Shown piece after piece: positions 1 through 64,000 of a DNA stretch of 64,000 bases. Within the stretch, counting starts at the first letter, position 1, and each line of letters starts with the position of its first letter. The position numbers and the translations under genes are program-made. This DNA is from Halobacterium sp. DL1 (GTDB lineage Archaea; Halobacteriota; Halobacteria; Halobacteriales; Halobacteriaceae): assembly GCA_000230955.3 (NCBI GenBank), contig CP007061.1:186001-250000 (forward strand). Direction: 5' to 3'. The notes below the pieces were generated by a model. That model was not told where the DNA came from and did no database searches. It saw only the letters and a program-made list of their open reading frames with translations.

Positions 1-484
1 CGTAACAGAATTCTCTCTGTCGATTTCGAGGTTTCTGAGCCGTTGTCGCTGTCGATGCCGTAACACGATTCCTCCTTCCGCTACACAGGCTGAAACTGCT
101 GTACACGGCAGAATAGCTGGAGGCCATGCTGGACCATTTCTCATTCGCGCTCTCGTGGCAATCACAGCTGACGTCGTCACTAAGGGCTAATTCCTACTGG
201 AACGAGGCGACCAGCGCTATCAGATCGTTGGCACCGCCCACGGAACCTCCAGAAGCTACACTGCTCTATAAAGAGACTCCACACTCAATCATAGTCAGAA
301 TAGCTCCGTTTACTAGCGGAGGGAATTCTAATTGTGAAACCAGGATTTAGGGCCTTATTCGGACAACATCGACGAAATTAGTGGTAAACCGCAACTAGGA
401 AAACTGACGGTGAGCTAAGTGAATCGATTATACGAGAGGGAGTGTCTCAATATCTTGGCACAAGGTGCTGCAAAGCCGAGGAAA
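1..484. other. Intergenic DNA, no supported gene
   Basis: The left edge of the window has only short open frames, including a 74-codon frame at 126-350 with no ribosome-binding site, no haloarchaeal acidic composition and no family resemblance. I see nothing I can name here. It probably holds the 3' flank of a gene outside the window and the downstream flank of the minus-strand gene that ends at 485. Confidence 0.5.
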
Positions 485-1132
485 CTATGAGTCGGAATCT
501 TGGTTCAGAATATCCTTCGCCAATTCTTGCATACTCGTGTCCTTCTCTTCCCACCGGACGTCCCGAGAGACGATGAGAGTATACAGCCGTTCTTGCCGAT
601 CCTCTATCTGGGAGTACCGAGAGAGTCCGAACATCCTCTTGAGTATCCTGTAGGAGTTGGCCTGCTGATAGGCATGAGCGTAGTAGCGGTCGGGTGCATC
701 TGCCGTATAGAATATTGGAGTCACCTTTCGGTCAACACAATCCTCAATCACCTCTGGGTGGGTTCCAGGGTCCCACTCGTGGAGTTCGTAGCCCTCGTAA
801 TCGTCGATTTCGTAATTCCCGCCCTCTACAGCAGTGCTCTGGTTCCGAAAGGCGACGACAGCTGACCAGTTCTGGTCCTCCGTTAGCACGATGTTGATCT
901 CGTCAATTGGACCTTCGTGCCAGTCTCCAGGATAGTCCACCGCAACCCCGATGCGAGAGTCATCTTGCTCCCCAAGGATAATTGTGGGCCACCCACTCTT
1001 GGTCGAAGAACGGACCTCGATATCGTCCGCCAGCAGGCGTATGAGTGGATGTGCATGGACTCTCCTCCCCGGTGTATTCAGTTGTGTCCCGATTGGTAAC
1101 GGAATCCCGTCCTCAAAGTCCACGACTGGCAT
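485..1132 (-). CDS. Hypothetical protein, 215 aa
   Basis: The product is an acidic soluble protein (many Asp and Glu, no membrane segment) with typical haloarchaeal composition. I recognise no domain. The middle is rich in Tyr and His (around residues 105-165), and the C-terminus is charged and probably helical. The ATG at 1132 is the first in frame. The gene stands alone: the next gene on the right starts at 1497 on the other strand, with a MITE in the gap. The annotation as a real gene rests on length and composition only. Confidence 0.6.
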   Translation of the reverse strand: MPVVDFEDGIPLPIGTQLNTPGRRVHAHPLIRLLADDIEVRSSTKSGWPTIILGEQDDSRIGVAVDYPGDWHEGPIDEINIVLTEDQNWSAVVAFRNQSTAVEGGNYEIDDYEGYELHEWDPGTHPEVIEDCVDRKVTPIFYTADAPDRYYAHAYQQANSYRILKRMFGLSRYSQIEDRQERLYTLIVSRDVRWEEKDTSMQELAKDILNQDSDS

Positions 1133-1229
1133 TAGACTGGAATAGGTTGTCCAGGGTACAAGAGTTTGTTACTGACTCTGCTTCGCACGTCACCTCTCAA
1201 TTTGGAAAATCCGGCTCCGTTGAAATCCC

Positions 1230-1354
1230 GGCTCTGTTGAAACTCTCTTCACACCTTGCGATTTGCTGAGAGGCTCGTTTCTAACCGTATCTACGAAAAC
1301 CGGTGGGAACAGTAGCTCTCCTCAATATCAACTTTGAAGGATTTCAACAGAGCC
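1230..1354. mobile_element. MITE with IS5-type ends, copy 1
   Basis: A 125-bp element starts with GGCTCTGTTGAAACTC and ends with the matching inverted end GATTTCAACAGAGCC. It contains no coding frame of its own. A second element of 124 bp with the same ends and similar interior (CTCTTCAC, GATTTGCTGAG, CTCGTTT) lies at 10446-10569. A further end-like sequence GGCTCCGTTGAAATCC lies directly to the left at 1213. The ends look like those of haloarchaeal IS5-family elements, so a non-autonomous derivative is the likely identity. Confidence 0.7.
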
Positions 1355-1496
1355 GAAATCTTTGAAGATTGAGAGGAGCAGCATGCTGAATACAGCGCGC
1401 GTATGCAGCGCCCTGACTGATGACAAGCCATTTGAGTGCCGCTCAGTAGTTTTAGTGACAAGGGATATTTAGGAGGCAACGCTGGTAGGAGACGTC

Positions 1497-2198
1497 GTGA
1501 TTACAGAGTCACCTTTCAACGCCAATCTGGCGATACTGGAGCCGGGTAGGCAACATCATCAGGCAGCTCTTGACGGGCTCAAAAGCCTAGAGTTCTCAGA
1601 GAGCCGGTCGTACGGGTTCAACATCTCCGAATCAGGTGAAATAGCTATTGGCGGATACTTCGTTGAGAAGACCCCTGTCAAGACAGAGACTTTTGACGCA
1701 TCCACACAGCAGGTTGTAGACAGGGAAGTTGAGCAGACACTGCTGATACCTTTCCAGCTTGACTTTGATATCGGACTCCTCTCTATTTTTTCCGATCAAA
1801 GCGATACGAGCAAGCTGATCTCTAGGATTGGTGAGGCAAGCGACTTCAGTTTCCCAATTACCGAGACACAGCTCCCGGTAGACAGGGTGTACGCAAATCT
1901 ACAGGACAAGGAGTGGGCGATTGACGTGTCCAGTATACGCATACAGAACTTCGAGGCAGAGGGCGGCCTCTCCGGGACGTACACCATCAAAGATGTCGGG
2001 GATATGCGTATCCGCGAACTGATCGACTCACACAGCAGTGACATCACCATCCTGCGAGCAAACATCAAGACCCCGTCACAAGAAGCGACGTTCGGATTTT
2101 TCCAGAGTGGTACCGTGAGGCTGTACTCCAGCCTGGAGTCGGAGGACCCGCTGTGGTCTGAAGTAAAGGAAATTACTCGGGAGGCATACGATGGGTGA
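1497..2198 (+). CDS. Unknown protein, first gene of a three-gene operon, 233 aa
   Basis: The product is a soluble acidic protein of 233 residues with no domain I recognise. It seems mainly beta-rich in the first 90 residues and mixed later. The start is a GTG; a good ribosome-binding site (AGGAGG at 1471-1476) lies somewhat far upstream, so a slightly earlier start is possible. The stop overlaps the start of the next gene by 8 bases, which suggests translational coupling with the PD-(D/E)XK-like protein. The three genes at 1497-4463 use less GC-biased codons than the plasmid core at 10-16 kb, which fits recent acquisition. The role is unknown; a part in a nuclease-based defence operon is inferred from the neighbours. 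Confidence 0.75.
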   Translation: MITESPFNANLAILEPGRQHHQAALDGLKSLEFSESRSYGFNISESGEIAIGGYFVEKTPVKTETFDASTQQVVDREVEQTLLIPFQLDFDIGLLSIFSDQSDTSKLISRIGEASDFSFPITETQLPVDRVYANLQDKEWAIDVSSIRIQNFEAEGGLSGTYTIKDVGDMRIRELIDSHSSDITILRANIKTPSQEATFGFFQSGTVRLYSSLESEDPLWSEVKEITREAYDG

Positions 2199-3159
2199 AG
2201 AAGTCCGCAACACCGGCAACAGAGCCGAAGATAGGCTGATTGCTCTACTGCAAGAGTTCAACTGGGAGTATATCGGTGGTGGAAGGGATATCGAGTGCGC
2301 CTCCCGGAAACACGACAGAGACGAACACGGCATTGACGGCTATATGGCGTATGAGGACCCCTACCTCTCCGCCGAGAGAGGCGTCATTGTGGAGTCAAAA
2401 TCCAAGCAGTGGGAAAGCTGGGGTCCGAGTTCATTGCAGAGCGACGCCAAGCAAGTCCGGACAGCCCTAGAGTGTTCCACTAGGTCAGAGGACTTTGATG
2501 AAAAGCTGAACAACTACGAGAACAGACGGAGAGACACGGCAATCCTCGGAGCCTTCACCAACGACGACGAGTACGACCACGAAACTTTCCAGGCCTACGT
2601 GGAAAGCTGTAAGGTCAAGAGAGGTGGAGGCCCGAGCCACATTCTAATCCTCGGAAATAGAGAACTGAACCGTCTTGCCAGCATCCAGAACAAATACAGG
2701 GAAATCAAAGAGACGCACACCGAGGGCGAGGACATTGTAGAAGCCGACCTCGACTTCTACTATCCATCTCTTCAGGAACCGAGAGCCGCCCCCAAACGCC
2801 GTGACACGATCTCTTTTGAGTACCTGTTCTCCGACTACGTGTACGCCAAACTTCAGAAAACAGAGCTTAACGGAACTGATACCGACACAACCGACGTAAG
2901 CATCGTATTCAATTCCGCCGGGATTGATCAAGACAGTCTGGAATTCCTGTACTACTCGTTGCGCGATAACGACGGGCTCGACACCGACGAAGTATGGGTA
3001 TACTCGTATCTACCTAACGGAGGCGAAAATGCCGACGAGACCTACGACTCAGCCGTTGATTCGCTGGAGAACATCCTGCCGCCAGACAAGGAGTTTCGAT
3101 TCAGCGAGCTGCCACAGGTAGAGTACAAATCCTACGCAGAAGACCTCACGGAGGACTAA
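2191..3159 (+). CDS. PD-(D/E)XK-like nuclease, second gene of three-gene operon, 322 aa
   Basis: The N-terminal third has the layout of a restriction-endonuclease-like fold: NRAEDRLIALL (a helix with a conserved Glu, near residues 10-20), HGIDGY (near residue 48) and VIVESKSK (near residue 70). These give the E...D...ExK set of a PD-(D/E)XK active site. The rest (residues 100-322) is acidic and not recognised. The gene overlaps the previous gene by 8 bases and is followed after 2 bases by a gene with helix-hairpin-helix motifs, so the three are almost surely one transcript. A DNA-cleaving role is inferred from the motif only. Confidence 0.7.
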   Translation: MGEEVRNTGNRAEDRLIALLQEFNWEYIGGGRDIECASRKHDRDEHGIDGYMAYEDPYLSAERGVIVESKSKQWESWGPSSLQSDAKQVRTALECSTRSEDFDEKLNNYENRRRDTAILGAFTNDDEYDHETFQAYVESCKVKRGGGPSHILILGNRELNRLASIQNKYREIKETHTEGEDIVEADLDFYYPSLQEPRAAPKRRDTISFEYLFSDYVYAKLQKTELNGTDTDTTDVSIVFNSAGIDQDSLEFLYYSLRDNDGLDTDEVWVYSYLPNGGENADETYDSAVDSLENILPPDKEFRFSELPQVEYKSYAEDLTED

Positions 3160-3161
3160 GT

Positions 3162-4463
3162 ATGAAGGAGTATCCCAGTGATCAGGACTACAAGAGTATT
3201 GTCGAAGAAAAATACGGACGAGACAAAGCACAGAGCTTCTTCCGGCGGCACTCCCACGTATTAGTACACTCCGGTGAAACAGAGGATCTCGCCAACCTCA
3301 CACGCCGAATTTACCTCGGGTACGACCGGACAACCTCGCTGAAAGAAGACGTTCTGGAGAAAGACAAACGCAAGAAGGCAACTGCATTCATTTTCGAGAC
3401 TGAATCCGAGGAAGAGGACCTGGTACAGGATCTAGAGAGGACGATCAACACTGACTACCAGTACAACGAGAACAAAGAACTGGAGGTCCAGAGCGTAGCT
3501 AGCACCGACAACGGCTTCGATATCAACCTCCAGTACGAGGACCGCAGCCCGTCCCGGCGACCGCTGCAAAACACTCAGACACGTTCCATCACGGTCTCCC
3601 TCACGCAGACAGATGACGAAGAGGTCTGGCAAGGGACACAAGAGTACCGCTACGCAGACGAGTTCAACGCAGCGAGCGACTTCTTCGACGACTGGGAAAG
3701 CAAGAGGCTCAAAGAACGGAAGCCGAGCATCAAGAGAATTAATTTCAACCTGGAAACGATTCCGGCAGAGGACAGTGTCGAGATGTTCAACACCTTCCTC
3801 CAGGATGCACCAAGTGAATGGAGATTTGAACAAGTGCGTGAGCTTGGGATTAAACAAAAGGGAGAGACTGGTGGTGTCTTAGAAAAAGAGGAAGCCGAGT
3901 TTGAGGAGGAAGGGGAGATTGAAGAAGAACTAGACGAACAGCTCCGAGGCATTACCGACGCTGTATTCAAAGGAAGCGGCCTTAGAGAAAACCAGTTCGT
4001 ACAGGACTGCTTGGACAGCGGATTCTACTTCAACTCGGTTCGGGCTCTATTCGACGGCTTAGACTCAACAGACTCCATAGAAGTCGAGCTTCAGTTCAAA
4101 CAAAACCCGAAGACCACCTTTGATCTCTCCATCGTCGAGGAATACGAACGCCGTGACGACGGCTACGAACCCGGCAATCTTGGACCCGATAAAAGAGAGA
4201 ACACTCGAAAGGAGTTCAGAAGCTCCATCGTCGATCTCTACGGCGAATACACTGACCGAGAATCCCTGATCCAGAACCAGTACGGCGACGAGCTAACCCA
4301 ATTCAATGGGATCACTGAGAACAACGTCGATCAACTCCACGACCTCGGTATAGAAACACCCCAAGACCTCTACGACGCGGACCCAGAAACCTTGGTAGAA
4401 GAAGTAGACAATATCGGTGAGACAAGGGCTGAGGATCTGACCGAAGAGTCTATAGAAAACTGA
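3162..4463 (+). CDS. Helix-hairpin-helix protein, third gene of three-gene operon, 433 aa
   Basis: The C-terminal ~60 residues carry a helix-hairpin-helix pair typical of non-specific DNA binding: NNVDQLHDLGIETPQDLYD followed by VDNIGETRAEDL. The first ~370 residues are highly charged with a Glu-rich stretch near residues 240-260 (probable coiled coil or linker) and have no recognised domain. The gene starts 2 bases after the nuclease-like gene. It is plausibly the DNA-binding partner of the upstream nuclease. Family unknown. Confidence 0.75.
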   Translation: MKEYPSDQDYKSIVEEKYGRDKAQSFFRRHSHVLVHSGETEDLANLTRRIYLGYDRTTSLKEDVLEKDKRKKATAFIFETESEEEDLVQDLERTINTDYQYNENKELEVQSVASTDNGFDINLQYEDRSPSRRPLQNTQTRSITVSLTQTDDEEVWQGTQEYRYADEFNAASDFFDDWESKRLKERKPSIKRINFNLETIPAEDSVEMFNTFLQDAPSEWRFEQVRELGIKQKGETGGVLEKEEAEFEEEGEIEEELDEQLRGITDAVFKGSGLRENQFVQDCLDSGFYFNSVRALFDGLDSTDSIEVELQFKQNPKTTFDLSIVEEYERRDDGYEPGNLGPDKRENTRKEFRSSIVDLYGEYTDRESLIQNQYGDELTQFNGITENNVDQLHDLGIETPQDLYDADPETLVEEVDNIGETRAEDLTEESIEN

Positions 4464-4887
4464 TATTTACTCATTATTGCTACCTCAATCGGTTATCTAA
4501 GTCCTCTACCAGTGGCAAAAAATATCCAGCAGGCAACACTATAGCGGTGTACGGTGAGCGTTGGGAGGAATTATTTTAAAATCGGACCACAAGTCTCCCT
4601 GAGCAACGAATTATAAATATGATGACTGAAATCAAAATCTTGTGGATTGACTCCTTTCGCGGCTGAACGTCGGTCCGGTTCCTTGCGAAATACACCCTCT
4701 ATATTCAGCACGGCCTCAATAACTATCAGCAAGTGAGGATTTCAACAGAGCCGAAAATCCTAAAAAAGACTGCGTCTCCGTGGAGAGCTCGTCGATCAGT
4801 ACGAAATGGAGACAGTGGCAGGCTTTGTGGCTGTCTTGGTCCCCCAGTCGACCGGTAAAATGCACCGAATACGGCCGGTAAACGGGA
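4464..4887. other. Intergenic DNA with an IS5-type terminal fragment
   Basis: No gene is supported. At 4735-4752 the sequence GAGGATTTCAACAGAGCC repeats the right end of the MITE at 1230-1354, including the flanking GAAA, and the 20 bases before it resemble the MITE interior. I could not find a matching left end within 130 bases, so this looks like a remnant. The stretch 4570-4640 is AT-rich and may hold the terminator of the operon ending at 4463. Confidence 0.5.
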
Positions 4888-5343
4888 CTACTCCGACGTT
4901 GCCGTGTTGAGCGGAACCCAGTCCCCACTCTCATCTTGGAACTCCCACCACGTTGGGCCGCGGTACCCGCTATCGCGAGCATCTGTCCCACGAACGTCCC
5001 GATCCGCTTCGCGGGCGGCCCCCGACGGGCTCCACAATTCACCATCGTACTCGAGGTGGCCGCCTCGTACCGTCGCCTCAACCGTCTGGCCATCGTACTC
5101 ACCGCGGTTGTATCGGTGCCGCACCACAGTTCCGTCTTCCAACGCCCGAGCCGCAGGGTTTCCTCCGTCAGGTCGTTCTCTGCTGAATGTCGTAGTGCGG
5201 TTCTCTCGATCCTCGCGGGCAGCCTCCTCGTCGAGATGCTCCAGCACTCGAGCCACAATGTCGTTCCACGACTCGTCTCGGTTGCCGTACTGGCCGAGTT
5301 CTCGATAGAGATCTTCGTCCAAGTTAATGGTTCCAACCATCAC
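4888..5343 (-). CDS. Ribbon-helix-helix-like protein with C-terminal RAMA-like domain, 151 aa
   Basis: Residues 1-45 (MVGTINLDEDLYRELGQYG...) look like a ribbon-helix-helix/antitoxin-type DNA-binding domain: a short strand followed by two helices. Residues ~65-148 resemble a RAMA domain, a small domain thought to read modified DNA: ALEDGTVVRHRY, then GELWSPSGAA, then GPTWWEFQ. The gene is divergent from the tyrosine recombinase at 5532. A role as regulator or as a sensor of methylated DNA is inferred. The ATG at 5340 is an alternative start one codon inside. Confidence 0.65.
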   Translation of the reverse strand: MMVGTINLDEDLYRELGQYGNRDESWNDIVARVLEHLDEEAAREDRENRTTTFSRERPDGGNPAARALEDGTVVRHRYNRGEYDGQTVEATVRGGHLEYDGELWSPSGAAREADRDVRGTDARDSGYRGPTWWEFQDESGDWVPLNTATSE

Positions 5344-5453
5344 CTCTCTGTTCGGACACCCATAGTATAAAGTTTGTCCTGAGTTTGCGAGGAGAGGATT
5401 AGTAGTGTCTATCCTGAGTTTGGAAAAGCGAACCAGTTCCTCGTCGTCAACCC

Positions 5454-5487
5454 GAGTTTCCGACTTTGTTAATGGAGTCGGAAACTC
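5454..5487. promoter_or_regulatory. Perfect 12-bp inverted repeat upstream of the recombinase
   Basis: The arms GAGTTTCCGACT and AGTCGGAAACTC are exact inverted copies separated by 10 bases. The element lies between the divergent RHH gene and the recombinase. Further partial copies (GAGTTTG at 5380 and 5415, GGAAACTC at 5553) surround it. It may be an operator for the RHH protein, or a recombinase site. Confidence 0.5.
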
Positions 5488-5531
5488 AAAGTGGCTGGCG
5501 CGGGTTCTCGCAGGTAACCGTATATAAACCG

Positions 5532-6194
5532 ATGTCCGCCGATACGAATTCGGAAACTCAGTCGAACGAACAGGCCGACGTCTGGCTCACGCCCGACCAG
5601 GTCGACGCGATGCGCGATGTGGCGATCGACACCGGGGCCAAGTACCTCCGACAGCGCAACGAGGCGATCATTACGCTACTCGCAGACACCGGGCTCCGCA
5701 ACGAGGAACTCACGCAGCTGACGGTCGATATGTACTTGCGTGACCAGGGGGAGCTCTATCTCCCGAAAGAGATCCAGAAATCGAGTCACAACGGCCGCTC
5801 AGATTGGCCACGGTCCCACCACCTCGAGCTCGACATCGACGGGAGGTTGGGCACACAACGCTCTCTGAACAGTTACCTCGACAATCGATGGAAAGAGAGC
5901 CCCTATATTTTCCCGAGCCGTCAGAAAGAGCAGATCACGACGCGGTCAGTTCGGAATCTCGTCAAACGCGCTGCGGTCGAAGCCGACGTCCATCCCTACA
6001 AATACGAGAATGGGGACTTCGGCCGCGGTGATCCCGATGACGTCCACCCCCACGTGCTGCGCCACAGTCTCGCCTATCGGCTCCTGCACGAGCGCGATGA
6101 CGACCGGTTCGATATCTACTTCGTTCGGAACCGGCTCCGACATGCCTCCCTCCAGACGACGCTCCGGGAGTACGATCACTTCCGCACGATCTAA
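5532..6194 (+). CDS. Tyrosine recombinase/integrase, 220 aa
   Basis: This is a catalytic-domain tyrosine recombinase of the XerC/phage integrase superfamily. Visible active-site elements are the first Arg in TGLRNEEL, the HxLR box HVLRHS, the second His/Arg in RLRHAS, and the nucleophile Tyr in LREYDHF, 6 residues from the end. The N-terminal core-binding domain is missing or very short (catalytic sequence begins ~30 residues in), as in many short haloarchaeal recombinases. I chose ATG 5532 because earlier in-frame starts (5466, 5472) fall inside a perfect inverted repeat. It could resolve plasmid multimers or integrate the element. Confidence 0.85.
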   Translation: MSADTNSETQSNEQADVWLTPDQVDAMRDVAIDTGAKYLRQRNEAIITLLADTGLRNEELTQLTVDMYLRDQGELYLPKEIQKSSHNGRSDWPRSHHLELDIDGRLGTQRSLNSYLDNRWKESPYIFPSRQKEQITTRSVRNLVKRAAVEADVHPYKYENGDFGRGDPDDVHPHVLRHSLAYRLLHERDDDRFDIYFVRNRLRHASLQTTLREYDHFRTI

Positions 6195-6279
6195 TGAGGG
6201 TTCAAAACCATACGCAAGACATTCCTACCAGTATCGCACAGAGACTCTGCTGCGCACCGAGGAGGCAGGGAGGAATACA

Positions 6280-6903
6280 GTGACTGCACCAAATGCACAC
6301 TATGCCATCACGGATGATGGGATTAGACTACTCGAGGAGATCTGTGACGTATGGAACAAGGGGCCCGACGCGTTGCGAACCCATCTCGAACGGGGAGGAC
6401 TCCAACCGTTCACGGGCGGGAGTCGAGGACGAGAAATAATCCCGTTTCCCGACAGGTACGTTACCGAATTCTACTTCGACGACTGGGCACACGAAACGTT
6501 CTACGTCGCCAAAATCTGTGGATCACCAAACCGGCAGAATTACCAAGAGGTAACGATCTGGAATCAGGCGTACGGTGGCAGTGATGCCGATCTGTTTGCA
6601 CCAGTCGATGTCTGGGACAACGACTACCGGTGGATCATCATGAAGCGCGTAACACCCGTCTCGCCGATCTCAGGGGACCTCGCGTACGCTCAAAACGGAC
6701 AACAATACTACGTCGACGAGGATGCACCTGACCGGATCGAAGATTGGTTAGCAGAGGAAGGATGGCAGGTCGAGGATGCCCCAGAAAATATCGGGTTTCA
6801 TGAAGAGCAAGAGTATATGTGTCTCTTCGACTACGGCGGCGTTCACCCGATTAATGGCGAGATTACTTATCCAGAGGTATTCCACAATACCGACGACGAG
6901 TAG
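6280..6903 (+). CDS. Hypothetical protein, 207 aa
   Basis: An acidic soluble protein rich in Trp, Tyr and Asp; no domain recognised. I chose the GTG at 6280 because a purine-rich Shine-Dalgarno-like stretch (GGAGGCAGGGAGG) ends 6 bases upstream. The open frame further upstream (to 6010) is a shadow of the recombinase gene in another frame. The protein has an aromatic-rich core (WIIMKRVTPVSP, IEDWLAEEGWQV) and shares a 'W-bend' style (EEGWQVED) with the next gene's ENEGWWIDH, so the two may be distant relatives. Confidence 0.65.
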   Translation: MTAPNAHYAITDDGIRLLEEICDVWNKGPDALRTHLERGGLQPFTGGSRGREIIPFPDRYVTEFYFDDWAHETFYVAKICGSPNRQNYQEVTIWNQAYGGSDADLFAPVDVWDNDYRWIIMKRVTPVSPISGDLAYAQNGQQYYVDEDAPDRIEDWLAEEGWQVEDAPENIGFHEEQEYMCLFDYGGVHPINGEITYPEVFHNTDDE

Positions 6904-6964
6904 CCCCGATAGCTCGACATCAGGCAGATACAGAATTATTAGTTAGTCTGGGGAACACGCCTGT

Positions 6965-7363
6965 ATGACTGATCTGAGCAAGGTATATCCAGAGCCGGAT
7001 CACTGGGATTTCGAGTTCAAGCACGCTGAACCTTTCAATCGCTATCTGGGGTCAGCAATCCTCGCCCGTGATGGAGGGGTTACGACGGCAAAGCGAGTTG
7101 GTGGACTTCGTCGAGATGCACCAAAGAATCGACGGCTTGAGGTCTGGGAGATAAATCAACCAGCCTGCCTACTACGTCTCCGACATCTCGGTAACGAGTT
7201 CTATTTTGAGATCAATTACCCGAACCTCGCTGAGGAGGTAATCCATCTGGTTGAAAATGAGGGGTGGTGGATCGACCACGTCGCTGGGAAAAAGATGACA
7301 AAGATCGTCCCAGACGAACATCTTCCTGACGAGGGATACGTTCGTCCCCCCGATTCCTGGTGA
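6965..7363 (+). CDS. Hypothetical protein, 132 aa
   Basis: A small soluble protein with no recognised domain. It is preceded by an AT-rich promoter-like stretch (CAGAATTATTAGTTAG at about 6932) and starts at the first ATG. It lies 61 bases after the 207 aa gene on the same strand. Both carry a short Glu-Gly-Trp segment near the C-terminal half. Function unknown. Confidence 0.65.
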   Translation: MTDLSKVYPEPDHWDFEFKHAEPFNRYLGSAILARDGGVTTAKRVGGLRRDAPKNRRLEVWEINQPACLLRLRHLGNEFYFEINYPNLAEEVIHLVENEGWWIDHVAGKKMTKIVPDEHLPDEGYVRPPDSW

Positions 7364-7417
7364 GGGTTTATAAACAATCGAAGAAATCTGACGCTTTTCG
7401 CACGCGCGCGTATTAAT

Positions 7418-7810
7418 ATGATAAGAACCACCCCCTGGAGAGGGGCTAAAGTGCCGTTTTCAGGCGTCACAGGCTTTAATACCCCCGATTACGACATACA
7501 TAATGTGCGAGAAAAGATTCCACCGATTGGCTGGGCGATCGTCACTGCACTGATTGCGTCGCTCATAGTTGCACCAGCTACCGTCCTCTCTTGGAGTGAG
7601 ACTGGATACGCTCTATTTGCTGGTGTCATTTCAACACTACTGCCGGCTGGCAGCCTTCCCCTCGGGAATCCTGGAGAACTAGTCGCGTTGACTGCCGAAC
7701 TCGTATTAGCACTCGCTGAGATAGCAGGTGTCTCTCAGGCTGGAGCAGTAGCTGTAGCAGTGGGTATGGGTGGGGTAGCACTCCTCGGAAAGTATGGTCG
7801 ATCAGGATAA
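7418..7810 (+). CDS. Small membrane protein, 130 aa
   Basis: The protein has about four hydrophobic segments: residues ~36-58 (GWAIVTALIASLIVAPATVL), ~62-80, ~86-105 and ~108-126. It therefore sits in the cytoplasmic membrane. No catalytic motif is visible. The start at 7418 follows a GTATTAAT sequence; an in-frame GTG at 7451 is an alternative. Similar short multi-pass proteins occur in haloviruses and plasmids, but I cannot assign it. Confidence 0.55.
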   Translation: MIRTTPWRGAKVPFSGVTGFNTPDYDIHNVREKIPPIGWAIVTALIASLIVAPATVLSWSETGYALFAGVISTLLPAGSLPLGNPGELVALTAELVLALAEIAGVSQAGAVAVAVGMGGVALLGKYGRSG

Positions 7811-7894
7811 ACTGAACAATCGAGTGCTAGATCCAAGAGGTCCGTTCCTCTCGTCAACTCCACCAACCATCCGTCTTGATGCCGTACGACCAAT

Positions 7895-7936
7895 CTATAG
7901 TGATTGCCATAGGAAATACTATAGATTTTCCTATAG
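7895..7936. repeat. Array of four 12-bp-phased CTATAG sites
   Basis: CTATAG at 7895, CCATAG at 7907, CTATAG at 7919 and CTATAG at 7931 are each separated by exactly 6 bases. The same CTATAG-N6-CTATAG pair recurs at 10668, 11943, 12009 and 14066, around the ParA operon. Here the array lies about 165 bases upstream of the gene at 8102. It could be a centromere (parS-like) or an operator bound cooperatively on one DNA face. Confidence 0.65.
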
Positions 7937-8101
7937 GAAGTACACGATTACAACGACCGGTCCGTATCAGACGAGCTCTGATATTCCTCAAATTTACTAA
8001 TCACCACCGCACTATTTCTAAGAAATTTCTAAGAGTTCCCGATCCTCTAGTTAGAAACTTTTAAGTCCAATTGCATACTACGCGGATAGGCACGCAAGAC
8101 A

Positions 8102-8437
8102 ATGGAATACGACGTGAAGCACCGAACACCATTCCACGAATTCGGCAAGAAAGGACGTTTTGAGGCCCAGACAGTAATGCCCGAAGATAGCGACGAACCA
8201 CACGTGCGCGTGTGCTATTACCAAAAAAACGGCCGCTTTGCCAACCGGGCCCCAACAGTCCCCGAGTCGGCGTTTGATGATTTCCTCGATGCGGTACAGA
8301 AGGAGGTTGAAGTCGCCCGAAATCCGGATATGTGGAGCATCGAATCCCGAGAGCTTCCCGAGAAACTCTCGAAGCTCATCGACGAAGTTGGCGAGGACCG
8401 GGCGATGGAACTCCTCGCAGAACAGACTGACGGGTAA
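8102..8437 (+). CDS. Hypothetical protein, 111 aa
   Basis: A soluble acidic protein with no recognised domain. The C-terminal ~60 residues are likely helical (FDDFLDAVQKEVEVA..., LPEKLSKLIDEVGEDRAMELL). A TATA-like TTTTAAG lies at about 8059-8065, roughly 40 bases before the ATG, which fits a haloarchaeal promoter. It precedes the interrupted PUA-like gene by 21 bases and is probably its operon partner. Confidence 0.65.
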   Translation: MEYDVKHRTPFHEFGKKGRFEAQTVMPEDSDEPHVRVCYYQKNGRFANRAPTVPESAFDDFLDAVQKEVEVARNPDMWSIESRELPEKLSKLIDEVGEDRAMELLAEQTDG

Positions 8438-8569
8438 CCGACATCACGACTCCAAATAATGACTCGACGAATCCACAAAATCAACGCGGGCGTGGATGGC
8501 AAACTCGCGCCCGACTGGTACTCCGAGGACGAAGAGACCGGCTGGATATCAATGGGTTACTCTGTGGGC

Positions 8570-9972
8570 CATCCGTCTTTAGTTAGGAGATGAATCGCTG
8601 TACTGCGGTAGCTTATCGAGGCTTCTTTTCGAGAGGAATGAGGAAGTCGAGTCTGTGTACAACCAGACTTCCTCATCTCGAATTATGCGTCGGCTCACTA
8701 CACTGTTTCCCTCCGAGTTCCTCGAAGAGCACGCCGAGGAACTCGGCGTGGTCGAACGCGACCGCAAGCTCCAGATTCCCGCTTTCATCTGGGCATTCGT
8801 GTTCGGCTTCGCCGCAGGCGAAAGCCGAACACTCGCAGGGTTTCGACGCAGCTACAACTCGACAGCTGACGAGTCGATCTCACCGGGTGGGTTCTATCAG
8901 CGGTTGACGCCGACGCTCGCGGAGTACCTCCGCGACCTCGTCGAGCATGGTCTCGACGAGGTCGCTGTTCCCGATGCTGTTGACGCTGATATCAACCGAT
9001 TCAGGGACGTGATAATCGCCGATGGAACGGTGTTGCGGTTACACGAGTTTCTCTCCGAGAAGTACGAAGCCCGCCACGAGGAGCAGGCTGGAGCGAAGCT
9101 CCACCTGCTCCACAATGCTACTGACCAAACGATTGAACGGATCGATGTTACCGACGAGAAAACACACGATAGCACGCTGTTCAAGACAGGGTCGTGGCTT
9201 GAGAACCGCCTCGTGTTGTTCGACTTAGCGTACTTCAAGTACCGCCGGTTTGCGCGGATTGACGAGAACGGCGGCTACTTCGTGAGCCGACTCAAACAGA
9301 ACGCAAATCCGGTGATTACGGCTGAATTACGGGAATGGCGCGGGCGCGCCATTCCCTTAGAGGGCAAGCAGCTCCGAGAGGTTCTCGATGACCTCTCGCG
9401 GACGTACATCGATGTGGAGGTCGAAGTCGAGTTCAAGCGTGGGCCGTACAACGGGACGCGGTCGCTAGATACGAAGCGGTTCCGCGTCGTCGGCGTCCGC
9501 AACGAGGACGCCGACGACTACCATCTGTACGTGACAAATCTGTCGAGAGAGGAGTTCTTTCCGGCAGACTTAGCGCAGATATACCGGTGTCGGTGGGAAG
9601 TTGAGTTGCTGTTCCGTGAGTTGAAGACACAGTACGACCTGGACGAGTTCGACACAAGCAACGAGGACGTAGTGAAGATCTTACTGTACGCAGCGTTGCT
9701 GTCACTGCTGGTGAGCCGTGAGCTGTTGGAACTGGTCACTGAGCAGGCTGGCGACGAGATCGTGTTTCCGCCGGAGCGCTGGGCGGCGACCTTCCGGTCG
9801 CACGCCCAGCTCATCCTCCACGAACTCGGCGAGTATCTCGGCTACTCGCCACCGCCGCTGTTGGAGCGGCTGATCGAAGACGCACAGAAGATTCACCAGC
9901 AACGACCGATATTACAAGAGACGCTCGCTACCGCTACGCAACCGAGGTGTGAGTCTTAGCTAAAGACGAATG
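8570..9972 (+). mobile_element. ISH8-type insertion sequence (IS4 family), 1403 bp
   Basis: The ends are imperfect inverted repeats: CATCCGTCTTTAGTTAGG on the left, and CATTCGTCTTTAGCTAAG as the reverse complement of the right end. A 10-bp direct repeat, CTCTGTGGGC, flanks it at 8560-8569 and 9973-9982. Length, ends and target duplication fit the ISH8 group known from haloarchaea. It holds one transposase gene that appears intact. Confidence 0.9.
8685..9959 (+). CDS. ISH8-type IS4-family transposase, 424 aa
   Basis: This is a DDE transposase. The first Asp is in VIIADGTVLRL, the second in LVLFDLAYFKYRRF, and the Glu lies in the YREK-like box YRCRWEVELLFRELK that marks the IS4 family. It acts on the 1403-bp element that carries it. 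I prefer the ATG at 8685; a GTG at 8655 would add 10 residues. No frameshift is seen, so the element may be active. Confidence 0.9.
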   Translation: MRRLTTLFPSEFLEEHAEELGVVERDRKLQIPAFIWAFVFGFAAGESRTLAGFRRSYNSTADESISPGGFYQRLTPTLAEYLRDLVEHGLDEVAVPDAVDADINRFRDVIIADGTVLRLHEFLSEKYEARHEEQAGAKLHLLHNATDQTIERIDVTDEKTHDSTLFKTGSWLENRLVLFDLAYFKYRRFARIDENGGYFVSRLKQNANPVITAELREWRGRAIPLEGKQLREVLDDLSRTYIDVEVEVEFKRGPYNGTRSLDTKRFRVVGVRNEDADDYHLYVTNLSREEFFPADLAQIYRCRWEVELLFRELKTQYDLDEFDTSNEDVVKILLYAALLSLLVSRELLELVTEQAGDEIVFPPERWAATFRSHAQLILHELGEYLGYSPPPLLERLIEDAQKIHQQRPILQETLATATQPRCES

Positions 9973-10445
9973 CTCTGTGGGCAACCCGACCAAGATGACC
10001 AACGAGGAGATTCGGAAGCAGGACGACTCGCCAAACCAGCAGACTTCTCGCTTTCTCGGCGCTCACGAAAATGAGGACTACAACATGCACGTCGACGATG
10101 AGGTCATCGCGTACGCCCCAGCACGCCAGATTCTCATCGGCGTCGGCACGATCATCGGCGACCCCGACTACCGGAAGAATCCCGATGTTGTGCTCGACGA
10201 CCCGCACCCTCACTGGCGTAAGGTCCGCTGGCAAGACTGGAGTCGCCCGGTTCGCCTGTCCGACCTACCCAACTCGCTAACGACCGGGCAGAACAAGGTC
10301 TACCCCCGGCAATCAATCGAGCGGTACTATGGAGATTTCGACCTGCTGAAGCGTGTTATGCAGAAGACGGAACCTCTCGACTTCGAGTCACTCACGTGGC
10401 GATTATCCCCTGAATCTTAACTCCGCCTTAGATAGACTCCAACGT

Positions 10446-10569
10446 GGCTTTGTTGAAACCCTCTTCACGTCTGGTGATTTGCTGAGGCACTCGTTTTGAC
10501 CCTGTATCCGTCAGAACCTGAGGGACGAGTACCCCTCTAATCGCAACGCTGAAGGGCTTCAATAGAGCC
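10446..10569. mobile_element. MITE with IS5-type ends, copy 2
   Basis: A 124-bp element has ends GGCTTTGTTGAAACC and GGCTTCAATAGAGCC, which are imperfect inverted repeats. Length and interior match the element at 1230-1354. It sits 26 bases downstream of the PUA-like gene and upstream of the CTATAG pair at 10668. Confidence 0.65.
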
Positions 10570-10667
10570 AAAGAACCGGTTTAGGTGGGTACACACCAGA
10601 TTTGCTAGGGAGCCACCCGATATATCATATTCCGCTATACAAAATGCGAGAGGTACTACAGCTATTC

Positions 10668-10685
10668 CTATAGGTATGACTATAG
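10668..10685. repeat. CTATAG-N6-CTATAG pair at the 3' end of the par operon
   Basis: Two CTATAG hexamers spaced by 6 bases lie immediately before the stop of the 128 aa gene (10687, minus strand). They match the pairs upstream of parA and the four-site array at 7895. Placement on both sides of the par operon suits a partition site. Confidence 0.65.
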
Positions 10686-10686
10686 G

Positions 10687-11073
10687 TCAGAGCCCCTTGG
10701 TCGCCTGTTCGCGGGCCGCTTCTCGAACTGATTCGAACTCTTTGGGAGCGGCCTCCTGGAATCCAAGGCGGAGTGCAAGTCGAAGGATTTCGCTCCGGTC
10801 GACGTCTCCTTCTTCGAGGTCCAGCTGGCGCTGAAGCGCGTGCCCGACTTCCCCCAGTCGGTCGGGATTCTCCTCGAGCGCGCGAATGAACGCCGCGAGA
10901 TGCCCATCCCACACGCTGATCGTTTTCTGTTTGTCACCGGCGTCGATGGCCTCTAGTTCATCAAGGATGTCCTCGGCTAGATCACGCTTCGCGTCTTCGG
11001 CAGCCGCTTCATCGATCCGGTCACCGTGGGACGTCTGTTCGCGAAGCGCCGCGAGTTCGTCGTCCTCAGCCAT
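10687..11073 (-). CDS. Small protein encoded after ParA, possible partition partner, 128 aa
   Basis: The ATG at 11073 overlaps the ParA stop by 8 bases, so the two are translationally coupled. The protein is highly acidic. It has a helical N-terminal half and a C-terminal part (DLEEGDVDRSEILRLALRLG) that resembles the start of a ribbon-helix-helix or MetJ/Arc-type helix. A ParA gene is normally followed by its DNA-binding partner, so a ParB-like adaptor role is inferred from position. The frame extends upstream to 11196, but that part overlaps ParA. Confidence 0.65.
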   Translation of the reverse strand: MAEDDELAALREQTSHGDRIDEAAAEDAKRDLAEDILDELEAIDAGDKQKTISVWDGHLAAFIRALEENPDRLGEVGHALQRQLDLEEGDVDRSEILRLALRLGFQEAAPKEFESVREAAREQATKGL

Positions 11074-11932
11074 GCTGTTCACCTCCGAGACAGGCGAGAA
11101 GCGTTTCAGCGGCGTCAAGATACGCCTCACGAGCCCGACGCGCTGTCGTTGACGGCTCTTCGAGCGCAAACGCAGTGATGCCGTGTTCCGCGGCATTCCG
11201 AATGTCCTGGGAATACGGCACGTAGTCGGGAGCGACCGCGTCCGGATACTCCGTCTCGAACGCCTCTAGGTACTCCTCAGCAAGTTTGGTACGGGTATCG
11301 ACCTTATTCGGGAGCACGAGTGCGAGCTCGATGTCGATAGCGAAATTCTCAGCAATTTTGTCGAGGTCGCGTCGCAACGCATCGGCTTGCTCGGCCTCGA
11401 ATGGCCCCATCTCGACGGGTGTAATGACGTGACGGGTAGCCCACAACCCGTTGTATGTCACGTTGTTCGTCATCCCCGGAAGGTCAACGAGGACGACGTC
11501 GTAGCCGAGTGGGTCAACATACTCGTCGAGGAACTGTTCGAGGCGACTGTAGCGCTCGCGGGCATCGTCGATGTTCCCGAGTTCGGCATCAAGCGTGTCG
11601 AGTCCGGGGTGGGCCGGGATGAGATTCGGGCCTTCGTCAGTCGAAACGACGAGATCAGCAAGAGCGTCGTCCCCCAGCTTCTCGGCGATCGTGCCCCATG
11701 CATCATCGAAGACCGTGCTGATGTTCGGCCACGCCTCGTCGGCCTCGATCCGCGCCTGGTAGTCCCCCCAGACGCCGAAGTGTTTCGCGAGATCCCCCTG
11801 CTTCCCAGCAAGATCTATGAGTAAGACCTCGTTCCCCAGTTCCTCGAGGGCGACGCCGAGGTGGGCGACGGTCGTTGTCTTCCCAGTGCCGCCTTTATCC
11901 AGGAACGCGGCGGCGCGTAGTGTCTCGCTCAT
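11066..11932 (-). CDS. parA: ParA/Soj-type partition ATPase, 288 aa
   Basis: This is a deviant-Walker P-loop ATPase of the ParA/MinD group. The P-loop is LDKGGTGKTTT (residues ~12-22), the A' motif VLLIDLAGKQGD and the B motif VVLVDLPGMTNN. It would position or segregate the replicon in the cytoplasm. Length and motif spacing fit small plasmid ParA proteins. The gene begins an operon with the 128 aa gene. Its promoter region carries two CTATAG-N6-CTATAG pairs, suggesting autoregulation or a nearby centromere. Confidence 0.85.
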   Translation of the reverse strand: MSETLRAAAFLDKGGTGKTTTVAHLGVALEELGNEVLLIDLAGKQGDLAKHFGVWGDYQARIEADEAWPNISTVFDDAWGTIAEKLGDDALADLVVSTDEGPNLIPAHPGLDTLDAELGNIDDARERYSRLEQFLDEYVDPLGYDVVLVDLPGMTNNVTYNGLWATRHVITPVEMGPFEAEQADALRRDLDKIAENFAIDIELALVLPNKVDTRTKLAEEYLEAFETEYPDAVAPDYVPYSQDIRNAAEHGITAFALEEPSTTARRAREAYLDAAETLLACLGGEQHG

Positions 11933-11942
11933 TGTCGTATCC

Positions 11943-12026
11943 CTATAGTAACTCCTATAGCGAAGCCTGTATGCTTAAAACCACGTCAGACACCCCATTT
12001 TCTGCAGGCTATAGGATTCCCTATAG
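11943..12026. promoter_or_regulatory. Two CTATAG-N6-CTATAG pairs upstream of parA
   Basis: Pairs lie at 11943/11955 and 12009/12021, each with the same 12-base phase. The first pair ends 11 bases from the parA start. An AT-rich TTTTAAGC (minus strand, about 11973-11980) is a likely TATA box between the pairs. A protein bound here would block parA transcription or nucleate a partition complex. Confidence 0.65.
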
Positions 12027-12203
12027 TCAATTCGAATTGTCTCACTCAGTTCAGTATCCTTCGTCGAGGATCGCCATCTCGATGTCGGACTGCTCCGACA
12101 GCTGAGACGCCTTCTCAGATCGGGCTTGCACGCCGTCACTGCAACCGGAGGGTAAACCGATTATCGGTGGGGTGGTACAGCTGCAGCACCGGCACATCAG
12201 CCG

Positions 12204-12620
12204 TCAATCGTGCTCGGTGAACCAGTCCGGAGCGCCTGTGTACTCGGCCCAACATCGCTCGTGACACGGCTCTCCCCTAGCGTTCGGAATCGCCCGGTCC
12301 AAGTCTACTCTTTCGCCACAGAGGCCACACTCTGCTCGGTGCCCCATTTGCCGCGCTTCAACATCCAGATCCTTGACTTCGATGTACAGCTCGTGTAGTG
12401 CACGGGGCGTCAATCGAACGAGCACCTTTTTTCGCTCATCCTTGGTTCGTCGCTCAGGAGTGTATGTTAGCACCCAGTCCTGACCTTCTTCACCATCGCC
12501 GGCTGGCCCTAGCGAGATCGTCTGTGCGAGCTCGTCAGGGACGTAGTGCCACTCGTTGTTTCGGAACCGCGGGTAGTGGCCTTCTGGGCGCGGGTCTTCA
12601 GGATCGATATCGTTGGTCAT
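12204..12620 (-). CDS. Zinc-finger protein of plasmid type, 138 aa
   Basis: The C-terminal half carries CGLCGERVDLDRA...GEPCHERCW (residues ~98-126), a CxxC...CxxxC arrangement with a His, typical of a small zinc-binding fold. The N-terminal half is acidic and unrecognised. It lies 40 bases downstream of the 264 aa gene on the same strand and they may share a transcript. It could be a DNA- or protein-binding regulator of the replication/partition region; function unknown. Confidence 0.65.
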   Translation of the reverse strand: MTNDIDPEDPRPEGHYPRFRNNEWHYVPDELAQTISLGPAGDGEEGQDWVLTYTPERRTKDERKKVLVRLTPRALHELYIEVKDLDVEARQMGHRAECGLCGERVDLDRAIPNARGEPCHERCWAEYTGAPDWFTEHD

Positions 12621-12660
12621 AGTTTACAGAGCGTGTGGGTATGGCAACCGAAGCCCAGGG

Positions 12661-13455
12661 TTATCCATCCTCTTCCCACTCTGGTCGTGGTGTCGGCGAC
12701 GGGAGTTCATCGACCGCAGTTCGAAGTTCCTCCTCTGTCGTCCAGGGGAAGCACCGATCGTGTAGTTCGAATTTACGGAACTTGTTGAGATGGACCCAGC
12801 TGTAGGTCGCTGGTTCCTCTTCTTCGTCTACTCGGTCATCAAGAATATCCCAGACCTCGTGTTGGTCGATGTCGATACCGCTAGCCTGTGCGCGATTAAT
12901 GAGCGAGTCGACCTTCGAGTGGGCCTCATCCTCCGTCAAGTCGTCCGCGAACGCAATTTCAAGGGCAGCCTGGACGATATGGCGTTTCGACTCAAGATTC
13001 TCGTCAGCCACCCACGCGTAGTCGCGTGGGAACACGTACGATTTGTCGAAATACGGCGAGTCATCGATCTCGCCTAATTCCGGCGCTTCACCACCGCTTT
13101 CCTTCTCGAAGACACCGACGATGTAGTCGCTGTACGTCGCCAACAGGGAGAACATGATATCGAACGTATTGAGCCGGTCAGTCGGCAGCTCGAGGAGATC
13201 GCCCATTATGAACGGATACGCGCCGAGTTGCTTCGTGAGTTCATTCTGCACGGCGCGGAGACGGCGGATATAGGGGTCGCGATAGCTACCGAGAATGAAA
13301 TACGACGTCCGCTGACTCCAGAGATACGGCAGTTCACGTTGAGTGAAGCGCCATATCTCTCGCTTCTCCGCCGGTTCGAGTTCAATGCCGCCGACCGCTT
13401 CGTGGACCACCGTCATAATGTCCGCAGCCTCTGGCGGTGGGCTCGGATCGCTCAT
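12661..13455 (-). CDS. Hypothetical protein, 264 aa
   Basis: A soluble acidic protein without membrane segments. Residues ~50-110 (YFILGSYRDPYIRRL...GAYPFIMGDLLELP) resemble the beginning of an alpha/beta nucleotide-binding or TIR-like fold, but the match is only by eye. The C-terminal half is helical with an acidic patch (DDRVDEEEEPATY). It is divergent from the winged-helix gene at 13571, with a 115-base shared promoter region. The setting next to parA and the origin suggests a replicon-associated role. Confidence 0.65.
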   Translation of the reverse strand: MSDPSPPPEAADIMTVVHEAVGGIELEPAEKREIWRFTQRELPYLWSQRTSYFILGSYRDPYIRRLRAVQNELTKQLGAYPFIMGDLLELPTDRLNTFDIMFSLLATYSDYIVGVFEKESGGEAPELGEIDDSPYFDKSYVFPRDYAWVADENLESKRHIVQAALEIAFADDLTEDEAHSKVDSLINRAQASGIDIDQHEVWDILDDRVDEEEEPATYSWVHLNKFRKFELHDRCFPWTTEEELRTAVDELPSPTPRPEWEEDG

Positions 13456-13570
13456 TAGCTGTCGGTTCAGACCACAGAACCTTATCTCTTCTGAACCACT
13501 TTGGTCTATTCGATAAATACCAATTTGGACGACCCTAACTGTTATAGCGCCGTTGCTCGTAGAGACACGT

Positions 13571-14059
13571 ATGAGCGAGAGTCACAGCGGAACAGCGGAT
13601 GCGGGCCCATTCGCGGAACAGCAGCGAATATTCAAGCTGTTGTCCCAGGACACGCGCCACCTCATCATCCAGGAACTTCTCGGCCATCCCACCCATCTCA
13701 TGTCGCTCGCCGAACTCGAGTATATGACTGGGAAGAGCCAGGCGGCCATCAAAGACCAGCTTGAGACGCTGATTGACGCCGGGATCCTCGCACGCTACAC
13801 CTATGAACCAAGCGAGGAGAAACGGGATCTCCCATCACAGTTCTACGGTTTCACAGCTCGAGGTGTCGAGGTCCTCCACGACTACAAGTATCTACGTGGG
13901 CTTCCGATCGCTCGAGCCCTCTACGAGAACACCCGCAAGACCGAGAAGATCGAACGCCACGAATCGGCACCGCGACCGGAGCTTCCGGACGCTGTCGCGG
14001 AGGCCCTCGAGTTTGACGAGCCCGACCTCGACGCCGTCGACGTCAACTCGAAGCAATAG
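13571..14059 (+). CDS. Winged-helix DNA-binding protein, 162 aa
   Basis: Residues ~15-100 form an ArsR/MarR-like winged helix: EQQRIFKLLSQDTRHLIIQELL, then SLAELEYMTGKSQAAIKDQLETLIDAGIL (recognition helix), then a wing ending FYGFTARGVEVL. The C-terminal tail is acidic. The first good start is ATG 13571. A CTATAG-N6-CTGTAG pair begins 7 bases after the stop, so this protein is one candidate for the factor that reads those sites. It probably regulates the replication/partition genes. Confidence 0.75.
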   Translation: MSESHSGTADAGPFAEQQRIFKLLSQDTRHLIIQELLGHPTHLMSLAELEYMTGKSQAAIKDQLETLIDAGILARYTYEPSEEKRDLPSQFYGFTARGVEVLHDYKYLRGLPIARALYENTRKTEKIERHESAPRPELPDAVAEALEFDEPDLDAVDVNSKQ

Positions 14060-14065
14060 AGCTTC

Positions 14066-14107
14066 CTATAGGAAAGACTGTAGAGATTCCTAAATGGGAA
14101 TCTATTC
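14066..14107. repeat. CTATAG-type sites between convergent genes
   Basis: CTATAG at 14066 and CTGTAG at 14078 keep the 6-base spacing. Weaker matches CTAAAT (14090) and CTATTC (14102) continue the 12-base phase. Both neighbouring genes end here, so a promoter role is unlikely and a structural or partition role more likely. Confidence 0.5.
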
Positions 14108-14440
14108 GGATACTGGACCTTTGTAGTCCCAGTCGAGACTGTCTCCCTGTCGACGGACGATGTACTTGTAGGGACCATGAAGTTCGCCTGACTGGCACTT
14201 GCAGTTGTCCTTACCACAGCTGACCTTCTTGATCACCACAGTCCCGCCACTCGATTCCTCAATTGCTTCGATCGATTCGCCCTCGCCAGCGTCGATATCA
14301 CCCACGTCGACGTCTTGGCGGTACTCAAGCAGGTCGTCGATCCAGTTCTGGAGGGCGCGTAAGTCCGTGTCGGATTGCTTCGGGACACCCTCAGCGAGAT
14401 ACTGCGGGAGCGAATCGGGAGCCTGTGGCCGTGTGGGCAT
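14102..14440 (-). CDS. Small protein with CGKxNCKC motif (DUF6788-like), 112 aa
   Basis: The C-terminal region has VSCGKDNCKCQSGELHGPYK, a cysteine-rich signature seen in small DUF6788-type proteins that are common beside recombinases and replication genes in archaea and bacteria. The N-terminal ~70 residues are helical and acidic. I chose ATG 14440; the longer frame to 14521 would run through the inverted repeat at 14444-14487. It lies at the edge of the origin region. Function unknown. Confidence 0.65.
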   Translation of the reverse strand: MPTRPQAPDSLPQYLAEGVPKQSDTDLRALQNWIDDLLEYRQDVDVGDIDAGEGESIEAIEESSGGTVVIKKVSCGKDNCKCQSGELHGPYKYIVRRQGDSLDWDYKGPVSE

Positions 14441-14443
14441 TGT

Positions 14444-14487
14444 CTTACCAAACAACACAGCCTGTTGGAGAATAAATGTTTGGTAAG
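14444..14487. repeat. 44-bp inverted-repeat element left of the origin
   Basis: The arms CTTACCAAACA and TGTTTGGTAAG are exact inverted copies with 22 bases between them. An element with the same arms and the same total length of 44 bases lies on the other side of orc1 at 16640-16683. Each is followed within about 20 bases by an ORB-like repeat. It overlaps the promoter of the gene at 14102. Confidence 0.65.
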
Positions 14488-14499
14488 ATTCGAAGGACA

Positions 14500-15222
14500 C
14501 CCTCCAGCATTTCCGGAGCAATCGCTCGGCAAGTCAGCGTAAACAGGAGATCATCAGGGTTCCAGTAGCAGCGGAAGGCCCGGATCTGACGAGAGATCTA
14601 ACTCTCCATCGTTTCCGAAGCTATTGATTGAGACGTGGAGGCCCCCTCCACCAGTTCCGGAGCTTTGTGCAGGTTCAAATCAATGGGTATCGTCCCGTAA
14701 CCAGCAAGGGAGTGGAGAACGACTCGAGACCTCGATCAACCTTTACCCCACGTAAGTCGTGACCAGCTCGAACCGAACTACGATGAACGCGAACTCGAGG
14801 GCGGAACCTATTAGACGAGAGAACAACCCTCCACCGTTTCCGGAGCTTTTGTTGACGGCGGATTATGTGAACCCTCACTCCACCATTTCCGGAGCTATCC
14901 ACGAGAGAAGGAGGGGGCCTACGAGAGAAGCGGCGTGGGTTGCCGAGAAAGTTTTCCTCTACACAAATTCGGTCCTTCCACGCTAAACATATTCTATTCC
15001 TAGAATATTGTTTTCGCTCTAGTGCGGCTATGGTTGGTAGGTTATTGTCTTAGTTCTTTGGTTTAAGATAGATCTCTCCTAGGGGTGGGGGCTAGGGGTG
15101 TTCACTCTAGCTTCGGAAACAGTGGAGTGAGAGGGTTATATAAAGAATCGGAGCTTCGGAACCATCGGTGGGGTTGTCGCTTATATATACTCGAGCTTCG
15201 GACGCTTCGGAAGCTAAGGAAG
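14500..15222. other. Replication origin, left part, with ORB-like repeats
   Basis: Repeats of the form CCTCCACCGTTTCCGGAGCT occur at 14500, 14601, 14643, 14827 and 14873. Inverted copies (AGCTTCGGAAACAGTGGAG type) occur at 15108 and 15150, with a less regular one at 15192. The flip in orientation brackets an AT-rich stretch at 14980-15070 that contains a hairpin (ATATTCTA...TAGAATAT, 14989-15008) and could be the unwinding element. Haloarchaeal origins are known to sit beside orc1/cdc6 with such inverted origin-recognition boxes. No gene is supported in this stretch. Confidence 0.8.
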
Positions 15223-15260
15223 CGGTGGTTTTATCATATCGTCCTGTGTGGCGGTCTATC

Positions 15261-16517
15261 ATGGGGATGTTCCAACGGGATCGTCAGGTATTCGCCGACG
15301 CCGAACCCCTTGACGACTCCTACGAGCCCGAAGATATCCGTGAACGGGACGAGGAACTCGAGAAATATCAGCGAGCCCTTCAGCCGATTATCGATAACCG
15401 CCCGACGTCGAACATCTTTCTGTACGGCAAGACGGGAACGGGGAAGACCGTCGCGACGAAGTTTATGCTGTCGCACCTGGAGAACGACGCTGCCGAGTAT
15501 GACGACGTCAACCTATCGACTGTCTGGGTCAGTTGCGAGAATCTCTCCTCGTCCTACCAGGTCGCCGTCGCCCTCGTCAACGAACTCCGTGAAAGCCAGG
15601 ACAAAGACCGCATCAGTACCACCGGCTACTCCCAGCAACGAGTTTTCGACATCCTCTACGAGGAACTCGACGCCCTCGGGGGAACCGTCGTGATCGTCCT
15701 CGACGAGATCGACAATATCGGCCAGTCTGATGACATCCTCTATGGGCTTCCTCGAGCGCGGTCGAACGGCTACGTCGACGACGTCCGCCCGGTGATCGTC
15801 GGCATCAGCAACGACTTCCAGTTCCGGGACAACCTCTCGCCGAAGGTCAAGGACACACTTGCTGAAAAGGAGATTCTCTTCCCGCCATACGACGCGAATC
15901 AGCTGCGCTCGATTCTCAACCCACGTGCCGAGAAAGCGTTCCACGATGGTGTCCTCGACGATGATGTTGTCCCGCTCTGTGCGGCGTTTGCTGCTCAAGA
16001 CACGGGATCGGCCCGACAAGCGATTCGACTGCTTCGTGAAGCCGGTGAACTCGCACAAGCTGACGATTCCGAAACCGTGACCGAGGTGCACGTTCGGGAC
16101 GCCCAAGACGAACTCGAAAAAAACCAGCTCTACGAGGGGATGCAGGAACTCACGACCCAGGGACACGCCGTCCTCTGTGCGCTCGCGTATCACCAAGCGC
16201 TCGACGACGTCCCTGTCCGCTCTCGCGATCTCTACGAACGATACGTGAAGATCTGCGACCGGCTCGATGCCGACAGCGTGAGCGAACGGCGTGTTCGCGA
16301 CCACCTCTCGGATATGAATATGCTCGGGCTCATCAGCGTCTACGAACGGAACGAGGGACTCTCGGCCGGCCGGTATCACGAGTATGAGCTTGACGTCCCG
16401 ATGAAAGCAGTACTTGAGGTCCTTCTCTCGACGACCCGCTTCGAAGAACTCGCGAACATCATCCAATCGACAGCCGACGATAACAACCTCCTCCAGTCAG
16501 ATATTTCCGACTACTGA
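15261..16517 (+). CDS. orc1: Orc1/Cdc6 replication initiator, 418 aa
   Basis: An AAA+ initiator: Walker A is YGKTGTGKT (residues ~55-63), Walker B VVIVLDEIDNI, followed by sensor regions and a C-terminal winged helix (SRDLYERYVKICDRL...RVRDHLSDMNMLGLI). It binds the origin repeats on either side and loads the MCM helicase. Length is normal. I chose ATG 15261 (MGMFQRD...), the usual N-terminus of the family; the frame extends to 15168 but overlaps an origin repeat. The gene sits in the middle of the origin region, so autoregulation through the repeats at 15108-15222 is likely. Confidence 0.93.
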   Translation: MGMFQRDRQVFADAEPLDDSYEPEDIRERDEELEKYQRALQPIIDNRPTSNIFLYGKTGTGKTVATKFMLSHLENDAAEYDDVNLSTVWVSCENLSSSYQVAVALVNELRESQDKDRISTTGYSQQRVFDILYEELDALGGTVVIVLDEIDNIGQSDDILYGLPRARSNGYVDDVRPVIVGISNDFQFRDNLSPKVKDTLAEKEILFPPYDANQLRSILNPRAEKAFHDGVLDDDVVPLCAAFAAQDTGSARQAIRLLREAGELAQADDSETVTEVHVRDAQDELEKNQLYEGMQELTTQGHAVLCALAYHQALDDVPVRSRDLYERYVKICDRLDADSVSERRVRDHLSDMNMLGLISVYERNEGLSAGRYHEYELDVPMKAVLEVLLSTTRFEELANIIQSTADDNNLLQSDISDY

Positions 16518-16560
16518 GTACGGGCGTCGTGATTTCTAGAGCGTTTCTTAGTTGCTAAAA

Positions 16561-16727
16561 GCTCCGGAAACGGTGGAGGGTATGGGTCGTTCAAGAGTTC
16601 CCAAAATCGCAGAAGGAAAGCGAATAGCATTCGAGCAATCTTACCAAACGTATTGAAACTAGAGATCGGGATAGTTTGGTAAGACAGGTCGTGCTGTCTA
16701 GTGGAAGCTTCGGAAACACCGGAGGGT
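16561..16727. other. Replication origin, right part: ORB-like repeats and 44-bp inverted repeat
   Basis: GCTCCGGAAACGGTGGAGGG at 16561 and AGCTTCGGAAACACCGGAGG near 16707 are ORB-like repeats in the same direction as those upstream of orc1 at 15108-15173. Between them, at 16640-16683, lies CTTACCAAAC...GTTTGGTAAG, the counterpart of the element at 14444-14487. Confidence 0.75.
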
Positions 16728-16808
16728 ACAGCCCTAATCTTGATGAGATCGAGGAAGTCCGTATAGGAACTACTGGAACAATCAACGTGATCAACGGATG
16801 AACGGCGC

Positions 16809-17855
16809 TTAGGCGTCAGGAAGGTCAAAGATCCCGTCTGGTTCTGCCTTATCGACGATAACCGAGTTCGGACGGGTACAGATCGCCTTGATACGGCCGT
16901 ATTGACGAGTCGATAGAATCTCTGTATCGTCGTTACATGCCGAACGGTAGTTATCATAGGCGTCCTGTTCGTCTTTCTTCCCGACACTCACGATCACGTA
17001 AGCGGGATCCATCGCTTCTACTGCTTCTCTGTGAAAGCCATCTTTGCGGCCGTGATGAGCTGCTTTCAGTATATGGACGTCCTCGAGGGCCTCTGTCCCC
17101 CAGTCCTCTAAGATTTGGTCCCACACTTCTTCTTCCGCGTCTCCTGGGAGTAGGATTGAACGTGTTCCGTGTTGGATTTTGAATACGTAGCTGTAGTCGT
17201 TATATTCTGGATTTTCCAGATCAGCATTCTGCTCATTAAGGTCTTGAACGAACTCTGGGGATGGATGGAGGATTTCTATGTTGTCGTGTTCCCAGTATTT
17301 CTTTTGTTGTCCTTGAGTCGGCTGGATATTGTCGTGGTCCGTGTTCCCCTCTCGAATGTCTTCATGGAGTTCCCAATCTGCCCACTCGTAGACTTCATAC
17401 CAGTTATCTTCATCACGTTCACGGTTGTGATCGGTATCCCAAAACACACTGAATCCGATTTCTTCATCAAGTCGGTTCAACCCCGATAGATGATCCATAT
17501 CCGGATGTGTCGCAATGAAGCGCCAGATCTTGTGCGTTACCTCATCAAAATTCTCGTTGTAGTACTCGATTGGATCATTGAGGTACTCCTGTGCGTACTC
17601 TTCAGGGCTGATCTGACTTTTTTGTCGAATCCCCGTTAAGGAGCTTTGTTGGTCGTCCTTTACCGGAAATTGGAGATAGTACTCTAGACTGCTGATGTCG
17701 TCTTCTTCGACATGCTCTTTCTGGTCCGGCCAATCGTTGATATCGATAACCGATATTCGCCCCTCGTCCCGATGTTGATCGCCAGGATGCCGAATGATAG
17801 TGCAATCACCGTGGTCGACATTCAAAAAATGAACCTGGAGGTGATTATAGAGCAT
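16809..17855 (-). CDS. ComEC-like metallo-beta-lactamase-fold hydrolase, 348 aa
   Basis: The protein has the order of metal-binding motifs of the ComEC/Rec2-type metallo-beta-lactamase fold: VHFLNVDHGDCTII at the N-terminus, THPDMDHLSG near residue 116, LLPGDAEEE in the middle and LKAAHHGRKDG near residue 275. It has no membrane segment, so it is a free soluble hydrolase rather than a DNA-uptake channel. It is divergent from a second such gene at 17957, with about 100 bases between them. An insertion of ~60 acidic residues separates the first and second motifs. The substrate is unknown; nuclease or nucleotide phosphodiesterase activity is possible. Confidence 0.8.
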   Translation of the reverse strand: MLYNHLQVHFLNVDHGDCTIIRHPGDQHRDEGRISVIDINDWPDQKEHVEEDDISSLEYYLQFPVKDDQQSSLTGIRQKSQISPEEYAQEYLNDPIEYYNENFDEVTHKIWRFIATHPDMDHLSGLNRLDEEIGFSVFWDTDHNRERDEDNWYEVYEWADWELHEDIREGNTDHDNIQPTQGQQKKYWEHDNIEILHPSPEFVQDLNEQNADLENPEYNDYSYVFKIQHGTRSILLPGDAEEEVWDQILEDWGTEALEDVHILKAAHHGRKDGFHREAVEAMDPAYVIVSVGKKDEQDAYDNYRSACNDDTEILSTRQYGRIKAICTRPNSVIVDKAEPDGIFDLPDA

Positions 17856-17956
17856 TAGATGTGAACATACACCAACCCCCTATGTTTCTTTCGCGGCGAC
17901 AATCATTCTTCAACCCTGTCCGAACCTTCTAAGCCGCCAGTTAATCTAATGCCGGT

Positions 17957-18838
17957 ATGGCTGCTGTCGAAATCTACATTTGGGACGTCGAGCGGGGGGA
18001 TGCGATTTTAGTTAAGGGGCCAGAACGCAACGCGGTTATTGACCTCGGACAACACGCGAACGGCTTCTCGCCCAGTCGACACATCCACACACAGCACGGA
18101 ATCGACTCGGTTGATTATCTAGTGCTCACGCATCCAGATGAAGATCACATCGAGGATCTCCCCGAGTTTTCATCGTACTTCTCGCCCGAAGTGATTGCCC
18201 GTCGTGACGAAGCGGACGGGTACATCAGACGGCGGAAGAACGATCTCTATCCCGACCGTTCACGCTACCAGTCAGTGACGGAATCCTATCTGACACTCAC
18301 TGACACGTACGATCAACGAGCAACCTTCTCACCGAGTGAGCCCTCCTGGAATGGGAGTCTGACGTTCACCCACCACATTCTCTCGTTGGAAGAGGCCGGA
18401 ACGACACCCATCGACGAATTGAGTGAAGGAGAGACAGTGAACATGAATAATATCAGTATTCTGACTGTGCTTGAATATGGATCGTTTAAGCTCGTCACTG
18501 CGGGCGATCTTGAACAGGAGGCGCTTGAAACTCTTCTAGAGCAGTCCTCCGTCCGTGATGACCTTCGCGATACGAATGTCCTCGTCGCACCTCACCACGG
18601 TCGTGAGAGCAGTTATACTCCGAAATTATTCCACCATATGACGCCAGAGTTAGTTGCGATCTCGGATGCGAAAGCCGGGTCGACGAATGCAAGCCAAAAA
18701 TACAGTGCGCAGGCAACTGGTGCTACTGTATCTCGACGTTCGGGAACAACCACGGATCGAAATGTTGTCACGACGCGTCAGGATGGTGTGATCTATCTCG
18801 GGATTGACGACGAAGAGTACCGCATACGAATTGATTGA
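17957..18838 (+). CDS. Second ComEC-like metallo-beta-lactamase-fold hydrolase, 293 aa
   Basis: Motifs seen in order are IYIWDVERGDAILVK, LVLTHPDEDHIEDL (metal site), KLVTAGDLEQEAL and VLVAPHHGRESSY. The protein is soluble. It is divergent from the gene at 16809 and only distantly similar to it outside the motifs. Two small genes for membrane proteins follow on the same strand (18902, 19293). A joint function is inferred from the gene order only. Confidence 0.8.
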   Translation: MAAVEIYIWDVERGDAILVKGPERNAVIDLGQHANGFSPSRHIHTQHGIDSVDYLVLTHPDEDHIEDLPEFSSYFSPEVIARRDEADGYIRRRKNDLYPDRSRYQSVTESYLTLTDTYDQRATFSPSEPSWNGSLTFTHHILSLEEAGTTPIDELSEGETVNMNNISILTVLEYGSFKLVTAGDLEQEALETLLEQSSVRDDLRDTNVLVAPHHGRESSYTPKLFHHMTPELVAISDAKAGSTNASQKYSAQATGATVSRRSGTTTDRNVVTTRQDGVIYLGIDDEEYRIRID

Positions 18839-18901
18839 CCGTCTTTGAACTCGCAAATCTCGACGCAGTATTTATAAAACACCGGCTACATATGTCAACT
18901 A

Positions 18902-19198
18902 ATGGTATCCGCACCCGACCCGACGCTGGACACTAAGATCGGTGGAGGCCCCGAGTTTCAGACCGTCGTTCCCACAGCTCAGACGAACCAACATGGACTC
19001 CTCAATGGTCTGCAAGATTCCTCACCGACTACATCTACGTCTGAGCAGCAGCCTCAGCAACCCTCGTTGGGGGAAGTCATCGGTGGCGCTATCGTATTGA
19101 TCGGCGCAACGTGGCTCGCGGGTGAGATTCTCGGCGAGATCTTTGGTTCTAGGGCGGACCTCACCGCCGTTGAACAGCAAATTCTCGCGTCGGCATAA
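18902..19198 (+). CDS. Small protein with one membrane helix, 98 aa
   Basis: The N-terminal ~55 residues are Pro-, Thr- and Gln-rich and probably disordered; residues ~58-82 (EVIGGAIVLIGATWLAGEIL) form one hydrophobic helix. A TATA-like TTTATAAA lies at about 18870, some 30 bases before the ATG, so it has its own promoter. It follows the second metallo-hydrolase gene. Function unknown. Confidence 0.55.
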   Translation: MVSAPDPTLDTKIGGGPEFQTVVPTAQTNQHGLLNGLQDSSPTTSTSEQQPQQPSLGEVIGGAIVLIGATWLAGEILGEIFGSRADLTAVEQQILASA

Positions 19199-19292
19199 TC
19201 TCCTCTGAGGTCGGGTCGATACTCTTGGAATACCGTATCAGCGGTTCATATGGGATAATATATGAGATGTCGGGATATCTGCAAGAATAGGT

Positions 19293-19985
19293 ATGGCTCT
19301 TGCACGAAGCTTCCGAGCGCTGGGATTCTATGATGTCATCACGAATCTCGTCCCTGGGGCGCTCTGGATCGGTGCGCTCGTTCTTTTACTCCCCGTTGAC
19401 GAGCTGATACAGGGACTTCCCAGTGGGGTGGTTGTCGGTGGATTTCTTGCTCTTGCATACGTGACTGGCCATCTGCTGCAGGCGCTGGGCAGCTGGGCTG
19501 ATTCGCCTACGACGTTCGGTGACACACTCACCGCAATTCAAAATGAGACGCCAGCGACGGCGCCGATCACAGTCACATACGTTGAAAAATCGTTTTTGAC
19601 GCTATGTGAGCAACGGTTCTCGCTCCCATCGGATTTCGATCATCACGGGAAGCTCCTGAAGATAGTTTTGAGTTACCTTGAGACGACTTCCTATACGCGA
19701 GCTCTCCGGTTCCAGTCGGTCTATTCATTTCATCGGAGTATGTGGGCCGCGTCCTGGTCCCTGCTCGTTGTGGTCGCTGCTTTAGGTGGCTTTAGCTGTC
19801 TGGGACGCCCTCTTCTCCCTTCAATTACCGTAACCGTGGGTGTCGTGATCGCCGCATTTGTCGGCGTCGGTGTCTTTTGGAACCGCAAAAATAAGTTTGA
19901 CAAGACCTTTGTAAAGTATCTGTTCGTGGATTTTTATAATGCTCAGCAATCGACCGCATCCGGAACTTCTGGACCTGGGAGCTGA
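19293..19985 (+). CDS. Membrane protein, 230 aa
   Basis: The protein has two hydrophobic segments near the N-terminus (residues ~17-33 and ~42-65) and two more at ~150-170 and ~176-196. Between the pairs is a soluble stretch of about 80 residues. No catalytic motif is seen. The C-terminus is soluble and would face the cytoplasm. It lies 94 bases after the 98 aa gene. The ISH3-type element inserted 49 bases downstream does not touch it. Confidence 0.65.
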   Translation: MALARSFRALGFYDVITNLVPGALWIGALVLLLPVDELIQGLPSGVVVGGFLALAYVTGHLLQALGSWADSPTTFGDTLTAIQNETPATAPITVTYVEKSFLTLCEQRFSLPSDFDHHGKLLKIVLSYLETTSYTRALRFQSVYSFHRSMWAASWSLLVVVAALGGFSCLGRPLLPSITVTVGVVIAAFVGVGVFWNRKNKFDKTFVKYLFVDFYNAQQSTASGTSGPGS

Positions 19986-20034
19986 GACTTAATTTCTGAC
20001 TTGACGGTACTTTCACGGCTCCGGAGCCAAATAT

Positions 20035-21433
20035 CAGTACTTCACAAAGCCGCTTAGTTAGAACGTCTGCTTGCTGAAGGTGTGTCTAAAACCAAACAAG
20101 CAGACGGTGAGATCCACGAGGACCAGCTTCTTAACTTTCTCGTCAACCGCCTTGACGAGGAAGTTTCGCTCTCGTTAGCCAATAACGCTGAAATCACTGC
20201 TGAAGACATCTATGAGGTCCTCGTCGGCGCTTGCGCCGACGGGACCTCTGTCTCTACGCTCTGTGCGTCGAGCCAGAACTCACCCGCTGGGAACACGGTC
20301 CTCTACCATCTTCGGACGAAGTTCGAGCCGGAACGGCTCGAACGAGTCGCTAACACGCTCCTGCGAAAGGATCTCGATGAATTGCTCCCCGAACAGGTGG
20401 AGGTCTGCGCAGACCTCCACCTGCGGCCCTACTACGGTGACGAAGACGACACAGACGGCCTCTATCACTCGGTAGCGAAGCGTGGAACCACTGCGTTCCA
20501 CGCCTATGCCACACTCTACGCGCGTGTGAAGAACAAACGCTACACGCTGGCGGTACGCCGTCTCAAAGACGGCGATACCGCAAGTAGTGTCCTCGCTGAG
20601 TTCTTCGGTGTCCTCGACGGCCTTGACGCCGGGGTCAAGGCCGTCTACCTTGATCGCGGATTCTACGACAGTAAGTGTCTCACGCTGCTTCAGGCGCACA
20701 ATTACGCGTACGTGATCCCGATCATCCGGTGGGGTGAGGCGATTCAGCAAGAGCTCTCGGAAGGATGGAGTCGCGTCATTCAGCATGATCTGACGGGGAA
20801 ACTCGACGGTCACAGCTGGACCGTCGATTTTCCCGTCTACATCGACTGTACGTACCTAAATGGGAAGTATGACGAGAACGGTGTGGCGCGTCACGGCTAC
20901 GCCGCTGACGCGCCGTTCATCGACTCACCACGGGACGCTCGATACCACTACTCGAAACGCTTCGGTATCGAGTCAAGCTATCGCTTGTTTGAGCAAGCGA
21001 TAGCGACAACGACAACACGAGATCCAACGGTACGGCTGCTGTACGTGGTGGTGAGTCTCCTCTTACAGAACGTCTGGCGGTACCTTCACTACGAGTATGT
21101 GGCGACGCCCCGCCGAGGCGGGCGTCGCCTCTGGTGGTGGCCGTACAAGGAGTTCGTCAATATGATTCGACGAGCTGCGTGGACGGCCCTCGCGGTGCGT
21201 CGGGCCGTCCCCGCGAATCGGCCACCTGACGACCGATTCCACCGCTAACCACCGACCGAGCAAGCCAGCGGAGTGAGTGGCGACGCTGTCGCGTCGGCGG
21301 CTGACCGCCGCCGACAGCGACAGCTCTCCGTCGATCCGTCCGTAATTCTCTCGTCGAGACCGTCAGTACAACCGCTTCGACACAGAACTCAGGCCGCAGA
21401 AACAGCTAGCCGAGGATGCTTTGTGAGGTACTG
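20035..21433 (+). mobile_element. ISH3-type insertion sequence, copy 1, 1399 bp
   Basis: The limits come from comparison with the near-identical copy at 39130-40528. The ends are CAGTACTTCACAAAG and, inverted, CAGTACCTCACAAAG. ISH3-type elements normally give a 5-bp target duplication, but the flanks (AATAT on the left, AATGT on the right) do not match exactly. The right end cuts a tyrosine recombinase gene, so an adjacent deletion probably followed insertion. Confidence 0.88.
20082..21248 (+). CDS. ISH3-type transposase, copy 1, 388 aa
   Basis: A DDE transposase with the acidic triad plausibly in VCADLHLRPYYG, VKAVYLDRGFYDS and YSKRFGIESSYRLF, as in the ISH3 group. It starts at GTG 20082, 47 bases inside the left end. 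It is identical to the copy at 39177 except for Ala/Val in the segment GYAADAPF versus GYAADVPF. Both are full length. Confidence 0.88.
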   Translation: MSKTKQADGEIHEDQLLNFLVNRLDEEVSLSLANNAEITAEDIYEVLVGACADGTSVSTLCASSQNSPAGNTVLYHLRTKFEPERLERVANTLLRKDLDELLPEQVEVCADLHLRPYYGDEDDTDGLYHSVAKRGTTAFHAYATLYARVKNKRYTLAVRRLKDGDTASSVLAEFFGVLDGLDAGVKAVYLDRGFYDSKCLTLLQAHNYAYVIPIIRWGEAIQQELSEGWSRVIQHDLTGKLDGHSWTVDFPVYIDCTYLNGKYDENGVARHGYAADAPFIDSPRDARYHYSKRFGIESSYRLFEQAIATTTTRDPTVRLLYVVVSLLLQNVWRYLHYEYVATPRRGGRRLWWWPYKEFVNMIRRAAWTALAVRRAVPANRPPDDRFHR

Positions 21434-21853
21434 AATGTGATCCCGAGAGGCGTAGTCGAACCGATCAAGCCGATCAAGGATAATCTCGGCTTCATCTTCC
21501 GACACGTATTCATCGCGGCTATTGTCGTCACTGGATAAGGTCGGACTCTCTACGGCATTAGACAGATTCTCCTCGACAATCTGCATCTTTTCGCACCACC
21601 GAATGAATACCCGTAGGGTATCCATCTGCGTCTTTTCACTCGCGGGTGAGAGGTCACCGTCGTCCCGTCGCCACGAACGATACTGCGTCAGATCTAACGG
21701 CGACAGGTCCGTCATTATTTTGAGGTCATCTTGTTGGTCAAACCACCGACAGAACTGACCAAGTCGGGATTTGTGACTGTTGATCGTTGATTCAGCGACC
21801 TCGGATCGCCGCGCATCTAAGTAAGTGCTAATGGCTTCTTGGGGTCGGGTCAT
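21434..21853 (-). pseudogene. Truncated tyrosine recombinase (N-terminal half only)
   Basis: The 140 native residues form the SAM-like core-binding domain of a XerC/D-type haloarchaeal integrase: STYLDARRSEVAESTINSHK, FCRWFDQQ, TLRVFIRWCEKM. The frame runs into the ISH3-type element at a point (FDYASRDHI) where intact relatives go on into the catalytic domain. The Arg, HxLR and Tyr residues are all missing. The rest of the gene is not found on either outer flank of the two ISH3 copies. It is surely inactive as a recombinase. Confidence 0.8.
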
Positions 21854-22645
21854 CCCCGGACCACCTGGGTTCGGATGGATCGCTGTTTATCGCTGGGGTC
21901 GGTATGTCGGTGCTGATGATCGGGTTCGATTCGCGGGATGAGCGATACTTGGGTTCGCGTTCGCGTTTTGCTCGTCATCTTGTGGTCCTGAATCAGCAGA
22001 CGAACTGGTGACCGGCTTACAACCCATTAGAAGCGTGTTGAACCCTTCGTGGTTGATCGAGGGCGCAGGAAGGCTACCGCCACTTGGTTCCATCGGGCTG
22101 TCGGTGGAAGCGCACCCCGCCCGCGAGCGAAGCGAGCAGGCAGGGAGCGACATCCGCGAAATCGTTGGGAACGCCGCTCCGCGCGGTGATAATCCCGTCG
22201 CGCCCGTCACACAGCCTCTTGGTGCGGATACATAGCAAACCACCGGACAGCGTCGAGGTCGGCGATATTTCGGGTTCATCTCGGGGGGTGATTTCGTCAC
22301 GCTCCGTGACGACGGTCGCCGCCGTCTGTCGATTCGGAAAGAACCAAAACGGCATTCGTGTTAATGATTGGGGTCGAGTGACGTTTAAGGAGAAATGGGT
22401 TCGAAATGGCTCTGAGCGATTTTAGGGTTCGACGTTGCACTGGAAGTGCAGGGGTTCAACAGTTGTCATACCAGCTCTGTCACTATTATGAGCGGCAGAA
22501 GTATACAATCAAGTTGTGGTTGTTCTCCTCTCTGAGTTGTTAAACCACGCCGACATACACAGTACGTCTCAAAAGTACAGAGAACTGGCAAAACGCACAA
22601 AGAACGACTGTAGTGGATCAGAGAGATCCCGACGGTATGAACAAG
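21854..22645. other. Gene-free stretch upstream of the truncated integrase
   Basis: About 800 bases hold no frame with haloarchaeal protein character. The longest frame (21887-22300, minus) is rich in Ser, Pro and Cys and looks non-coding. A short hairpin CGTCACG...CGTGACG lies at about 22295-22312. It may be decayed DNA left after integrase loss. Confidence 0.45.
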
Positions 22646-22876
22646 TTATGACTCTGAAACTGGTCTAAGATCCCTCCACCTCAAGTTTTCGATTGAGCCG
22701 TTATCTATCTCAACTCTGAATAAAAAGGAATCTCGTTGATCTCCTGTTTCCTGCCCGGCGTCATCCTCAAAGATTTCGACAATTCTCCCGTGTTTTTGAT
22801 GAAGCCGTCCATGATCAACATCATCCTTATCTGGAATGTCGACTCGGACCCGATCCCCAACCGCAAATCGCTTCAT
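22646..22876 (-). CDS. Small SH3/KOW-like beta-barrel protein, 76 aa
   Basis: The sequence MKRFAVGDRVRVDIPDKDD...HGRIVEIFEDD...FRVEIDNG looks like a small five-strand barrel of the SH3/KOW/hypervirulence-associated type, in which 'GDRVRV' and 'G.IVEI' form the first strands. It lies beyond the 3' end of the minus-strand DUF6339 cassette, 104 bases downstream, and may be its last gene. Function unknown; nucleic-acid or protein binding is possible. Confidence 0.6.
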   Translation of the reverse strand: MKRFAVGDRVRVDIPDKDDVDHGRLHQKHGRIVEIFEDDAGQETGDQRDSFLFRVEIDNGSIENLRWRDLRPVSES

Positions 22877-22979
22877 AAGTCAATTTTATCTCTGGCTTGG
22901 TGTGTCAGTTACGGTTGTTGGGGTGGATAGAACTCCTCTATCCCAGTCGCTCCACGGTGAATCATAGATAACTCAGACC

Positions 22980-23771
22980 CTATGACCATCCAGCTTCTCG
23001 GCGCATCACCTCGCTGCGAAGATTTTCTATCGTCTCAATGATGTCGTCTTTCTCCATCATCTCAACCCGTCTAACTGTCAGTTCCTCTCGGAGTAATGTC
23101 GTTGTTCGACTTACAATGTTACTATTTGACGGGGGATCGGCGTACGTTCCCCCTTCCTTAATTTTGTCCAGTGCGTCGTGACAAAGGAGATCACCGCAGG
23201 CGTGCGTAACAGGAACGTAACGTGCGAAATCGTGGTCCAGAATGTCGTTGGCGAGTTCTTGGAAACCGAGGACTCGCTTCGTTCTACTGTAGTCCCGATC
23301 CTCAACCTTCCCTGAGTCACCTTCCTCATAGGTGAGTTCAGCGCCCCACCAGATCCGGTGAAGTGCGTTAGAGTAGGCGTCGGTTCCGGCCTTCAAGAAC
23401 TTTTCCTCCATGTTTCCTGGACTCTCCGGATCAAAGACGTGGTCCCACCGGTAGTGGACGAACTCCGGAAACCGAACGATACAGAGGTAGTGCCATAGCC
23501 CAGCATCCGCCGCCTCATAGCGTGTCAAATCAAGTGTACGGTGGAGTGTCGGAGCTAGCTCGGCGTCTATGAGTGAGTCCTGAGGTTCAATATCGTCATC
23601 CGCACGGATCTCCTTAATTCGCTCATCTATCGGACTCAGGTCAATAGAACGGCCCAGTGGCTGTAGGTACGGACGGAGATCATCCTCTGTGAGCACCCGA
23701 TCGCCAGCAAGGAAGCGATTATCAATTATTGGGTGGGCTGCACTCTGTAGGTGGTGAATTTCAGTTGTCAC
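22980..23771 (-). CDS. DUF6339 family protein, cassette copy A, 263 aa
   Basis: The core matches the DUF6339 pattern: a segment RYEAADAGLWHYLCIVRFPEFVHYRW (given here only in part: GLWHYLCIVRFPEFV, VHYRWDHV) and later ALHRIWWGAELTY. Its counterpart at 36130 has GLWHWLAVVRYPDLV and IHRLWWISELT. The start is GTG 23771, overlapping the upstream gene's stop by 11 bases, so the two are coupled. DUF6339 proteins are found beside MutL/MORC-like ATPases, Z1 helicases and DNA methylases in predicted restriction-type systems; the biochemical role is not known to me. Confidence 0.78.
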   Translation of the reverse strand: MTTEIHHLQSAAHPIIDNRFLAGDRVLTEDDLRPYLQPLGRSIDLSPIDERIKEIRADDDIEPQDSLIDAELAPTLHRTLDLTRYEAADAGLWHYLCIVRFPEFVHYRWDHVFDPESPGNMEEKFLKAGTDAYSNALHRIWWGAELTYEEGDSGKVEDRDYSRTKRVLGFQELANDILDHDFARYVPVTHACGDLLCHDALDKIKEGGTYADPPSNSNIVSRTTTLLREELTVRRVEMMEKDDIIETIENLRSEVMRREAGWS

Positions 23772-24831
23772 TTTGAATCGCCTCCTCGATGAGGTTCGTT
23801 GTGTCGGACGGAACGTCGTACTTCTGATGCACCGCACGCTCAATCTGTTGGACAAGGTCTGGAATATCAGCGTGGCTTCGAACGTCTTCGGCAAGTCGAA
23901 TTGCCGCCTCGTCGGAGCCGAGATCAGGATACAAATCGTCCAAGAACAAATCTAATACATCTTCCTGCCAGCCGTACTCTGGTTCGCCTGTGTCGGGACT
24001 TGTGTCGCGTGCAGTCTGCATCAGTAGCTGCGTCCAGACAGAGTGTTCAATGTAGTCGTAAAGTACGTCTCGCAGTCGTGGTGGTCCCCCCGTGTATCCC
24101 GTGTTGTTCAGAACCTCAACTACCTGTGGGTGTTCTCTGTTCAGGTAGAGTTGCGGGTTTCGAGGTCGCTCTAAGCTGAGATAATGAATATGATTCTCGT
24201 TAGGGAAGCGGTCGTAGTCGCTGAACTCCTCTATGATCGGCATGAGAAGACTTCCACCGTCCTCTCTCTCGTCAAGTTGAATGACCCACGAGAGGCCGTC
24301 AACGACTCGTGCACCAATCTTGGACGCGTGTTTCGACCCACTAGAGCCGCCTTTCTTGGTTCTGGTGAGGAACGGCTTAATCTTCACTCGCCCACGGTGA
24401 TCATCACGATTAATGCCCAGAGTAAATTCGTAGCTCCCATGATCCAAGGGAGAGTCGGCGAGTATCTGTCGGTCTCGTCTTATTGCGAGGGGGTTCTCCT
24501 TCACCAGTGCAAGACGACCCGGCGTCTCTTCCCACTCGTCAAACGGGAAGACCTCCTCAACAGTATCCTGATCAACAGTGACTGTACCTTCTAACTCCAG
24601 AGTCTTCCAGTTATCATGATCCACCAGCGACAGAAACTGGTCATCCTCGTCGAGGTCTCCTCTATCTCCGAGAGGAACCCCATCTAGACGGAAAGATTCG
24701 ACATCAAATTCAAGCGCGTCTTCTTGGTACTTGTGTGGAAGGGACTGGCTGACTAAGCTACCTGTTTGGATGTCATCTTCTCCCTCTTCATCCGATTCTG
24801 CTCCTTCGACATCTTCGTTGACAGCCGCCAT
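23761..24831 (-). CDS. Unknown middle protein of GHKL-DUF6339 cassette, copy A, 356 aa
   Basis: An acidic soluble protein with no catalytic motif I recognise. It aligns by eye with the 345 aa protein at 35091: both have a similar N-terminal strand segment (TLELEGTVTV / TITLHGKLRL), then ETVEEVFPFDEW/ETVQAVFPQDEQ, and a C-terminal SVWTQLLMQ.../GVWVQLLVQ... followed by EYGWQEDVLDLFLDDLY / EHEWQEMVLQTFARNLY. The TAATG junction with the ATPase gene shows coupling. The beta-rich N-terminus and helical C-terminus suggest a structural or recognition subunit. Function unknown. Confidence 0.78.
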   Translation of the reverse strand: MAAVNEDVEGAESDEEGEDDIQTGSLVSQSLPHKYQEDALEFDVESFRLDGVPLGDRGDLDEDDQFLSLVDHDNWKTLELEGTVTVDQDTVEEVFPFDEWEETPGRLALVKENPLAIRRDRQILADSPLDHGSYEFTLGINRDDHRGRVKIKPFLTRTKKGGSSGSKHASKIGARVVDGLSWVIQLDEREDGGSLLMPIIEEFSDYDRFPNENHIHYLSLERPRNPQLYLNREHPQVVEVLNNTGYTGGPPRLRDVLYDYIEHSVWTQLLMQTARDTSPDTGEPEYGWQEDVLDLFLDDLYPDLGSDEAAIRLAEDVRSHADIPDLVQQIERAVHQKYDVPSDTTNLIEEAIQSDN

Positions 24832-26723
24832 TATTCCTCCCTCCGTTCTGCCACATCAACCGATACTTTCAATCGGGTTTCAACTTGTCTGTAGTCTTCT
24901 GTTGAGACACCCTCAAAGGAGATCTTTGATGTACCCGGAGCTGGCTCCAGCCGTCCCACTTGGACTCCTTTCTGTTTTGGAAGCGATATTGAGACTCCAG
25001 CCGTATCAGATGAGATATTCTGTACGGGAAGACGATCCGACGTCGCTCTCTCCTCTGCCATTCGGATCAGTGAGACGGTGACGGCTCGCACCTCGTTACG
25101 GTCGCTCAAAGGCTCTACCTCGCCGTTGAACGACCAGTGTGTGTACACCTCATCAAACGATATATTCGTGTTTCCGGTGACACGCTGACTACTGGGTGAC
25201 TCACGATCAGAACGACCACTTCGTGATTCGTTTCCGATCTTAAACCGTTTTCCCAGACGTTGAGGGCCAGTCGTGCCTCGGTCAACGTCGGGTGCGACGA
25301 GTCTACGTAACGTCTCGGTCACGTCTGACTTGATACCCTCTACTGCGGTCCGAAACCCCCGAGAGTAGGTGTTTGCCAGTGTCTCGGTTCGCACCCATTC
25401 ATCATGCTGGGGTGGCTCTGCAGCGGTCAAGAATTCCTCTAAGATAGTGTCTACCTCTTGTGGACTTTCATCAGTTCCCCATGGTCGAGCACGTCCACCG
25501 AGGAGGACAGCGTGAAAGTCTTGATTTCCGACGACAACTCGATCTCGGTCGTAATACTCAACAACCATTCCTGCACCCCGGACGAACGCCACCTCGTTCC
25601 GATGCTGATACTCGCCGGATTCCGCGTACCGAACTAACAAGTCAAGTTGGCCGTCTGCACCGCCCCTGCCGTCACTCTTTTTCGGGACGTTAAGTGATAT
25701 TGTTTTTTGAGCGACATTTCCAGGTTCGTCCAGCTGACTAACCGAGTCATCACGGTCGTCCAGACAGCTCGTGAAGGGCTTGTACTGTGGATATTCGTCG
25801 ATACTTGCTTGTTTCGTCTCACCTTCCACTTCGACCGCTACCTCCAGATCACCACGATAAATCGCAGGCCAGAACCATTCGATTGCCATCTCCGTGATCT
25901 GGTCCGCTAACTCTTCGTCGTTCAGCCGCTCTTCCGCCGTAGGTACGCGGAAGTCAACAACTTGGATACTCGTTCCCGGTACGTCCGGACGACTCAATTG
26001 GAGGTCGTCCGCTATTGATTCAGCTTTTTCTCCCCAGATAGACTCCGGCCTCGCGCCCTCTTCATCACCGTTTAGACCACCATACCAACCGTGCCCTTGG
26101 TAGACCGTATCTCCATCCTCCGACTTGTGCGTCGGCAAGCGTGTTCGACCGATCAATCGTGGGGACTGGTCCTTCGGGTCAGGCTCACTCAGCGACGAAT
26201 TGAACATGACGAGTGATAGGCCCGAGTACAGCCAGAGGACAGCCTTCCCCAGACCATAACTCCCCCCAGCGGTATCGCCCGACTTGCTACTGAATAGAAC
26301 GTCCCGGACCAGAGCAGTGAAGTTTGATTCGTCAGCGTTCTCTTCACCGAGTAGGCCCTCCGTGTTCTCGTCCTCAATAGTCAGAACACGGATCTGCTCG
26401 TCGTTTTTTATGCGCTTAATCGCCTCAGCGATATGCTTGCCACTCTCTGTATTTGTCGCCAAATTAGCGTGCTCGGACCATGTTTCAATATCAAGTGCTC
26501 TGAGGTACTCAATTGCCTCATCGCCCTGTAAGGATTCTAGTTTGAATGTAACCCGTGCCGGTTGATCATTGTCCAACCGTGCGTCGTTCGAGTTCTGTAA
26601 CACCTCTCGAACAAACGTTTTCAGCCCCGGTTCACCGTGCGACATCGCGTACTTTGCGACATCGTCACCGTATCGAGCATCAGTCGGTCGAGATGTGGTG
26701 AATCCCCACTGACCGCTCATCAC
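24831..26723 (-). CDS. GHKL ATPase, cassette copy A, 630 aa
   Basis: The first ~170 residues show the Bergerat (HSP90/MutL/gyrase-type) ATP fold: N-box FVREVLQNSNDAR (37-49), G1-like IEDENTEGL (116-124) and lid/G2 GDTAGGSYGLGKAVLW (149-164). The remaining ~450 residues are not recognised. The cassette-B protein at 33190 has the same motif set, spacing and length and conserved later blocks (WFWPAIYRGDLEV, RGAGMVV, SRGFRTAVEGI). It begins the minus-strand run GHKL, 356 aa, DUF6339. By analogy with MutL/MORC it would act as an ATP-driven DNA clamp. The second codon is also Met. Confidence 0.85.
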   Translation of the reverse strand: MMSGQWGFTTSRPTDARYGDDVAKYAMSHGEPGLKTFVREVLQNSNDARLDNDQPARVTFKLESLQGDEAIEYLRALDIETWSEHANLATNTESGKHIAEAIKRIKNDEQIRVLTIEDENTEGLLGEENADESNFTALVRDVLFSSKSGDTAGGSYGLGKAVLWLYSGLSLVMFNSSLSEPDPKDQSPRLIGRTRLPTHKSEDGDTVYQGHGWYGGLNGDEEGARPESIWGEKAESIADDLQLSRPDVPGTSIQVVDFRVPTAEERLNDEELADQITEMAIEWFWPAIYRGDLEVAVEVEGETKQASIDEYPQYKPFTSCLDDRDDSVSQLDEPGNVAQKTISLNVPKKSDGRGGADGQLDLLVRYAESGEYQHRNEVAFVRGAGMVVEYYDRDRVVVGNQDFHAVLLGGRARPWGTDESPQEVDTILEEFLTAAEPPQHDEWVRTETLANTYSRGFRTAVEGIKSDVTETLRRLVAPDVDRGTTGPQRLGKRFKIGNESRSGRSDRESPSSQRVTGNTNISFDEVYTHWSFNGEVEPLSDRNEVRAVTVSLIRMAEERATSDRLPVQNISSDTAGVSISLPKQKGVQVGRLEPAPGTSKISFEGVSTEDYRQVETRLKVSVDVAERREE

Positions 26724-26857
26724 GACACCTCACCGGCGTTGACGAATGTGGCCCGATGAATATCGAAGAAGTGTGCGATACAATTCATATTTGCTACCAC
26801 GCTCCCCAGCCGACATAAATCTGTGCGATATGCTGACGAGATACCCCGTAATTGAGA

Positions 26858-28387
26858 TCAGAACTGTGCCTTTGGGGGGATGCCAGTCGCCAAGTAGTGT
26901 GCACCGATGAGGTCATGGCGGACGTCACTCAGCTCACGCGACCGACGTTGTGTATCAATACTCAGTCCGTCAAGGGCGACAACAGAGAAACGTACGTTAT
27001 CGCCATACTTGTTCTGCAGATTAAACAGCCGACTGGAGATCGATCCAGTTGTGCCCATCTCTTGGATCGTTTGACACCATCGTTCTCCCGATTGATCCTC
27101 CCACCACAGCCGAAACGCATGTACCCCGCTACTGTCGATCATGTCTCGCTCAGAAAGCGGACGGGCCTCAGTCCAGTCAAGTCCCAACCAGTTCGGAGCG
27201 GTCACATCACGCCAGGGCTGCCATGACGGTACAGTATACGAAAGTCGTTCTGCGATGCCAGTTAATTCTTGATGCAACTCGCGGTAGTGATTACTCACAT
27301 GCTCGGTAGGCTCTCGGTTCAGTTGGACCATGGGAGTCCAGCCGATCTCTCGCCGACAGACCGCGACCAGCGTCGCCTCTATTGCGCGGCGATGTCTTCG
27401 ATTCGACGATATTGGAGGAGTCGTGACAGAAACCTCCATGTCACCCCCAGTGATCTCAGTAATTTGTTGAAGAGGGCGTGCCGCACCATGTTTGTTCTCC
27501 TTCTGTCGATCCGATTCGTTCATCCCAGCAGATAGGCCGAGTCCTACTCGCTGTCGAACGCCTCCCTTCGATCCCGACTCCCCGACATACATCAAACCCG
27601 GAAATTCTGAATGTCGAACTCGGTAGAGGCCTGGGCGGCGTGGCAGTTCTTCACGAAGTATTTTCTCGTTTCGAAGGTCAAACCAACTCGACCAATCAAG
27701 GCCCATCCACGTCGGGGACTGAGGTTCCGGATCGAGGCGAGTGAGTGGTCCAGGGACATCAAGAGTTCGTGTCTCTGTTGCGCTCCGCCGGGTAGTCCGG
27801 TCAACGATAGCGAGTTCCGACTGCACGATTGACTCGGGGACCGAGAGTATTCGGGCGATCGCGTCACTACCTGGGACGTACTGTGAGAGAATCCATATCG
27901 TCGCCTGTCGATTCGTCAGTCTGGTCTTTTCAACCACCGCTACAATATCGTCAATGGCGTCTGGAGGAAACTCTGAACACGAAACGACGAACCCACCACT
28001 GCCTGTTGTTTCTCTGTCGCCAGCCACTTTTCTGACCTGCCGGTCATGAGCGGTCGCTATGGCGTCACGACCGTCCTCTGTGAGTCCGATTTGACCGGCC
28101 ACCGTGTCCCAACACCCGTCTGCATCGGCTAGCACGTACAACAGTCCGTCATCACTCCGAGAGACGGGAAGGGGATCAAAACCCGTGAAGAGTGTTTCAA
28201 CGTTAATCACAGAGGTACTTCGTACTTCTCGCAGACCTCTGGCGAGCAAACCGGCCTCTATGTGATACTGAGTAGCGACAGCTTTGACGATGTCGCGGGA
28301 GACAGGCACACCGACGAACGGGTCCCCGACGTACGACGTGTCCGACTCCCGATCGAGATATACCTGACACTTGTTCTCACCCATCAA
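26858..28387 (-). CDS. Large GIY-YIG nuclease-like protein, 509 aa
   Basis: Residues ~250-360 form a GIY-YIG domain: PGLYRVRH (252-259), LMYVGESGS (265-273), Arg 278 in GVRQRV and a later Glu in RRAIEATLVAVC. A second, degenerate copy seems present at ~425-490 (GVHAFRLWWED, RLFNLQNKYG). The first ~200 residues are unrecognised and contain a helix-turn-helix-like stretch (TNRQATIWILSQYVPGSDAIARIL). It lies 134 bases upstream of the GHKL ATPase gene on the same strand and is probably the DNA-cleaving component of the island. Confidence 0.75.
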   Translation of the reverse strand: MMGENKCQVYLDRESDTSYVGDPFVGVPVSRDIVKAVATQYHIEAGLLARGLREVRSTSVINVETLFTGFDPLPVSRSDDGLLYVLADADGCWDTVAGQIGLTEDGRDAIATAHDRQVRKVAGDRETTGSGGFVVSCSEFPPDAIDDIVAVVEKTRLTNRQATIWILSQYVPGSDAIARILSVPESIVQSELAIVDRTTRRSATETRTLDVPGPLTRLDPEPQSPTWMGLDWSSWFDLRNEKILREELPRRPGLYRVRHSEFPGLMYVGESGSKGGVRQRVGLGLSAGMNESDRQKENKHGAARPLQQITEITGGDMEVSVTTPPISSNRRHRRAIEATLVAVCRREIGWTPMVQLNREPTEHVSNHYRELHQELTGIAERLSYTVPSWQPWRDVTAPNWLGLDWTEARPLSERDMIDSSGVHAFRLWWEDQSGERWCQTIQEMGTTGSISSRLFNLQNKYGDNVRFSVVALDGLSIDTQRRSRELSDVRHDLIGAHYLATGIPPKAQF

Positions 28388-28444
28388 ACTGTACTCCTTA
28401 CTGCCTGCGAGCCACTTGTTCGCATCGGATGTTTGTTTTGTCGC

Positions 28445-29221
28445 TCATCGAAACTCGTCCAACTGGCGGTTGTCGTCGCTTTTGCGTTTAGTATCCATCC
28501 GCTCATCGTAGTTGGAGTAGTCCACTCGACCCTCTGAGATTCCTTGTTCGTCCTCGTACACCATCAACCATAGTCGAACCAGGTAGTAGATGAACGGCGC
28601 TGGAATCGCGTTCTTCGCTATGTGACTCTTCGGATATGGCCTCGGTGGATAGTTTTTCACCGCCGCCCACCATTCTTTGGACCGTTCGGAGAAGAAGAAA
28701 GACGAAGTTTCCGTTTTATCCGACGGTCCATCTGTCGTCAAGAACCGCTTCTCCCGGGGAGGCTGTGGAACCTTAAACGAAGTCTCGAACGCACGCTCGT
28801 ACTCAATCGGCATACCGAACATCCGTCCATTCAATACGACGGGATCATCGAGCGGCGCACGCGGAACGTTTTCGATGATGTGGTGATCACAGTAATTCTC
28901 TGCAAGCACCCGTGCACTAGGGATCATGTTCTCGTGCTCGTCGGGATCTCCCGAGATACTTGTCGTCGCAGCCCACCGCGAGCAGACTGGGTGAAACAGT
29001 CCGAGATCGAACGTGACGTCGTCCTTAATCGGGAAATCCCACTTCTTCTCCTTAATGTGGGCGTCTGCTTTGATTGGCGTACTCTCGTTCGTGTCCTTGG
29101 GGTCAATCCCGACACGAATTACGTTCCCAAAGTCGCTGAGTACCTCTGATTCTGTCCCGTAATCCGCAAAACAGTGGAGAATAAGTGGTTCTTCGGGCAT
29201 GGTGTCCCCGTTTGAAGTCAT
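28445..29221 (-). CDS. C5-cytosine methyltransferase-like protein, 258 aa
   Basis: The order of short motifs is that of a compact phage-type cytosine-C5 methyltransferase: LILHCFADYGTESE (SAM-binding position), DLGLFHPVCS with the catalytic-position Cys 80, IIENVPRAPLDDPVVL (ENV motif, ~117) and RMFGMPIEYERAFETSF. The PPCQ box is HPVCS and motif I is unusual. It lies 57 bases upstream of the GIY-YIG gene on the same strand. It could be an active modification enzyme or a degenerate relative. The alternative start is Met 8. Confidence 0.68.
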   Translation of the reverse strand: MTSNGDTMPEEPLILHCFADYGTESEVLSDFGNVIRVGIDPKDTNESTPIKADAHIKEKKWDFPIKDDVTFDLGLFHPVCSRWAATTSISGDPDEHENMIPSARVLAENYCDHHIIENVPRAPLDDPVVLNGRMFGMPIEYERAFETSFKVPQPPREKRFLTTDGPSDKTETSSFFFSERSKEWWAAVKNYPPRPYPKSHIAKNAIPAPFIYYLVRLWLMVYEDEQGISEGRVDYSNYDERMDTKRKSDDNRQLDEFR

Positions 29222-29587
29222 TCGGAATCACCTAACCGATGTTCAACGCTTTGGAGGCTGCTAAGAGAACCCCCTGTAGAGAACACCCGTGTAGAGTCTG
29301 TGTAGATGTAGAGTGTCACTGTTGTGCGCTTAGACGGTGACCCAATTAAAAGTCTCTATCTGAAAACGGTACTCAAGCGTAGTCCAATTCACGCAGCTGC
29401 ATAAGAAATTTCTCGCATGGTGATGAGCTTGAGTAGTTGTGCTATACAAATAGTGCATCTTGGTGATTGAAATTGACGACAGGTACAGATGCGGGGTCAG
29501 CCGTAGATAGGTGCCGGTATCGCGTGATTTCTAAGTTATATGGTATTCTATAAAAAGAGATAAGTCGACTCGAAGGACTCCTGAAGT
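29222..29587. promoter_or_regulatory. Divergent promoter region of the defence island
   Basis: The 366 bases between the methyltransferase-like gene and the MORC-like gene are AT-rich and hold no supported gene. A TATA-like TTCTATAAAAAG lies at about 29547-29558, about 30 bases before the ATG at 29588. The left part likely holds the promoter of the minus-strand run. Confidence 0.5.
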
Positions 29588-31579
29588 ATGCCCAATGAGG
29601 AGACGTTTGATCCACTCGAAACTGCAGATAATTCGGCGGATAATGAAGAGTTGAAATTCCGAACAATAAAAAAGAGAATAAACAACGTTCTTAGTGACTA
29701 TCGTAACGCCGTGGACGTTCTGGCCGAGCCGGTTCAAAATGCCATGGACGCCATCGTAAGAGCAGACGATAGCGGATTGTATGACGATGATGAAGAGCCC
29801 AAACTAACAGTTACAATCGATACTGAAGAAAACGTAATCGCCGTCGAGGACAACGGACGAGGATTCCCATACGAGGAACTGAAACAATACATCGCCCCGG
29901 AAGTAACAAATAAAGAAGAACTTTTTGAACAGGGAAAAGTGCGCGGACACAAGGGCGTCGGACTCACATTCTTGGCATATGGATTCAACCACTTTGAGGT
30001 AGAATCTGTCCTTAACGACGACGCCTACCGGGTGGTTCTCAAGGACAGTCGGACGTGGGCCGAGAGTGATGAGTACGACGCCGACTCACGGCCACAAGCG
30101 GAGGCGAACCATTGCGATCCTAGCGATCTGCAGATAGATGGACGGCGTGGGACACGAATTGAGATCCACACTGACGAGCTGTCGAATCCCAGTGTCCTCT
30201 CACGAGCGTTCAACACAGCAGAAATGACCAAGACGATTCTGGAGACACAGACGGCAATCGGTGTACTACCACCAGTCAGTGAGAACCATGTCCCGGTGAA
30301 CGTAAAATTAGACTACCCCTCAAACGATGAGAGTCCCTTTGATGTGGATGACCAGTACAGGTATCCCCATCAGAAAATTAATGTTGATCTCGGGGATGGC
30401 GAATCAGAACTGGAGACTGTCGATATAGGGGAGTATAATTATGACGAAGATGCTGAGAATGCGGTTGGTGGAGTCCTTCCTGAAGACCAGAACAGGTACC
30501 ACGGAGTCTACAATTGGTTTGATGCAGACGACATTGCCGGACGATTTCAAGAAGATCATCTGACCGAAGAGTTCAGTGATGTTGACGAAATGGAGGAGTT
30601 CATTAAGGAACGTTCTCTCACCGTGTACGTATTGTACACCTATTCTAACGAATATAGAAACGAACTAAAGAAACGGTGGGATGTGAGGGGGACTAGAAAG
30701 TTTCACAGCCCAGGAGTAAGGATCGGCACGGACGGCATGATATCCACCTGATACCGCCCTGTGAACCTTTCTTTCAGTGCTCCTCGTGAAACCAGACTAT
30801 GGTTCATATATCACTTCTTGGGCGAGAGCCCAGACACTGGTCGAGAGGACTTCTCTCCGGAGGTGCATGCGGTTGTCAGCCAAACTGAACAATTCTTACA
30901 CAAAGCGACAGTGACGAAAGGCAAAACATTCCTACGTCCTACGCCGAGCGATGGCGGGTCGTTTGACGACGTTGAGCCTGTTGAAAAAGCAATAAATAAA
31001 GATGATCTCTCACCGAGAGAAGTCGGAAATTACGGGGAACTGCCACAGGTGAAAGAACCAGGTGAAGAACAGGACTCAATCGCAGTCTTCAATCAACTAG
31101 TCGGGATGGGGCTGTTAGAATGTTACGAGCCGTACTATCTCAGTACTTTGGACGATTATGATGGTTTCTTGAAATATAATCCAGACAAGGTACCCAGTGG
31201 TCTTCGAGATGTTCTCCCTGGATCATCTGATCCTTCAGGATCTGAAAAGAATATAACTGTCGAATTCAAACGTGAGGGAGTAGACATTATTAAGCATGTA
31301 GTGAATGAAACGCGGAAGTGGAGCGAAATGGATCTTCTTGTCTGCTGGAACTTAGGTGGGCAGTCTGATAATGATAACTCAATAGATGCATCTAAGGAGT
31401 GGGGAGGTGACGAAATAACATTCCGACAGCCAACGTCTCAGGAAGATAGATTGTACGCGGGTGTGACGCACATTGCACAGTTAGTCTCCAAAGGAGATGT
31501 CCCTCTACACACAATTGAACTCAGTTCGCTTATAGCGAAATTCAATGAAGAAGGACCCGAAGATAATAATGACGAGTGA
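29588..31579 (+). pseudogene. MORC/MutL-like GHKL ATPase interrupted by an in-frame TGA
   Basis: Codons 1-387 (to 30751) contain a clear Bergerat ATP fold: VLAEPVQNAMDAI (N-box, 44-56), VEDNGRGFP (G1, 86-94) and GHKGVGLTF (G2, 120-128). After the TGA at 30749-30751 the same frame stays open to 31579 and begins mid-domain (SAPRETRLWFIYHFLGE). The C-terminal part has ITVEFKREGVDIIKHV and DLLVCWNL, like a PD-(D/E)XK or accessory domain seen on some MORC-type ATPases. One base change (TGA from GGA or CGA) would explain the break. A GTG at 30761 could start the C-terminal part as a separate 272 aa protein. Confidence 0.72.
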
Positions 31580-31880
31580 CGCAGTTACAGAAGTCAGATA
31601 AACGATAGGACATCACACAGTGTGTCATTCGATTATTTTGGCTCTACGACAATCTGGTTGAATAAAACGATAGCTGTTCGTTGAATACATCCTCTCAGTC
31701 TTGTTTAGACGCGGCACAGATCACACGCAGTTTTGTATAATCTACGAAATCCAGAGAAGAACTCATGGACGAGTTCTAATTACTTAGTAGTTTGATTGGG
31801 TACTCGTGGCAGCTTTCTTTCCCCATTTGAGCGGGTTCGTCTGAAATCGGCGCTCCGCTTCAGATGACATCAGTTCTCTC
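31580..31880. other. Intergenic DNA between convergent genes
   Basis: The two flanking genes end here from opposite sides. The stretch is AT-rich, has no supported gene, and presumably holds both terminators. I see no strong hairpin. Confidence 0.45.
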
Positions 31881-32996
31881 TCAATCGTCAGCGACAGTAG
31901 CTTCAACAGACTGCGCTGTCGCACCGACGTGCGAAAGGATTGCCTGGCCCATGTATTCACCGAGCTTTGGGGGGACTGCGTTACCGATCAGTCGGCCTAG
32001 ATTTGACACACCGACGTCTTCCCAGTCATCGTAGAAGTCATAGTCTTCCGGGAACGTCTGAAGCAGTGCCCCCTCAAGAATCGAGAGTGCTCGATTCTGG
32101 CCTGTGTCGTAATGTCCAAAGCGACCACTGCCGTAATTGTAGAATTGCGTCGTTATCGTCGGAGCAGGTTCATCGGGCCGCATCCGGCTGTAAGGTGCTT
32201 TGTATGAGCGTCCACTCGCCTTCCGATGGCAGTCTGCAAGGAGATGGTTAAGATCTTCCTCTTCCCAGAGTGTCCAATCTCCACCGGGTTTCATGTTATC
32301 GATACGTTCCAAGTTCTTTTCCGAGAGAGAACGTGCTCTATGCACGTCGTTCTCGTCACTGTCTTCCCCTGCTTCGATTGGTGGCAGATGATCAATCGTG
32401 TCTTCAACCGTCGGATAGTCGTCTTCATTCTGAATGGGAGGGTTGGGAAGAGAGATAGGTCCCCGCTTGGACGCCATAACCACCCATCGCTTCCGCTTCT
32501 GTGGAATGCCGTATTCTGGACAATAGACGTTCTTGTTATCGTCACTGTTGACGTGGTAGCCTTGTGATTCAAGGCTCTCTATGAACGCGTCGTAGACGCC
32601 GTCTTCTTGTTTCACTTGGAGTACGTTTTCGGTTACCACCACGTCCGGTTTAACGTACTCTACGATCCGGGACACTTCATTTAGTAGACCCCACTTTTGA
32701 TGATCTTCACGATTTTTGCCCTTTGAGTGTCCCATTGTGGAGTAGGGTTGACAAGGCGCGCATGCCGCAAGGACCTTCAGATCCGCATCCCACGGGTACA
32801 TCTGTGCGATTGGTTCGGGATCTTTTGCCAACGCGTGGATGTCTGATTTAATATATTGTCCGTCAATATTCTGTTCGTATGGATACTTACAGTCCGGATC
32901 CTTATCGATCCCAGCAACGACCGAGACGCCAGATTGTTGGAGGCCATAACTGAGTCCGCCAGCCCCGCAGAACAGATCCACTGCAGCTACCTTCAT
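31881..32996 (-). CDS. DNA (cytosine-5)-methyltransferase, Dcm type, 371 aa
   Basis: All the usual motifs are present in order: DLFCGAGGLSYGL (motif I, 7-19), ACAPCQPYS (motif IV with catalytic Cys 82), VTENVLQ (motif VI, 121-127), PQKRKRWVVMAS (motif VIII), a target-recognition region with AYKAPYSRMRPDEPAPTITT (motif IX), and LIGNAVPPKL (motif X). It transfers a methyl group from SAM to carbon 5 of cytosine in a specific DNA sequence. It is divergent from the cassette-B ATPase gene at 33190 and is likely the modification enzyme of that system. Confidence 0.93.
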   Translation of the reverse strand: MKVAAVDLFCGAGGLSYGLQQSGVSVVAGIDKDPDCKYPYEQNIDGQYIKSDIHALAKDPEPIAQMYPWDADLKVLAACAPCQPYSTMGHSKGKNREDHQKWGLLNEVSRIVEYVKPDVVVTENVLQVKQEDGVYDAFIESLESQGYHVNSDDNKNVYCPEYGIPQKRKRWVVMASKRGPISLPNPPIQNEDDYPTVEDTIDHLPPIEAGEDSDENDVHRARSLSEKNLERIDNMKPGGDWTLWEEEDLNHLLADCHRKASGRSYKAPYSRMRPDEPAPTITTQFYNYGSGRFGHYDTGQNRALSILEGALLQTFPEDYDFYDDWEDVGVSNLGRLIGNAVPPKLGEYMGQAILSHVGATAQSVEATVADD

Positions 32997-33189
32997 AACG
33001 CACTTTCCAGCGCATCGTCACATAAGCGTTCGGCAACGTTCCCATTCTGACTTCTTCCCACTGTGCGAAGAAGCGATAGTGTCCCCTGATCAGAACCTCT
33101 GCCCGTTCTGACTGACCAGCCTTCATCGACGCGTAACAGTAATACTAACTTGGTGGTGATAGTCCCGTACGAACATACCGGTTTCTCAC

Positions 33190-35094
33190 ATGGATCAGGA
33201 GCAAATACAAATCAACGAAGCGGTCAATTGGTTCTTTTTCAGTGGTGGACCAGGAGCGCCACGTTACGGCGACGACCCAACCAAACACGCCGTTGACCAT
33301 GACTCCGAGGCGTTTGTTCGTGAGGTCCTCCAAAACGCGAACGATCAGGGCCTCCCGAACGACGATCCCGTCGAAGTGACATTCCGTTTCGTCACGCTCA
33401 CGGGTAATGAGAAAGAGGAGTTCCTTGACGGACTCGGTTGGGACGATGGACTCAATGAACGGATGCGGGCGGTTGCAGACACACATAATGGCCGTCGCTA
33501 TGAACGGGTCGTTGAACGAGCCCGCGATCCTGATACCGAACTCCGTCTCCTCGTCGTGGAAGACAGGAACACAACTGGCTTGACCGGAAGCTGGGACGAA
33601 GACTCAAACTACGCTGCGCTCGTTCGCGACGAACTCTACAGCAGCAAGCAAGACGATACCGCCGGTGGCTCGTACGGCCTTGGTAAGTCCGTACTTTGGA
33701 CGTTCTCGGGTGCTTCGACGGTTGTCTTCAATTCGCACCTCGCACATGGTGTGCGTAAGGACGATTCCCCGCGACTTATCGCTCGCTCTAAGTTCCCTAC
33801 ACATCAACTCCCGGAAGACAATACGACGTACCAAGGTGCGGGGTGGCTCTGCCAGACTATCGAAACGGACGATGGCCCCCGCCCGGAGTCCCTCTGGGGA
33901 GAGAATGCGTCACGGCTAGCAGAACAGTTGTACGTGGAACGGCCTGCTGTTAGCGGAACGAGCGCCATGGTCGTCGAGTTCCAAGATCCGACACGAGACG
34001 AGCGACCGGATGTCGAAGACCTCGCACAGGAGTTTGTGGACGCCTCTGTCAAATACTTCTGGCCAGCGATCTATCGAGGTGACCTCGAAATTACAGTCGA
34101 AACGCCAGACGAGACACTGATGGCCGATGTCGAGAGCGTCCCAGCGATCCGACCGTTCGTGGAGGCTTACGACGAGAGAACTACGGATGCTCAGACTCTG
34201 GTAGATCCCGGAGACGTTGCTGGACTTGACATCCCGGTAAAGATCCCGCCTCGTGCCGATGGAGATGAGACTCCCGACGGCTCAGTACGGTTGTCGGCTC
34301 GTCTCGCATCCCCCGCAGACGACGATTCGTACCTGAATAACGTCGCGCTGTTCCGTGGGGCAGGGATGGTGGTCAAGTATTACGACCAGAGCCGTGTCGC
34401 CTACGGCGACCGAAACTTCTTCGGCGTGTTGGCTGCTGGTGAAGCACGGTTGGAAGGGACACCGTCCGAGAGTGACCGAGAAATCGACCGGTTCCTTCGG
34501 TTCGCTGAACCACCCGAGCATGACGAATGGGAGTCTACCGAGAACCTCCGTGAACAGTATCAACGTGGCTTCCGGACGGCACTCGACGATATGTTCGGAA
34601 CGCTCCGTGACGGTCTTCGTCACTTGATCTCGAAGGGTAGCAACAGTGATTCCCTCTCCGACAACGTTCTGAACCGGTTCCCGATCCACGGGAGTGGGAA
34701 CCCCCGATCCACGACATCGCCTGTTAAGCCTGCCTTCGAGATCGACAGCTCGTCTCGCTTTGATGGTGACGCATGGATGATCTCTGGTCGAATTAAAGTA
34801 CTGTCAGAGGAGTTTAACGGATGGAGTGCTGACATCTCACTCACCGGTGTTGGCGAGGACGGATCCCGTTATGATGACATTCCTATCGATCACGTTGAGA
34901 TCGAACAATCCGGTGTAACCGTTTCATACGATGATGGATGTGCTCGTCTTGTCGCCGATGAATCTGTCCATGAAGTATCTTTCTCTGGTCGTTCTCATTC
35001 CGATGAAGCCGCTGACTTAGTGCACGGCGACGTCGGCGCGACCCAACTGGAGATACTCGCAGAGTTACAGACACCCGAGGAGAATAAAGCATGA
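33190..35094 (+). CDS. GHKL ATPase, cassette copy B, 634 aa
   Basis: The protein is a full-length paralogue of the ATPase at 24831. It has FVREVLQNANDQG (N-box, ~42-54), VVEDRNTTGLTG (G1-like) and DTAGGSYGLGKSVLW (lid/G2). Conserved later blocks include YFWPAIYRGDLEI, NNVALFRGAGMVVKYYD and YQRGFRTALDDM. The N-terminus reads GAPRYGDDPTKHAVDH, matching DARYGDDVAKYAMSH in copy A. The ATGA junction with the next gene shows translational coupling. The cassette is divergent from a Dcm-type methylase. ATP-dependent DNA sensing or clamping is inferred from the family. Confidence 0.87.
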   Translation: MDQEQIQINEAVNWFFFSGGPGAPRYGDDPTKHAVDHDSEAFVREVLQNANDQGLPNDDPVEVTFRFVTLTGNEKEEFLDGLGWDDGLNERMRAVADTHNGRRYERVVERARDPDTELRLLVVEDRNTTGLTGSWDEDSNYAALVRDELYSSKQDDTAGGSYGLGKSVLWTFSGASTVVFNSHLAHGVRKDDSPRLIARSKFPTHQLPEDNTTYQGAGWLCQTIETDDGPRPESLWGENASRLAEQLYVERPAVSGTSAMVVEFQDPTRDERPDVEDLAQEFVDASVKYFWPAIYRGDLEITVETPDETLMADVESVPAIRPFVEAYDERTTDAQTLVDPGDVAGLDIPVKIPPRADGDETPDGSVRLSARLASPADDDSYLNNVALFRGAGMVVKYYDQSRVAYGDRNFFGVLAAGEARLEGTPSESDREIDRFLRFAEPPEHDEWESTENLREQYQRGFRTALDDMFGTLRDGLRHLISKGSNSDSLSDNVLNRFPIHGSGNPRSTTSPVKPAFEIDSSSRFDGDAWMISGRIKVLSEEFNGWSADISLTGVGEDGSRYDDIPIDHVEIEQSGVTVSYDDGCARLVADESVHEVSFSGRSHSDEAADLVHGDVGATQLEILAELQTPEENKA

Positions 35095-36128
35095 CCAGGC
35101 ACTCGCAGCGACACCGTACTACGACACTTCCGTTCAGCTACCGAGATAAGGGAATAGACTTTGAACTGAACTCGTTCACCGTTGACGACGGCAATCAAAG
35201 AGCACTTGAACTGAACCCGGCACAGACAGAGATAAACTTCGCATCAAAAGTATCGTCGTCCGACAGTAGTGATGAGCCGGACTGGAACACCATTACTCTC
35301 CACGGAAAACTGCGCCTACCTGAGGAGACAGTCCAAGCCGTCTTCCCACAGGATGAACAAGCACAGCCCCCGGCCAAGCTCTACGTCACCATTCGCTGTC
35401 ACGAGACGATCTACCGCGATCGGATCGTCATCTCCGGAGCACCTACAACATCCGGTGAATACGACGTTAGGCTGGAAGTTCCAAAAAGTACTGTCCGAGG
35501 GACTGTCGAACTGCGTCCGTACCTTGTTCGCACAGAGTCTCATCCGAGAGAAGAACCGAGCGATTACGCCGATCAGAAGAACTTCCGGGTCGCCAGTGGG
35601 ACGCTGTACTACGTTGTCGTCGATCGCTCCGAAGATGAAGAACGAGCCGCCATCGACGGTGAGCGAGTACGCTTTTCACAAAACGCTCACCTCCCAGATG
35701 GGAATAAGCTCTACTATCTTGACTTCCGGAACGAGAGTCGTCCTAAATTGTGGATCAACTCTGACCATCCCCGTATTGCCGAGGTACTACAGAGTAGAGG
35801 ATCTGTCGGGGCTGAGGCTCGGATGCGTGACGTGATACTTGACCAAACGAGCTACGGTGTGTGGGTACAACTGCTCGTTCAAGCTGGAAGTGCTGTGGGC
35901 CCAGAGGGCGACGTTGAACACGAATGGCAGGAAATGGTACTCCAGACGTTCGCTCGTAACCTCTACGATACTAACGACGTATCAGAAGCAACTCACCGTC
36001 TCAGGGACGATCTCTCTGATCCACAGACCCTACCCCACGTGATACAGCGGATCGATAGTGAACTTCAAGAGTATATAAATCCCCGAGAACAGCTGATCCA
36101 CCTTATGGAGGAGGGCCTCCAGATCTAA
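35091..36128 (+). CDS. Unknown middle protein of GHKL-DUF6339 cassette, copy B, 345 aa
   Basis: The gene overlaps the ATPase stop by 4 bases (ATGA) and ends one base before the DUF6339 gene. It is a paralogue of the 356 aa protein at 23761, with matching blocks LYYLDFRNESRPKLWIN versus HYLSLERPRNPQLYLN and YGVWVQLLVQ versus HSVWTQLLMQ. It is soluble, with an apparently beta-rich first 180 residues and a helical C-terminus. No known domain is recognised. The strict cassette order suggests that it forms a complex with the ATPase. Confidence 0.8.
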   Translation: MTRHSQRHRTTTLPFSYRDKGIDFELNSFTVDDGNQRALELNPAQTEINFASKVSSSDSSDEPDWNTITLHGKLRLPEETVQAVFPQDEQAQPPAKLYVTIRCHETIYRDRIVISGAPTTSGEYDVRLEVPKSTVRGTVELRPYLVRTESHPREEPSDYADQKNFRVASGTLYYVVVDRSEDEERAAIDGERVRFSQNAHLPDGNKLYYLDFRNESRPKLWINSDHPRIAEVLQSRGSVGAEARMRDVILDQTSYGVWVQLLVQAGSAVGPEGDVEHEWQEMVLQTFARNLYDTNDVSEATHRLRDDLSDPQTLPHVIQRIDSELQEYINPREQLIHLMEEGLQI

Positions 36129-36129
36129 C

Positions 36130-36819
36130 ATGACCGAGACAGAATTACATCGACTGACTGAAGACGGACGCCGTCTTGTTGGTCAATCGTTTATGCAAGG
36201 CGAGGCGGCACTCACCGATGAACAGCTGAAGGAGTACGTAGAGCCCATACCAGGCCATCCGAAGGCCGACCTCAACAGGATCGATTCAGCGGTGCAACAG
36301 GTGCTTCAGGAGTACTCAGAGTACGACACAGCTATAGATGGTGCACTCGCTGAAGACATTCACCATGGCCTCAACATTACAAGACGAACTGCCGGGGATC
36401 CGGGGCTCTGGCACTGGCTTGCAGTGGTCCGGTATCCTGATCTCGTTCGGCACCGGTGGGAGTATCGCTCTGAGGAGGCGATGAGGGAGAAATTCCTCGG
36501 CGCAGGCTCCGACTTGTACTCAAACGCTATCCACCGACTCTGGTGGATTTCGGAGCTTACGTCCCGTGGCGACGATTATTCCACGACTGACGCAGTCTTC
36601 GCCAACCAGACAATGGTTAACAAGGTATTTGACCGCTGGTTCGCACGCTATCAACCTGCGGTTCAAGTTATGTGTGACGAACTCGCAGATGAGCCGTCAC
36701 GTGTCATAGATGAGACGACGCGACGGTTCAACCATGCACTGACGAACGTACAACTTGAAGGGCTATCAGAGGATGAAGCACGAGAAATAATCCGCGAGAT
36801 CATTGCTGAATCTCAATGA
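36130..36819 (+). CDS. DUF6339 family protein, cassette copy B, 229 aa
   Basis: The conserved centre reads GDPGLWHWLAVVRYPDLVRH, then AIHRLWWISELTS. The N-terminal region LTDEQLKEYVEPIPGHPKADLNRID corresponds to LTEDDLRPYLQPLGRSIDLSPID in copy A. It starts 1 base after the preceding stop and closes the plus-strand cassette. Members of this family are found in predicted restriction-like operons with GHKL ATPases; activity unknown. Confidence 0.8.
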   Translation: MTETELHRLTEDGRRLVGQSFMQGEAALTDEQLKEYVEPIPGHPKADLNRIDSAVQQVLQEYSEYDTAIDGALAEDIHHGLNITRRTAGDPGLWHWLAVVRYPDLVRHRWEYRSEEAMREKFLGAGSDLYSNAIHRLWWISELTSRGDDYSTTDAVFANQTMVNKVFDRWFARYQPAVQVMCDELADEPSRVIDETTRRFNHALTNVQLEGLSEDEAREIIREIIAESQ

Positions 36820-37030
36820 AAGTTTGATGCCATATTTCTGGCCTTATTTACCGTAGTTTATTTTGTTGAATCCGATGATGGCGTCAGTATCGTACTTTCG
36901 ATCGACATCCCGAGTCGCTGGAACCAGAGCCAGTAACTGATTTTGATACTGGTACCGACATAGAACACTTCACCTATTAGATGTTTGATTATACATTTGG
37001 TATGACATTCTTTGTCAAATATCCAATAAC

Positions 37031-37094
37031 CACTGGATCCAGTGATTCCGGATAGATCGCAGGTGTAAGCGCGCAACCACTAAACACGGAACGG
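37031..37094 (+). promoter_or_regulatory. Duplicated promoter/operator region, copy 1
   Basis: A perfect 14-bp palindrome CACTGGATCCAGTG lies at 37031-37044 and a 30-bp block beginning GTAAGCGCGCAACCACTAAA lies at 37065-37094. Both recur upstream of the second zinc-ribbon gene (37641, 37698). In both copies the 30-bp block begins exactly 47 bases before the ATG, so it is probably the conserved transcription start and leader. Confidence 0.7.
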
Positions 37095-37111
37095 TCTTTG
37101 TTCGATTCGTA

Positions 37112-37423
37112 ATGACTGGTCTTCACGACCCAGCGACAGAGTGGGCTGACGCGATCAACTACAGTTGCCCGAAGTGTGGTTCACAGGCATTCTGGCAGGA
37201 ACTATCGACGATGGAAAAAGTGCGATACCCTGATCAGAGCCCCGCAACAGCGATTCATAAAACGCAAGACACGGACACACCTCCGATAGGAAAGTCCAAG
37301 GTCCTCAATGCCGCTTGTGAGCGTTGTAACAAGCAACTGGTCGATAACGGTAAGCTCTTAGTCGACACGTCGCCATCTGTTGAGGAGATTCGTGCCGATC
37401 ACCACTGTCTTGACGAGCATTAG
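37112..37423 (+). CDS. Small zinc-ribbon protein, tandem copy 1, 103 aa
   Basis: The protein has two Cys pairs, SCPKCGSQAFW (N-terminal) and ACERCNKQLV, which would bind one zinc, and ends in HHCLDEH. It is a paralogue of the 98 aa protein at 37745: YSCPKCGSQAFWQE versus YRCPKCGSKNFWHE, and IRADHHCLDEH versus VREEHRCLDEH. The duplicated upstream region shows that gene and promoter were copied together. Function unknown. Confidence 0.72.
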   Translation: MTGLHDPATEWADAINYSCPKCGSQAFWQELSTMEKVRYPDQSPATAIHKTQDTDTPPIGKSKVLNAACERCNKQLVDNGKLLVDTSPSVEEIRADHHCLDEH

Positions 37424-37640
37424 ACTTGCTCACGGGTATTGTGTATCTTAACTCCATCTCCCATTTCTGGCACTGATCGGATTGGCTATGTTGACTAAGA
37501 GCTAACTGCAGCGGGGCCACACGCAGTCACTGGAAGCGGAGCCAGTGGCTGATTTGATGCTAGCACCGAAACGATTTATTTTCCTATTAGACGTCTGGCT
37601 ATGTTCGAGACATGATGCCTCCGGCAAAACACCCAACAAC

Positions 37641-37727
37641 CACTGGATCCAGTGGCCCCATCCAATCCAGTGACTCCATATTGACCGACAATTCGGAGTA
37701 AGCGCGCAACCACTAAACACGGAACGG
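37641..37727 (+). promoter_or_regulatory. Duplicated promoter/operator region, copy 2
   Basis: The palindrome CACTGGATCCAGTG at 37641-37654 and the 30-bp leader block at 37698-37727 repeat those upstream of the first zinc-ribbon gene. The spacing between palindrome and block is 23 bases longer here, because of an insertion that carries a half-palindrome-like ATCCAGTGAC. Confidence 0.7.
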
Positions 37728-37744
37728 CCTCGGCTCTATTTGCA

Positions 37745-38041
37745 ATGGGTAACATTTCGGAGAAAGCAGCTAATTGGGAAGATGAAATTGACTATCGCTG
37801 CCCAAAGTGCGGATCCAAGAATTTCTGGCACGAATGGTTAAAATTTGAAACTGTGAGGTTTCCGAACAAGAGCCATAAGAATGTGAGCTACGTCCCCAGG
37901 GATTCAAGACCGCCTGCAGCGACCCACGTGGGATGCAACCGCTGTGATGCACAGATCGTCAAAGATGGCGAATTCGTTGCTGGTAAGTCACGCCCAGTCG
38001 AGGAAGTCCGTGAAGAGCACCGCTGTCTCGACGAACACTGA
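37745..38041 (+). CDS. Small zinc-ribbon protein, tandem copy 2, 98 aa
   Basis: CPKCGSKNFWHE and GCNRCDAQIVKDG supply four cysteines for zinc, and the protein ends HRCLDEH. About half the residues match the gene at 37112. The central linker differs most (FPNKSHKNVSYVPR versus YPDQSPATAIHKTQ). The pair follows cassette B on the same strand but has its own promoters. Confidence 0.72.
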   Translation: MGNISEKAANWEDEIDYRCPKCGSKNFWHEWLKFETVRFPNKSHKNVSYVPRDSRPPAATHVGCNRCDAQIVKDGEFVAGKSRPVEEVREEHRCLDEH

Positions 38042-38119
38042 ATCTCATCGATTATTTCTCTGCGTCGGCAGGTATCGTCGCTGCTACGGTTTATAAGGGA
38101 GTGTGCAGTTTGATTAGTT

Positions 38120-38620
38120 GTGATTATCAACATCATTGACCGAATTAAAGTAGAACTCTCACAAGAAACCACTCAGCGGCTTCAGAAGTGTCACAACGAT
38201 CAGGATTCGGTTGATGATCTGATCACTGATCTCCTTGACGACACTCGCAATTCCGTCACGCTAACGGAATTCACCGACCTGCTCGTTGATGCAGTAGATC
38301 CCGATCAGATCGCCCTCTATGAAGACTTTTCCAGTCTTCTGTTCGTCGTGAACACCACGTCAACGGAAGAAAAATTGGAGGCTGCTGTAGAAGAAATTGA
38401 TGCGGTAGAGATTGATGATGCCCAGTTCAGCTTCGATGTGATAGTCGATCCTGACGGTCCGCAGGATCTTGGGCGAATTTCCCTCTACACCACAGTTGAA
38501 CTGACGGAAGTGAGTGGGAAAGGTATTGAAGATAGTGTCAAGCAACCTGTTTCACGTGAGGAGGGTGTCAAGAAGGTTGAAGAATGGGTTCGGAGTAGCG
38601 CAGAGCTGAAGTCGCTGTGA
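38120..38620 (+). CDS. Hypothetical protein, 166 aa
   Basis: An acidic soluble protein. The N-terminal segment (IKVELSQETTQRLQKCHNDQDSVDDLITDLLDD) resembles a strand plus helices of a ribbon-helix-helix or antitoxin domain. The rest is unrecognised, with a Leu- and Val-rich core. It starts at GTG 38120; no better start is evident before residue 40. It follows the zinc-ribbon pair by 78 bases. Confidence 0.55.
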   Translation: MIINIIDRIKVELSQETTQRLQKCHNDQDSVDDLITDLLDDTRNSVTLTEFTDLLVDAVDPDQIALYEDFSSLLFVVNTTSTEEKLEAAVEEIDAVEIDDAQFSFDVIVDPDGPQDLGRISLYTTVELTEVSGKGIEDSVKQPVSREEGVKKVEEWVRSSAELKSL

Positions 38621-38681
38621 ATTGCCTGAGTCATTGAAACGGTAGTAGCCAGTCGTTTTCTGGTAGCAGTCTCGCAAAACC

Positions 38682-39032
38682 TCATTCGGCCTTTCTGCTG
38701 TTCTCACAGATATCGAGACACGAGAGTAACTCTCGGAGTGCAGACTCTGGCTCAATTTCTCCCAAGTCAACCATTAGCGGGGTGCCCTCTATCGGCACAG
38801 TGTACATCGCTTCCATCGTTTGCTCTTGGAACCCGAAATCTTGGAGATCGAGCACGCACTCGACTCGGTAGTCCGGATCGATCTCTAAGACCGCGAGACG
38901 TTTTCCGTGGGGTCCTTTGTCTCGTTCGGCGATGTACAGGCTTGCAGCGTATCCTGCAGTGACTGCGTCCTTGATCTGTACGAGTGGTGGGATTTGGGCT
39001 TCAATTTGTGATGTCATCATATATTGATCCAC
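38682..39032 (-). CDS. Hypothetical protein, 116 aa
   Basis: A small acidic protein with no recognised domain. Residues ~20-75 include KDAVTAGYAASLYIAERD and KRLAVLEIDPDYRVECVLDL, which suggests a mixed alpha/beta fold. Possible starts are Met 1, 5 or 6. It lies between the zinc-ribbon group and the second ISH3-type element. Function unknown. Confidence 0.55.
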   Translation of the reverse strand: MDQYMMTSQIEAQIPPLVQIKDAVTAGYAASLYIAERDKGPHGKRLAVLEIDPDYRVECVLDLQDFGFQEQTMEAMYTVPIEGTPLMVDLGEIEPESALRELLSCLDICENSRKAE

Positions 39033-39129
39033 GATCTTGTAACTTAAATCCTCGATAGAAAATAACTAACATGGGACCATGGCTCTATTCAGTTTCAACA
39101 GCGCAGTAATCGGGTTTCTTCCCCAGGTT

Positions 39130-40528
39130 CAGTACTTCACAAAGCCGCTTAGTTAGAACGTCTGCTTGCTGAAGGTGTGTCTAAAACCAAACAAGCAGAC
39201 GGTGAGATCCACGAGGACCAGCTTCTTAACTTTCTCGTCAACCGCCTTGACGAGGAAGTTTCGCTCTCGTTAGCCAATAACGCTGAAATCACTGCTGAAG
39301 ACATCTATGAGGTCCTCGTCGGCGCTTGCGCCGACGGGACCTCTGTCTCTACGCTCTGTGCGTCGAGCCAGAACTCACCCGCTGGGAACACGGTCCTCTA
39401 CCATCTTCGGACGAAGTTCGAGCCGGAACGGCTCGAACGAGTCGCTAACACGCTCCTGCGAAAGGATCTCGATGAATTGCTCCCCGAACAGGTGGAGGTC
39501 TGCGCAGACCTCCACCTGCGGCCCTACTACGGTGACGAAGACGACACAGACGGCCTCTATCACTCGGTAGCGAAGCGTGGAACCACTGCGTTCCACGCCT
39601 ATGCCACACTCTACGCGCGTGTGAAGAACAAACGCTACACGCTGGCGGTACGCCGTCTCAAAGACGGCGATACCGCAAGTAGTGTCCTCGCTGAGTTCTT
39701 CGGTGTCCTCGACGGCCTTGACGCCGGGGTCAAGGCCGTCTACCTTGATCGCGGATTCTACGACAGTAAGTGTCTCACGCTGCTTCAGGCGCACAATTAC
39801 GCGTACGTGATCCCGATCATCCGGTGGGGTGAGGCGATTCAGCAAGAGCTCTCGGAAGGCTGGAGTCGCGTCATTCAGCATGATCTGACGGGGAAACTCG
39901 ACGGTCACAGCTGGACCGTCGATTTTCCCGTCTACATCGACTGTACGTACCTAAATGGGAAGTATGACGAGAACGGTGTGGCGCGTCACGGCTACGCCGC
40001 TGACGTGCCGTTCATCGACTCACCACGGGACGCTCGATACCACTACTCGAAACGCTTCGGTATCGAGTCAAGCTATCGCTTGTTTGAGCAAGCGATAGCG
40101 ACAACGACAACACGAGATCCAACGGTACGGCTGCTGTACGTGGTGGTGAGTCTCCTCTTACAGAACGTCTGGCGGTACCTTCACTACGAGTATGTGGCGA
40201 CGCCCCGCCGAGGCGGGCGTCGCCTCTGGTGGTGGCCGTACAAGGAGTTCGTCAATATGATTCGACGAGCTGCGTGGACGGCCCTCGCGGTGCGTCGGGC
40301 CGTCCCCGCGAATCGGCCACCTGACGACCGATTCCACCGCTAACCACCGACCGAGCAAGCCAGCGGAGTGAGTGGCGACGCTGTCGCGTCGGCGGCTGAC
40401 CGCCGCCGACAGCGACAGCTCTCCGTCGATCCGTCCGTAATTCTCTCGTCGAGACCGTCAGTACAACCGCTTCGACACAGAACTCAGGCCGCAGAAACAG
40501 CTAGCCGAGGATGCTTTGTGAGGTACTG
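39130..40528 (+). mobile_element. ISH3-type insertion sequence, copy 2, 1399 bp
   Basis: This is a near-identical direct repeat of the element at 20035-21433, with at least two base differences (GGCTGG for GGATGG near 39858, GTG for GCG near 40004). The ends are the same inverted CAGTAC(T/C)TCACAAAG. The flanks (AGGTT and AAACT) give no target duplication. The two copies enclose 17.7 kb and could recombine to delete it. Confidence 0.88.
39177..40343 (+). CDS. ISH3-type transposase, copy 2, 388 aa
   Basis: A full-length DDE transposase with GTG start, identical to the copy at 20082 apart from one Ala-to-Val change (GYAADVPF). All three putative catalytic acidic segments are intact. Its close identity to copy 1 points to recent transposition or gene conversion. 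Confidence 0.88.
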   Translation: MSKTKQADGEIHEDQLLNFLVNRLDEEVSLSLANNAEITAEDIYEVLVGACADGTSVSTLCASSQNSPAGNTVLYHLRTKFEPERLERVANTLLRKDLDELLPEQVEVCADLHLRPYYGDEDDTDGLYHSVAKRGTTAFHAYATLYARVKNKRYTLAVRRLKDGDTASSVLAEFFGVLDGLDAGVKAVYLDRGFYDSKCLTLLQAHNYAYVIPIIRWGEAIQQELSEGWSRVIQHDLTGKLDGHSWTVDFPVYIDCTYLNGKYDENGVARHGYAADVPFIDSPRDARYHYSKRFGIESSYRLFEQAIATTTTRDPTVRLLYVVVSLLLQNVWRYLHYEYVATPRRGGRRLWWWPYKEFVNMIRRAAWTALAVRRAVPANRPPDDRFHR

Positions 40529-40721
40529 AAACTGGATAAATCTCTCCCCTCTTCGAATCGAATTTTGTATTATCCAATAGAGTGGTTGGATATAATTACC
40601 GGATGCGTATTAGCAATATTGTAGCGCTTATGAACAAATTCGCCTCCACTCATCGTTTTGGTTTGGATAAATAGTTAGCGAAATAATGTCTCCATACTTT
40701 CTATTTGGTGGGTGTTAACCC

Positions 40722-41849
40722 ATGACAGAAGACCAATCTCGGCTCGGATCAGTCCGAGCAAACAGGGGAATAGACCGGCGAAAGTTCATGAAATCACTCG
40801 GAGCCATCGGCATCTCTGGAGCAGGGCTCAACACGGCCATCGGGAAAGCTCGAGCCACTCCTAGCAGGGATCGTGTTCGAATCGTCACTCATCGGTCGAA
40901 GGGAGAACCTGTTCGGACTAAACAGGTTCCAAAAGAATGGTTTGAACAGAAAGAGCGAGCACGTCGAGGACAGCAGTTACTCTTCAACCGCCTAGAAGAG
41001 TCATCCGGAGTCCTGGGAGTAGGTTACGGTCCGAGCAACGCAGCTGTCGACAATTATCGATTTTTCGAAGTCAGAGTTCATGTCGACCGTTCTGAGGGAA
41101 CTAATGCGGACATTCCAGAGGAGGTCGATGGAGTGCCAGTTGCCATTACACGCCGGGAAGAATACCAAGACACCTACTACAACGGAAACTACGATCCGGT
41201 TCCAGGAGGCGTTGAACAGAATAGTTCGACGGGTACTGCCACCTCGACTGCGAGAGTGGACTACGGTGGCAATCTCTATCTAATGGGCGCGCGTCACCTG
41301 TGGGTCGATGATCCGAATGTACAGGATAGCTGCTCTACCCAAGATCCAACAGGTGAAAACGCCTATCAAAGTGACGACTACTACGGACACGTAAAACACC
41401 ACTTCCAGGACTACGACGCCGCTCTCACAAATATTGAGGCTGATGATCAGGAAGGACAACCGCAGCGCGATGGTTTTACTGACACGATTGTCGACGAAAA
41501 CGGCTATATCGAGGGATATGTGGATAGTAACGGTATTGACGATATGATGGCGAATAATCTCGAAGTCCGTAAGCGCGGCATCACTACCGGTCCAACCACG
41601 GGCGTAATCGAAGAATACTTGGACAATTACTGCAGCACGAGCGTCACGAGACGCAGTCTTCTGCATGTATCCAACGAGCAACAATCCGGAGATTCTGGTG
41701 GGCCAGTGTACGACCGTGACTACTTTGAAGGAAATTACTACCTCTTCATGGTTTCTCTCGCCACCCAAGCAACGGGAGCCTCAGAGGCTGTCGGCTCAAC
41801 AGCCCATTCAATGGCAAACAACCTTGGGATTCAGTGGAGGACTCGGTAG
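40722..41849 (+). CDS. Tat-exported trypsin-like serine protease, 375 aa
   Basis: The N-terminus has a twin-arginine signal, GIDRRKFMKSLGAIGISGAG, so the folded protein is exported. The catalytic triad of a chymotrypsin-like fold can be placed: His in LMGARHLWV (~195), Asp in FQDYDAALTN (~230) and Ser in QSGDSGGPVYD (~326). A pro-region of ~100 residues comes between signal and protease. It is convergent with the regulator gene that ends at 41850, with no gap. A promoter could lie in the AT-rich 190 bases after the ISH3-type element. It would act outside the cell. Confidence 0.82.
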   Translation: MTEDQSRLGSVRANRGIDRRKFMKSLGAIGISGAGLNTAIGKARATPSRDRVRIVTHRSKGEPVRTKQVPKEWFEQKERARRGQQLLFNRLEESSGVLGVGYGPSNAAVDNYRFFEVRVHVDRSEGTNADIPEEVDGVPVAITRREEYQDTYYNGNYDPVPGGVEQNSSTGTATSTARVDYGGNLYLMGARHLWVDDPNVQDSCSTQDPTGENAYQSDDYYGHVKHHFQDYDAALTNIEADDQEGQPQRDGFTDTIVDENGYIEGYVDSNGIDDMMANNLEVRKRGITTGPTTGVIEEYLDNYCSTSVTRRSLLHVSNEQQSGDSGGPVYDRDYFEGNYYLFMVSLATQATGASEAVGSTAHSMANNLGIQWRTR

Positions 41850-42548
41850 TTAATCCGGAAGGGTGGTTAAGTACCACCCTCCAAGAGTGAGTAATATGAC
41901 AAAGATCCCGCCAAGCAGGAATGCGATCTCGGGGAGTGCGAGAAACTGAACAAGATTTTTCATAACCAAGACAGGATTTGAGGGATCCGTATCCGTATCA
42001 ACGATTGTTTCTGGCCTAAGGTTACTAAGTACCCAACCAAAGAGGAAACTCGCAATACCAAGGATGCCAGTGATTCCAAGTGATTGTTTGAGAATCTTGC
42101 GCAGAGACCGCTTCTCGTTCGAATTGCCGGCAAATAATATAATCGAACTACTAGTCGGTGCGTACACATTCATTTCACGCCCTCTATCTGAATACCAGAT
42201 ATCAATAATTTCTATGAGTCCAGCCTCCTCAAGCTTATCAAGGTGATACTTTGCGTTTTGGACCGACATATCGAGTGATTTTGCGATATCGCTCGCGGTC
42301 TGCGGTTCCTCATAGAGCAAATCAAACATTGAACGAGCCGATTCAGAAGATAACGATTTGAATATTTTTTCGGCAGAATCGTCATTAATTTCGACTAGTT
42401 TCGGATTTTGGTCGTCTACCCGTGTCGAAGGCCGATAAGGAAATACACCTGGCATATTGTGCTCAACACTCCTTATTTGAGATCCACGATACGAACTAAA
42501 ATCAGTGTTGGCCAAGCTAAAGCGGTTGTTTGAACCTGGACGAGTCAT
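41850..42548 (-). CDS. Membrane-anchored winged-helix regulator, 232 aa
   Basis: Residues ~55-110 form an ArsR-type winged helix: AEKIFKSLSSESARSMFDLL, then TASDIAKSLDMSVQNAKYHL, then LDKLEEAGLIEII. Two or three hydrophobic segments near the C-terminus (SLGITGILGIASFLFGWVL, FLALPEIAFLLGGIFVILL) anchor it to the membrane. This architecture is common in haloarchaea. I prefer ATG 42548; the longer frame would overlap the divergent lipoprotein gene, and Met 42455 is another choice. It probably controls the divergent gene. Confidence 0.75.
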   Translation of the reverse strand: MTRPGSNNRFSLANTDFSSYRGSQIRSVEHNMPGVFPYRPSTRVDDQNPKLVEINDDSAEKIFKSLSSESARSMFDLLYEEPQTASDIAKSLDMSVQNAKYHLDKLEEAGLIEIIDIWYSDRGREMNVYAPTSSSIILFAGNSNEKRSLRKILKQSLGITGILGIASFLFGWVLSNLRPETIVDTDTDPSNPVLVMKNLVQFLALPEIAFLLGGIFVILLTLGGWYLTTLPD

Positions 42549-42575
42549 AAGTATGTGACGCTCGTATCGGTACCT

Positions 42576-43133
42576 ATGCGCCGCAGAACAGTTCTCACTG
42601 CACTCGGAGCCACGACACTCGGTGGCTGTCTCAGCCAAGCGGAACAGTTAGCAAATCAGAAAACGAAGACCATGACCCAACAGACACCCCCAGAATGTGA
42701 TAGTGACTTGGCGCTGCTTACTACCGATCTGGATCAAAAATATACAATCAAGAAAGGAACGACCGAAAAGTTCTCATTGGAAATAGAGCCTGCATCAGTC
42801 AATCTTGGTCAGGATATCTCGATCCATTTGAAAAATATATCCTCCGAGTCGCAGAGGACTGGATCTCGTGATCATTACGCAATTCAAAAGAAAGATAATG
42901 GTGAGTGGGATCACATTTTTTCGACCAAAGGTAATGTGCTTCTAGATGCCCAAGCAGTCGATCACGACCCAAGTGATGGATTCACTTGGGAGTTCACTGT
43001 GTCTCCAATCGGTTTTTCAATCGGCCCATATTATGTCTGCAAAGAATTAAAATCCGGCAAGTACCGATTTGTCTACTTCGGGCTACCCAATGATGCAGCA
43101 CTTGAAAGTGCCTTTGAGATCTCGTCTGATTAG
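42576..43133 (+). CDS. Tat-dependent lipoprotein, 185 aa
   Basis: The first 20 residues, MRRRTVLTALGATTLGGCLS, combine a twin-arginine signal with a lipobox (LGGC), typical of haloarchaeal lipoproteins on the outer face of the membrane. The mature part has a beta-rich domain (KFSLEIEPASVNLGQDISIH, FTWEFTVSPIGFS, YRFVYFGL), like an immunoglobulin-type fold. It is divergent from the membrane-anchored regulator, 27 bases apart. Function unknown. Confidence 0.75.
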   Translation: MRRRTVLTALGATTLGGCLSQAEQLANQKTKTMTQQTPPECDSDLALLTTDLDQKYTIKKGTTEKFSLEIEPASVNLGQDISIHLKNISSESQRTGSRDHYAIQKKDNGEWDHIFSTKGNVLLDAQAVDHDPSDGFTWEFTVSPIGFSIGPYYVCKELKSGKYRFVYFGLPNDAALESAFEISSD

Positions 43134-43376
43134 TATCACTTGTCTGAACACACTTCACGAGTCGATTATGTTGGGATTTGCTTCGGTGACTCGAATGGCT
43201 TGAAACAATAAAGTGGCATATGTCCTGAGTAGCAAATTCTTACTGTAGACAGCGATCTGATTTGAGGATCTCTCTTACTGCCGGTGTCAGCACCTCAACC
43301 CTGCGTTGAGTTTATTGTCCCCTCAATGGGTGAGGGGCTCACTGTACTGGCGAGTTCCCGAAACACGGTGAGAACG

Positions 43377-44321
43377 ATGGCAACTAGAGACATCTACGAG
43401 ACGACGTTCGACGAAGACGTCCAGACCGACACGAGGTCGAATCAGTGTCCCGAGTGCGACGGCCGAGTCACCACTAATACAGTCGAAACCGTCTGCGAGG
43501 AGTGTGGGCTCGTCGTCGACGAGCAGCGGATCGACCACGGACCAGAGTGGCGAGGGTTCGACGAAGACGAGCGTGAACGGACTGGCGCTCCGTTGACGGC
43601 AGCGCGGCACGATCGGGGGTTGTCGACGGAGATCGGGCGCGGGACCGATACGAACGGGAATGAACTCTCCGGAAAGAAGCGACGCCGGCTCGCCCGGATG
43701 CGGCGTGAACAGACGCGCGGGCGGTTTCAGTCGAAAGCTGAACGCAACCTCGCATACGGGCTGGGCGAGGTTCGCCGTCTGGCGAGTACCCTCGAGCTCT
43801 CCGATTCGATCCGCGACCAGGCGTGTCAGCTCTTCCGGAGTGCCCAGAACGAGGACCTGCTTCGGGGCAGATCCATCGAGGCCATCGCCACGGCTAGCGT
43901 GTACGGGGCCTGCCGCTGTAACGATCGACCAGTGATACTCGACGAGGTCGCTGATTCAGCACGCGTCGAACTGTCTCGAGTGAGAAACGCGTACAAAACG
44001 CTGAATACAGAATTAGGACTCCCTACCCCACCGAGAAGGCCGCAGTCGTTCATTCCGCGCTTCGCGTCAGAATTGGACGTCGCTGACACGGTCCGACAGC
44101 GGGCGTTTGAACTCGCAAAGGGCGCTGAAGCGACGATTATCTCGAACGGATGCCAACCGACAGGTGTCGCAGCGGCCTGCCTCTATAAGGCTGCTCGGGA
44201 GCAGGGACAATTTTTCACGCAAACAGATCTCGCAGAGGTGGCGGAGACAACGCCGGTAACGATACGCACACGATGGAACGAACTAGAGGAGGTCGACGAT
44301 TCGAAGTCAGCCCCCGCGTAG
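43377..44321 (+). CDS. tfb: Transcription initiation factor IIB (TFB), 314 aa
   Basis: The N-terminal zinc ribbon is CPECDGRVTTNTVETVCEEC, followed by the B-finger region (EWRGFDEDERERTGAPLT) and two cyclin repeats (LSDSIRDQACQLFRSA..., VADTVRQRAFELAKGAE...). It recruits RNA polymerase to TBP-bound promoters. I chose ATG 43377; the frame begins at 43284 but the upstream part lacks family resemblance. Haloarchaea hold many TFBs, and plasmid copies can redirect transcription. Confidence 0.92.
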   Translation: MATRDIYETTFDEDVQTDTRSNQCPECDGRVTTNTVETVCEECGLVVDEQRIDHGPEWRGFDEDERERTGAPLTAARHDRGLSTEIGRGTDTNGNELSGKKRRRLARMRREQTRGRFQSKAERNLAYGLGEVRRLASTLELSDSIRDQACQLFRSAQNEDLLRGRSIEAIATASVYGACRCNDRPVILDEVADSARVELSRVRNAYKTLNTELGLPTPPRRPQSFIPRFASELDVADTVRQRAFELAKGAEATIISNGCQPTGVAAACLYKAAREQGQFFTQTDLAEVAETTPVTIRTRWNELEEVDDSKSAPA

Positions 44322-44343
44322 CGCGGAGGCTCTGAAACCTTGG

Positions 44344-44577
44344 TTAATCGTCGAAGGCTTTCACCAAATACTGACCGTTCTGGGTAAGTCGATAGATCTT
44401 CTTCCCGTCGCGTTCCTCCGCTACTTCGATCATCCCTGCCTCCTGTAGTTCGCCGAGATGTGTGTAGATATACCCATGGCTCAGGTTCAGTTCAGCGGCA
44501 AGCCCATAGCCGTGAAGTGGTTCAGAACGTAGCTGTCGGAGGATATCCAATTTGGTATCGCTGATGAGACCGCCCAT
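44344..44577 (-). CDS. PadR-like winged-helix regulator, 77 aa
   Basis: A single-domain regulator: SDTKLDILRQLRSEPLHGYG, then AAELNLSHGYIYTHLGELQEAGMI, then wing YRLTQNGQYLV. This is a PadR-type winged helix without its C-terminal dimerisation part. A perfect palindrome TCTGACCGGTCAGA at 44627 and a related site at 44591 lie just upstream of its start, so it likely controls itself and the divergent gene at 44767. It is convergent with tfb. Confidence 0.8.
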   Translation of the reverse strand: MGGLISDTKLDILRQLRSEPLHGYGLAAELNLSHGYIYTHLGELQEAGMIEVAEERDGKKIYRLTQNGQYLVKAFDD

Positions 44578-44590
44578 TACCACAGGGTAT

Positions 44591-44640
44591 TCTGACCGGT
44601 CTGGGGAAACTCATAGAATAGAAATCTCTGACCGGTCAGA
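44591..44640. promoter_or_regulatory. Pair of ACCGGT palindromic operators
   Basis: TCTGACCGGTCTGG at 44591-44604 and the perfect palindrome TCTGACCGGTCAGA at 44627-44640 are 36 bases apart. They lie 14 bases upstream of the PadR-like gene, where autoregulatory operators are usually found. Confidence 0.65.
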
Positions 44641-44766
44641 AAAAGCAAACAAATCAAAAGACCTATTGAACCGGGAGAATTGGAATCTATGTACTACCCC
44701 AAATTACGTTTCCGGTCCACCGAACAGGCCCCGGCGGGAGAATCGTACTCAACGGTGTAACTATCA

Positions 44767-45630
44767 ATGGGACCAAACAACGAGACCAACCCCCCATCCT
44801 TCAATTACGGAGATCGTCCGAGTACAGGAGTGATTCGAGCAGTGGCATGGTTCAAAGGTGTTGAACCGACCGCACTCACGCCATTACAAGGCGTAATCGA
44901 TGTAGACGCATTGAACGCCCTGTTCGACAAGCCAGAGGAGACAGATCTCTCGGTGTCGTTCGAATACGATGAGTGTGTAGTGGAAGTTACTAACGATGGC
45001 ACGATAACGATTCGAGGAGCATCGGACGCTGGGTCAAGAGAACTTGACCAAGAGACAAACGTGCTGTTTCTCGCGCCAAGCAGCAGTCACCCCGAAGATG
45101 AAGGATGCAACGACTTGTTGTCCGCCGTCCCGTCCAGTCGCGCAAACTTGCTCGGGGTAACGTACGAGTCTCCAGGCACGAACCGCCTCAACATATGGGA
45201 ATTCGAGGAAGAGACCCCTGCACACATCTCACTCATCAATGTTGGAGACTTTGCACGATCATCTGCCTCACAGCCATCCAAGAGGGCGCTTCCACCTGAA
45301 CGGCTAGAGGTTGACGCCGTTCTCGACCCCGCGGATCTGACGACACTCGGAATACGAATTAGTGAACAACTTTCGGAGTGGGGAAGTACCGATGAGCAAC
45401 CCGTTGTCTGCTTCCATTCACTCACAGAACTTCTCGAAGCCACAGACCTTAATCGGGCCTTCAGATTCCTCCATCTCCTTACGAGGCGTCTCTCGTTGGC
45501 AGGAGCGATAGCGCACTTCCATCTAGATCCCGAAACGTGTGACGAGAAGACGATTGAGACCCTCCGACCGTTATTCGATGCCGTTCTCGAAGTTGACGAA
45601 GACGGAACGTGGTCGATGTGCGTGCAATAG
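44767..45630 (+). CDS. HalOD1 domain and DUF7504-like protein, 287 aa
   Basis: Residues ~18-85 match the HalOD1 output domain: VIRAVAWFKGVEPTALTPLQ, VIDVDALNALF, then ECVVEVTNDGTITI. Residues ~120-285 resemble the RecA-like DUF7504 family found next to HalOD1 in haloarchaea: NLLGVTYESPGTNRLNIWE and VVCFHSLTELLEATDLNRAF, then FLHLLTRRLSLAGAIAHFHL. It is probably a signalling or regulatory protein. It is divergent from the PadR-like gene and may be its target. Confidence 0.75.
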   Translation: MGPNNETNPPSFNYGDRPSTGVIRAVAWFKGVEPTALTPLQGVIDVDALNALFDKPEETDLSVSFEYDECVVEVTNDGTITIRGASDAGSRELDQETNVLFLAPSSSHPEDEGCNDLLSAVPSSRANLLGVTYESPGTNRLNIWEFEEETPAHISLINVGDFARSSASQPSKRALPPERLEVDAVLDPADLTTLGIRISEQLSEWGSTDEQPVVCFHSLTELLEATDLNRAFRFLHLLTRRLSLAGAIAHFHLDPETCDEKTIETLRPLFDAVLEVDEDGTWSMCVQ

Positions 45631-45763
45631 AGGACTACCACCAATTTTCCCCAATTGCCGTGCGAGGGGCTAGTTACCTTCAGCGGAAGTGACATCCCTG
45701 AATACAACACCGGTCAAGGAGGATTGCCACCCCTCAGGTTGAAGTACCATTACGGACGAATCT

Positions 45764-46657
45764 ATGAGCCAATCGATGAACGACTACTACACTGACTTCG
45801 AAGAACTCCGACCAATCGGCGAAGCATCGCATATTCCGGATGAGAAACTTAGCGAATGCGGTGACAGTGCAGCCCATCGGCAGCGCGTTGCCACAACCGA
45901 GAAAGGGTATCCGAACGACGCGACTGAATCAAACACGGAGTGTCGGTCCTGTGGGGCGTCAGTCCCAGACGGGCAGACGAAATGCCGGTTCTGTCTCACT
46001 AACCATCTCGAGAGTGACGCCGCTAGTACGAACGAGTCAGCGTCGACGACGTTCCTCGGCATCATCCACCTAATCGTCGAGTCGACTACGTTCTACGGCG
46101 CCGTGGCGAAGGGCGGCGCCGCGGCGAACCTCCTCTCTGCCAACCAGGCGGAGCCCGCCGTCGACGACTACACGCTCATCTACGACCTCGACGAGGCGCC
46201 GGCGCGCCAGCTGGCCGAGCAATGGCCCTCACTTCCCGACGCGGTACAGGTGTCGTCAGCGGAGGGAGAGGGGCTTCTCAGTGCCGCCCGTGACCGGACT
46301 GGGTGGCACGGGCAGGAAGCGTCGGAGCGTCAGGAGCAGGCCCCAACGCGGCTCTACGACCAACGTGGGGACGGCATCCGCGACGCGTCGCGTCTTGACG
46401 CGATCCTCGACGACGCCGACGACGCGGTGTGGCTGGTTCCAGCGATGGCGCTGACCGAATCTACTGGCGAGGCTGCGGCTGATCGACAGGATTCGTCGGT
46501 ACCGACGACGCAGGAACTCGACTGTCAAAACTGTGGACGGGCGACCGACCATCGGTTCAAGACCCACGAGTCGGTCCCGGATGCGGCGTGGACGGGACAA
46601 CCGATCTGGGAGTGCCGGGTGTGTGGCTCGGCTCGCTACGGCCCCAGTCTCGCGTAG
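45764..46657 (+). CDS. Two-zinc-ribbon plasmid protein, 297 aa
   Basis: An N-terminal zinc ribbon (CRSCGASVPDGQTKCRFC, ~59-76) and a C-terminal one (CQNCGRATDHRF...WECRVCGSARYG) flank a middle domain of ~150 residues. The middle has GAVAKGGAAANLL and YTLIYDLDEAPARQLAEQWP and is unrecognised. It is acidic and soluble. It opens the plasmid gene run 45.7-60.6 kb and is followed by a 10-bp inverted repeat at 46676. Function unknown; nucleic-acid binding is plausible. Confidence 0.7.
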   Translation: MSQSMNDYYTDFEELRPIGEASHIPDEKLSECGDSAAHRQRVATTEKGYPNDATESNTECRSCGASVPDGQTKCRFCLTNHLESDAASTNESASTTFLGIIHLIVESTTFYGAVAKGGAAANLLSANQAEPAVDDYTLIYDLDEAPARQLAEQWPSLPDAVQVSSAEGEGLLSAARDRTGWHGQEASERQEQAPTRLYDQRGDGIRDASRLDAILDDADDAVWLVPAMALTESTGEAAADRQDSSVPTTQELDCQNCGRATDHRFKTHESVPDAAWTGQPIWECRVCGSARYGPSLA

Positions 46658-46675
46658 GGCCAGTGCTGGCCGTCG

Positions 46676-46719
46676 ATTAACCAACACCCTGCGAGTAGCG
46701 TCGAGATTCGTTGGTTAAT
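46676..46719. repeat. Inverted repeat ATTAACCAAC...GTTGGTTAAT
   Basis: Exact 10-bp arms are separated by 24 bases. The same core TTAACCAAC...GTTGGTTAA occurs at 54837, 57395 (degenerate) and 59649, always in gaps between plasmid genes. It may be a binding site for a plasmid regulator. Confidence 0.65.
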
Positions 46720-46795
46720 ACCGTGATCTCCTGCAAGCCCGACGGCAGTCCCGATGGGAAGTCGTTCCGCGCCGGCGAGCGGTGAGGCGCTTCCG

Positions 46796-46984
46796 ATGGA
46801 GCAAGAGTTCAAACAAGGGTACCGGATGCATCGTATACTCAGCAATCTCAACCGACTCGACGTCGACCGATTGGACGCCGCGGATCGAGAGCGAGTCGAG
46901 ACCGCGAGAGACCTCCTAGAGGAGGTGAGCCTTCTCACGAGGCCGGGCGACGGAGCCGGGGCGGGCGCCCAGGCAGACTCCTAA
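46796..46984 (+). CDS. Small helical protein, 62 aa
   Basis: MEQEFKQGYRMHRILSNLNR is followed by a second helix (DAADRERVETARDLLEEVSLL) and a Gly/Ala tail. The ATG at 46796 fits better than 46754. It is similar in size and helical style to the 73 aa protein at 54606. Function unknown. Confidence 0.55.
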   Translation: MEQEFKQGYRMHRILSNLNRLDVDRLDAADRERVETARDLLEEVSLLTRPGDGAGAGAQADS

Positions 46985-47026
46985 CTGGAGGCGCCGGCCA
47001 CGCCTCAGGAGGCACCTCTCGCGTCT

Positions 47027-47057
47027 GTTTTTCGCCCCCGACAGGGGTGCGGGGGCG
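47027..47057 (+). promoter_or_regulatory. Plasmid leader element (T-run plus GC hairpin)
   Basis: GTTTTTCGCCCCCGACAGGG begins the element; CCCCC pairs with GGGGG. It ends 18 bases before the start of the 126 aa gene at 47076. See the other copies at 47458, 48213, 48704, 53056, 54889, 55963, 56382 and 59691. Confidence 0.65.
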
Positions 47058-47075
47058 ACCCCGTGAAGTCCAGAT

Positions 47076-47456
47076 ATGGCGACACTGCAAGCTGCGACGA
47101 CGTCGACCGGCGCGATCGTATCGGATCCGCAGGCAGTCCGCGAGCTCTGTGAGAGCTACTGCTTCGGGACGCTCGATTGGGAGGTTACCGAAGAGGGAGA
47201 GCTCACCATCTGGGGGTACGATGACTTCGAGGTGTACGAGGCGCGGGAGAACGGCCTCCCGGACTACGAGGGCGGTATCGTGACCCACGAGTTCTTGCGA
47301 GAACTCGCCGACCACCTCGAAGCTGACGAAGAGTTCGACATCCAAACGACCGGGTATACGAAGTGTCGATTCCCGGTCCTCGCAAAGCGGTACGTCGTTC
47401 GCGACGGCGAAGTCCTCCACGCTGACCTCAGTTCCCCCGAGCCGATCGACGAGTAG
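47076..47456 (+). CDS. Plasmid-type hypothetical protein, 126 aa
   Basis: An acidic soluble protein of a kind repeatedly seen on haloarchaeal plasmids, with SYCFGTLDWEVTEEGELTIW, YEGGIVTHEFLRELADHL and TTGYTKCRFPVLAKRYVVRD. No catalytic motif is visible. It is preceded by a leader element and its stop is directly followed by the next leader element. Function unknown. Confidence 0.7.
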   Translation: MATLQAATTSTGAIVSDPQAVRELCESYCFGTLDWEVTEEGELTIWGYDDFEVYEARENGLPDYEGGIVTHEFLRELADHLEADEEFDIQTTGYTKCRFPVLAKRYVVRDGEVLHADLSSPEPIDE

Positions 47457-47457
47457 C

Positions 47458-47492
47458 GTTGTTCATCCCCCGGGAGGGGTGCGGGGCGATCC
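47458..47492 (+). promoter_or_regulatory. Plasmid leader element
   Basis: GTTGTTCATCCCCCGGGAGG and the following GGGTGCGGGGCG repeat the T-rich run plus CCCC/GGGG hairpin. It begins within two bases after the previous stop and ends 32 bases before the DUF6735-like gene. Confidence 0.6.
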
Positions 47493-47524
47493 AGTCGTGG
47501 GTCGTCCTACGAGGTGATTGTTCA

Positions 47525-48187
47525 ATGGGCCACCGCGCACTTGTTGCGTACGAACGTACAGACGGACAGTACACGCTCCACTACAGCCAGTGGGGCGCAG
47601 CGAACCTGAAGCTCAAGCACCGAATCTCTGCTGAGTCGCCGTTCGGTGGCGACGACACCGACTCCAAGTGGGCGAAACAGCTGCTGGCTGAACTAGCCGA
47701 TGGCCTTGAGGCAGACGCCGTCGACGGCTACCTCGCCGACGAGGATCGACCGTCGACGGTCGTCGAGCCGAAGCCCCGTGCCACCGGGCTTACCCTCGAC
47801 GAGATCGTCGCTGACCACCTCGACTACCTCCACCACGAGGCGTTCTTCGTGGTGTCGACGACGTTCGAGGTGACCGCCTACCGGACGCTGTGGTTCGGCC
47901 TACAGTACGAATCGGAGACAGTCAAACAGGGGGAGACGGTCGGGAATGGCGCGCTCGCGACGGTGCGCTGGTACGACGGCGAGCCGGTCGGCGACGGCCA
48001 CCTGCAGGGGCAGTTCGCGGCCTTCAAAGATGTCGTCGGAGACATGCTCGACAAAGGCGTCTTCACACCGTCGACGGCGAGACAGTATCTGAAGCGGAAG
48101 CTCGCCGAGCGGGTCGGAGACCGACAGGAGCTGCGCATTCCGACCGGGGAATCACCCTTCGAGAAGGCGAGTCTGAACCGTTCATAG
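47525..48187 (+). CDS. DUF6735-like protein, 220 aa
   Basis: The N-terminus MGHRALVAYERTDGQYTLHY followed by SQWGAANLKLKHRI is the signature of a haloarchaeal family annotated DUF6735. The rest has HHEAFFVVSTTFEVTAYRTLW and a positively charged C-terminal segment (ARQYLKRKLAERVG). Soluble. I chose ATG 47525, since the earlier part of the frame lies in the leader element. Function unknown. Confidence 0.75.
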   Translation: MGHRALVAYERTDGQYTLHYSQWGAANLKLKHRISAESPFGGDDTDSKWAKQLLAELADGLEADAVDGYLADEDRPSTVVEPKPRATGLTLDEIVADHLDYLHHEAFFVVSTTFEVTAYRTLWFGLQYESETVKQGETVGNGALATVRWYDGEPVGDGHLQGQFAAFKDVVGDMLDKGVFTPSTARQYLKRKLAERVGDRQELRIPTGESPFEKASLNRS

Positions 48188-48212
48188 ATCAGGACTGCGT
48201 CGACCAGTTGCT

Positions 48213-48248
48213 GTTTTTCAGGGGCGGAGAGAACCGAGCCCCTCTGTA
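48213..48248 (+). promoter_or_regulatory. Plasmid leader element
   Basis: GTTTTTCAGGGGCGGAGAGA followed by ACCGAGCCCCTCTG. The hairpin is GGGGC/GCCCC, with the G arm first. It ends 13 bases before the gene at 48262. Confidence 0.55.
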
Positions 48249-48261
48249 GGCTCGTGATTTG

Positions 48262-48684
48262 ATGTCCGAGAAACCAGACGACGATCCATTCGACGATTGC
48301 GAGTTAGACCCCGACGCGATCCTCGGGACACACATCTTCAAAGACGTCCTGTTTACCGACGGCACGGAAACACCGGTAAACGTGTTGACCGGCGAGACAC
48401 CGGCACATTCGCAAGCGACCGTCGAGGAAGCGAAGGAGTTCGCTGCGAGTATTGACACGGACACGCCACAGATCGCACTTCCGGCGTCAGTCGAAACGCA
48501 AGTCGAGACGCAGAGCAAGCCCTACACGGCGGCTGCGTTCTTCCACTTCAAGGCGACCGGCTCGCTCAAACGTCACCGCGCCTACCACGCCGCGTACGAC
48601 TCGGATGCGTTCACCATCGACTTCGAAGCTGACTACGAGTCCGGAAACCTGACCATCACAGTCGACCGAGCGAACGTGTCCTAA
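48262..48684 (+). CDS. Plasmid-type hypothetical protein, 140 aa
   Basis: An acidic protein with a central segment SKPYTAAAFFHFKATGSLKRH followed by a beta-rich C-terminus (FTIDFEADYESGNLTITVD). I see no catalytic motif. The ATG at 48262 follows the leader element by 13 bases. Function unknown. Confidence 0.65.
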   Translation: MSEKPDDDPFDDCELDPDAILGTHIFKDVLFTDGTETPVNVLTGETPAHSQATVEEAKEFAASIDTDTPQIALPASVETQVETQSKPYTAAAFFHFKATGSLKRHRAYHAAYDSDAFTIDFEADYESGNLTITVDRANVS

Positions 48685-48703
48685 GAATCGACCGCTAGAT
48701 TAG

Positions 48704-48737
48704 GGTTTTTCGAGCGCCGGCGATGGGTGCCGGCGCA
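48704..48737 (+). promoter_or_regulatory. Plasmid leader element
   Basis: GGTTTTTCGAGCGCCGGCGA with GCGCCGGC pairing to GCCGGCGC after the loop. It starts 20 bases after the previous stop and precedes the gene at 48792 by about 55 bases. Confidence 0.6.
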
Positions 48738-48791
48738 GCAGGAGCGAGCGAGCAACGACTCCCGGTGCGTCGGCGCTTCGAGGTGTTCGAG

Positions 48792-49283
48792 ATGCACATG
48801 GTCATTTACAGTCTGGTAGAAGCATCGACAGAAGACGAAGCACTATCCACCGGAAAGACGGTGTTCGACCGCCTGGTCGGCGCGGACCCACACGCTGGCG
48901 CCGTCTTCGACTACCACGTGACGTTCGACGAGGAGGATACGTCCGTTGCGGGGAAGGCGCGATGGGGTGAGTTGCCGACTGCAGCCCCCGTCAACTCCGA
49001 TGACGGCCAAGACCTGCTTGAGCGTGGCTGGAAGGCGACGAAAGAGGAGTTCGAGCGAAATCTCGACCGGGTGAAGGAAGCCATCGACGAGCTCTCCGAC
49101 GAGGAGATCATGCGCGACGAGGACCTCGCGCGGCACGCCTTCCACCAGGTCGGCGCGTACGACGGCCCGGCGATCTTTCTGTACACCGAACACGGAACCG
49201 GCATTCGCCACCGTGGACAGCTGGACCGACTCCTTGAAGAGAGTGAAGAGCTCTGGATCGTGCCCGCCGACGTCCACTTCTAA
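48792..49283 (+). CDS. Plasmid-type hypothetical protein, 163 aa
   Basis: The N-terminus MHMVIYSLVEASTEDEALST starts an alpha/beta domain with VFDYHVTFDEEDT; the middle is helical (TKEEFERNLDRVKEAIDELSDEEIM) and the C-terminus GQLDRLLEESEELWIVPADV. It belongs to the set of conserved plasmid proteins but has no known role. I chose ATG 48792, because the upstream frame (to 48723) is part of the leader. It is followed after 3 bases by the next gene. Confidence 0.7.
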   Translation: MHMVIYSLVEASTEDEALSTGKTVFDRLVGADPHAGAVFDYHVTFDEEDTSVAGKARWGELPTAAPVNSDDGQDLLERGWKATKEEFERNLDRVKEAIDELSDEEIMRDEDLARHAFHQVGAYDGPAIFLYTEHGTGIRHRGQLDRLLEESEELWIVPADVHF

Positions 49284-49286
49284 CAG

Positions 49287-49652
49287 ATGCCCCGGATCAC
49301 CAACTGGCGACGTGAGAGCCGCACGCCCACACTCGCATACCGGAATACCGAGACCGGCGCTCGGGCGGTCTTACACCGAGCACCGGATTCGTACCGCTAC
49401 AAGTGGCGTGGCGTAATCCTCGTCGACGGCTACCCAGTGTGGTCGCGGGGGTACGAGACGAAGGACGCGAAATCGTTCCGTGATGAGCTCCGGAAACGGC
49501 CAGCGCCCGAACTGAGTTGTCCCGAGTGTCCGAACAGCGACGTGGCAATCGGGGGGAAAACGGCTGACGGTGCGAAGATTCAGCGCTGGTTCGAGTGCCG
49601 GAACTGTGGGTACGAAGCATCCTCGAGAATCGTGTACGGCGCTGAGCGCTGA
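49287..49652 (+). CDS. Zinc-ribbon plasmid protein, 121 aa
   Basis: The C-terminal half has CPECPNSDVAIGGKTADGAK followed by WFECRNCGYEASSRIVYG, a four-Cys zinc ribbon like that of TFIIS or transposon-associated proteins. The N-terminal part (WRRESRTPTLAYRNTETGA, YRYKWRGVILVDGYPVWS) is a small beta domain. It lies 3 bases after the previous gene and is likely cotranscribed with it. Role unknown; nucleic-acid binding is likely. Confidence 0.7.
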   Translation: MPRITNWRRESRTPTLAYRNTETGARAVLHRAPDSYRYKWRGVILVDGYPVWSRGYETKDAKSFRDELRKRPAPELSCPECPNSDVAIGGKTADGAKIQRWFECRNCGYEASSRIVYGAER

Positions 49653-49677
49653 TTGATGTGAGCGTATCTGCGGTGAC

Positions 49678-49716
49678 GTTTATTTTGGGCCGAGAAGGGT
49701 GGCCCGTCTCAATCGG
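49678..49716 (+). promoter_or_regulatory. Variant plasmid leader element
   Basis: GTTTATTTTGGGCCGAGAAG followed by GGTGGCCC gives a GGGCC/GGCCC hairpin after a T-rich run. It is a weaker match to the leader family, 14 bases before the gene at 49730. Confidence 0.4.
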
Positions 49717-49729
49717 GCCAGATCCACAG

Positions 49730-50125
49730 ATGAGTCTGGAAGTCATCGACCGCCACAGCGAAGCACTGTTCGAGTTCCTCTGGTGTCCGGTCTGCGGGCA
49801 CGAGATATTCAGTCACATCCCCTTCGAAGGAGTGTTCTGCAAGAACTGCAACACGCAGGTCATCCTCCGGGAATCCAGAGAAGACCGTGGCTACGAGGAG
49901 GCCGTTCTCGCCTGCTTCGACACCGATTCGACGTGGAACCTCCACGTCGACGAGAAACTCCGTCGTGATCTTCCGGATGGGTCGGCGCGGGTGAAGGTCC
50001 TCGGTGCCCCAGGCGACTATGAAGTCGACTGGTGGAGTCCGAAGCCAGATGAGGACTGGGAGCCGGTCGAACGTGGTGAGTTCGACGACGTCGAGGAACC
50101 TTCGGAGGTCTCTCGTTTGGCTTAG
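49730..50125 (+). CDS. Zinc-ribbon plasmid protein, 131 aa
   Basis: FLWCPVCGHEIF and GVFCKNCNTQVIL provide two Cys pairs for one zinc. The rest is acidic with a beta-rich middle (YEEAVLACFDTDSTWNLHVD) and a proline/Trp-rich tail. The start ATG 49730 (MSLEVIDRHSEALFEF) is typical of this haloarchaeal family. Function unknown. Confidence 0.7.
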   Translation: MSLEVIDRHSEALFEFLWCPVCGHEIFSHIPFEGVFCKNCNTQVILRESREDRGYEEAVLACFDTDSTWNLHVDEKLRRDLPDGSARVKVLGAPGDYEVDWWSPKPDEDWEPVERGEFDDVEEPSEVSRLA

Positions 50126-50203
50126 CGAAGCACTGCTACAAATCTAAAATTGAGTCACAGAGAATACTCGCATCGATTAAGTACTCGGTCCTGCCATCTG
50201 TCT

Positions 50204-51274
50204 ATGAAGTTAATGTTTACTCGAGATGATCTCCCTCGTAATGACCGTCTTTCTAATCCGATCACAGTCCTCGTTCGAGAGGTCTCGCCCTCCAGCAGTA
50301 ACAAACTCGATTTTGAAGTTACAGTCGAGGATGCAGACGGACATACAATCTCTCTTAAAATCTGGTCGACGCATTCTCTCTCCCTTTCGCTTACCGAAGG
50401 TCACCGGTACGAACTGGAAGACGTCCGAGGAAGGTACTGGTCACAGGGTGGAAGTCGACACTACCAGCTCGACAGTACGAAGGATCTGACAGTAACTGAA
50501 CTCGGTCCGGCCGATGACACCGCGACGCGACTCTTGATTGTCGGCGACACTCACGTCGGTTATCGGCATCGTCGCCGTGATAAGAAAGCAAAAGGTGCTA
50601 AAGATCTCGACGCTCGTGATCGCTTCCAAGCGGTAATGGATCAGGCCAACACCCTAGACGCTGATGCCATTGTCCACGCCGGGGACATTTTCGATCACGT
50701 TGCCATCGGGGCAGACCGGTCCTTTGTGATAGACGCTCTCAACTCAGAGCTCAATATTCCGTTCTACTACATCTACGGGAACCACGATGAGCCTGCTAGC
50801 CGTCGAACAGTTGATGGAGCAACTAATGATACGTCAGAGATTGAGCGTCTCTTGAAGAATGGAGAATCAGTAGGGGAAACAGACGTTACGCTATTCGGAA
50901 TCGACTACAGTCACGATAGCTTCCCGGGCGAACCGCTCGAAGCCTCGGTTCAATCAGTACTTTCAAACGCGAATGTATTGGTCGTCCACGATACTCCATA
51001 CCCCGTCCGGAATGAAAACGGGTACCACATACATCAAAAGAGGGGAGCAGATTTTCGGAAGGCTATTGAACAAACCTCCGTTGAAATTGATCTCATCGTC
51101 TCCGGACACATGCACGTCGGTCAACAGGGCACGCTTGATGAGTTCCAAACGCCCGTCCTTGTTACCGGAGCACCAGCACCAATCAATAGTGGGAAAGAAG
51201 ACAACAACCCGTCAACGTGGCTCCTCCGTGTGACTGAGAGCGGCGTTGACGGCATCACACGACACCCTCTCTGA
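50204..51274 (+). CDS. Mre11/SbcD-like metallophosphoesterase with N-terminal OB-type domain, 356 aa
   Basis: Residues ~15-105 look like an OB fold (NPITVLVREVSPSSSNKLDF, EVTVEDADGHTISLKIW, YELEDVRGRYW). From ~112 on comes the calcineurin-like phosphoesterase core: LIVGDTHVGYR, VHAGDIFDHVA, YYIYGNHDEPA, LVVHDTPYP and LIVSGHMHVGQQ, which supply the metal ligands. It probably cleaves phosphodiester bonds in DNA or nucleotides. I chose ATG 50204, since upstream residues lack acidic bias. No Rad50-like partner is nearby. Confidence 0.85.
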   Translation: MKLMFTRDDLPRNDRLSNPITVLVREVSPSSSNKLDFEVTVEDADGHTISLKIWSTHSLSLSLTEGHRYELEDVRGRYWSQGGSRHYQLDSTKDLTVTELGPADDTATRLLIVGDTHVGYRHRRRDKKAKGAKDLDARDRFQAVMDQANTLDADAIVHAGDIFDHVAIGADRSFVIDALNSELNIPFYYIYGNHDEPASRRTVDGATNDTSEIERLLKNGESVGETDVTLFGIDYSHDSFPGEPLEASVQSVLSNANVLVVHDTPYPVRNENGYHIHQKRGADFRKAIEQTSVEIDLIVSGHMHVGQQGTLDEFQTPVLVTGAPAPINSGKEDNNPSTWLLRVTESGVDGITRHPL

Positions 51275-51305
51275 GGACTGGTTGTTGTTGCGCCGGCGGT
51301 ATTTG

Positions 51306-51616
51306 ATGTCGACACGAAGTCAACTCAGATTCGTCCAACGAGGCGACCAGGATGACGAACCAAACGATTCGGACCGGGTCGCACAGGTATACCGACGCTC
51401 GGACGGCTACCCGACGAGCGTCCTGCAGGATCTCATCCGGCTGAAGGAACTGCTCGATGCGACCCACGCCGAGAGAGAACCGGCCTACACGGCAGCAGCG
51501 TTCGTGTTCCTCGACAAGCTCTCGAGGCCCCACCGACGAGGCCTTCGAGCGAGCCACTTGGCAGTTCCACAGCCCTAGAGCACGCGCTCGAAGAGCTGGT
51601 CGCTAAGCCGGCGTGA
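51306..51616 (+). pseudogene. Degraded plasmid gene with internal deletion and frameshifts
   Basis: The intact start MSTRSQLRFVQRGDQDD... continues with VAQVYRRSDGYPTSVLQDLI and AFVFLDKLS, a pattern known from haloarchaeal plasmid proteins. The frame then changes: 51524-51580 reads in another frame as TDEAFERATWQFHS, and from about 51575 a third frame reads LEHALEELVAKPA and stop. The 90-codon frame that is open ends at 51578. The simplest view is a gene with an internal deletion and two shifts. Confidence 0.6.
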
Positions 51617-51629
51617 GAACGCGACCGGT

Positions 51630-52994
51630 CTAAATGATGCCGCCGATGACGAGCAGGCCGACGACGAGCAGCAGCGTCGCGACCACGCTCCCTCCAGCGA
51701 GTAACTTGTTCTCCATCGCCTTCTCGTGGAGTGGCATTGCGGCGTATTCCTCGCGGAACGCCTCGAGGTTGTCCTCGTCGTAGAAGTACTTCATCTTCAG
51801 CGCGAACCGTTCGGTGACCGCACAACCAGTACAAACCGGCTCGCCTTCCAACCGTTCCGTTTTGGTGTGGCTGTTGCAGGCGATGGCCCCGCAGTTCGGA
51901 CAGTAGGTGTACGTCTCATCGACGCCGCTCGTGTCACAGTGGACGCACCGATGGATGCCGTCCTCGTCTGTTACTCTGGACGGCCCTGCCGCGTAGTACT
52001 CGTAGGGGTAGGTGTACTCCTGGAGTTCCGTCGTCTGTCGAACCTCAGGAAGGTACACCGGTTCGATCGACTGGACCGAGATATCCGAGCGGTTCGGCTC
52101 GCAGGTCTTGTTGTAGGTGACGTTGTTGTCGCCGGTGTAGGTGACCGTCGTCGTGTGGTGCTGCTGGAGCCGCTCGACGGCCCACTCTTTGTACTCGGTC
52201 TGCGTCTGGCCGAACCGGTTCTCCTCGACGTCGTCGAACACCTCCGCGAACTGCTCGGTATCGAGTTCGACCGTCGCGTGGAGGTTCTCGGTGACCAGTG
52301 TCGTGACGTCCTCGTTGACGACCTGCGGCTGCCCGCGTTCGGCGTGGGCAACGAATCGAGTCCGGTCGTTGATCCGGTGGATGACGCCCACCGACGTCTC
52401 GAAGACAGCGTTCGTGTCGGCGGTGACCGCAACCACCGGGCGGAACGTCACCGACGAATGCGGTTTTGGAAGGTCGGCGGCCTCGATGTTCTCGATGTCG
52501 CGGAACGCCTCCGTGACTGGCGCGTCGACGTCGGCGGCCGGGTCATAGGGGCGGAGTGTCTCGTCGCAGAGAATCTCGATGCGCCCGTTGTAGAGGTCGA
52601 GGCCGATCTCGTCGGCGATCCTCCGGAGGTCCTCGCCGTCCAGCAACTCGATTGGGTGGGGGTCGTCGTTCTGCTGGAGGCGGTTTGCGTACTCCTGAGC
52701 AGGGTTCGTAAACCGGCCGGTCGTGACGACCATTCCGCGTTTGGGACCGTCGAAGTCGAACGTCGCGATCGCCGAGTGGAGCTTCTGGACGACCGGCCGC
52801 CCGACAGTCCCCGTGTGCTTGCACTCGACGATAATCGCACGCCGGGTGCCGTCGACGACTTCCTCCATGATGACGTCGCGACCCTCGTCAGCCGTGCGGT
52901 CGGCCTGGCGGACGTTCTCGTAGCCGAGATTGCGGAAGACGTCCTCTACCACGTCCTCGAACTCGAACCCTGAGAGATCGTTCAGTACAGCCAT
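51630..52994 (-). CDS. Mrr-type restriction endonuclease-like protein with zinc ribbon and membrane anchor, 454 aa
   Basis: The N-terminal 110 residues are an Mrr-cat PD-(D/E)XK domain: LSGFEFEDVVEDVFRNLGY, ADEGRDVIM (catalytic Asp) and AIIVECKHTGTVGRPVVQKL (ExK). A middle domain (~150-330) is unrecognised. Residues ~350-390 hold a zinc ribbon (CVHCDTSG...CPNCGAIACN, CTGCAV), and the last ~25 residues form one membrane helix. Tethering of an Mrr-like nuclease to the membrane is unusual but does occur in haloarchaea. It is the only minus-strand gene in this part of the plasmid region. Confidence 0.82.
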   Translation of the reverse strand: MAVLNDLSGFEFEDVVEDVFRNLGYENVRQADRTADEGRDVIMEEVVDGTRRAIIVECKHTGTVGRPVVQKLHSAIATFDFDGPKRGMVVTTGRFTNPAQEYANRLQQNDDPHPIELLDGEDLRRIADEIGLDLYNGRIEILCDETLRPYDPAADVDAPVTEAFRDIENIEAADLPKPHSSVTFRPVVAVTADTNAVFETSVGVIHRINDRTRFVAHAERGQPQVVNEDVTTLVTENLHATVELDTEQFAEVFDDVEENRFGQTQTEYKEWAVERLQQHHTTTVTYTGDNNVTYNKTCEPNRSDISVQSIEPVYLPEVRQTTELQEYTYPYEYYAAGPSRVTDEDGIHRCVHCDTSGVDETYTYCPNCGAIACNSHTKTERLEGEPVCTGCAVTERFALKMKYFYDEDNLEAFREEYAAMPLHEKAMENKLLAGGSVVATLLLVVGLLVIGGII

Positions 52995-53055
52995 CCCGAT
53001 ATATCTGGACAGTACGTTGCAACTGTCAAATACGTTGCCGAACGCAGCTACGTCC

Positions 53056-53087
53056 TGTTTTTGAACCCCTGAGAGGGGTGCGGGGAT
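53056..53087 (+). promoter_or_regulatory. Plasmid leader element
   Basis: GTTTTTGAACCCCTGAGAGG followed by GGTGCGGGG: CCCC pairs with GGGG after a T-run. It is 29 bases before the DUF6166-like gene. Confidence 0.65.
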
Positions 53088-53116
53088 GATCGAACGAGCC
53101 TCCCGCGAACCAACCT

Positions 53117-53521
53117 ATGAGTGGAATCAGCGACGCACGCTCACACGTACAGTCACGGACCTCGGCTGATCCCGACGTCATCTACGTCGGTTACCGTCGT
53201 CGAGGCCGCGCCATCGTCGAGAAGCAATCGGACCAAGAACAGCTCACGCCAGAGCGGAGTCTCGAGCTGGCGAATCACAGTCCTTCGGGCTTCGAATGGG
53301 GATATGGTGGCAGCGGGCCGGCCCAACTTGCACTCGCCCTCCTGCTCGATTACACTGACGATGAGGAGGTGGCGCTTGCGGAGTACAAGGCGTTCAAGAC
53401 CGAAGTGGTGAGCCAGCTAGAGAGTTTAGGACCCGACGACTGCTGGCGACTCACCGGCCGCGAGATAGATGCAGTCCTTCGTGAGATAGTCGACGATCCA
53501 GTCGCACCGTCCGTCAACTAA
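53117..53521 (+). CDS. DUF6166 family protein, 134 aa
   Basis: The sequence VIYVGYRRRGRAIVEKQ followed by LELANHSPSGFEWGYGGSGP and AQLALALLLDYT is the hallmark of DUF6166, which is common on haloarchaeal plasmids and phages. The protein is soluble. It precedes a 92 aa gene by 19 bases, likely in one transcript. Function unknown. Confidence 0.82.
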   Translation: MSGISDARSHVQSRTSADPDVIYVGYRRRGRAIVEKQSDQEQLTPERSLELANHSPSGFEWGYGGSGPAQLALALLLDYTDDEEVALAEYKAFKTEVVSQLESLGPDDCWRLTGREIDAVLREIVDDPVAPSVN

Positions 53522-53540
53522 CGATCACAGAGAGCAATCA

Positions 53541-53819
53541 ATGTCAGAACACACCCAGCAGCCTCGTACGAGCGCAGAATCGCCGCAGAACCGTGAGCGT
53601 CAGGCACCAACCGAGTACGTCGAGCGAAGCGATGTCGGCGTCTCACTCACCGTCAAACTCACTCGTGGTACCGGCACCCGCGATCAAGACAAGATCACGG
53701 CCAAAGTGAAGGGCAAGACGCTCGAAGATGCCCGCGAGGATATGGAAACCCTCCGCGAGTATATCCACGACCTCGCTGAGGACACTCGCCAGATCCAGCC
53801 AGCTAACCCACACGAATAG
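53541..53819 (+). CDS. Small plasmid protein (DUF7389-like), 92 aa
   Basis: A disordered polar N-terminus (~35 residues) is followed by GVSLTVKLTRGTGTRDQDKI and helical LEDAREDMETLREYIHDLAE. The pattern matches small haloarchaeal plasmid proteins annotated DUF7389; I am moderately sure of the number. It follows the DUF6166 gene directly. Function unknown. Confidence 0.65.
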   Translation: MSEHTQQPRTSAESPQNRERQAPTEYVERSDVGVSLTVKLTRGTGTRDQDKITAKVKGKTLEDAREDMETLREYIHDLAEDTRQIQPANPHE

Positions 53820-53859
53820 TACTTCTTTTGACTATTGCACAGAATTGTGTAACCAAAGG

Positions 53860-54519
53860 ATGTACGAAGTGTGCGGTGAGAAGGAACTCAAGGTCGTCCT
53901 CGCGCTTGACCCGGAGGATTCCATCTCAGGCGTCGCGCGGAAGATTGACGAGAACCGGGAGACGATCCGTCGCGTCGTGCATCGCCTCGAGGAGGCGGGA
54001 TACGTCGCGTACGACGATGGGCTCCATCTCGTCGATCAGGCAATCCAAGACGTCGGTCTCGAGTTCCTGACGGCGTCAGCAAACATCTCGCCGCCATCCA
54101 TAGCGGAGGCGTATGTCCTCCCGCAGTTCGCCAGTATGGACTACGCCTTCACTTCCATTGATGCGGTCTACGTCTGGACCCGCGGTGGCTACCAGGTCGC
54201 TCGCGACCCAGAGGACTATCCGCTGTTCATCGCCGTCCACGAATCCGACCTCGACGCTTGGACGGCGTTCTTCGATCGATTTGGAATCCCGACTTCAGAA
54301 GAGCGCCAGCCCGCTACCGACTTCGATGGTGCGATACAGGTTGTTCTGGAGCTACGGCCACAGATCGAAGCCGAGATGGTCGATGGACGGCCCGTCATCC
54401 CACTCCAAGAAACGGCGGCGTTCGCAAACGAGCACTACGCGCACTTCCAGTCGGCGCTCGACATGCTCGGCCGCATGTACGACAGCGTCGACACTGACGC
54501 GAATTACCGTCCAAACTGA
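53860..54519 (+). CDS. Helix-turn-helix regulator with C-terminal sensor-like domain, 219 aa
   Basis: Residues ~1-65 are a winged helix: ELKVVLALDPEDSISGVARK, then RETIRRVVHRLEEAGYVAYD. The C-terminal ~140 residues (SPPSIAEAYVLPQFASMDYA, GYQVARDPEDYPLFIAVHES, FFDRFGIPT) are not recognised; they resemble effector parts of AbiEi-like or transcription-factor proteins from plasmids. I chose ATG 53860; the frame runs further upstream but overlaps the previous gene. It probably regulates plasmid genes. Confidence 0.72.
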   Translation: MYEVCGEKELKVVLALDPEDSISGVARKIDENRETIRRVVHRLEEAGYVAYDDGLHLVDQAIQDVGLEFLTASANISPPSIAEAYVLPQFASMDYAFTSIDAVYVWTRGGYQVARDPEDYPLFIAVHESDLDAWTAFFDRFGIPTSEERQPATDFDGAIQVVLELRPQIEAEMVDGRPVIPLQETAAFANEHYAHFQSALDMLGRMYDSVDTDANYRPN

Positions 54520-54605
54520 CTTGGGATTCTGACAAGGAATGTCTTCGACCGGGAGTGGCCTGGCCGCTGTTTATTGTCGCCTTGAGAGAGCGGAGGCGAA
54601 CAAAA

Positions 54606-54827
54606 GTGAGCAACTCGTCAAACCTATCCGTCGAATCAGACGGTCTCACACCGGAACAGCGTCTTGAACCGCTAAACACTCGACTCATCAACGCTGGTAT
54701 CGCGACGATTCACGACATGGAGACGCTCCGAGCCTGCGTCGCCTACGAGAATGCTAACCAGAACCGGACGCATATTCTGCGACGCCTCGAGTGGAAGGCT
54801 AGGGAGCTCCGTGAGGACAAGGAGTAG
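54606..54827 (+). CDS. Small helical protein, 73 aa
   Basis: A GTG start gives MSNSSNLSVESDGLTPEQRL, followed by helical RLINAGIATIHDMETLRACV and AYENANQNRTHILRRLEWKA. It is likely a helical-bundle protein. It is followed within 10 bases by the TTAACCAAC inverted repeat. Function unknown. Confidence 0.6.
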   Translation: MSNSSNLSVESDGLTPEQRLEPLNTRLINAGIATIHDMETLRACVAYENANQNRTHILRRLEWKARELREDKE

Positions 54828-54836
54828 ATTCCGGTC

Positions 54837-54877
54837 TTAACCAACAATCCCGAGTTGTATCACTAATTGTTGGTTAA
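54837..54877. repeat. Inverted repeat TTAACCAACAAT...ATTGTTGGTTAA
   Basis: This is the best copy of the family: exact 12-bp arms with 17 bases between them. It sits 9 bases after one stop and 12 bases before the next leader element at 54889. Confidence 0.7.
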
Positions 54878-54888
54878 TAGAATGTAGT

Positions 54889-54926
54889 CCCGGTTTTTCG
54901 AGCCCCTGAATGGATGCGGGGCGGCC
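54889..54926 (+). promoter_or_regulatory. Plasmid leader element
   Basis: GGTTTTTCGAGCCCCTGAAT followed by GGATGCGGGGCGG. CCCC pairs with GGGG after the T-run. It is 24 bases before the DUF6610-like gene. Confidence 0.65.
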
Positions 54927-54950
54927 AGCAGCGGCCTCGCAAGCCCAGTC

Positions 54951-55952
54951 ATGTCCCTCGATCTGAGTGCAAATTCCAACACGGCTAGTGAAATCGCTGC
55001 CGCCAGACAAGCCGACGTCGTGGCCTTCCTCCATCGAGCGCCGTTCACCCTGGATGCCTATAAGGTCGGATTCCTACCCGGGTTCCGAGAGGACTGTGGA
55101 TACCAGCAGAGCCAGTATCAGGACCTGAATATCCCCGTCGGAATGCTCGACAACGACTTCCGGAACCCCAATCTGGATCGATTCGTCGATCGGTTCTTCG
55201 AGCACGAACCATGGGTCGGTGTCATAGGCGATGTCTACGAACGCGACGACGTCGATGACCATGTCGCCGCTGCTCGCGAGATTCAGGCCAGCTACCCCGA
55301 GGCCGAGCTCATTATCGTCCCGAAGTCACGATCGGTGATCGACGCGGTTCCCGATGACATCGTCCTCGGATATTCGCGTGGCTACGCCGACCGGTTGGCC
55401 CACGAGTTCTCCGAGCCGACCGATTGGCGCGGTCGTCACGTCCACATCCTCGGCGGGAGCCCACCCAAGCAACTCGAGGCCATCCAGCAGCTGACCCGAC
55501 CGACGCTCTCTGCCGATCCACCAGCCGACATCGTGGGCGTCGACTGGAACGGACTCCATCGCGGCGCACAGTTCGGCGAGTTCTGGACGGCCGACGGCTG
55601 GGACGACAGCGGTCGCGACGCCGATCACGTCACCGTTCGGAAGACGGTGCGCCATAGTCTCGCTCGAATACGTGAGTTCTGGAAGTCCCACGGGATCTGG
55701 CCCGAGACGACACCACAGGACGCGGGGTTACACATCGAGTACGGGGGGCCGAGCCCAGCCGATCTCGAGGAAGCCGCCTGCACCGAATGCGAGGCAAACG
55801 TCTGGCGAACACGTCGCGGCCCTTTCGTCGCTGAATACGACACTGGCGCAGTCTGTGGATACTGCAGCTACGAGTGCTACTTCAGCCACCGTCACCGGAA
55901 CAACCTGGAGGAGATCGCCGGCGAGCAGAGCGTCTACCTCCCCCCGGCGTGA
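54951..55952 (+). CDS. DUF6610-like protein with C-terminal zinc site, 333 aa
   Basis: Conserved-looking segments are YKVGFLPGFREDCGYQQSQY, VGMLDNDFRNPNLDRF, IVLGYSRGYADRLAH, HVHILGGSPPKQLEAI and DIVGVDWNGLHRGAQFGEFW. The C-terminus has CTECEANVW and CGYCSYECYFSH, a zinc site. It fits a haloarchaeal plasmid/phage family annotated DUF6610. The HILGG...PP segment and the trailing zinc site recall tRNA-guanine transglycosylase/DpdA-type proteins, but this is a weak impression. It follows a leader element. Confidence 0.7.
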   Translation: MSLDLSANSNTASEIAAARQADVVAFLHRAPFTLDAYKVGFLPGFREDCGYQQSQYQDLNIPVGMLDNDFRNPNLDRFVDRFFEHEPWVGVIGDVYERDDVDDHVAAAREIQASYPEAELIIVPKSRSVIDAVPDDIVLGYSRGYADRLAHEFSEPTDWRGRHVHILGGSPPKQLEAIQQLTRPTLSADPPADIVGVDWNGLHRGAQFGEFWTADGWDDSGRDADHVTVRKTVRHSLARIREFWKSHGIWPETTPQDAGLHIEYGGPSPADLEEAACTECEANVWRTRRGPFVAEYDTGAVCGYCSYECYFSHRHRNNLEEIAGEQSVYLPPA

Positions 55953-55962
55953 CTTCGCGACC

Positions 55963-56000
55963 TGTTTTTCGTGCCCCCAGAGAGGGCGAGGGCTCCTTCG
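55963..56000 (+). promoter_or_regulatory. Plasmid leader element
   Basis: GTTTTTCGTGCCCCCAGAGA followed by GGGCGAGGGCTCC. CCC pairs with GGG after the T-run. It is 24 bases before the gene at 56024. Confidence 0.6.
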
Positions 56001-56023
56001 AAAGCTCTCAGAGGTGACTTCCA

Positions 56024-56371
56024 GTGAGTCAACAACAGAGTCCCGACACCGTCTCGATCGACGAGATCCCGGTCGATATCGACAACACGCAATCAGCGGA
56101 GGTCGATCCCGCCGACGTCCCCGACGAAATCGAATCCATCACCCGTGGACTCGCCGGTGAGCAGCCGCCGACGAATCCGCTGGTCGTGCTGAAAGCGGCC
56201 CGATGGTGGTACATTCACGGCAAGGGCGGCACGGACCCCGCCTTCCAATGGGCTATCGAGTGGGCACGTCACCTTGCGACCGATACGCCTAGCGACGTCG
56301 AGCGGTTCGACGAGTTCCTCGAGTACCTCGTCACAGTCGGCTTCGCGGACGAACGCCACGAGCTCCGCTGA
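56024..56371 (+). CDS. Plasmid-type hypothetical protein, 115 aa
   Basis: An acidic N-terminal tail of ~45 residues is followed by a helical domain (NPLVVLKAARWWYIHGKGG, FQWAIEWARHLATDTPSDVE, FDEFLEYLVTVGFADERH). The start is GTG 56024. No function can be assigned. Confidence 0.65.
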   Translation: MSQQQSPDTVSIDEIPVDIDNTQSAEVDPADVPDEIESITRGLAGEQPPTNPLVVLKAARWWYIHGKGGTDPAFQWAIEWARHLATDTPSDVERFDEFLEYLVTVGFADERHELR

Positions 56372-56381
56372 CCGACAGAGC

Positions 56382-56415
56382 GGTTTTTTGAACGCCCCTG
56401 AGGGGTGCGGCGCGG
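56382..56415 (+). promoter_or_regulatory. Plasmid leader element
   Basis: GGTTTTTTGAACGCCCCTGA followed by GGGGTGCGGCGC: CCCC pairs with GGGG. It is 43 bases before the ArdC-like gene. Confidence 0.65.
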
Positions 56416-56458
56416 TCTGAACAGACGCAGTCGCCGTGAACTTGATTCGGTGAATACA

Positions 56459-57391
56459 ATGGCTACGACCAGTGACTCGTCGGTCTCCTTTGACCAGACC
56501 GACACGCGATCAGACGAGATGAACAGCACTATCGAACAGTGGATCGACGACCTCGTCGCCGGCGTCGACGACGCGCAGGCCAGCGCGGAGTTCCAGGAGT
56601 GGCTTGACGTCCAGAGTCGCTTCCACGACTACTCCTACCGGAACACGCTCCTCATCAAGCGGCAGTGTCCCGAGGCAACGCGGGTGGCGGGCTACCGGAC
56701 GTGGCAGGAGGAGTTCGACCGCCACGTCACGGAGGGCGAATCGGCTATCTGGATCTGGGCACCAATCATCACGAACCAGTGTCCGGAGTGCGAGAACTCG
56801 CCGAGCTACCACAAGAGCAGCGACTGTGAGTACGACGAGACGCCACCCGAGGAGTGGTCCGAGGGCCTGGTCGGGTTCAAGCCCGCACCGGTGTTTGACA
56901 TCTCCCAGACCGAGGGCGAACCGCTCCCCGACCTCGACACTGAGGCGACTGGGGACGCTGGCGACCTCGTTGGTCAACTGACCGACGCCTCGGATGAACT
57001 CGGCGTGACGGTGCAGATCATTCCAGCAGACGAGTGGACCCACGGTGAGGCAAAGGGCATTTGCGAGCAACTGAGTCTCGTCGATATGCAGCCGCGTGTC
57101 GAGGTACGGGGTCGGAAGAACGACGCTGATCTCGCCCGGACACTGATTCACGAGTACGCGCACGCCCTGCTCCACTTTGACGTCGACGACGACACCGAGC
57201 GGTCGAAACGCGAAGTCGAGGCCGAAGCCGTCGCGTACGTCGTCGGGCGGTACTGCGGACTCGATACCAGCGGCTCGGCGTTCTACCTCGCAGCCTGGGA
57301 GTCGGACGATCCCGAGGTTGTTCGCGAGCGGCTTGGACGGATCAGTACGTCGGCGCAGGAAGTCATCGACACACTCGAAGCGAGAGAGTAA
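56459..57391 (+). CDS. ArdC-like antirestriction protein with metalloprotease domain, 310 aa
   Basis: Residues ~25-110 resemble the ArdC ssDNA-binding N-terminal domain (FQEWLDVQSRFHDYSYRNTL, CPEATRVAGYRTWQEEF). A four-Cys insertion (CPECENSPSYHKSSDCEYDE) comes next. Residues ~190-300 are an M78/ImmA-type zinc metalloprotease: HEYAHALLH with downstream REVEAEAVAYVV. ArdC proteins protect incoming plasmids from restriction in the recipient. The start ATG 56459 follows the leader element. Confidence 0.82.
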   Translation: MATTSDSSVSFDQTDTRSDEMNSTIEQWIDDLVAGVDDAQASAEFQEWLDVQSRFHDYSYRNTLLIKRQCPEATRVAGYRTWQEEFDRHVTEGESAIWIWAPIITNQCPECENSPSYHKSSDCEYDETPPEEWSEGLVGFKPAPVFDISQTEGEPLPDLDTEATGDAGDLVGQLTDASDELGVTVQIIPADEWTHGEAKGICEQLSLVDMQPRVEVRGRKNDADLARTLIHEYAHALLHFDVDDDTERSKREVEAEAVAYVVGRYCGLDTSGSAFYLAAWESDDPEVVRERLGRISTSAQEVIDTLEARE

Positions 57392-57394
57392 CTC

Positions 57395-57435
57395 TTAACC
57401 AACGTTCTTCCCCGTGATCTCCTTCCGTTAGTTAA
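57395..57435. repeat. Degenerate inverted repeat of the TTAACCAAC family
   Basis: TTAACCAACG at 57395 faces CGTTAGTTAA at 57426, so one base of the core is changed. It starts 4 bases after the ArdC-like stop. Location and size match the other three copies. Confidence 0.5.
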
Positions 57436-57513
57436 CCGGGTTGGGCCCGTCAGCGAGCGGTGGTACAACACTCAAGTCGGTACGGTTGTATATTCTATGT
57501 ACGAAACGCAGGT

Positions 57514-58344
57514 GTGGGAACCATAGAACAAACGCAAAGTAATCGGCAGGGGCTCTCAACTCGGGAAAGTCGGCTCCTCTCGCGGCTTGCCGCTGAGGGC
57601 CACCAGATCATCTCGGTCGACGACATCGAGACGACCCTGGAGGTCGCTCCGAACGCCGCCCGGGAGATCGCGTCCCGACTCACGGAGAAGGGATGGCTCG
57701 ACCGACTCTTCCCGGGAACATACCTCATCGTCCCGCTCGCGGCCGGCGAGAAGTCCATGTACACGACCCATGAGTACCTCATCGCCGCCCACGTCGCCGA
57801 GCCAATGTACATCGGCTACTACAGCGCGCTCAGCCACCACGGGCTGACCGAACAGGTTCCCCGGACAGTCTACGTCGTGACACCAACCCGGGCCCAGAGC
57901 CGGGAGATTCACGGCGTGCCCTACCGCGTCACGACGGTCACCGGCCGGAAGTTCTTCGGCACGACGCCGACCTCCATCGAGGGGACCACCATCCAGGTCA
58001 GCGACTTGGAGAAGACCCTCGTCGATTGTGCTGACCATCCCGGGTTCTGTGGCGGCATCCGCGAGCTCGCGTGCGCAATGCGCGCCGCCGACGAACAAGG
58101 CTGTTCCTGGGAAACCGTCGGCGAGTATCTCGAGCGCCTCGACAACGGCGCCGCGACCAAGCGGATCGTCTACCTCGCCGACCAGCTTGGCATCGGCCTT
58201 CCCACCCGAGAGGGGCTCGTCGCGTCGTTCACGAGTGGCTATTCCCTGCTGGACCCCACGCGTCCCGAGACCGGGTCGACAGCCAGCACGTACCGGGTCC
58301 GCATCAATATCGAGCTGGACACGCTGGCGCCGACGGAGTCCTAG
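57514..58344 (+). CDS. AbiEi-type antitoxin/regulator, 276 aa
   Basis: The N-terminal part is an AbiEi_4-like winged helix: STRESRLLSRLAAEGHQIIS, then VAPNAAREIASRLTEKGWLD. The next part (LFPGTYLIVPLAAGEK, YIGYYSALSHHGLTEQVPRT, VYVVTPTRAQSREIHG) matches the classical AbiEi core that precedes nucleotidyltransferase toxins. The start is uncertain: GTG 57514 or the earlier frame from 57460. A nucleotidyltransferase gene follows after 82 bases with its own TATA-like sequence, so it may not be the partner. Confidence 0.78.
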   Translation: MGTIEQTQSNRQGLSTRESRLLSRLAAEGHQIISVDDIETTLEVAPNAAREIASRLTEKGWLDRLFPGTYLIVPLAAGEKSMYTTHEYLIAAHVAEPMYIGYYSALSHHGLTEQVPRTVYVVTPTRAQSREIHGVPYRVTTVTGRKFFGTTPTSIEGTTIQVSDLEKTLVDCADHPGFCGGIRELACAMRAADEQGCSWETVGEYLERLDNGAATKRIVYLADQLGIGLPTREGLVASFTSGYSLLDPTRPETGSTASTYRVRINIELDTLAPTES

Positions 58345-58426
58345 CTGAATCGGCTAACTCGCAGCGCAAAGCAGCCTGCTGCGTGACGCCGCCATCTATT
58401 TATAGGTCGTTGCACAAAATCAGATA

Positions 58427-59116
58427 GTGTCTGAAATGGCGAAACAGGATATAACGGTCTGTATCGATGCGTATCCCGACCCGGACACCGATGTCTTTCG
58501 CATCGGCGCCGCGGACGACATCCTCCGCCTGCTCGTCGACGCCCACGACACGGAGTTCTCGATCCCTGAACTCGTCGACGCCACGGGTGTTACTCGGTCG
58601 ACGGTCTGGCGGGCCGTCGATCTCCTCGACAGTATCGACGCCATCCAGATTCGAGAAACGCCTCAACGCAACTACATCGCGATCAACCCAGACCGTCTCC
58701 AGAAGGACGACCCGATCCTTGGCATCTCTCAATCAGAATTCCACGCGCCGATCCGAGCATTCGTCGACCGCGTCCAAGCCACGACCGCCGACGCCGACGA
58801 CATCAACGACCTCCTTGGGATCGTCATCTTTGGAAGCGTCGCTCGGGGGGAGGCAGACCGACAGAGCGATATCGATTGCTTCGTGGTCGTCGATGGCAAC
58901 CGGACGACAGCCCGCCGGCAGATAACCGACGTCGTCGCCGATCTCCAGTCCGAGCGGTTCGACGGTGACCGATTCGTGTTCGAACCGTACGTCGAATCTG
59001 CAGAGAGCGCTGGGAGAGCCGGATCGAAGCTCCACGAGATCTTCACCGAGGGGATTACAGTATACGGGAGCGACCGCCTCGACGAGATCCGCAAGGAGGT
59101 CGTCGCCGATGAGTAG
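58427..59116 (+). CDS. HTH-nucleotidyltransferase (MNT-type) protein, 229 aa
   Basis: Residues ~25-85 are a winged helix (DDILRLLVDAHDTEFSIPEL, TRSTVWRAVDLLDSIDAI). Residues ~115-200 are a minimal nucleotidyltransferase: LGIVIFGSVARGEADRQSDI (GSxARG...DxD) and DCFVVVDG. It overlaps the HEPN-like gene by 8 bases, as is usual for MNT-HEPN toxin-antitoxin pairs, where the nucleotidyltransferase neutralises the HEPN toxin by adenylylation. The start GTG 58427 or Met 4 is possible. Confidence 0.8.
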   Translation: MSEMAKQDITVCIDAYPDPDTDVFRIGAADDILRLLVDAHDTEFSIPELVDATGVTRSTVWRAVDLLDSIDAIQIRETPQRNYIAINPDRLQKDDPILGISQSEFHAPIRAFVDRVQATTADADDINDLLGIVIFGSVARGEADRQSDIDCFVVVDGNRTTARRQITDVVADLQSERFDGDRFVFEPYVESAESAGRAGSKLHEIFTEGITVYGSDRLDEIRKEVVADE

Positions 59117-59606
59117 TACGCGCATCGAAGCCCTCATCGACGAGGTGCAAGCAGCATTCGACCGCCGTCCGACGGACATCGAAGCCGGGCTCGATGTCGA
59201 GGACGCCGCCCTGCTCCAGCTACGGAAGGCCTGTCGCTTGCTCGCCGGCGCCGAGGCCCTCCGGGATGCCAGCTACTATACGCTCGTCATTGAGGCGTCG
59301 TTTGTCGCAATTGAACGCACCGTCGAATTTCGGCTCCTCGAGCGCGGCACGATGCAGCCGGATGATCTCCCCGGTACCCACCCTGGTGTCTATCGGGAGG
59401 CTGCAGCAGCCGGTGTCTTCGGGGAGTCGATGGCCGCGGACCTCGCGGATCTCTGGCGCGACCACCGCGCAAAGACCTACTATCAGGACGGCCTTGCCTC
59501 CGCAGGGCGTGCCGACGCGATGTACGAACTCGCCACTGAACTTCACGCATACGTAACTGGCCGGTCTCGACAGGGCCACGAGTGTATCTGCGGAGAGACA
59601 ACGTAG
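59109..59606 (+). CDS. HEPN-like toxin candidate, 165 aa
   Basis: An all-helical protein with an 8-base overlap with the upstream nucleotidyltransferase gene. Segments LQLRKACRLLAGAEALRDAS and YYTLVIEASFVAIERTVEFR, then DLADLWRDHRAKTYYQDGLA resemble a HEPN fold. The canonical RxxxxH pair is not clear, although RDHRAKTYY occupies the expected place. HEPN proteins of this class are usually RNases. Identity as a toxin rests on gene pairing. Confidence 0.68.
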   Translation: MSSTRIEALIDEVQAAFDRRPTDIEAGLDVEDAALLQLRKACRLLAGAEALRDASYYTLVIEASFVAIERTVEFRLLERGTMQPDDLPGTHPGVYREAAAAGVFGESMAADLADLWRDHRAKTYYQDGLASAGRADAMYELATELHAYVTGRSRQGHECICGETT

Positions 59607-59648
59607 CGAATTCGTCACTGCCAGAAGACCGCAGTAGGGCGAGTCTAG

Positions 59649-59690
59649 TTAACCAACGCAGAGAGGTGATACGATGAATCTGTTGGTTAA
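59649..59690. repeat. Inverted repeat TTAACCAAC...GTTGGTTAA
   Basis: Exact 9-bp arms with 24 bases between them, the fourth copy of the family. Its right arm directly touches the leader element at 59691, as the copy at 54837 lies next to the leader at 54889. Confidence 0.6.
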
Positions 59691-59722
59691 GTTTTTCTGC
59701 GCCCGCCGAGGGGCGGAGGCGC
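59691..59722 (+). promoter_or_regulatory. Plasmid leader element
   Basis: GTTTTTCTGCGCCCGCCGAG followed by GGGCGGAGGCGC. GCGCC and CGCC pair with GGCGC and GGCG after the T-run. It is 20 bases before the SWIM gene. Confidence 0.6.
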
Positions 59723-59742
59723 ATTCTGACCTCCGTCGAATC

Positions 59743-60558
59743 ATGACTGACCGCTATCTCATAACGGTCCTCGAGGAAGCCGAGTACGTCGCTGAACAAC
59801 ACCACCAGGTCGCTCGCACGGCGGACAACCAGGTCCACGAGTACCTTCGATACGCTGTCCTTCGGATACTCGAAGGGCAGGCAGACCACTTACCGACGGA
59901 CTGGACGCCGATCGACGGCGTCACTGTCGGCTACGGCACCGACGAGGCGATGTTCGACAGTTGGGACTCCAGCGAGGACTGGTGGGAGACTGTCCCACCG
60001 CAGGAATCGTGTACCCGCTTCCGGGTGTTCTTCCCGGACGACCATCAGACCGTCCCACGGACCATCGTCGACGTGATGGCCGCGCTCGGTGCCTGGCGAG
60101 TCTGGAGCGGGAGCGCAGCCGCGTGTGGCTCCTACGACCATCGCGAGCGCCGCGAAGTCCACTACCTGTGGCCGGAAGGCCATCCGGTCGAGGAAGTGCT
60201 CCACGAGCGGCTCAGTAGCCCTGCGGAAGCCGTCGCTCCAGACGGTGGTCGGACTGGCGACGTCCGCGACCGTCTGGTCGTCGACGATGATCCACAGCCA
60301 CAGGATGACCTCGAGCCACGCACGAAGCGTGCCATCGACGAAGCGATGGACGTCTCGCTCCTCTCGAAAGGTGGTCGCTACGAGGTCCAGTCCGCGTCCG
60401 GTAATCGGTACGAAGTCGACGTCGTCGACGAGTCGTGTACTTGTCCCGACTGGCAGCAGCGCTCACCTGAGGGTGGCTGCAAGCATCTACGTCGCGTTGA
60501 CCACGAGATCAAACGAGGCCGCGTTCCCCGACCAGACGGCCGCCTTCCCTCCCCGTAG
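59743..60558 (+). CDS. SWIM zinc-finger protein, 271 aa
   Basis: The C-terminal region has SCTCPDWQQRSPEGGCKHLR, a CxCx(n)CxH SWIM zinc finger that binds DNA or proteins. The N-terminal ~170 residues are unrecognised and acidic, with DSWDSSEDWWETVPPQESCT and WRVWSGSAAACGSYDHRER. I chose ATG 59743 over 59674, because the upstream part covers the leader element. Function unknown; plasmid families of this type are common. Confidence 0.75.
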   Translation: MTDRYLITVLEEAEYVAEQHHQVARTADNQVHEYLRYAVLRILEGQADHLPTDWTPIDGVTVGYGTDEAMFDSWDSSEDWWETVPPQESCTRFRVFFPDDHQTVPRTIVDVMAALGAWRVWSGSAAACGSYDHRERREVHYLWPEGHPVEEVLHERLSSPAEAVAPDGGRTGDVRDRLVVDDDPQPQDDLEPRTKRAIDEAMDVSLLSKGGRYEVQSASGNRYEVDVVDESCTCPDWQQRSPEGGCKHLRRVDHEIKRGRVPRPDGRLPSP

Positions 60559-60706
60559 TCGTGACCGGACTACTCCACAGGACGGACTGTGTCGCCATCT
60601 CGACGAACCCGGTCGAGCGTTGGTAGCCCATAAGTGGGGTTAAGAGCCCATCCCCGATTCGCTGGAACACGTCCTCGATGTACTCGCGTCCAAAGGTTGG
60701 TCTCAT
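60509..60706 (-). CDS. Possible small protein coupled to the UvrD gene, 65 aa
   Basis: The ATG overlaps the UvrD stop (ATGA), and the first ~25 residues (MRPTFGREYIEDVFQRIGDG) look like coding sequence. The C-terminal ~17 codons overlap the 3' end of the SWIM gene on the other strand, and the composition there is not acidic. It may be a real short gene, a remnant, or chance. Confidence 0.35.
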   Translation of the reverse strand: MRPTFGREYIEDVFQRIGDGLLTPLMGYQRSTGFVEMATQSVLWSSPVTTTGREGGRLVGERGLV

Positions 60707-62292
60707 TGGGGGAGGTCCACCTCGTAATCAGCTGCCAGCTCCTGGAACTCGGACCACTCGGGGAGACGGCCGTCCTGGATCTCGCCGTGTGTCTCGAGGT
60801 ACTGGAGTAGCGCATCAATCTCGTCTTCGAGTCCGTACTTCACCGCTTGCTCGCGAAGGTCGTCTTCGTCGTCGGCTTCCTCAACGACCGCGACCGTGTC
60901 TCCGTCGAAATCGGGTTCGTCGACACGCGTGAGCATTTTGGTACTCCGCCGATCCGCTAACCGCTCTAGTGCTTCATTTGCGAGGTCGAGAATAGGCTGA
61001 CGTGACCGGAAGTTCTGTTCTAGCGGTTCGTCTTCGAGATCGGGCCCGAAGACGTCGTCGAGTTCGTCAGTGATGTTCGCGACGTTCGCGCCGCGCCATT
61101 CGTAGATTGCTTGATCGTCATCGCCCACGACAAATAGGCAATCCTCTGAGACAAGGGACGTAATGAGGTCGAACTGGAGACGATCAGTGTCCTGGAACTC
61201 GTCACAGAAAACGTAGTCCCATCGGTCGCCCAGACCCTCTCCGACGTCAGTCTCGAGCAGCTCTACTGTCTTAACCACGAGACCATCGAAGTCAAGCAGA
61301 TTTCGCCGGTCGAGCTCTCGCTCGTATGTCTCATACCCTGCGTTCAAATCCAGGGCAGTTTTGCACTCGTCGAGAGCGTTTCGGAGGTAGTCTGTCAGTT
61401 CGAGCTTCAGGTCGTTTGGTATCCCGCTCGGAGCACTACTGTACCCTCCAAGGAGATATTTCGGCAGCTTGTGTGCATCCTCGGGAAGCGACCGCTCACC
61501 AGCCTCATACTCCTCAAACGCCACTTCGAGTGCGTCACAGAGGTCAACGAGTCGGTCGAGGAAGTCTTTGATGCTCGCCTCTAATCCTTCATCGCGGAGG
61601 GTATCCCGTTCTGCGACGAGGTCGGCTCGTGTATCCTGGATGCCGTCGAGAACGGTCGAAACTGAACGACCACCAAGATGGTCACTTGCAATCTCCTCAA
61701 CACGGTCTGGCACAGCATCGAGCTCATAGACTTGTTCCGGTGACCCGAGATACTCTTCGATCTCTGCGGGCGAAATCCCACTTCGCTTCATCGACCCGAT
61801 AAACGAGAGGAGTTTCGATGCGACGCCGCTCACGTATGAATCTGGGCCGTAGACGTTGGGTTTGACGGCACGGTAGTCGATTTCGTCGAGGACATCAAGC
61901 ACGATGACGTACTTTTCAGCATCCGTTGCGATCTCGAAGTCTGGATCTAATCCCGCATCATAGGCATAGTCCGTCAGTATCTCGTTGCAGATAGAGTGGT
62001 ACGTATACGCGTCGACGTCATACCCTGCGGGTCCGAGTTTTGCGTTGAGTTTCTCACGCATCGAATCAGCGGCGTTGTTGGTGAAGGTCAACGCGAGAAT
62101 CCGATCCGGAGAAACTCCGTGTTCGTCAATGAGGTTCTCGATTTTCCGGACCATCGTGAACGTCTTTCCGGTCCCCGCACCTGCGAGGACCCGCATGGGA
62201 TACCGCTCCGACTCGATAATCGTCCGCTGCTGTGGCTTCGGATCCTCATCGTCCTCGATGGTTGGGAGCCAATCAGGCACGTCGTCGCTCAT
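60703..62292 (-). CDS. UvrD/Rep-family helicase, C-terminally truncated, 529 aa
   Basis: Motifs seen are Walker A VLAGAGTGKTFTM, LALTFTNNAADSM (Ia), VFCDEFQDTDRLQF (II), VVGDDDQAIYEWRGA (III) and LEQNFRSRQPIL (IV). After this, intact family members go on into the 2B domain with motifs V and VI (…TxHxxKGLE, VAxTRA), which are absent here. The last ~50 residues (KYGLEDEIDALLQYLETHGE...) look like an unrelated helical tail. The ATGA overlap with the upstream nuclease gene shows coupling. As seen, it is unlikely to be a processive helicase. Confidence 0.8.
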   Translation of the reverse strand: MSDDVPDWLPTIEDDEDPKPQQRTIIESERYPMRVLAGAGTGKTFTMVRKIENLIDEHGVSPDRILALTFTNNAADSMREKLNAKLGPAGYDVDAYTYHSICNEILTDYAYDAGLDPDFEIATDAEKYVIVLDVLDEIDYRAVKPNVYGPDSYVSGVASKLLSFIGSMKRSGISPAEIEEYLGSPEQVYELDAVPDRVEEIASDHLGGRSVSTVLDGIQDTRADLVAERDTLRDEGLEASIKDFLDRLVDLCDALEVAFEEYEAGERSLPEDAHKLPKYLLGGYSSAPSGIPNDLKLELTDYLRNALDECKTALDLNAGYETYERELDRRNLLDFDGLVVKTVELLETDVGEGLGDRWDYVFCDEFQDTDRLQFDLITSLVSEDCLFVVGDDDQAIYEWRGANVANITDELDDVFGPDLEDEPLEQNFRSRQPILDLANEALERLADRRSTKMLTRVDEPDFDGDTVAVVEEADDEDDLREQAVKYGLEDEIDALLQYLETHGEIQDGRLPEWSEFQELAADYEVDLPQ

Positions 62293-63197
62293 CGCTTCAC
62301 CTCCTCTGCGAGAGATTCTGTGCACATCTCTCGGTACTTGCAGTCGGGACAGGCCTCATCGTGAATGAGTGGGAACGGATCTGGGTCGTGAGAGCCGCTC
62401 GTGATCCCTTCGTGTGCACGTTGTAGGAGATCCCATATCGTGTCATGATACTCTTCGTAGATGTCCGTGGTATCGCGTGGATAGCCTCGTACAGAGATTT
62501 CATATCCGTCTGGTGTACTTTCGAACGACGTGTGATTCAGGAGACCGTAGAAACTGAATCGAATATTCATCCCGTCCTCGTAGAGGTCAGATTGTTTGAT
62601 GCCCTCGATGTATGTGGCCGCCTGGAATACGTTCTTGACTCTCTTCGGGTCGTGATCCGTTCCGTCTAGATGGTCCTCAAGGACGCTAGCAGTATTGGAC
62701 GTAATTACGTCCCTGAGCTTCCGCTTGTAATCGATGACGTGGATCCCTTCGTCCGTCCGGAGAATATTATCGGCTCTCCCACGCAATCCGAGGCCGTTCT
62801 CGACGCAATCGAGCCACTTCTCCGTCGCAACGGATTGACGAGCGTGATCGATGCCGTGGCCACCATCAGGGTCAAAGAAGGTCTTGATTGCCTCTAGATT
62901 TTCGAGGCGCTGGTATTCCTGGTGAGCGTTTGACGCGTACTCGTCCGGAGAGATATGCTCTCTCCATTGCTCAGGGAATGCCTCTACTGCCCGATCGTAG
63001 ATGAGCTGGGCGTCATCTTCTGGGCTAGTTGCTTCGCAGACTACCTCGATCGTTCCGTGATAGGCCCGCCCCTGGTTCAGGTACAACCGTGTCTTCTCTG
63101 GGGCGTTGACCTTCTGAACGTACTCATAATCGAACTTCCGCTGGCAGTCTGCGTAGGTCGCGAGACGCGACGGCGAGAGGAAGGTAACGTCAGTCAC
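62289..63197 (-). CDS. PD-(D/E)XK exonuclease, AddB/Cas4-like, 302 aa
   Basis: LSPSRLATYADCQRKFDYEY opens the AddB-type nuclease fold; GLRGRADNILRTDEGIHVID followed by YKRKL holds the D...DxK active site (VIDYKRK); the C-terminus CPDCKYREMC with Cys 14 of the N-terminus would ligate an iron-sulphur cluster as in Cas4/AddB. It overlaps the upstream gene by 8 bases and the UvrD gene by 4, forming a three-gene recombination/repair operon. The start is GTG 63197; the longer frame overlaps the upstream gene. Confidence 0.82.
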   Translation of the reverse strand: MTDVTFLSPSRLATYADCQRKFDYEYVQKVNAPEKTRLYLNQGRAYHGTIEVVCEATSPEDDAQLIYDRAVEAFPEQWREHISPDEYASNAHQEYQRLENLEAIKTFFDPDGGHGIDHARQSVATEKWLDCVENGLGLRGRADNILRTDEGIHVIDYKRKLRDVITSNTASVLEDHLDGTDHDPKRVKNVFQAATYIEGIKQSDLYEDGMNIRFSFYGLLNHTSFESTPDGYEISVRGYPRDTTDIYEEYHDTIWDLLQRAHEGITSGSHDPDPFPLIHDEACPDCKYREMCTESLAEEVKR

Positions 63198-64000
63198 GTC
63201 GAACCCCTCCAGCAGCAAATTCGATACGTGCTTGCAGTGCATCACGAAGCTGCTCGCCGCGGTCCCCGCTTTCACTGAGGAGGTGCTGAATCTCCGAAAG
63301 CTCGGCTTCGACCTCGTCGAGAGAGACCGTCACGTCTTGGCTGTGAGAGCGACGGACGTCTGCGAGAGCGTTGTCGACCCGAGAGAGCAGATATTCTTCC
63401 GCTCTTCGCTCGCTCCTGATCTCTGATTCTGTCGTCTCTTTCACCCACGGCAACTGCCGATACGCGTCCGTGAGAAACCTCGACGGCTGAGCACGTTCTT
63501 CCAGTGCGGTGTCTTTGTGATTGTACAGACAGAAGTACAGGCGATCGCCAGCAGCAGTTGCTCCGATGGCGAGCCGCCGCCGTGCATGCTCTGCATGGTA
63601 TCGTCGGAACGGGCGGCTTGACGCTGTCGAGGAGGTCGGGAAGGTGTTGGTGACATCTTCTGTGTCGACCTGTGTTACGCCCGGATAGTCCGGCATCTCT
63701 GAGAGGCGTTCTTGGGGGAATAACCGAGTCAGGGAAGGTGATCCAGGGTACTCTTCGTCGACGATGTCCAGCAAGAAGACTGCTCGGAAGGACCCGTTTT
63801 TGATCGCCTGTAAGTGATCGACTCGGACACCTCCGTCAAGTTCGGTCGAACTTGTTTGGTTCTGTTGAGGAGCATACTCGTGGGCGCGTTCAAGCATCGT
63901 CGCGAACGACTCCCAGGTCGTTTCGATGAACGGCGTGTCTTCTACGAACTCCGCCATCGCGAACGCCCGCTGAACGTTCCCAAATTGGGCACGAACGTTC
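63190..64000 (-). CDS. AddB/UvrD-like helicase-nuclease subunit, C-terminal part, cut by the window edge
   Basis: The frame stays open to the right edge of the window, so the gene begins outside. The visible 270 residues contain GVRVDHLQAIKNGSFRAVFL then LDIVDEEYPGS, the motif V-VI region of RecB/AddB-like helicases, and RRLAIGATAAGDRLYFCLYN, corresponding to motif VI (Arg finger region). The C-terminal 100 residues are helical. It is the first gene of the operon with the Cas4/AddB-like nuclease and the truncated UvrD helicase. Confidence 0.75.
   Translation of the reverse strand, partial: NVRAQFGNVQRAFAMAEFVEDTPFIETTWESFATMLERAHEYAPQQNQTSSTELDGGVRVDHLQAIKNGSFRAVFLLDIVDEEYPGSPSLTRLFPQERLSEMPDYPGVTQVDTEDVTNTFPTSSTASSRPFRRYHAEHARRRLAIGATAAGDRLYFCLYNHKDTALEERAQPSRFLTDAYRQLPWVKETTESEIRSERRAEEYLLSRVDNALADVRRSHSQDVTVSLDEVEAELSEIQHLLSESGDRGEQLRDALQARIEFAAGGVRRD

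What the first reader, a model, noticed from the sequence alone, without database searches (positions are those of the whole stretch)
29588..31579. In-frame TGA divides a MORC-like GHKL ATPase gene
Codons 388 onward continue in the same frame for 276 codons with normal coding character, starting inside a domain. The break is one codon (TGA at 30749-30751). Either the gene is freshly inactivated, or the two halves are made separately (GTG at 30761), or the stop is read through. If a nonsense mutation disabled the ATPase while flanking methylases remain, the island may be in decay or in a switched-off state.
Basis: seen in the sequence. Interest (0 to 1): 0.55.

Follow-up and report, generated by a model that had tools for sequence, protein, structure and literature searches.

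The report
Broken ATPase-nuclease in archaeal defence island
In this salt-loving archaeon a gene for a probable DNA-cutting defence protein has been cut in two by one stop signal, apparently recently, while the neighbouring defence genes stay intact; this looks like an ordinary loss of one swappable weapon.

Summary
One TGA (30749-30751, codon 388) interrupts a 663-codon frame with no other internal stop. Nine of nine relatives found are uninterrupted proteins of 651-678 aa; the stop column is Trp in both haloarchaeal ones and Asp/Glu in the seven bacterial or prophage-like ones. The stop falls in a predicted beta strand (low-confidence model). It separates a GHKL ATPase domain from a C-terminal domain with invariant E...D...ExK residues, a likely but unproven PD-(D/E)xK nuclease: paraMORC3-like architecture, probably working like VcSduA. 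Best reading: a recent nonsense mutation disabled an optional restriction-type effector. Reinitiation, read-through or assembly error are not excluded. The 'decaying island' inference is not supported: all 8 related islands examined keep the methyltransferase and PDC-M33 operons without this gene. The gene lies on a roughly 2.4-kb segment, at a place where some related islands hold other restriction-type genes; it replaced a MutY-like glycosylase gene, leaving a frameshifted stub. Decay of RM systems by REase loss has been suggested for Halobacteria.

The parts
29588..30751 (+). N-terminal half: GHKL (HATPase_c_3) ATPase domain plus start of the middle/transducer domain; 387 aa, ends at the premature TGA
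   Evidence: PF13589 E 2.2e-07, over cut-off; GHKL motif residues E47, N51, D54, D88, G90, G92, G120, G123, G125 retained
30749..30751 (+). premature in-frame TGA, codon 388; Trp in 2 of 2 haloarchaeal relatives, Asp/Glu in 7 of 7 bacterial or prophage-like relatives
30752..31579 (+). C-terminal half left in frame: rest of the middle domain and putative PD-(D/E)xK nuclease (E494, D525, E559-x-K561)
   Evidence: no Pfam family
30761..30763 (+). GTG that could in principle restart translation; aligned with V/T/I positions in relatives, so most simply an ordinary valine codon
29398..31797 (.). segment without counterpart in five closely related islands; borders approximate (matches end at 29,364-29,399 and resume at 31,797-31,817); carries the ATPase-nuclease gene
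31797..31870 (-). stub (about 25 codons, one frameshift) of a MutY-like HhH-GPD glycosylase gene that follows the methyltransferase in relatives
31881..32996 (-). C5 cytosine DNA methyltransferase, full length, 87-91% identical in five relatives
28445..29221 (-). 258-aa conserved protein; C5-methyltransferase-like motifs by eye only, no family hit
33190..36819 (+). PDC-M33-type three-gene operon (A 33190-35094, B 35091-36128, C 36130-36819), full length; A and C match PADLOC models, B was not scanned against PADLOC and is placed by homology
22980..26723 (-). second PDC-M33-type three-gene operon, full length; A and C match PADLOC models, B has no PADLOC match

Best explanation
The locus once encoded one protein of about 663 residues: an N-terminal GHKL ATPase, a middle (S5/Hsp90-like) domain and a C-terminal restriction-fold nuclease. 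Inferred mechanism, by analogy with VcSduA and paraMORC3 proteins: ATP binding closes a dimeric clamp on incoming DNA and licenses the nuclease to cut it, with self DNA spared by a C5 methyltransferase or another mark. A single, probably recent nonsense mutation at codon 388 now ends the protein inside the middle domain, so the nuclease is no longer attached to the ATPase and the effector is most likely dead. The methyltransferase and PDC-M33-type operons are untouched, because the ATPase-nuclease was an exchangeable cargo gene placed beside them by replacement of a segment that previously held a glycosylase gene. Shown: the stop, full-length uninterrupted relatives, conserved residues on both sides, the exchange borders and the full-length neighbours. 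Inferred: the nuclease fold and activity, the defence role, the self/non-self logic, the date of the break, and loss of function in the cell.
For: Nine of nine relatives found, as distinct records, are uninterrupted, each with a sense codon at the column. Columns that are invariant in the other eight aligned rows: the window agrees at 42 of 44 (N half) and 26 of 29 (C half); leaving out each other row in turn gives 42 of 42-46 and 26 of 26-28. One internal stop and no frameshift in 664 codons puts a rough 95% upper bound of 0.046 substitutions per site on neutral drift since the break, under an assumed transition bias and ignoring indels. The break is mid-strand in the model. The best 50 Foldseek matches of the full model are Hsp90-type and GyrB chains, at low TM-scores. 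The C-domain model (mean pLDDT 71) has EcoT38I, MspJI and Cap4, PD-(D/E)xK enzymes (recalled), in 7 of the 8 listed rows of the structural second look, but only at Z 2.2-2.9. Defence context: beside C5 methyltransferases in H. rara and on a Rhizobium plasmid, and between tail genes in two phage-like contigs. Fullmer et al. 2019 (passages) suggest that haloarchaeal RM systems decay through loss of the REase.
Against: No read data: the TGA could be an assembly error. Relative-rate tests disagree: no excess on the window branch against H. rara with G175 as outgroup (53 against 61), nor against G175 with Rhizobium as outgroup (46 against 39), but an excess against H. rara with Rhizobium as outgroup (42 against 22, chi2 6.25; C half alone 18 against 7, chi2 4.84), which could mean older relaxation. 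The window also has the most departures of any row in the C half at otherwise invariant columns, 3 against 0-2. Plain Foldseek found no PDB match for the C domain at E <= 0.001, and Z values under 3 prove little. In H. rara the gene stands beside a second C5 methyltransferase; the window genome has only one match to this methyltransferase family. G175 has no methyltransferase beside its copy, only matches elsewhere in the genome.
Confidence: 0.77

Rival explanations
1. The two halves are made as separate proteins: the ribosome stops at TGA and restarts at the in-frame GTG 9 nt further on, giving an ATPase subunit and a nuclease subunit that work together.
For: The stop-to-GTG gap is 9 nt. Termination-reinitiation is reported from experiments on overlapping gene pairs in Haloferax volcanii (PMC6728339, passages). 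Both halves keep their conserved residues.
Against: 0 of 9 relatives are split. The break lies inside a predicted beta strand (low confidence), unlike a fission at a domain boundary. The GTG aligns with ordinary V/T/I positions. The reported cases are overlapping pairs.
Confidence: 0.1
2. The TGA is read through, by recoding or a suppressor tRNA, so some full-length protein is made.
For: The frame is open on both sides and conserved.
Against: TGA is the commonest stop among 62 mechanical ORFs of the window, these two halves included (28 TGA, 18 TAG, 16 TAA). ARAGORN read the anticodon of 41 of the 43 tRNAs found, and none is UCA; the other two look by eye like intron-bearing Met and Gln. The scan is incomplete: no tRNA-Trp was found. 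RNA folding around and after the stop is no better than shuffles (z -0.84, 39 of 200 as good).
Confidence: 0.05
3. The TGA is a sequencing or assembly error and the gene is intact.
For: No reads were available; a single-base difference is what an error would look like. Basecalling errors at modified sites are known (recalled), and this locus has a DNA methyltransferase.
Against: The assembly is two contigs, 99.81% complete. The change keeps the frame and is not in a homopolymer run, so it is not the usual long-read indel (recalled).
Confidence: 0.08

Closest known systems
paraMORC3 family (Iyer, Abhiman, Aravind 2008, PMC2292703; parts 1-2 of 4 read)
   Same: GHKL ATPase plus S5-type domain plus C-terminal restriction-fold domain with E-D-ExK residues; related systems are linked to cytosine methylases and Vsr, and a subset of paraMORC3 stands alone
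   Different: Here the gene is interrupted; no paraMORC3 sequence was available to test direct kinship
VcSduA, Shedu type I-D (PMC12137116; passages and section 12)
   Same: One protein with N-terminal GHKL ATPase and C-terminal PD-(D/E)xK nuclease; both activities needed for defence there
   Different: The signature DUF4263 domain was not found in this family
BbrUII/HgiDII-type restriction enzymes (NCBIfam NF050001)
   Same: GHKL region matches weakly (E 4e-05 in G175, 0.0089 in the window N half)
   Different: Far below the 550-bit cut-off (22.3 and 14.6 bits), N-terminal region only
Haloarchaeal RM decay leaving methyltransferases (Fullmer et al. 2019, PMC6471742; abstract and passages)
   Same: Restriction partner lost, methyltransferase kept
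   Different: Here the lesion is caught as one stop codon, and the lost gene is an optional cargo of a larger island; whether the kept methyltransferase was its partner is unknown

Membership tests
paraMORC3 | N-terminal GHKL domain with ATP-binding motifs | tested here: met
   PF13589 and PF02518 over cut-off in the window N half; motif residues invariant across 9 rows
paraMORC3 | S5-type middle domain | tested here: inconclusive
   Model matches Hsp90-type and GyrB chains, but mean pLDDT is 59 and TM-scores are low
paraMORC3 | C-terminal RE-fold domain with E-D-ExK | tested here: inconclusive
   E494, D525, E559, K561 invariant in 9 of 9 rows and helix-strand order fits; structural matches only Z 2.2-2.9, no Foldseek hit at E <= 0.001
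paraMORC3 | sequence kinship with published paraMORC3 members | not tested
   Their sequences are not in the text read
Shedu (type I-D) | DUF4263 nuclease domain | tested here: not met
   No DUF4263 match for the window halves, P0001 and G175, six other full-length members or six C domains at E up to 10; HMMER's filters drop weak matches, so a remote relation is not excluded
BbrUII/HgiDII restriction enzymes | NF050001 score over cut-off | tested here: not met
   13.1-22.3 bits against a cut-off of 550
MORC proper | GhXhhpXXRhl motif in the S5 domain | tested here: inconclusive
   By eye the comparable stretch GVRIGTDGMIS has M where the motif needs R; placement uncertain
DISARM | DrmA, DrmB and DrmC encoded beside the methylase | tested here: not met
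   The methyltransferase matches a DrmMII profile (847 bits), but none of the 9 other island proteins scanned gave a DrmA, DrmB or DrmC hit; the rest of the genome was not searched
PDC-M33 candidate system (flanking operons) | M33A and M33C proteins encoded together | tested here: met
   M33A E 3.4e-36 and 5.3e-24; M33C E 3.1e-13 in both operons

The most novel reading that the evidence does not exclude
The stop is a working gene fission: reinitiation at the nearby GTG makes a separate nuclease subunit that the truncated GHKL ATPase recruits, so that the cell carries a split, tunable version of a normally one-piece ATP-gated restriction nuclease.
Probability: 0.05. Interest if true: 0.55.

Novelty: new member of a known kind. 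Interest (0 to 1): 0.3.

Why it matters
It catches what looks like a one-step loss of an ATP-gated restriction nuclease in an archaeon, with intact relatives to compare. It also points to a place in haloarchaeal PDC-M33/C5-methyltransferase islands where different restriction-type genes are found while the core is kept. The family itself, a GHKL ATPase fused to a putative PD-(D/E)xK domain, has no significant Pfam match in its C domain and no full-length PADLOC match among the nine members scanned; it was found in haloarchaea, on a Rhizobium plasmid and in viral or prophage-like contigs. Testing an intact member would be straightforward.

Tried and rejected
Relatives by the N half alone in genome contigs: none; the alignment query found one, H. 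rara. Plasmid search with the C half alone: none. Phage records with the L057 protein: none. The 13 other matches (E 2.6e-7 to 8.8e-4) were set aside as general GHKL proteins because they cover only part of the N half; so was a partial Lactiplantibacillus plasmid match. A composite transposon was set aside: the transposase of the IS copies at 20034-21435 and 39129-40530 has 11 near-identical copies in the genome, and I saw no target duplication by eye. Read-through: no UCA anticodon among the tRNAs read and no unusual RNA fold at the stop. Foldseek on the C domain gave only weak matches, mostly unrelated; VIA-align on those candidates gave rows of three PD-(D/E)xK enzymes at low Z, which I treat as support, not proof. 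A sequence search of the PDB with the C domain gave one hit at E 0.52, not used. No PADLOC model matched the window protein or G175; six of the nine members scanned hit TmtA over part of the GHKL domain, and two had hits near E 0.03 to PDC-S models. 'PDC-M33' had no paper in one search. Relative-rate tests disagreed.

Full report
OBSERVATION. The frame opens with ATG at 29588, meets TGA at 30749-30751 (codon 388) and stays open to TGA at 31577-31579, 664 codons in all including both stops. An open stretch of 275 codons has a chance of about 7e-8 in random sequence of this composition, and the second half is homologous to the same proteins as the first, so this is one interrupted gene.

RELATIVES. 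The gene is rare. With the N half, 1 of the 390 class genomes other than the window's own (391 searched with the own genome) has a relative along nearly the full query, and 13 others give only partial GHKL matches. With a two-row profile at E <= 1e-8, 2 of 391 other order genomes match (the two sets overlap). In all, nine distinct uninterrupted records were found: G175 (651 aa), Haloarcula rara NZ_CP119785.1 (678 aa; its position agrees with G434, so I count it once), a Rhizobium rhizogenes plasmid (658 aa), and six viral or prophage-like contigs: L057, L064, L065, L066, L067 (655-657 aa) and L068 (658 aa). L065 and L066 are close to each other. None has a stop or a split at the place in question. 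At the stop column both haloarchaeal relatives carry Trp and the seven others carry Asp or Glu (L068 read by eye). A sense codon is therefore the rule, and a single point substitution explains the stop.

ANATOMY. The N half matches HATPase_c_3 and HATPase_c over their cut-offs, and the GHKL residues are invariant in 9 of 9 aligned rows. After the stop lie E494, D525, E559 and K561, also invariant in 9 of 9. In the C-domain model (mean pLDDT 71, pTM 0.72) E494 begins a helix, D525 stands just before a strand, and E559 and K561 lie on a strand followed by a helix and another strand, the order expected of PD-(D/E)xK nucleases (order recalled). The structural second look lists EcoT38I, MspJI and Cap4 in 7 of 8 rows, but only at Z 2.2-2.9, where the tool warns that a common arrangement may be all that is shared; plain Foldseek had nothing at E <= 0.001. 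The nuclease is thus likely, not shown. In the full model (mean pLDDT 59) the stop falls inside strand 384-390, and the best 50 Foldseek matches are Hsp90-type and GyrB chains at low TM-scores. Truncation there should disrupt the middle domain and detach the nuclease.

AGE. At columns invariant in the other eight aligned rows the window agrees at 42 of 44 (N half) and 26 of 29 (C half); leaving out other rows in turn gives 42 of 42-46 and 26 of 26-28, so the window is unremarkable in the N half and has the most departures, three, in the C half. One internal stop without frameshift implies at most about 0.046 neutral substitutions per site since the break at 95%, under a simple model that ignores indels. 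Relative-rate tests disagree: window against H. rara 53 to 61 with G175 as outgroup but 42 to 22 with Rhizobium (chi2 6.25; C half alone 18 to 7, chi2 4.84); window against G175 46 to 39 with Rhizobium. I conclude that the loss is probably recent, with that caveat.

SURROUNDINGS. The window lies on contig C2 of a two-contig genome, a replicon of about 316 kb by subtraction. Beside the gene are a C5 methyltransferase, a conserved 258-aa protein, a 509-aa protein and two three-gene operons whose A and C proteins match PADLOC's candidate PDC-M33. The methyltransferase occurs at E <= 1e-40 in 17 of 193 other class genomes (194 searched with the own genome). I fetched 8 of those 17 islands, 15-19 kb each. 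All 8 have the methyltransferase next to an M33-type operon, and none has the ATPase-nuclease in the fetched stretch. At the far side of the methyltransferase, 6 of 8 have a MutY-like HhH-GPD glycosylase ORF (Pfam and NCBIfam were run on two of the six, the others are alike by eye, and that of L045 is shorter). The neighbouring place holds an AspBHI-type restriction endonuclease (L047), an HNH protein with another ORF (L050), a McrB-like AAA gene with a partner gene (L051) or a third M33-type operon (L046, L048); L045 has only a 137-aa ORF there, L049 only the glycosylase, L052 nothing. In H. rara the ATPase-nuclease stands 180 bp behind a second C5 methyltransferase. The Rhizobium copy is near a cytosine methyltransferase and a Vsr gene. 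G175's copy has no methyltransferase beside it. In L065 and L066 the gene lies between baseplate and tail-completion genes.

EXCHANGE. Window DNA matches the five closest islands up to 29,364-29,399 on one side and from 31,797-31,817 on the other. Between these borders lies the ATPase-nuclease gene. At the right border the first 25 or so codons of the glycosylase gene survive with one frameshift (tblastn over 17 residues E 0.003), and the rest of the window shows no other credible match to the glycosylase. The genome's best other matches are 32% and 28% identical. So the segment replaced most of the glycosylase gene. It follows, as inference, that the C5 methyltransferase here works without the partner that most of the relatives examined keep beside it.

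MECHANISM. VcSduA, a GHKL-nuclease of Vibrio cholerae, loses defence when either the ATPase or the nuclease residue is changed, and is modelled as an entwined dimer with a clamp (PMC12137116, section 12). paraMORC3 proteins share the architecture; GHKL proteins of this kind occur with RM genes, and a subset of paraMORC3 stands alone (PMC2292703, parts 1-2). I infer the same logic here. The family is not filed as Shedu, because DUF4263 was not found.

RIVALS. Separate translation of the halves is conceivable, since termination-reinitiation is reported in Haloferax volcanii (PMC6728339, passages), but no relative is split and the break is mid-strand. Read-through lacks a suppressor tRNA among those read, though the scan is incomplete, and TGA is the commonest stop in the window. 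Assembly error cannot be excluded without reads.

VERDICT. A real, probably recent nonsense mutation in an optional restriction-type gene. Decay of RM systems through REase loss has been suggested for Halobacteria (PMC6471742, passages). Moderate to low interest for the stop itself; the exchange site and the C-terminal domain without a family model are the more useful by-products.

Noticed in passing
window 31797-31870 (-): Frameshifted stub of a MutY-like HhH-GPD glycosylase gene directly behind the C5 methyltransferase; a longer ORF of this kind stands there in 6 of 8 related islands examined.
   Followed up: yes
L045-L052, region beside the methyltransferase gene: Exchange site: AspBHI-type endonuclease (L047:6908-8092), HNH protein (L050:9604-10428), McrB-like AAA gene with a partner (L051:4135-7581) or a third PDC-M33-type operon (L046, L048) in otherwise similar islands. 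Several of these resemble modification-dependent enzymes (recalled), odd beside a C5 methyltransferase.
   Followed up: partly
window 22980-26723 (-) and 33190-36819 (+): Two diverged copies of a three-gene operon matching PADLOC candidate PDC-M33; the A protein shows GHKL-like motifs by eye but no Pfam hit, and relatives such as L047 carry three copies.
   Followed up: partly
window 28445-29221 (-): 258-aa protein, 85.6-91.1% identical in five relatives, with C5-methyltransferase-like motifs by eye and no hit in Pfam, NCBIfam or PADLOC.
   Followed up: no
window 20034-21435 and 39129-40530: Two near-identical direct IS copies (2 mismatches in 1402 bp) flank the island; 11 near-identical copies of the transposase exist in the genome.
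   Followed up: partly
window 21389-21853 (-): 154-aa ORF beside the left IS copy that looks by eye like a truncated tyrosine integrase; no family search was run on it.
   Followed up: no
L065:7980-9950 and L066:7980-9950: Intact relatives of the ATPase-nuclease stand between baseplate and tail-completion genes on the opposite strand, P2-like by recall, as phage-borne defence genes often do (recalled).
   Followed up: partly
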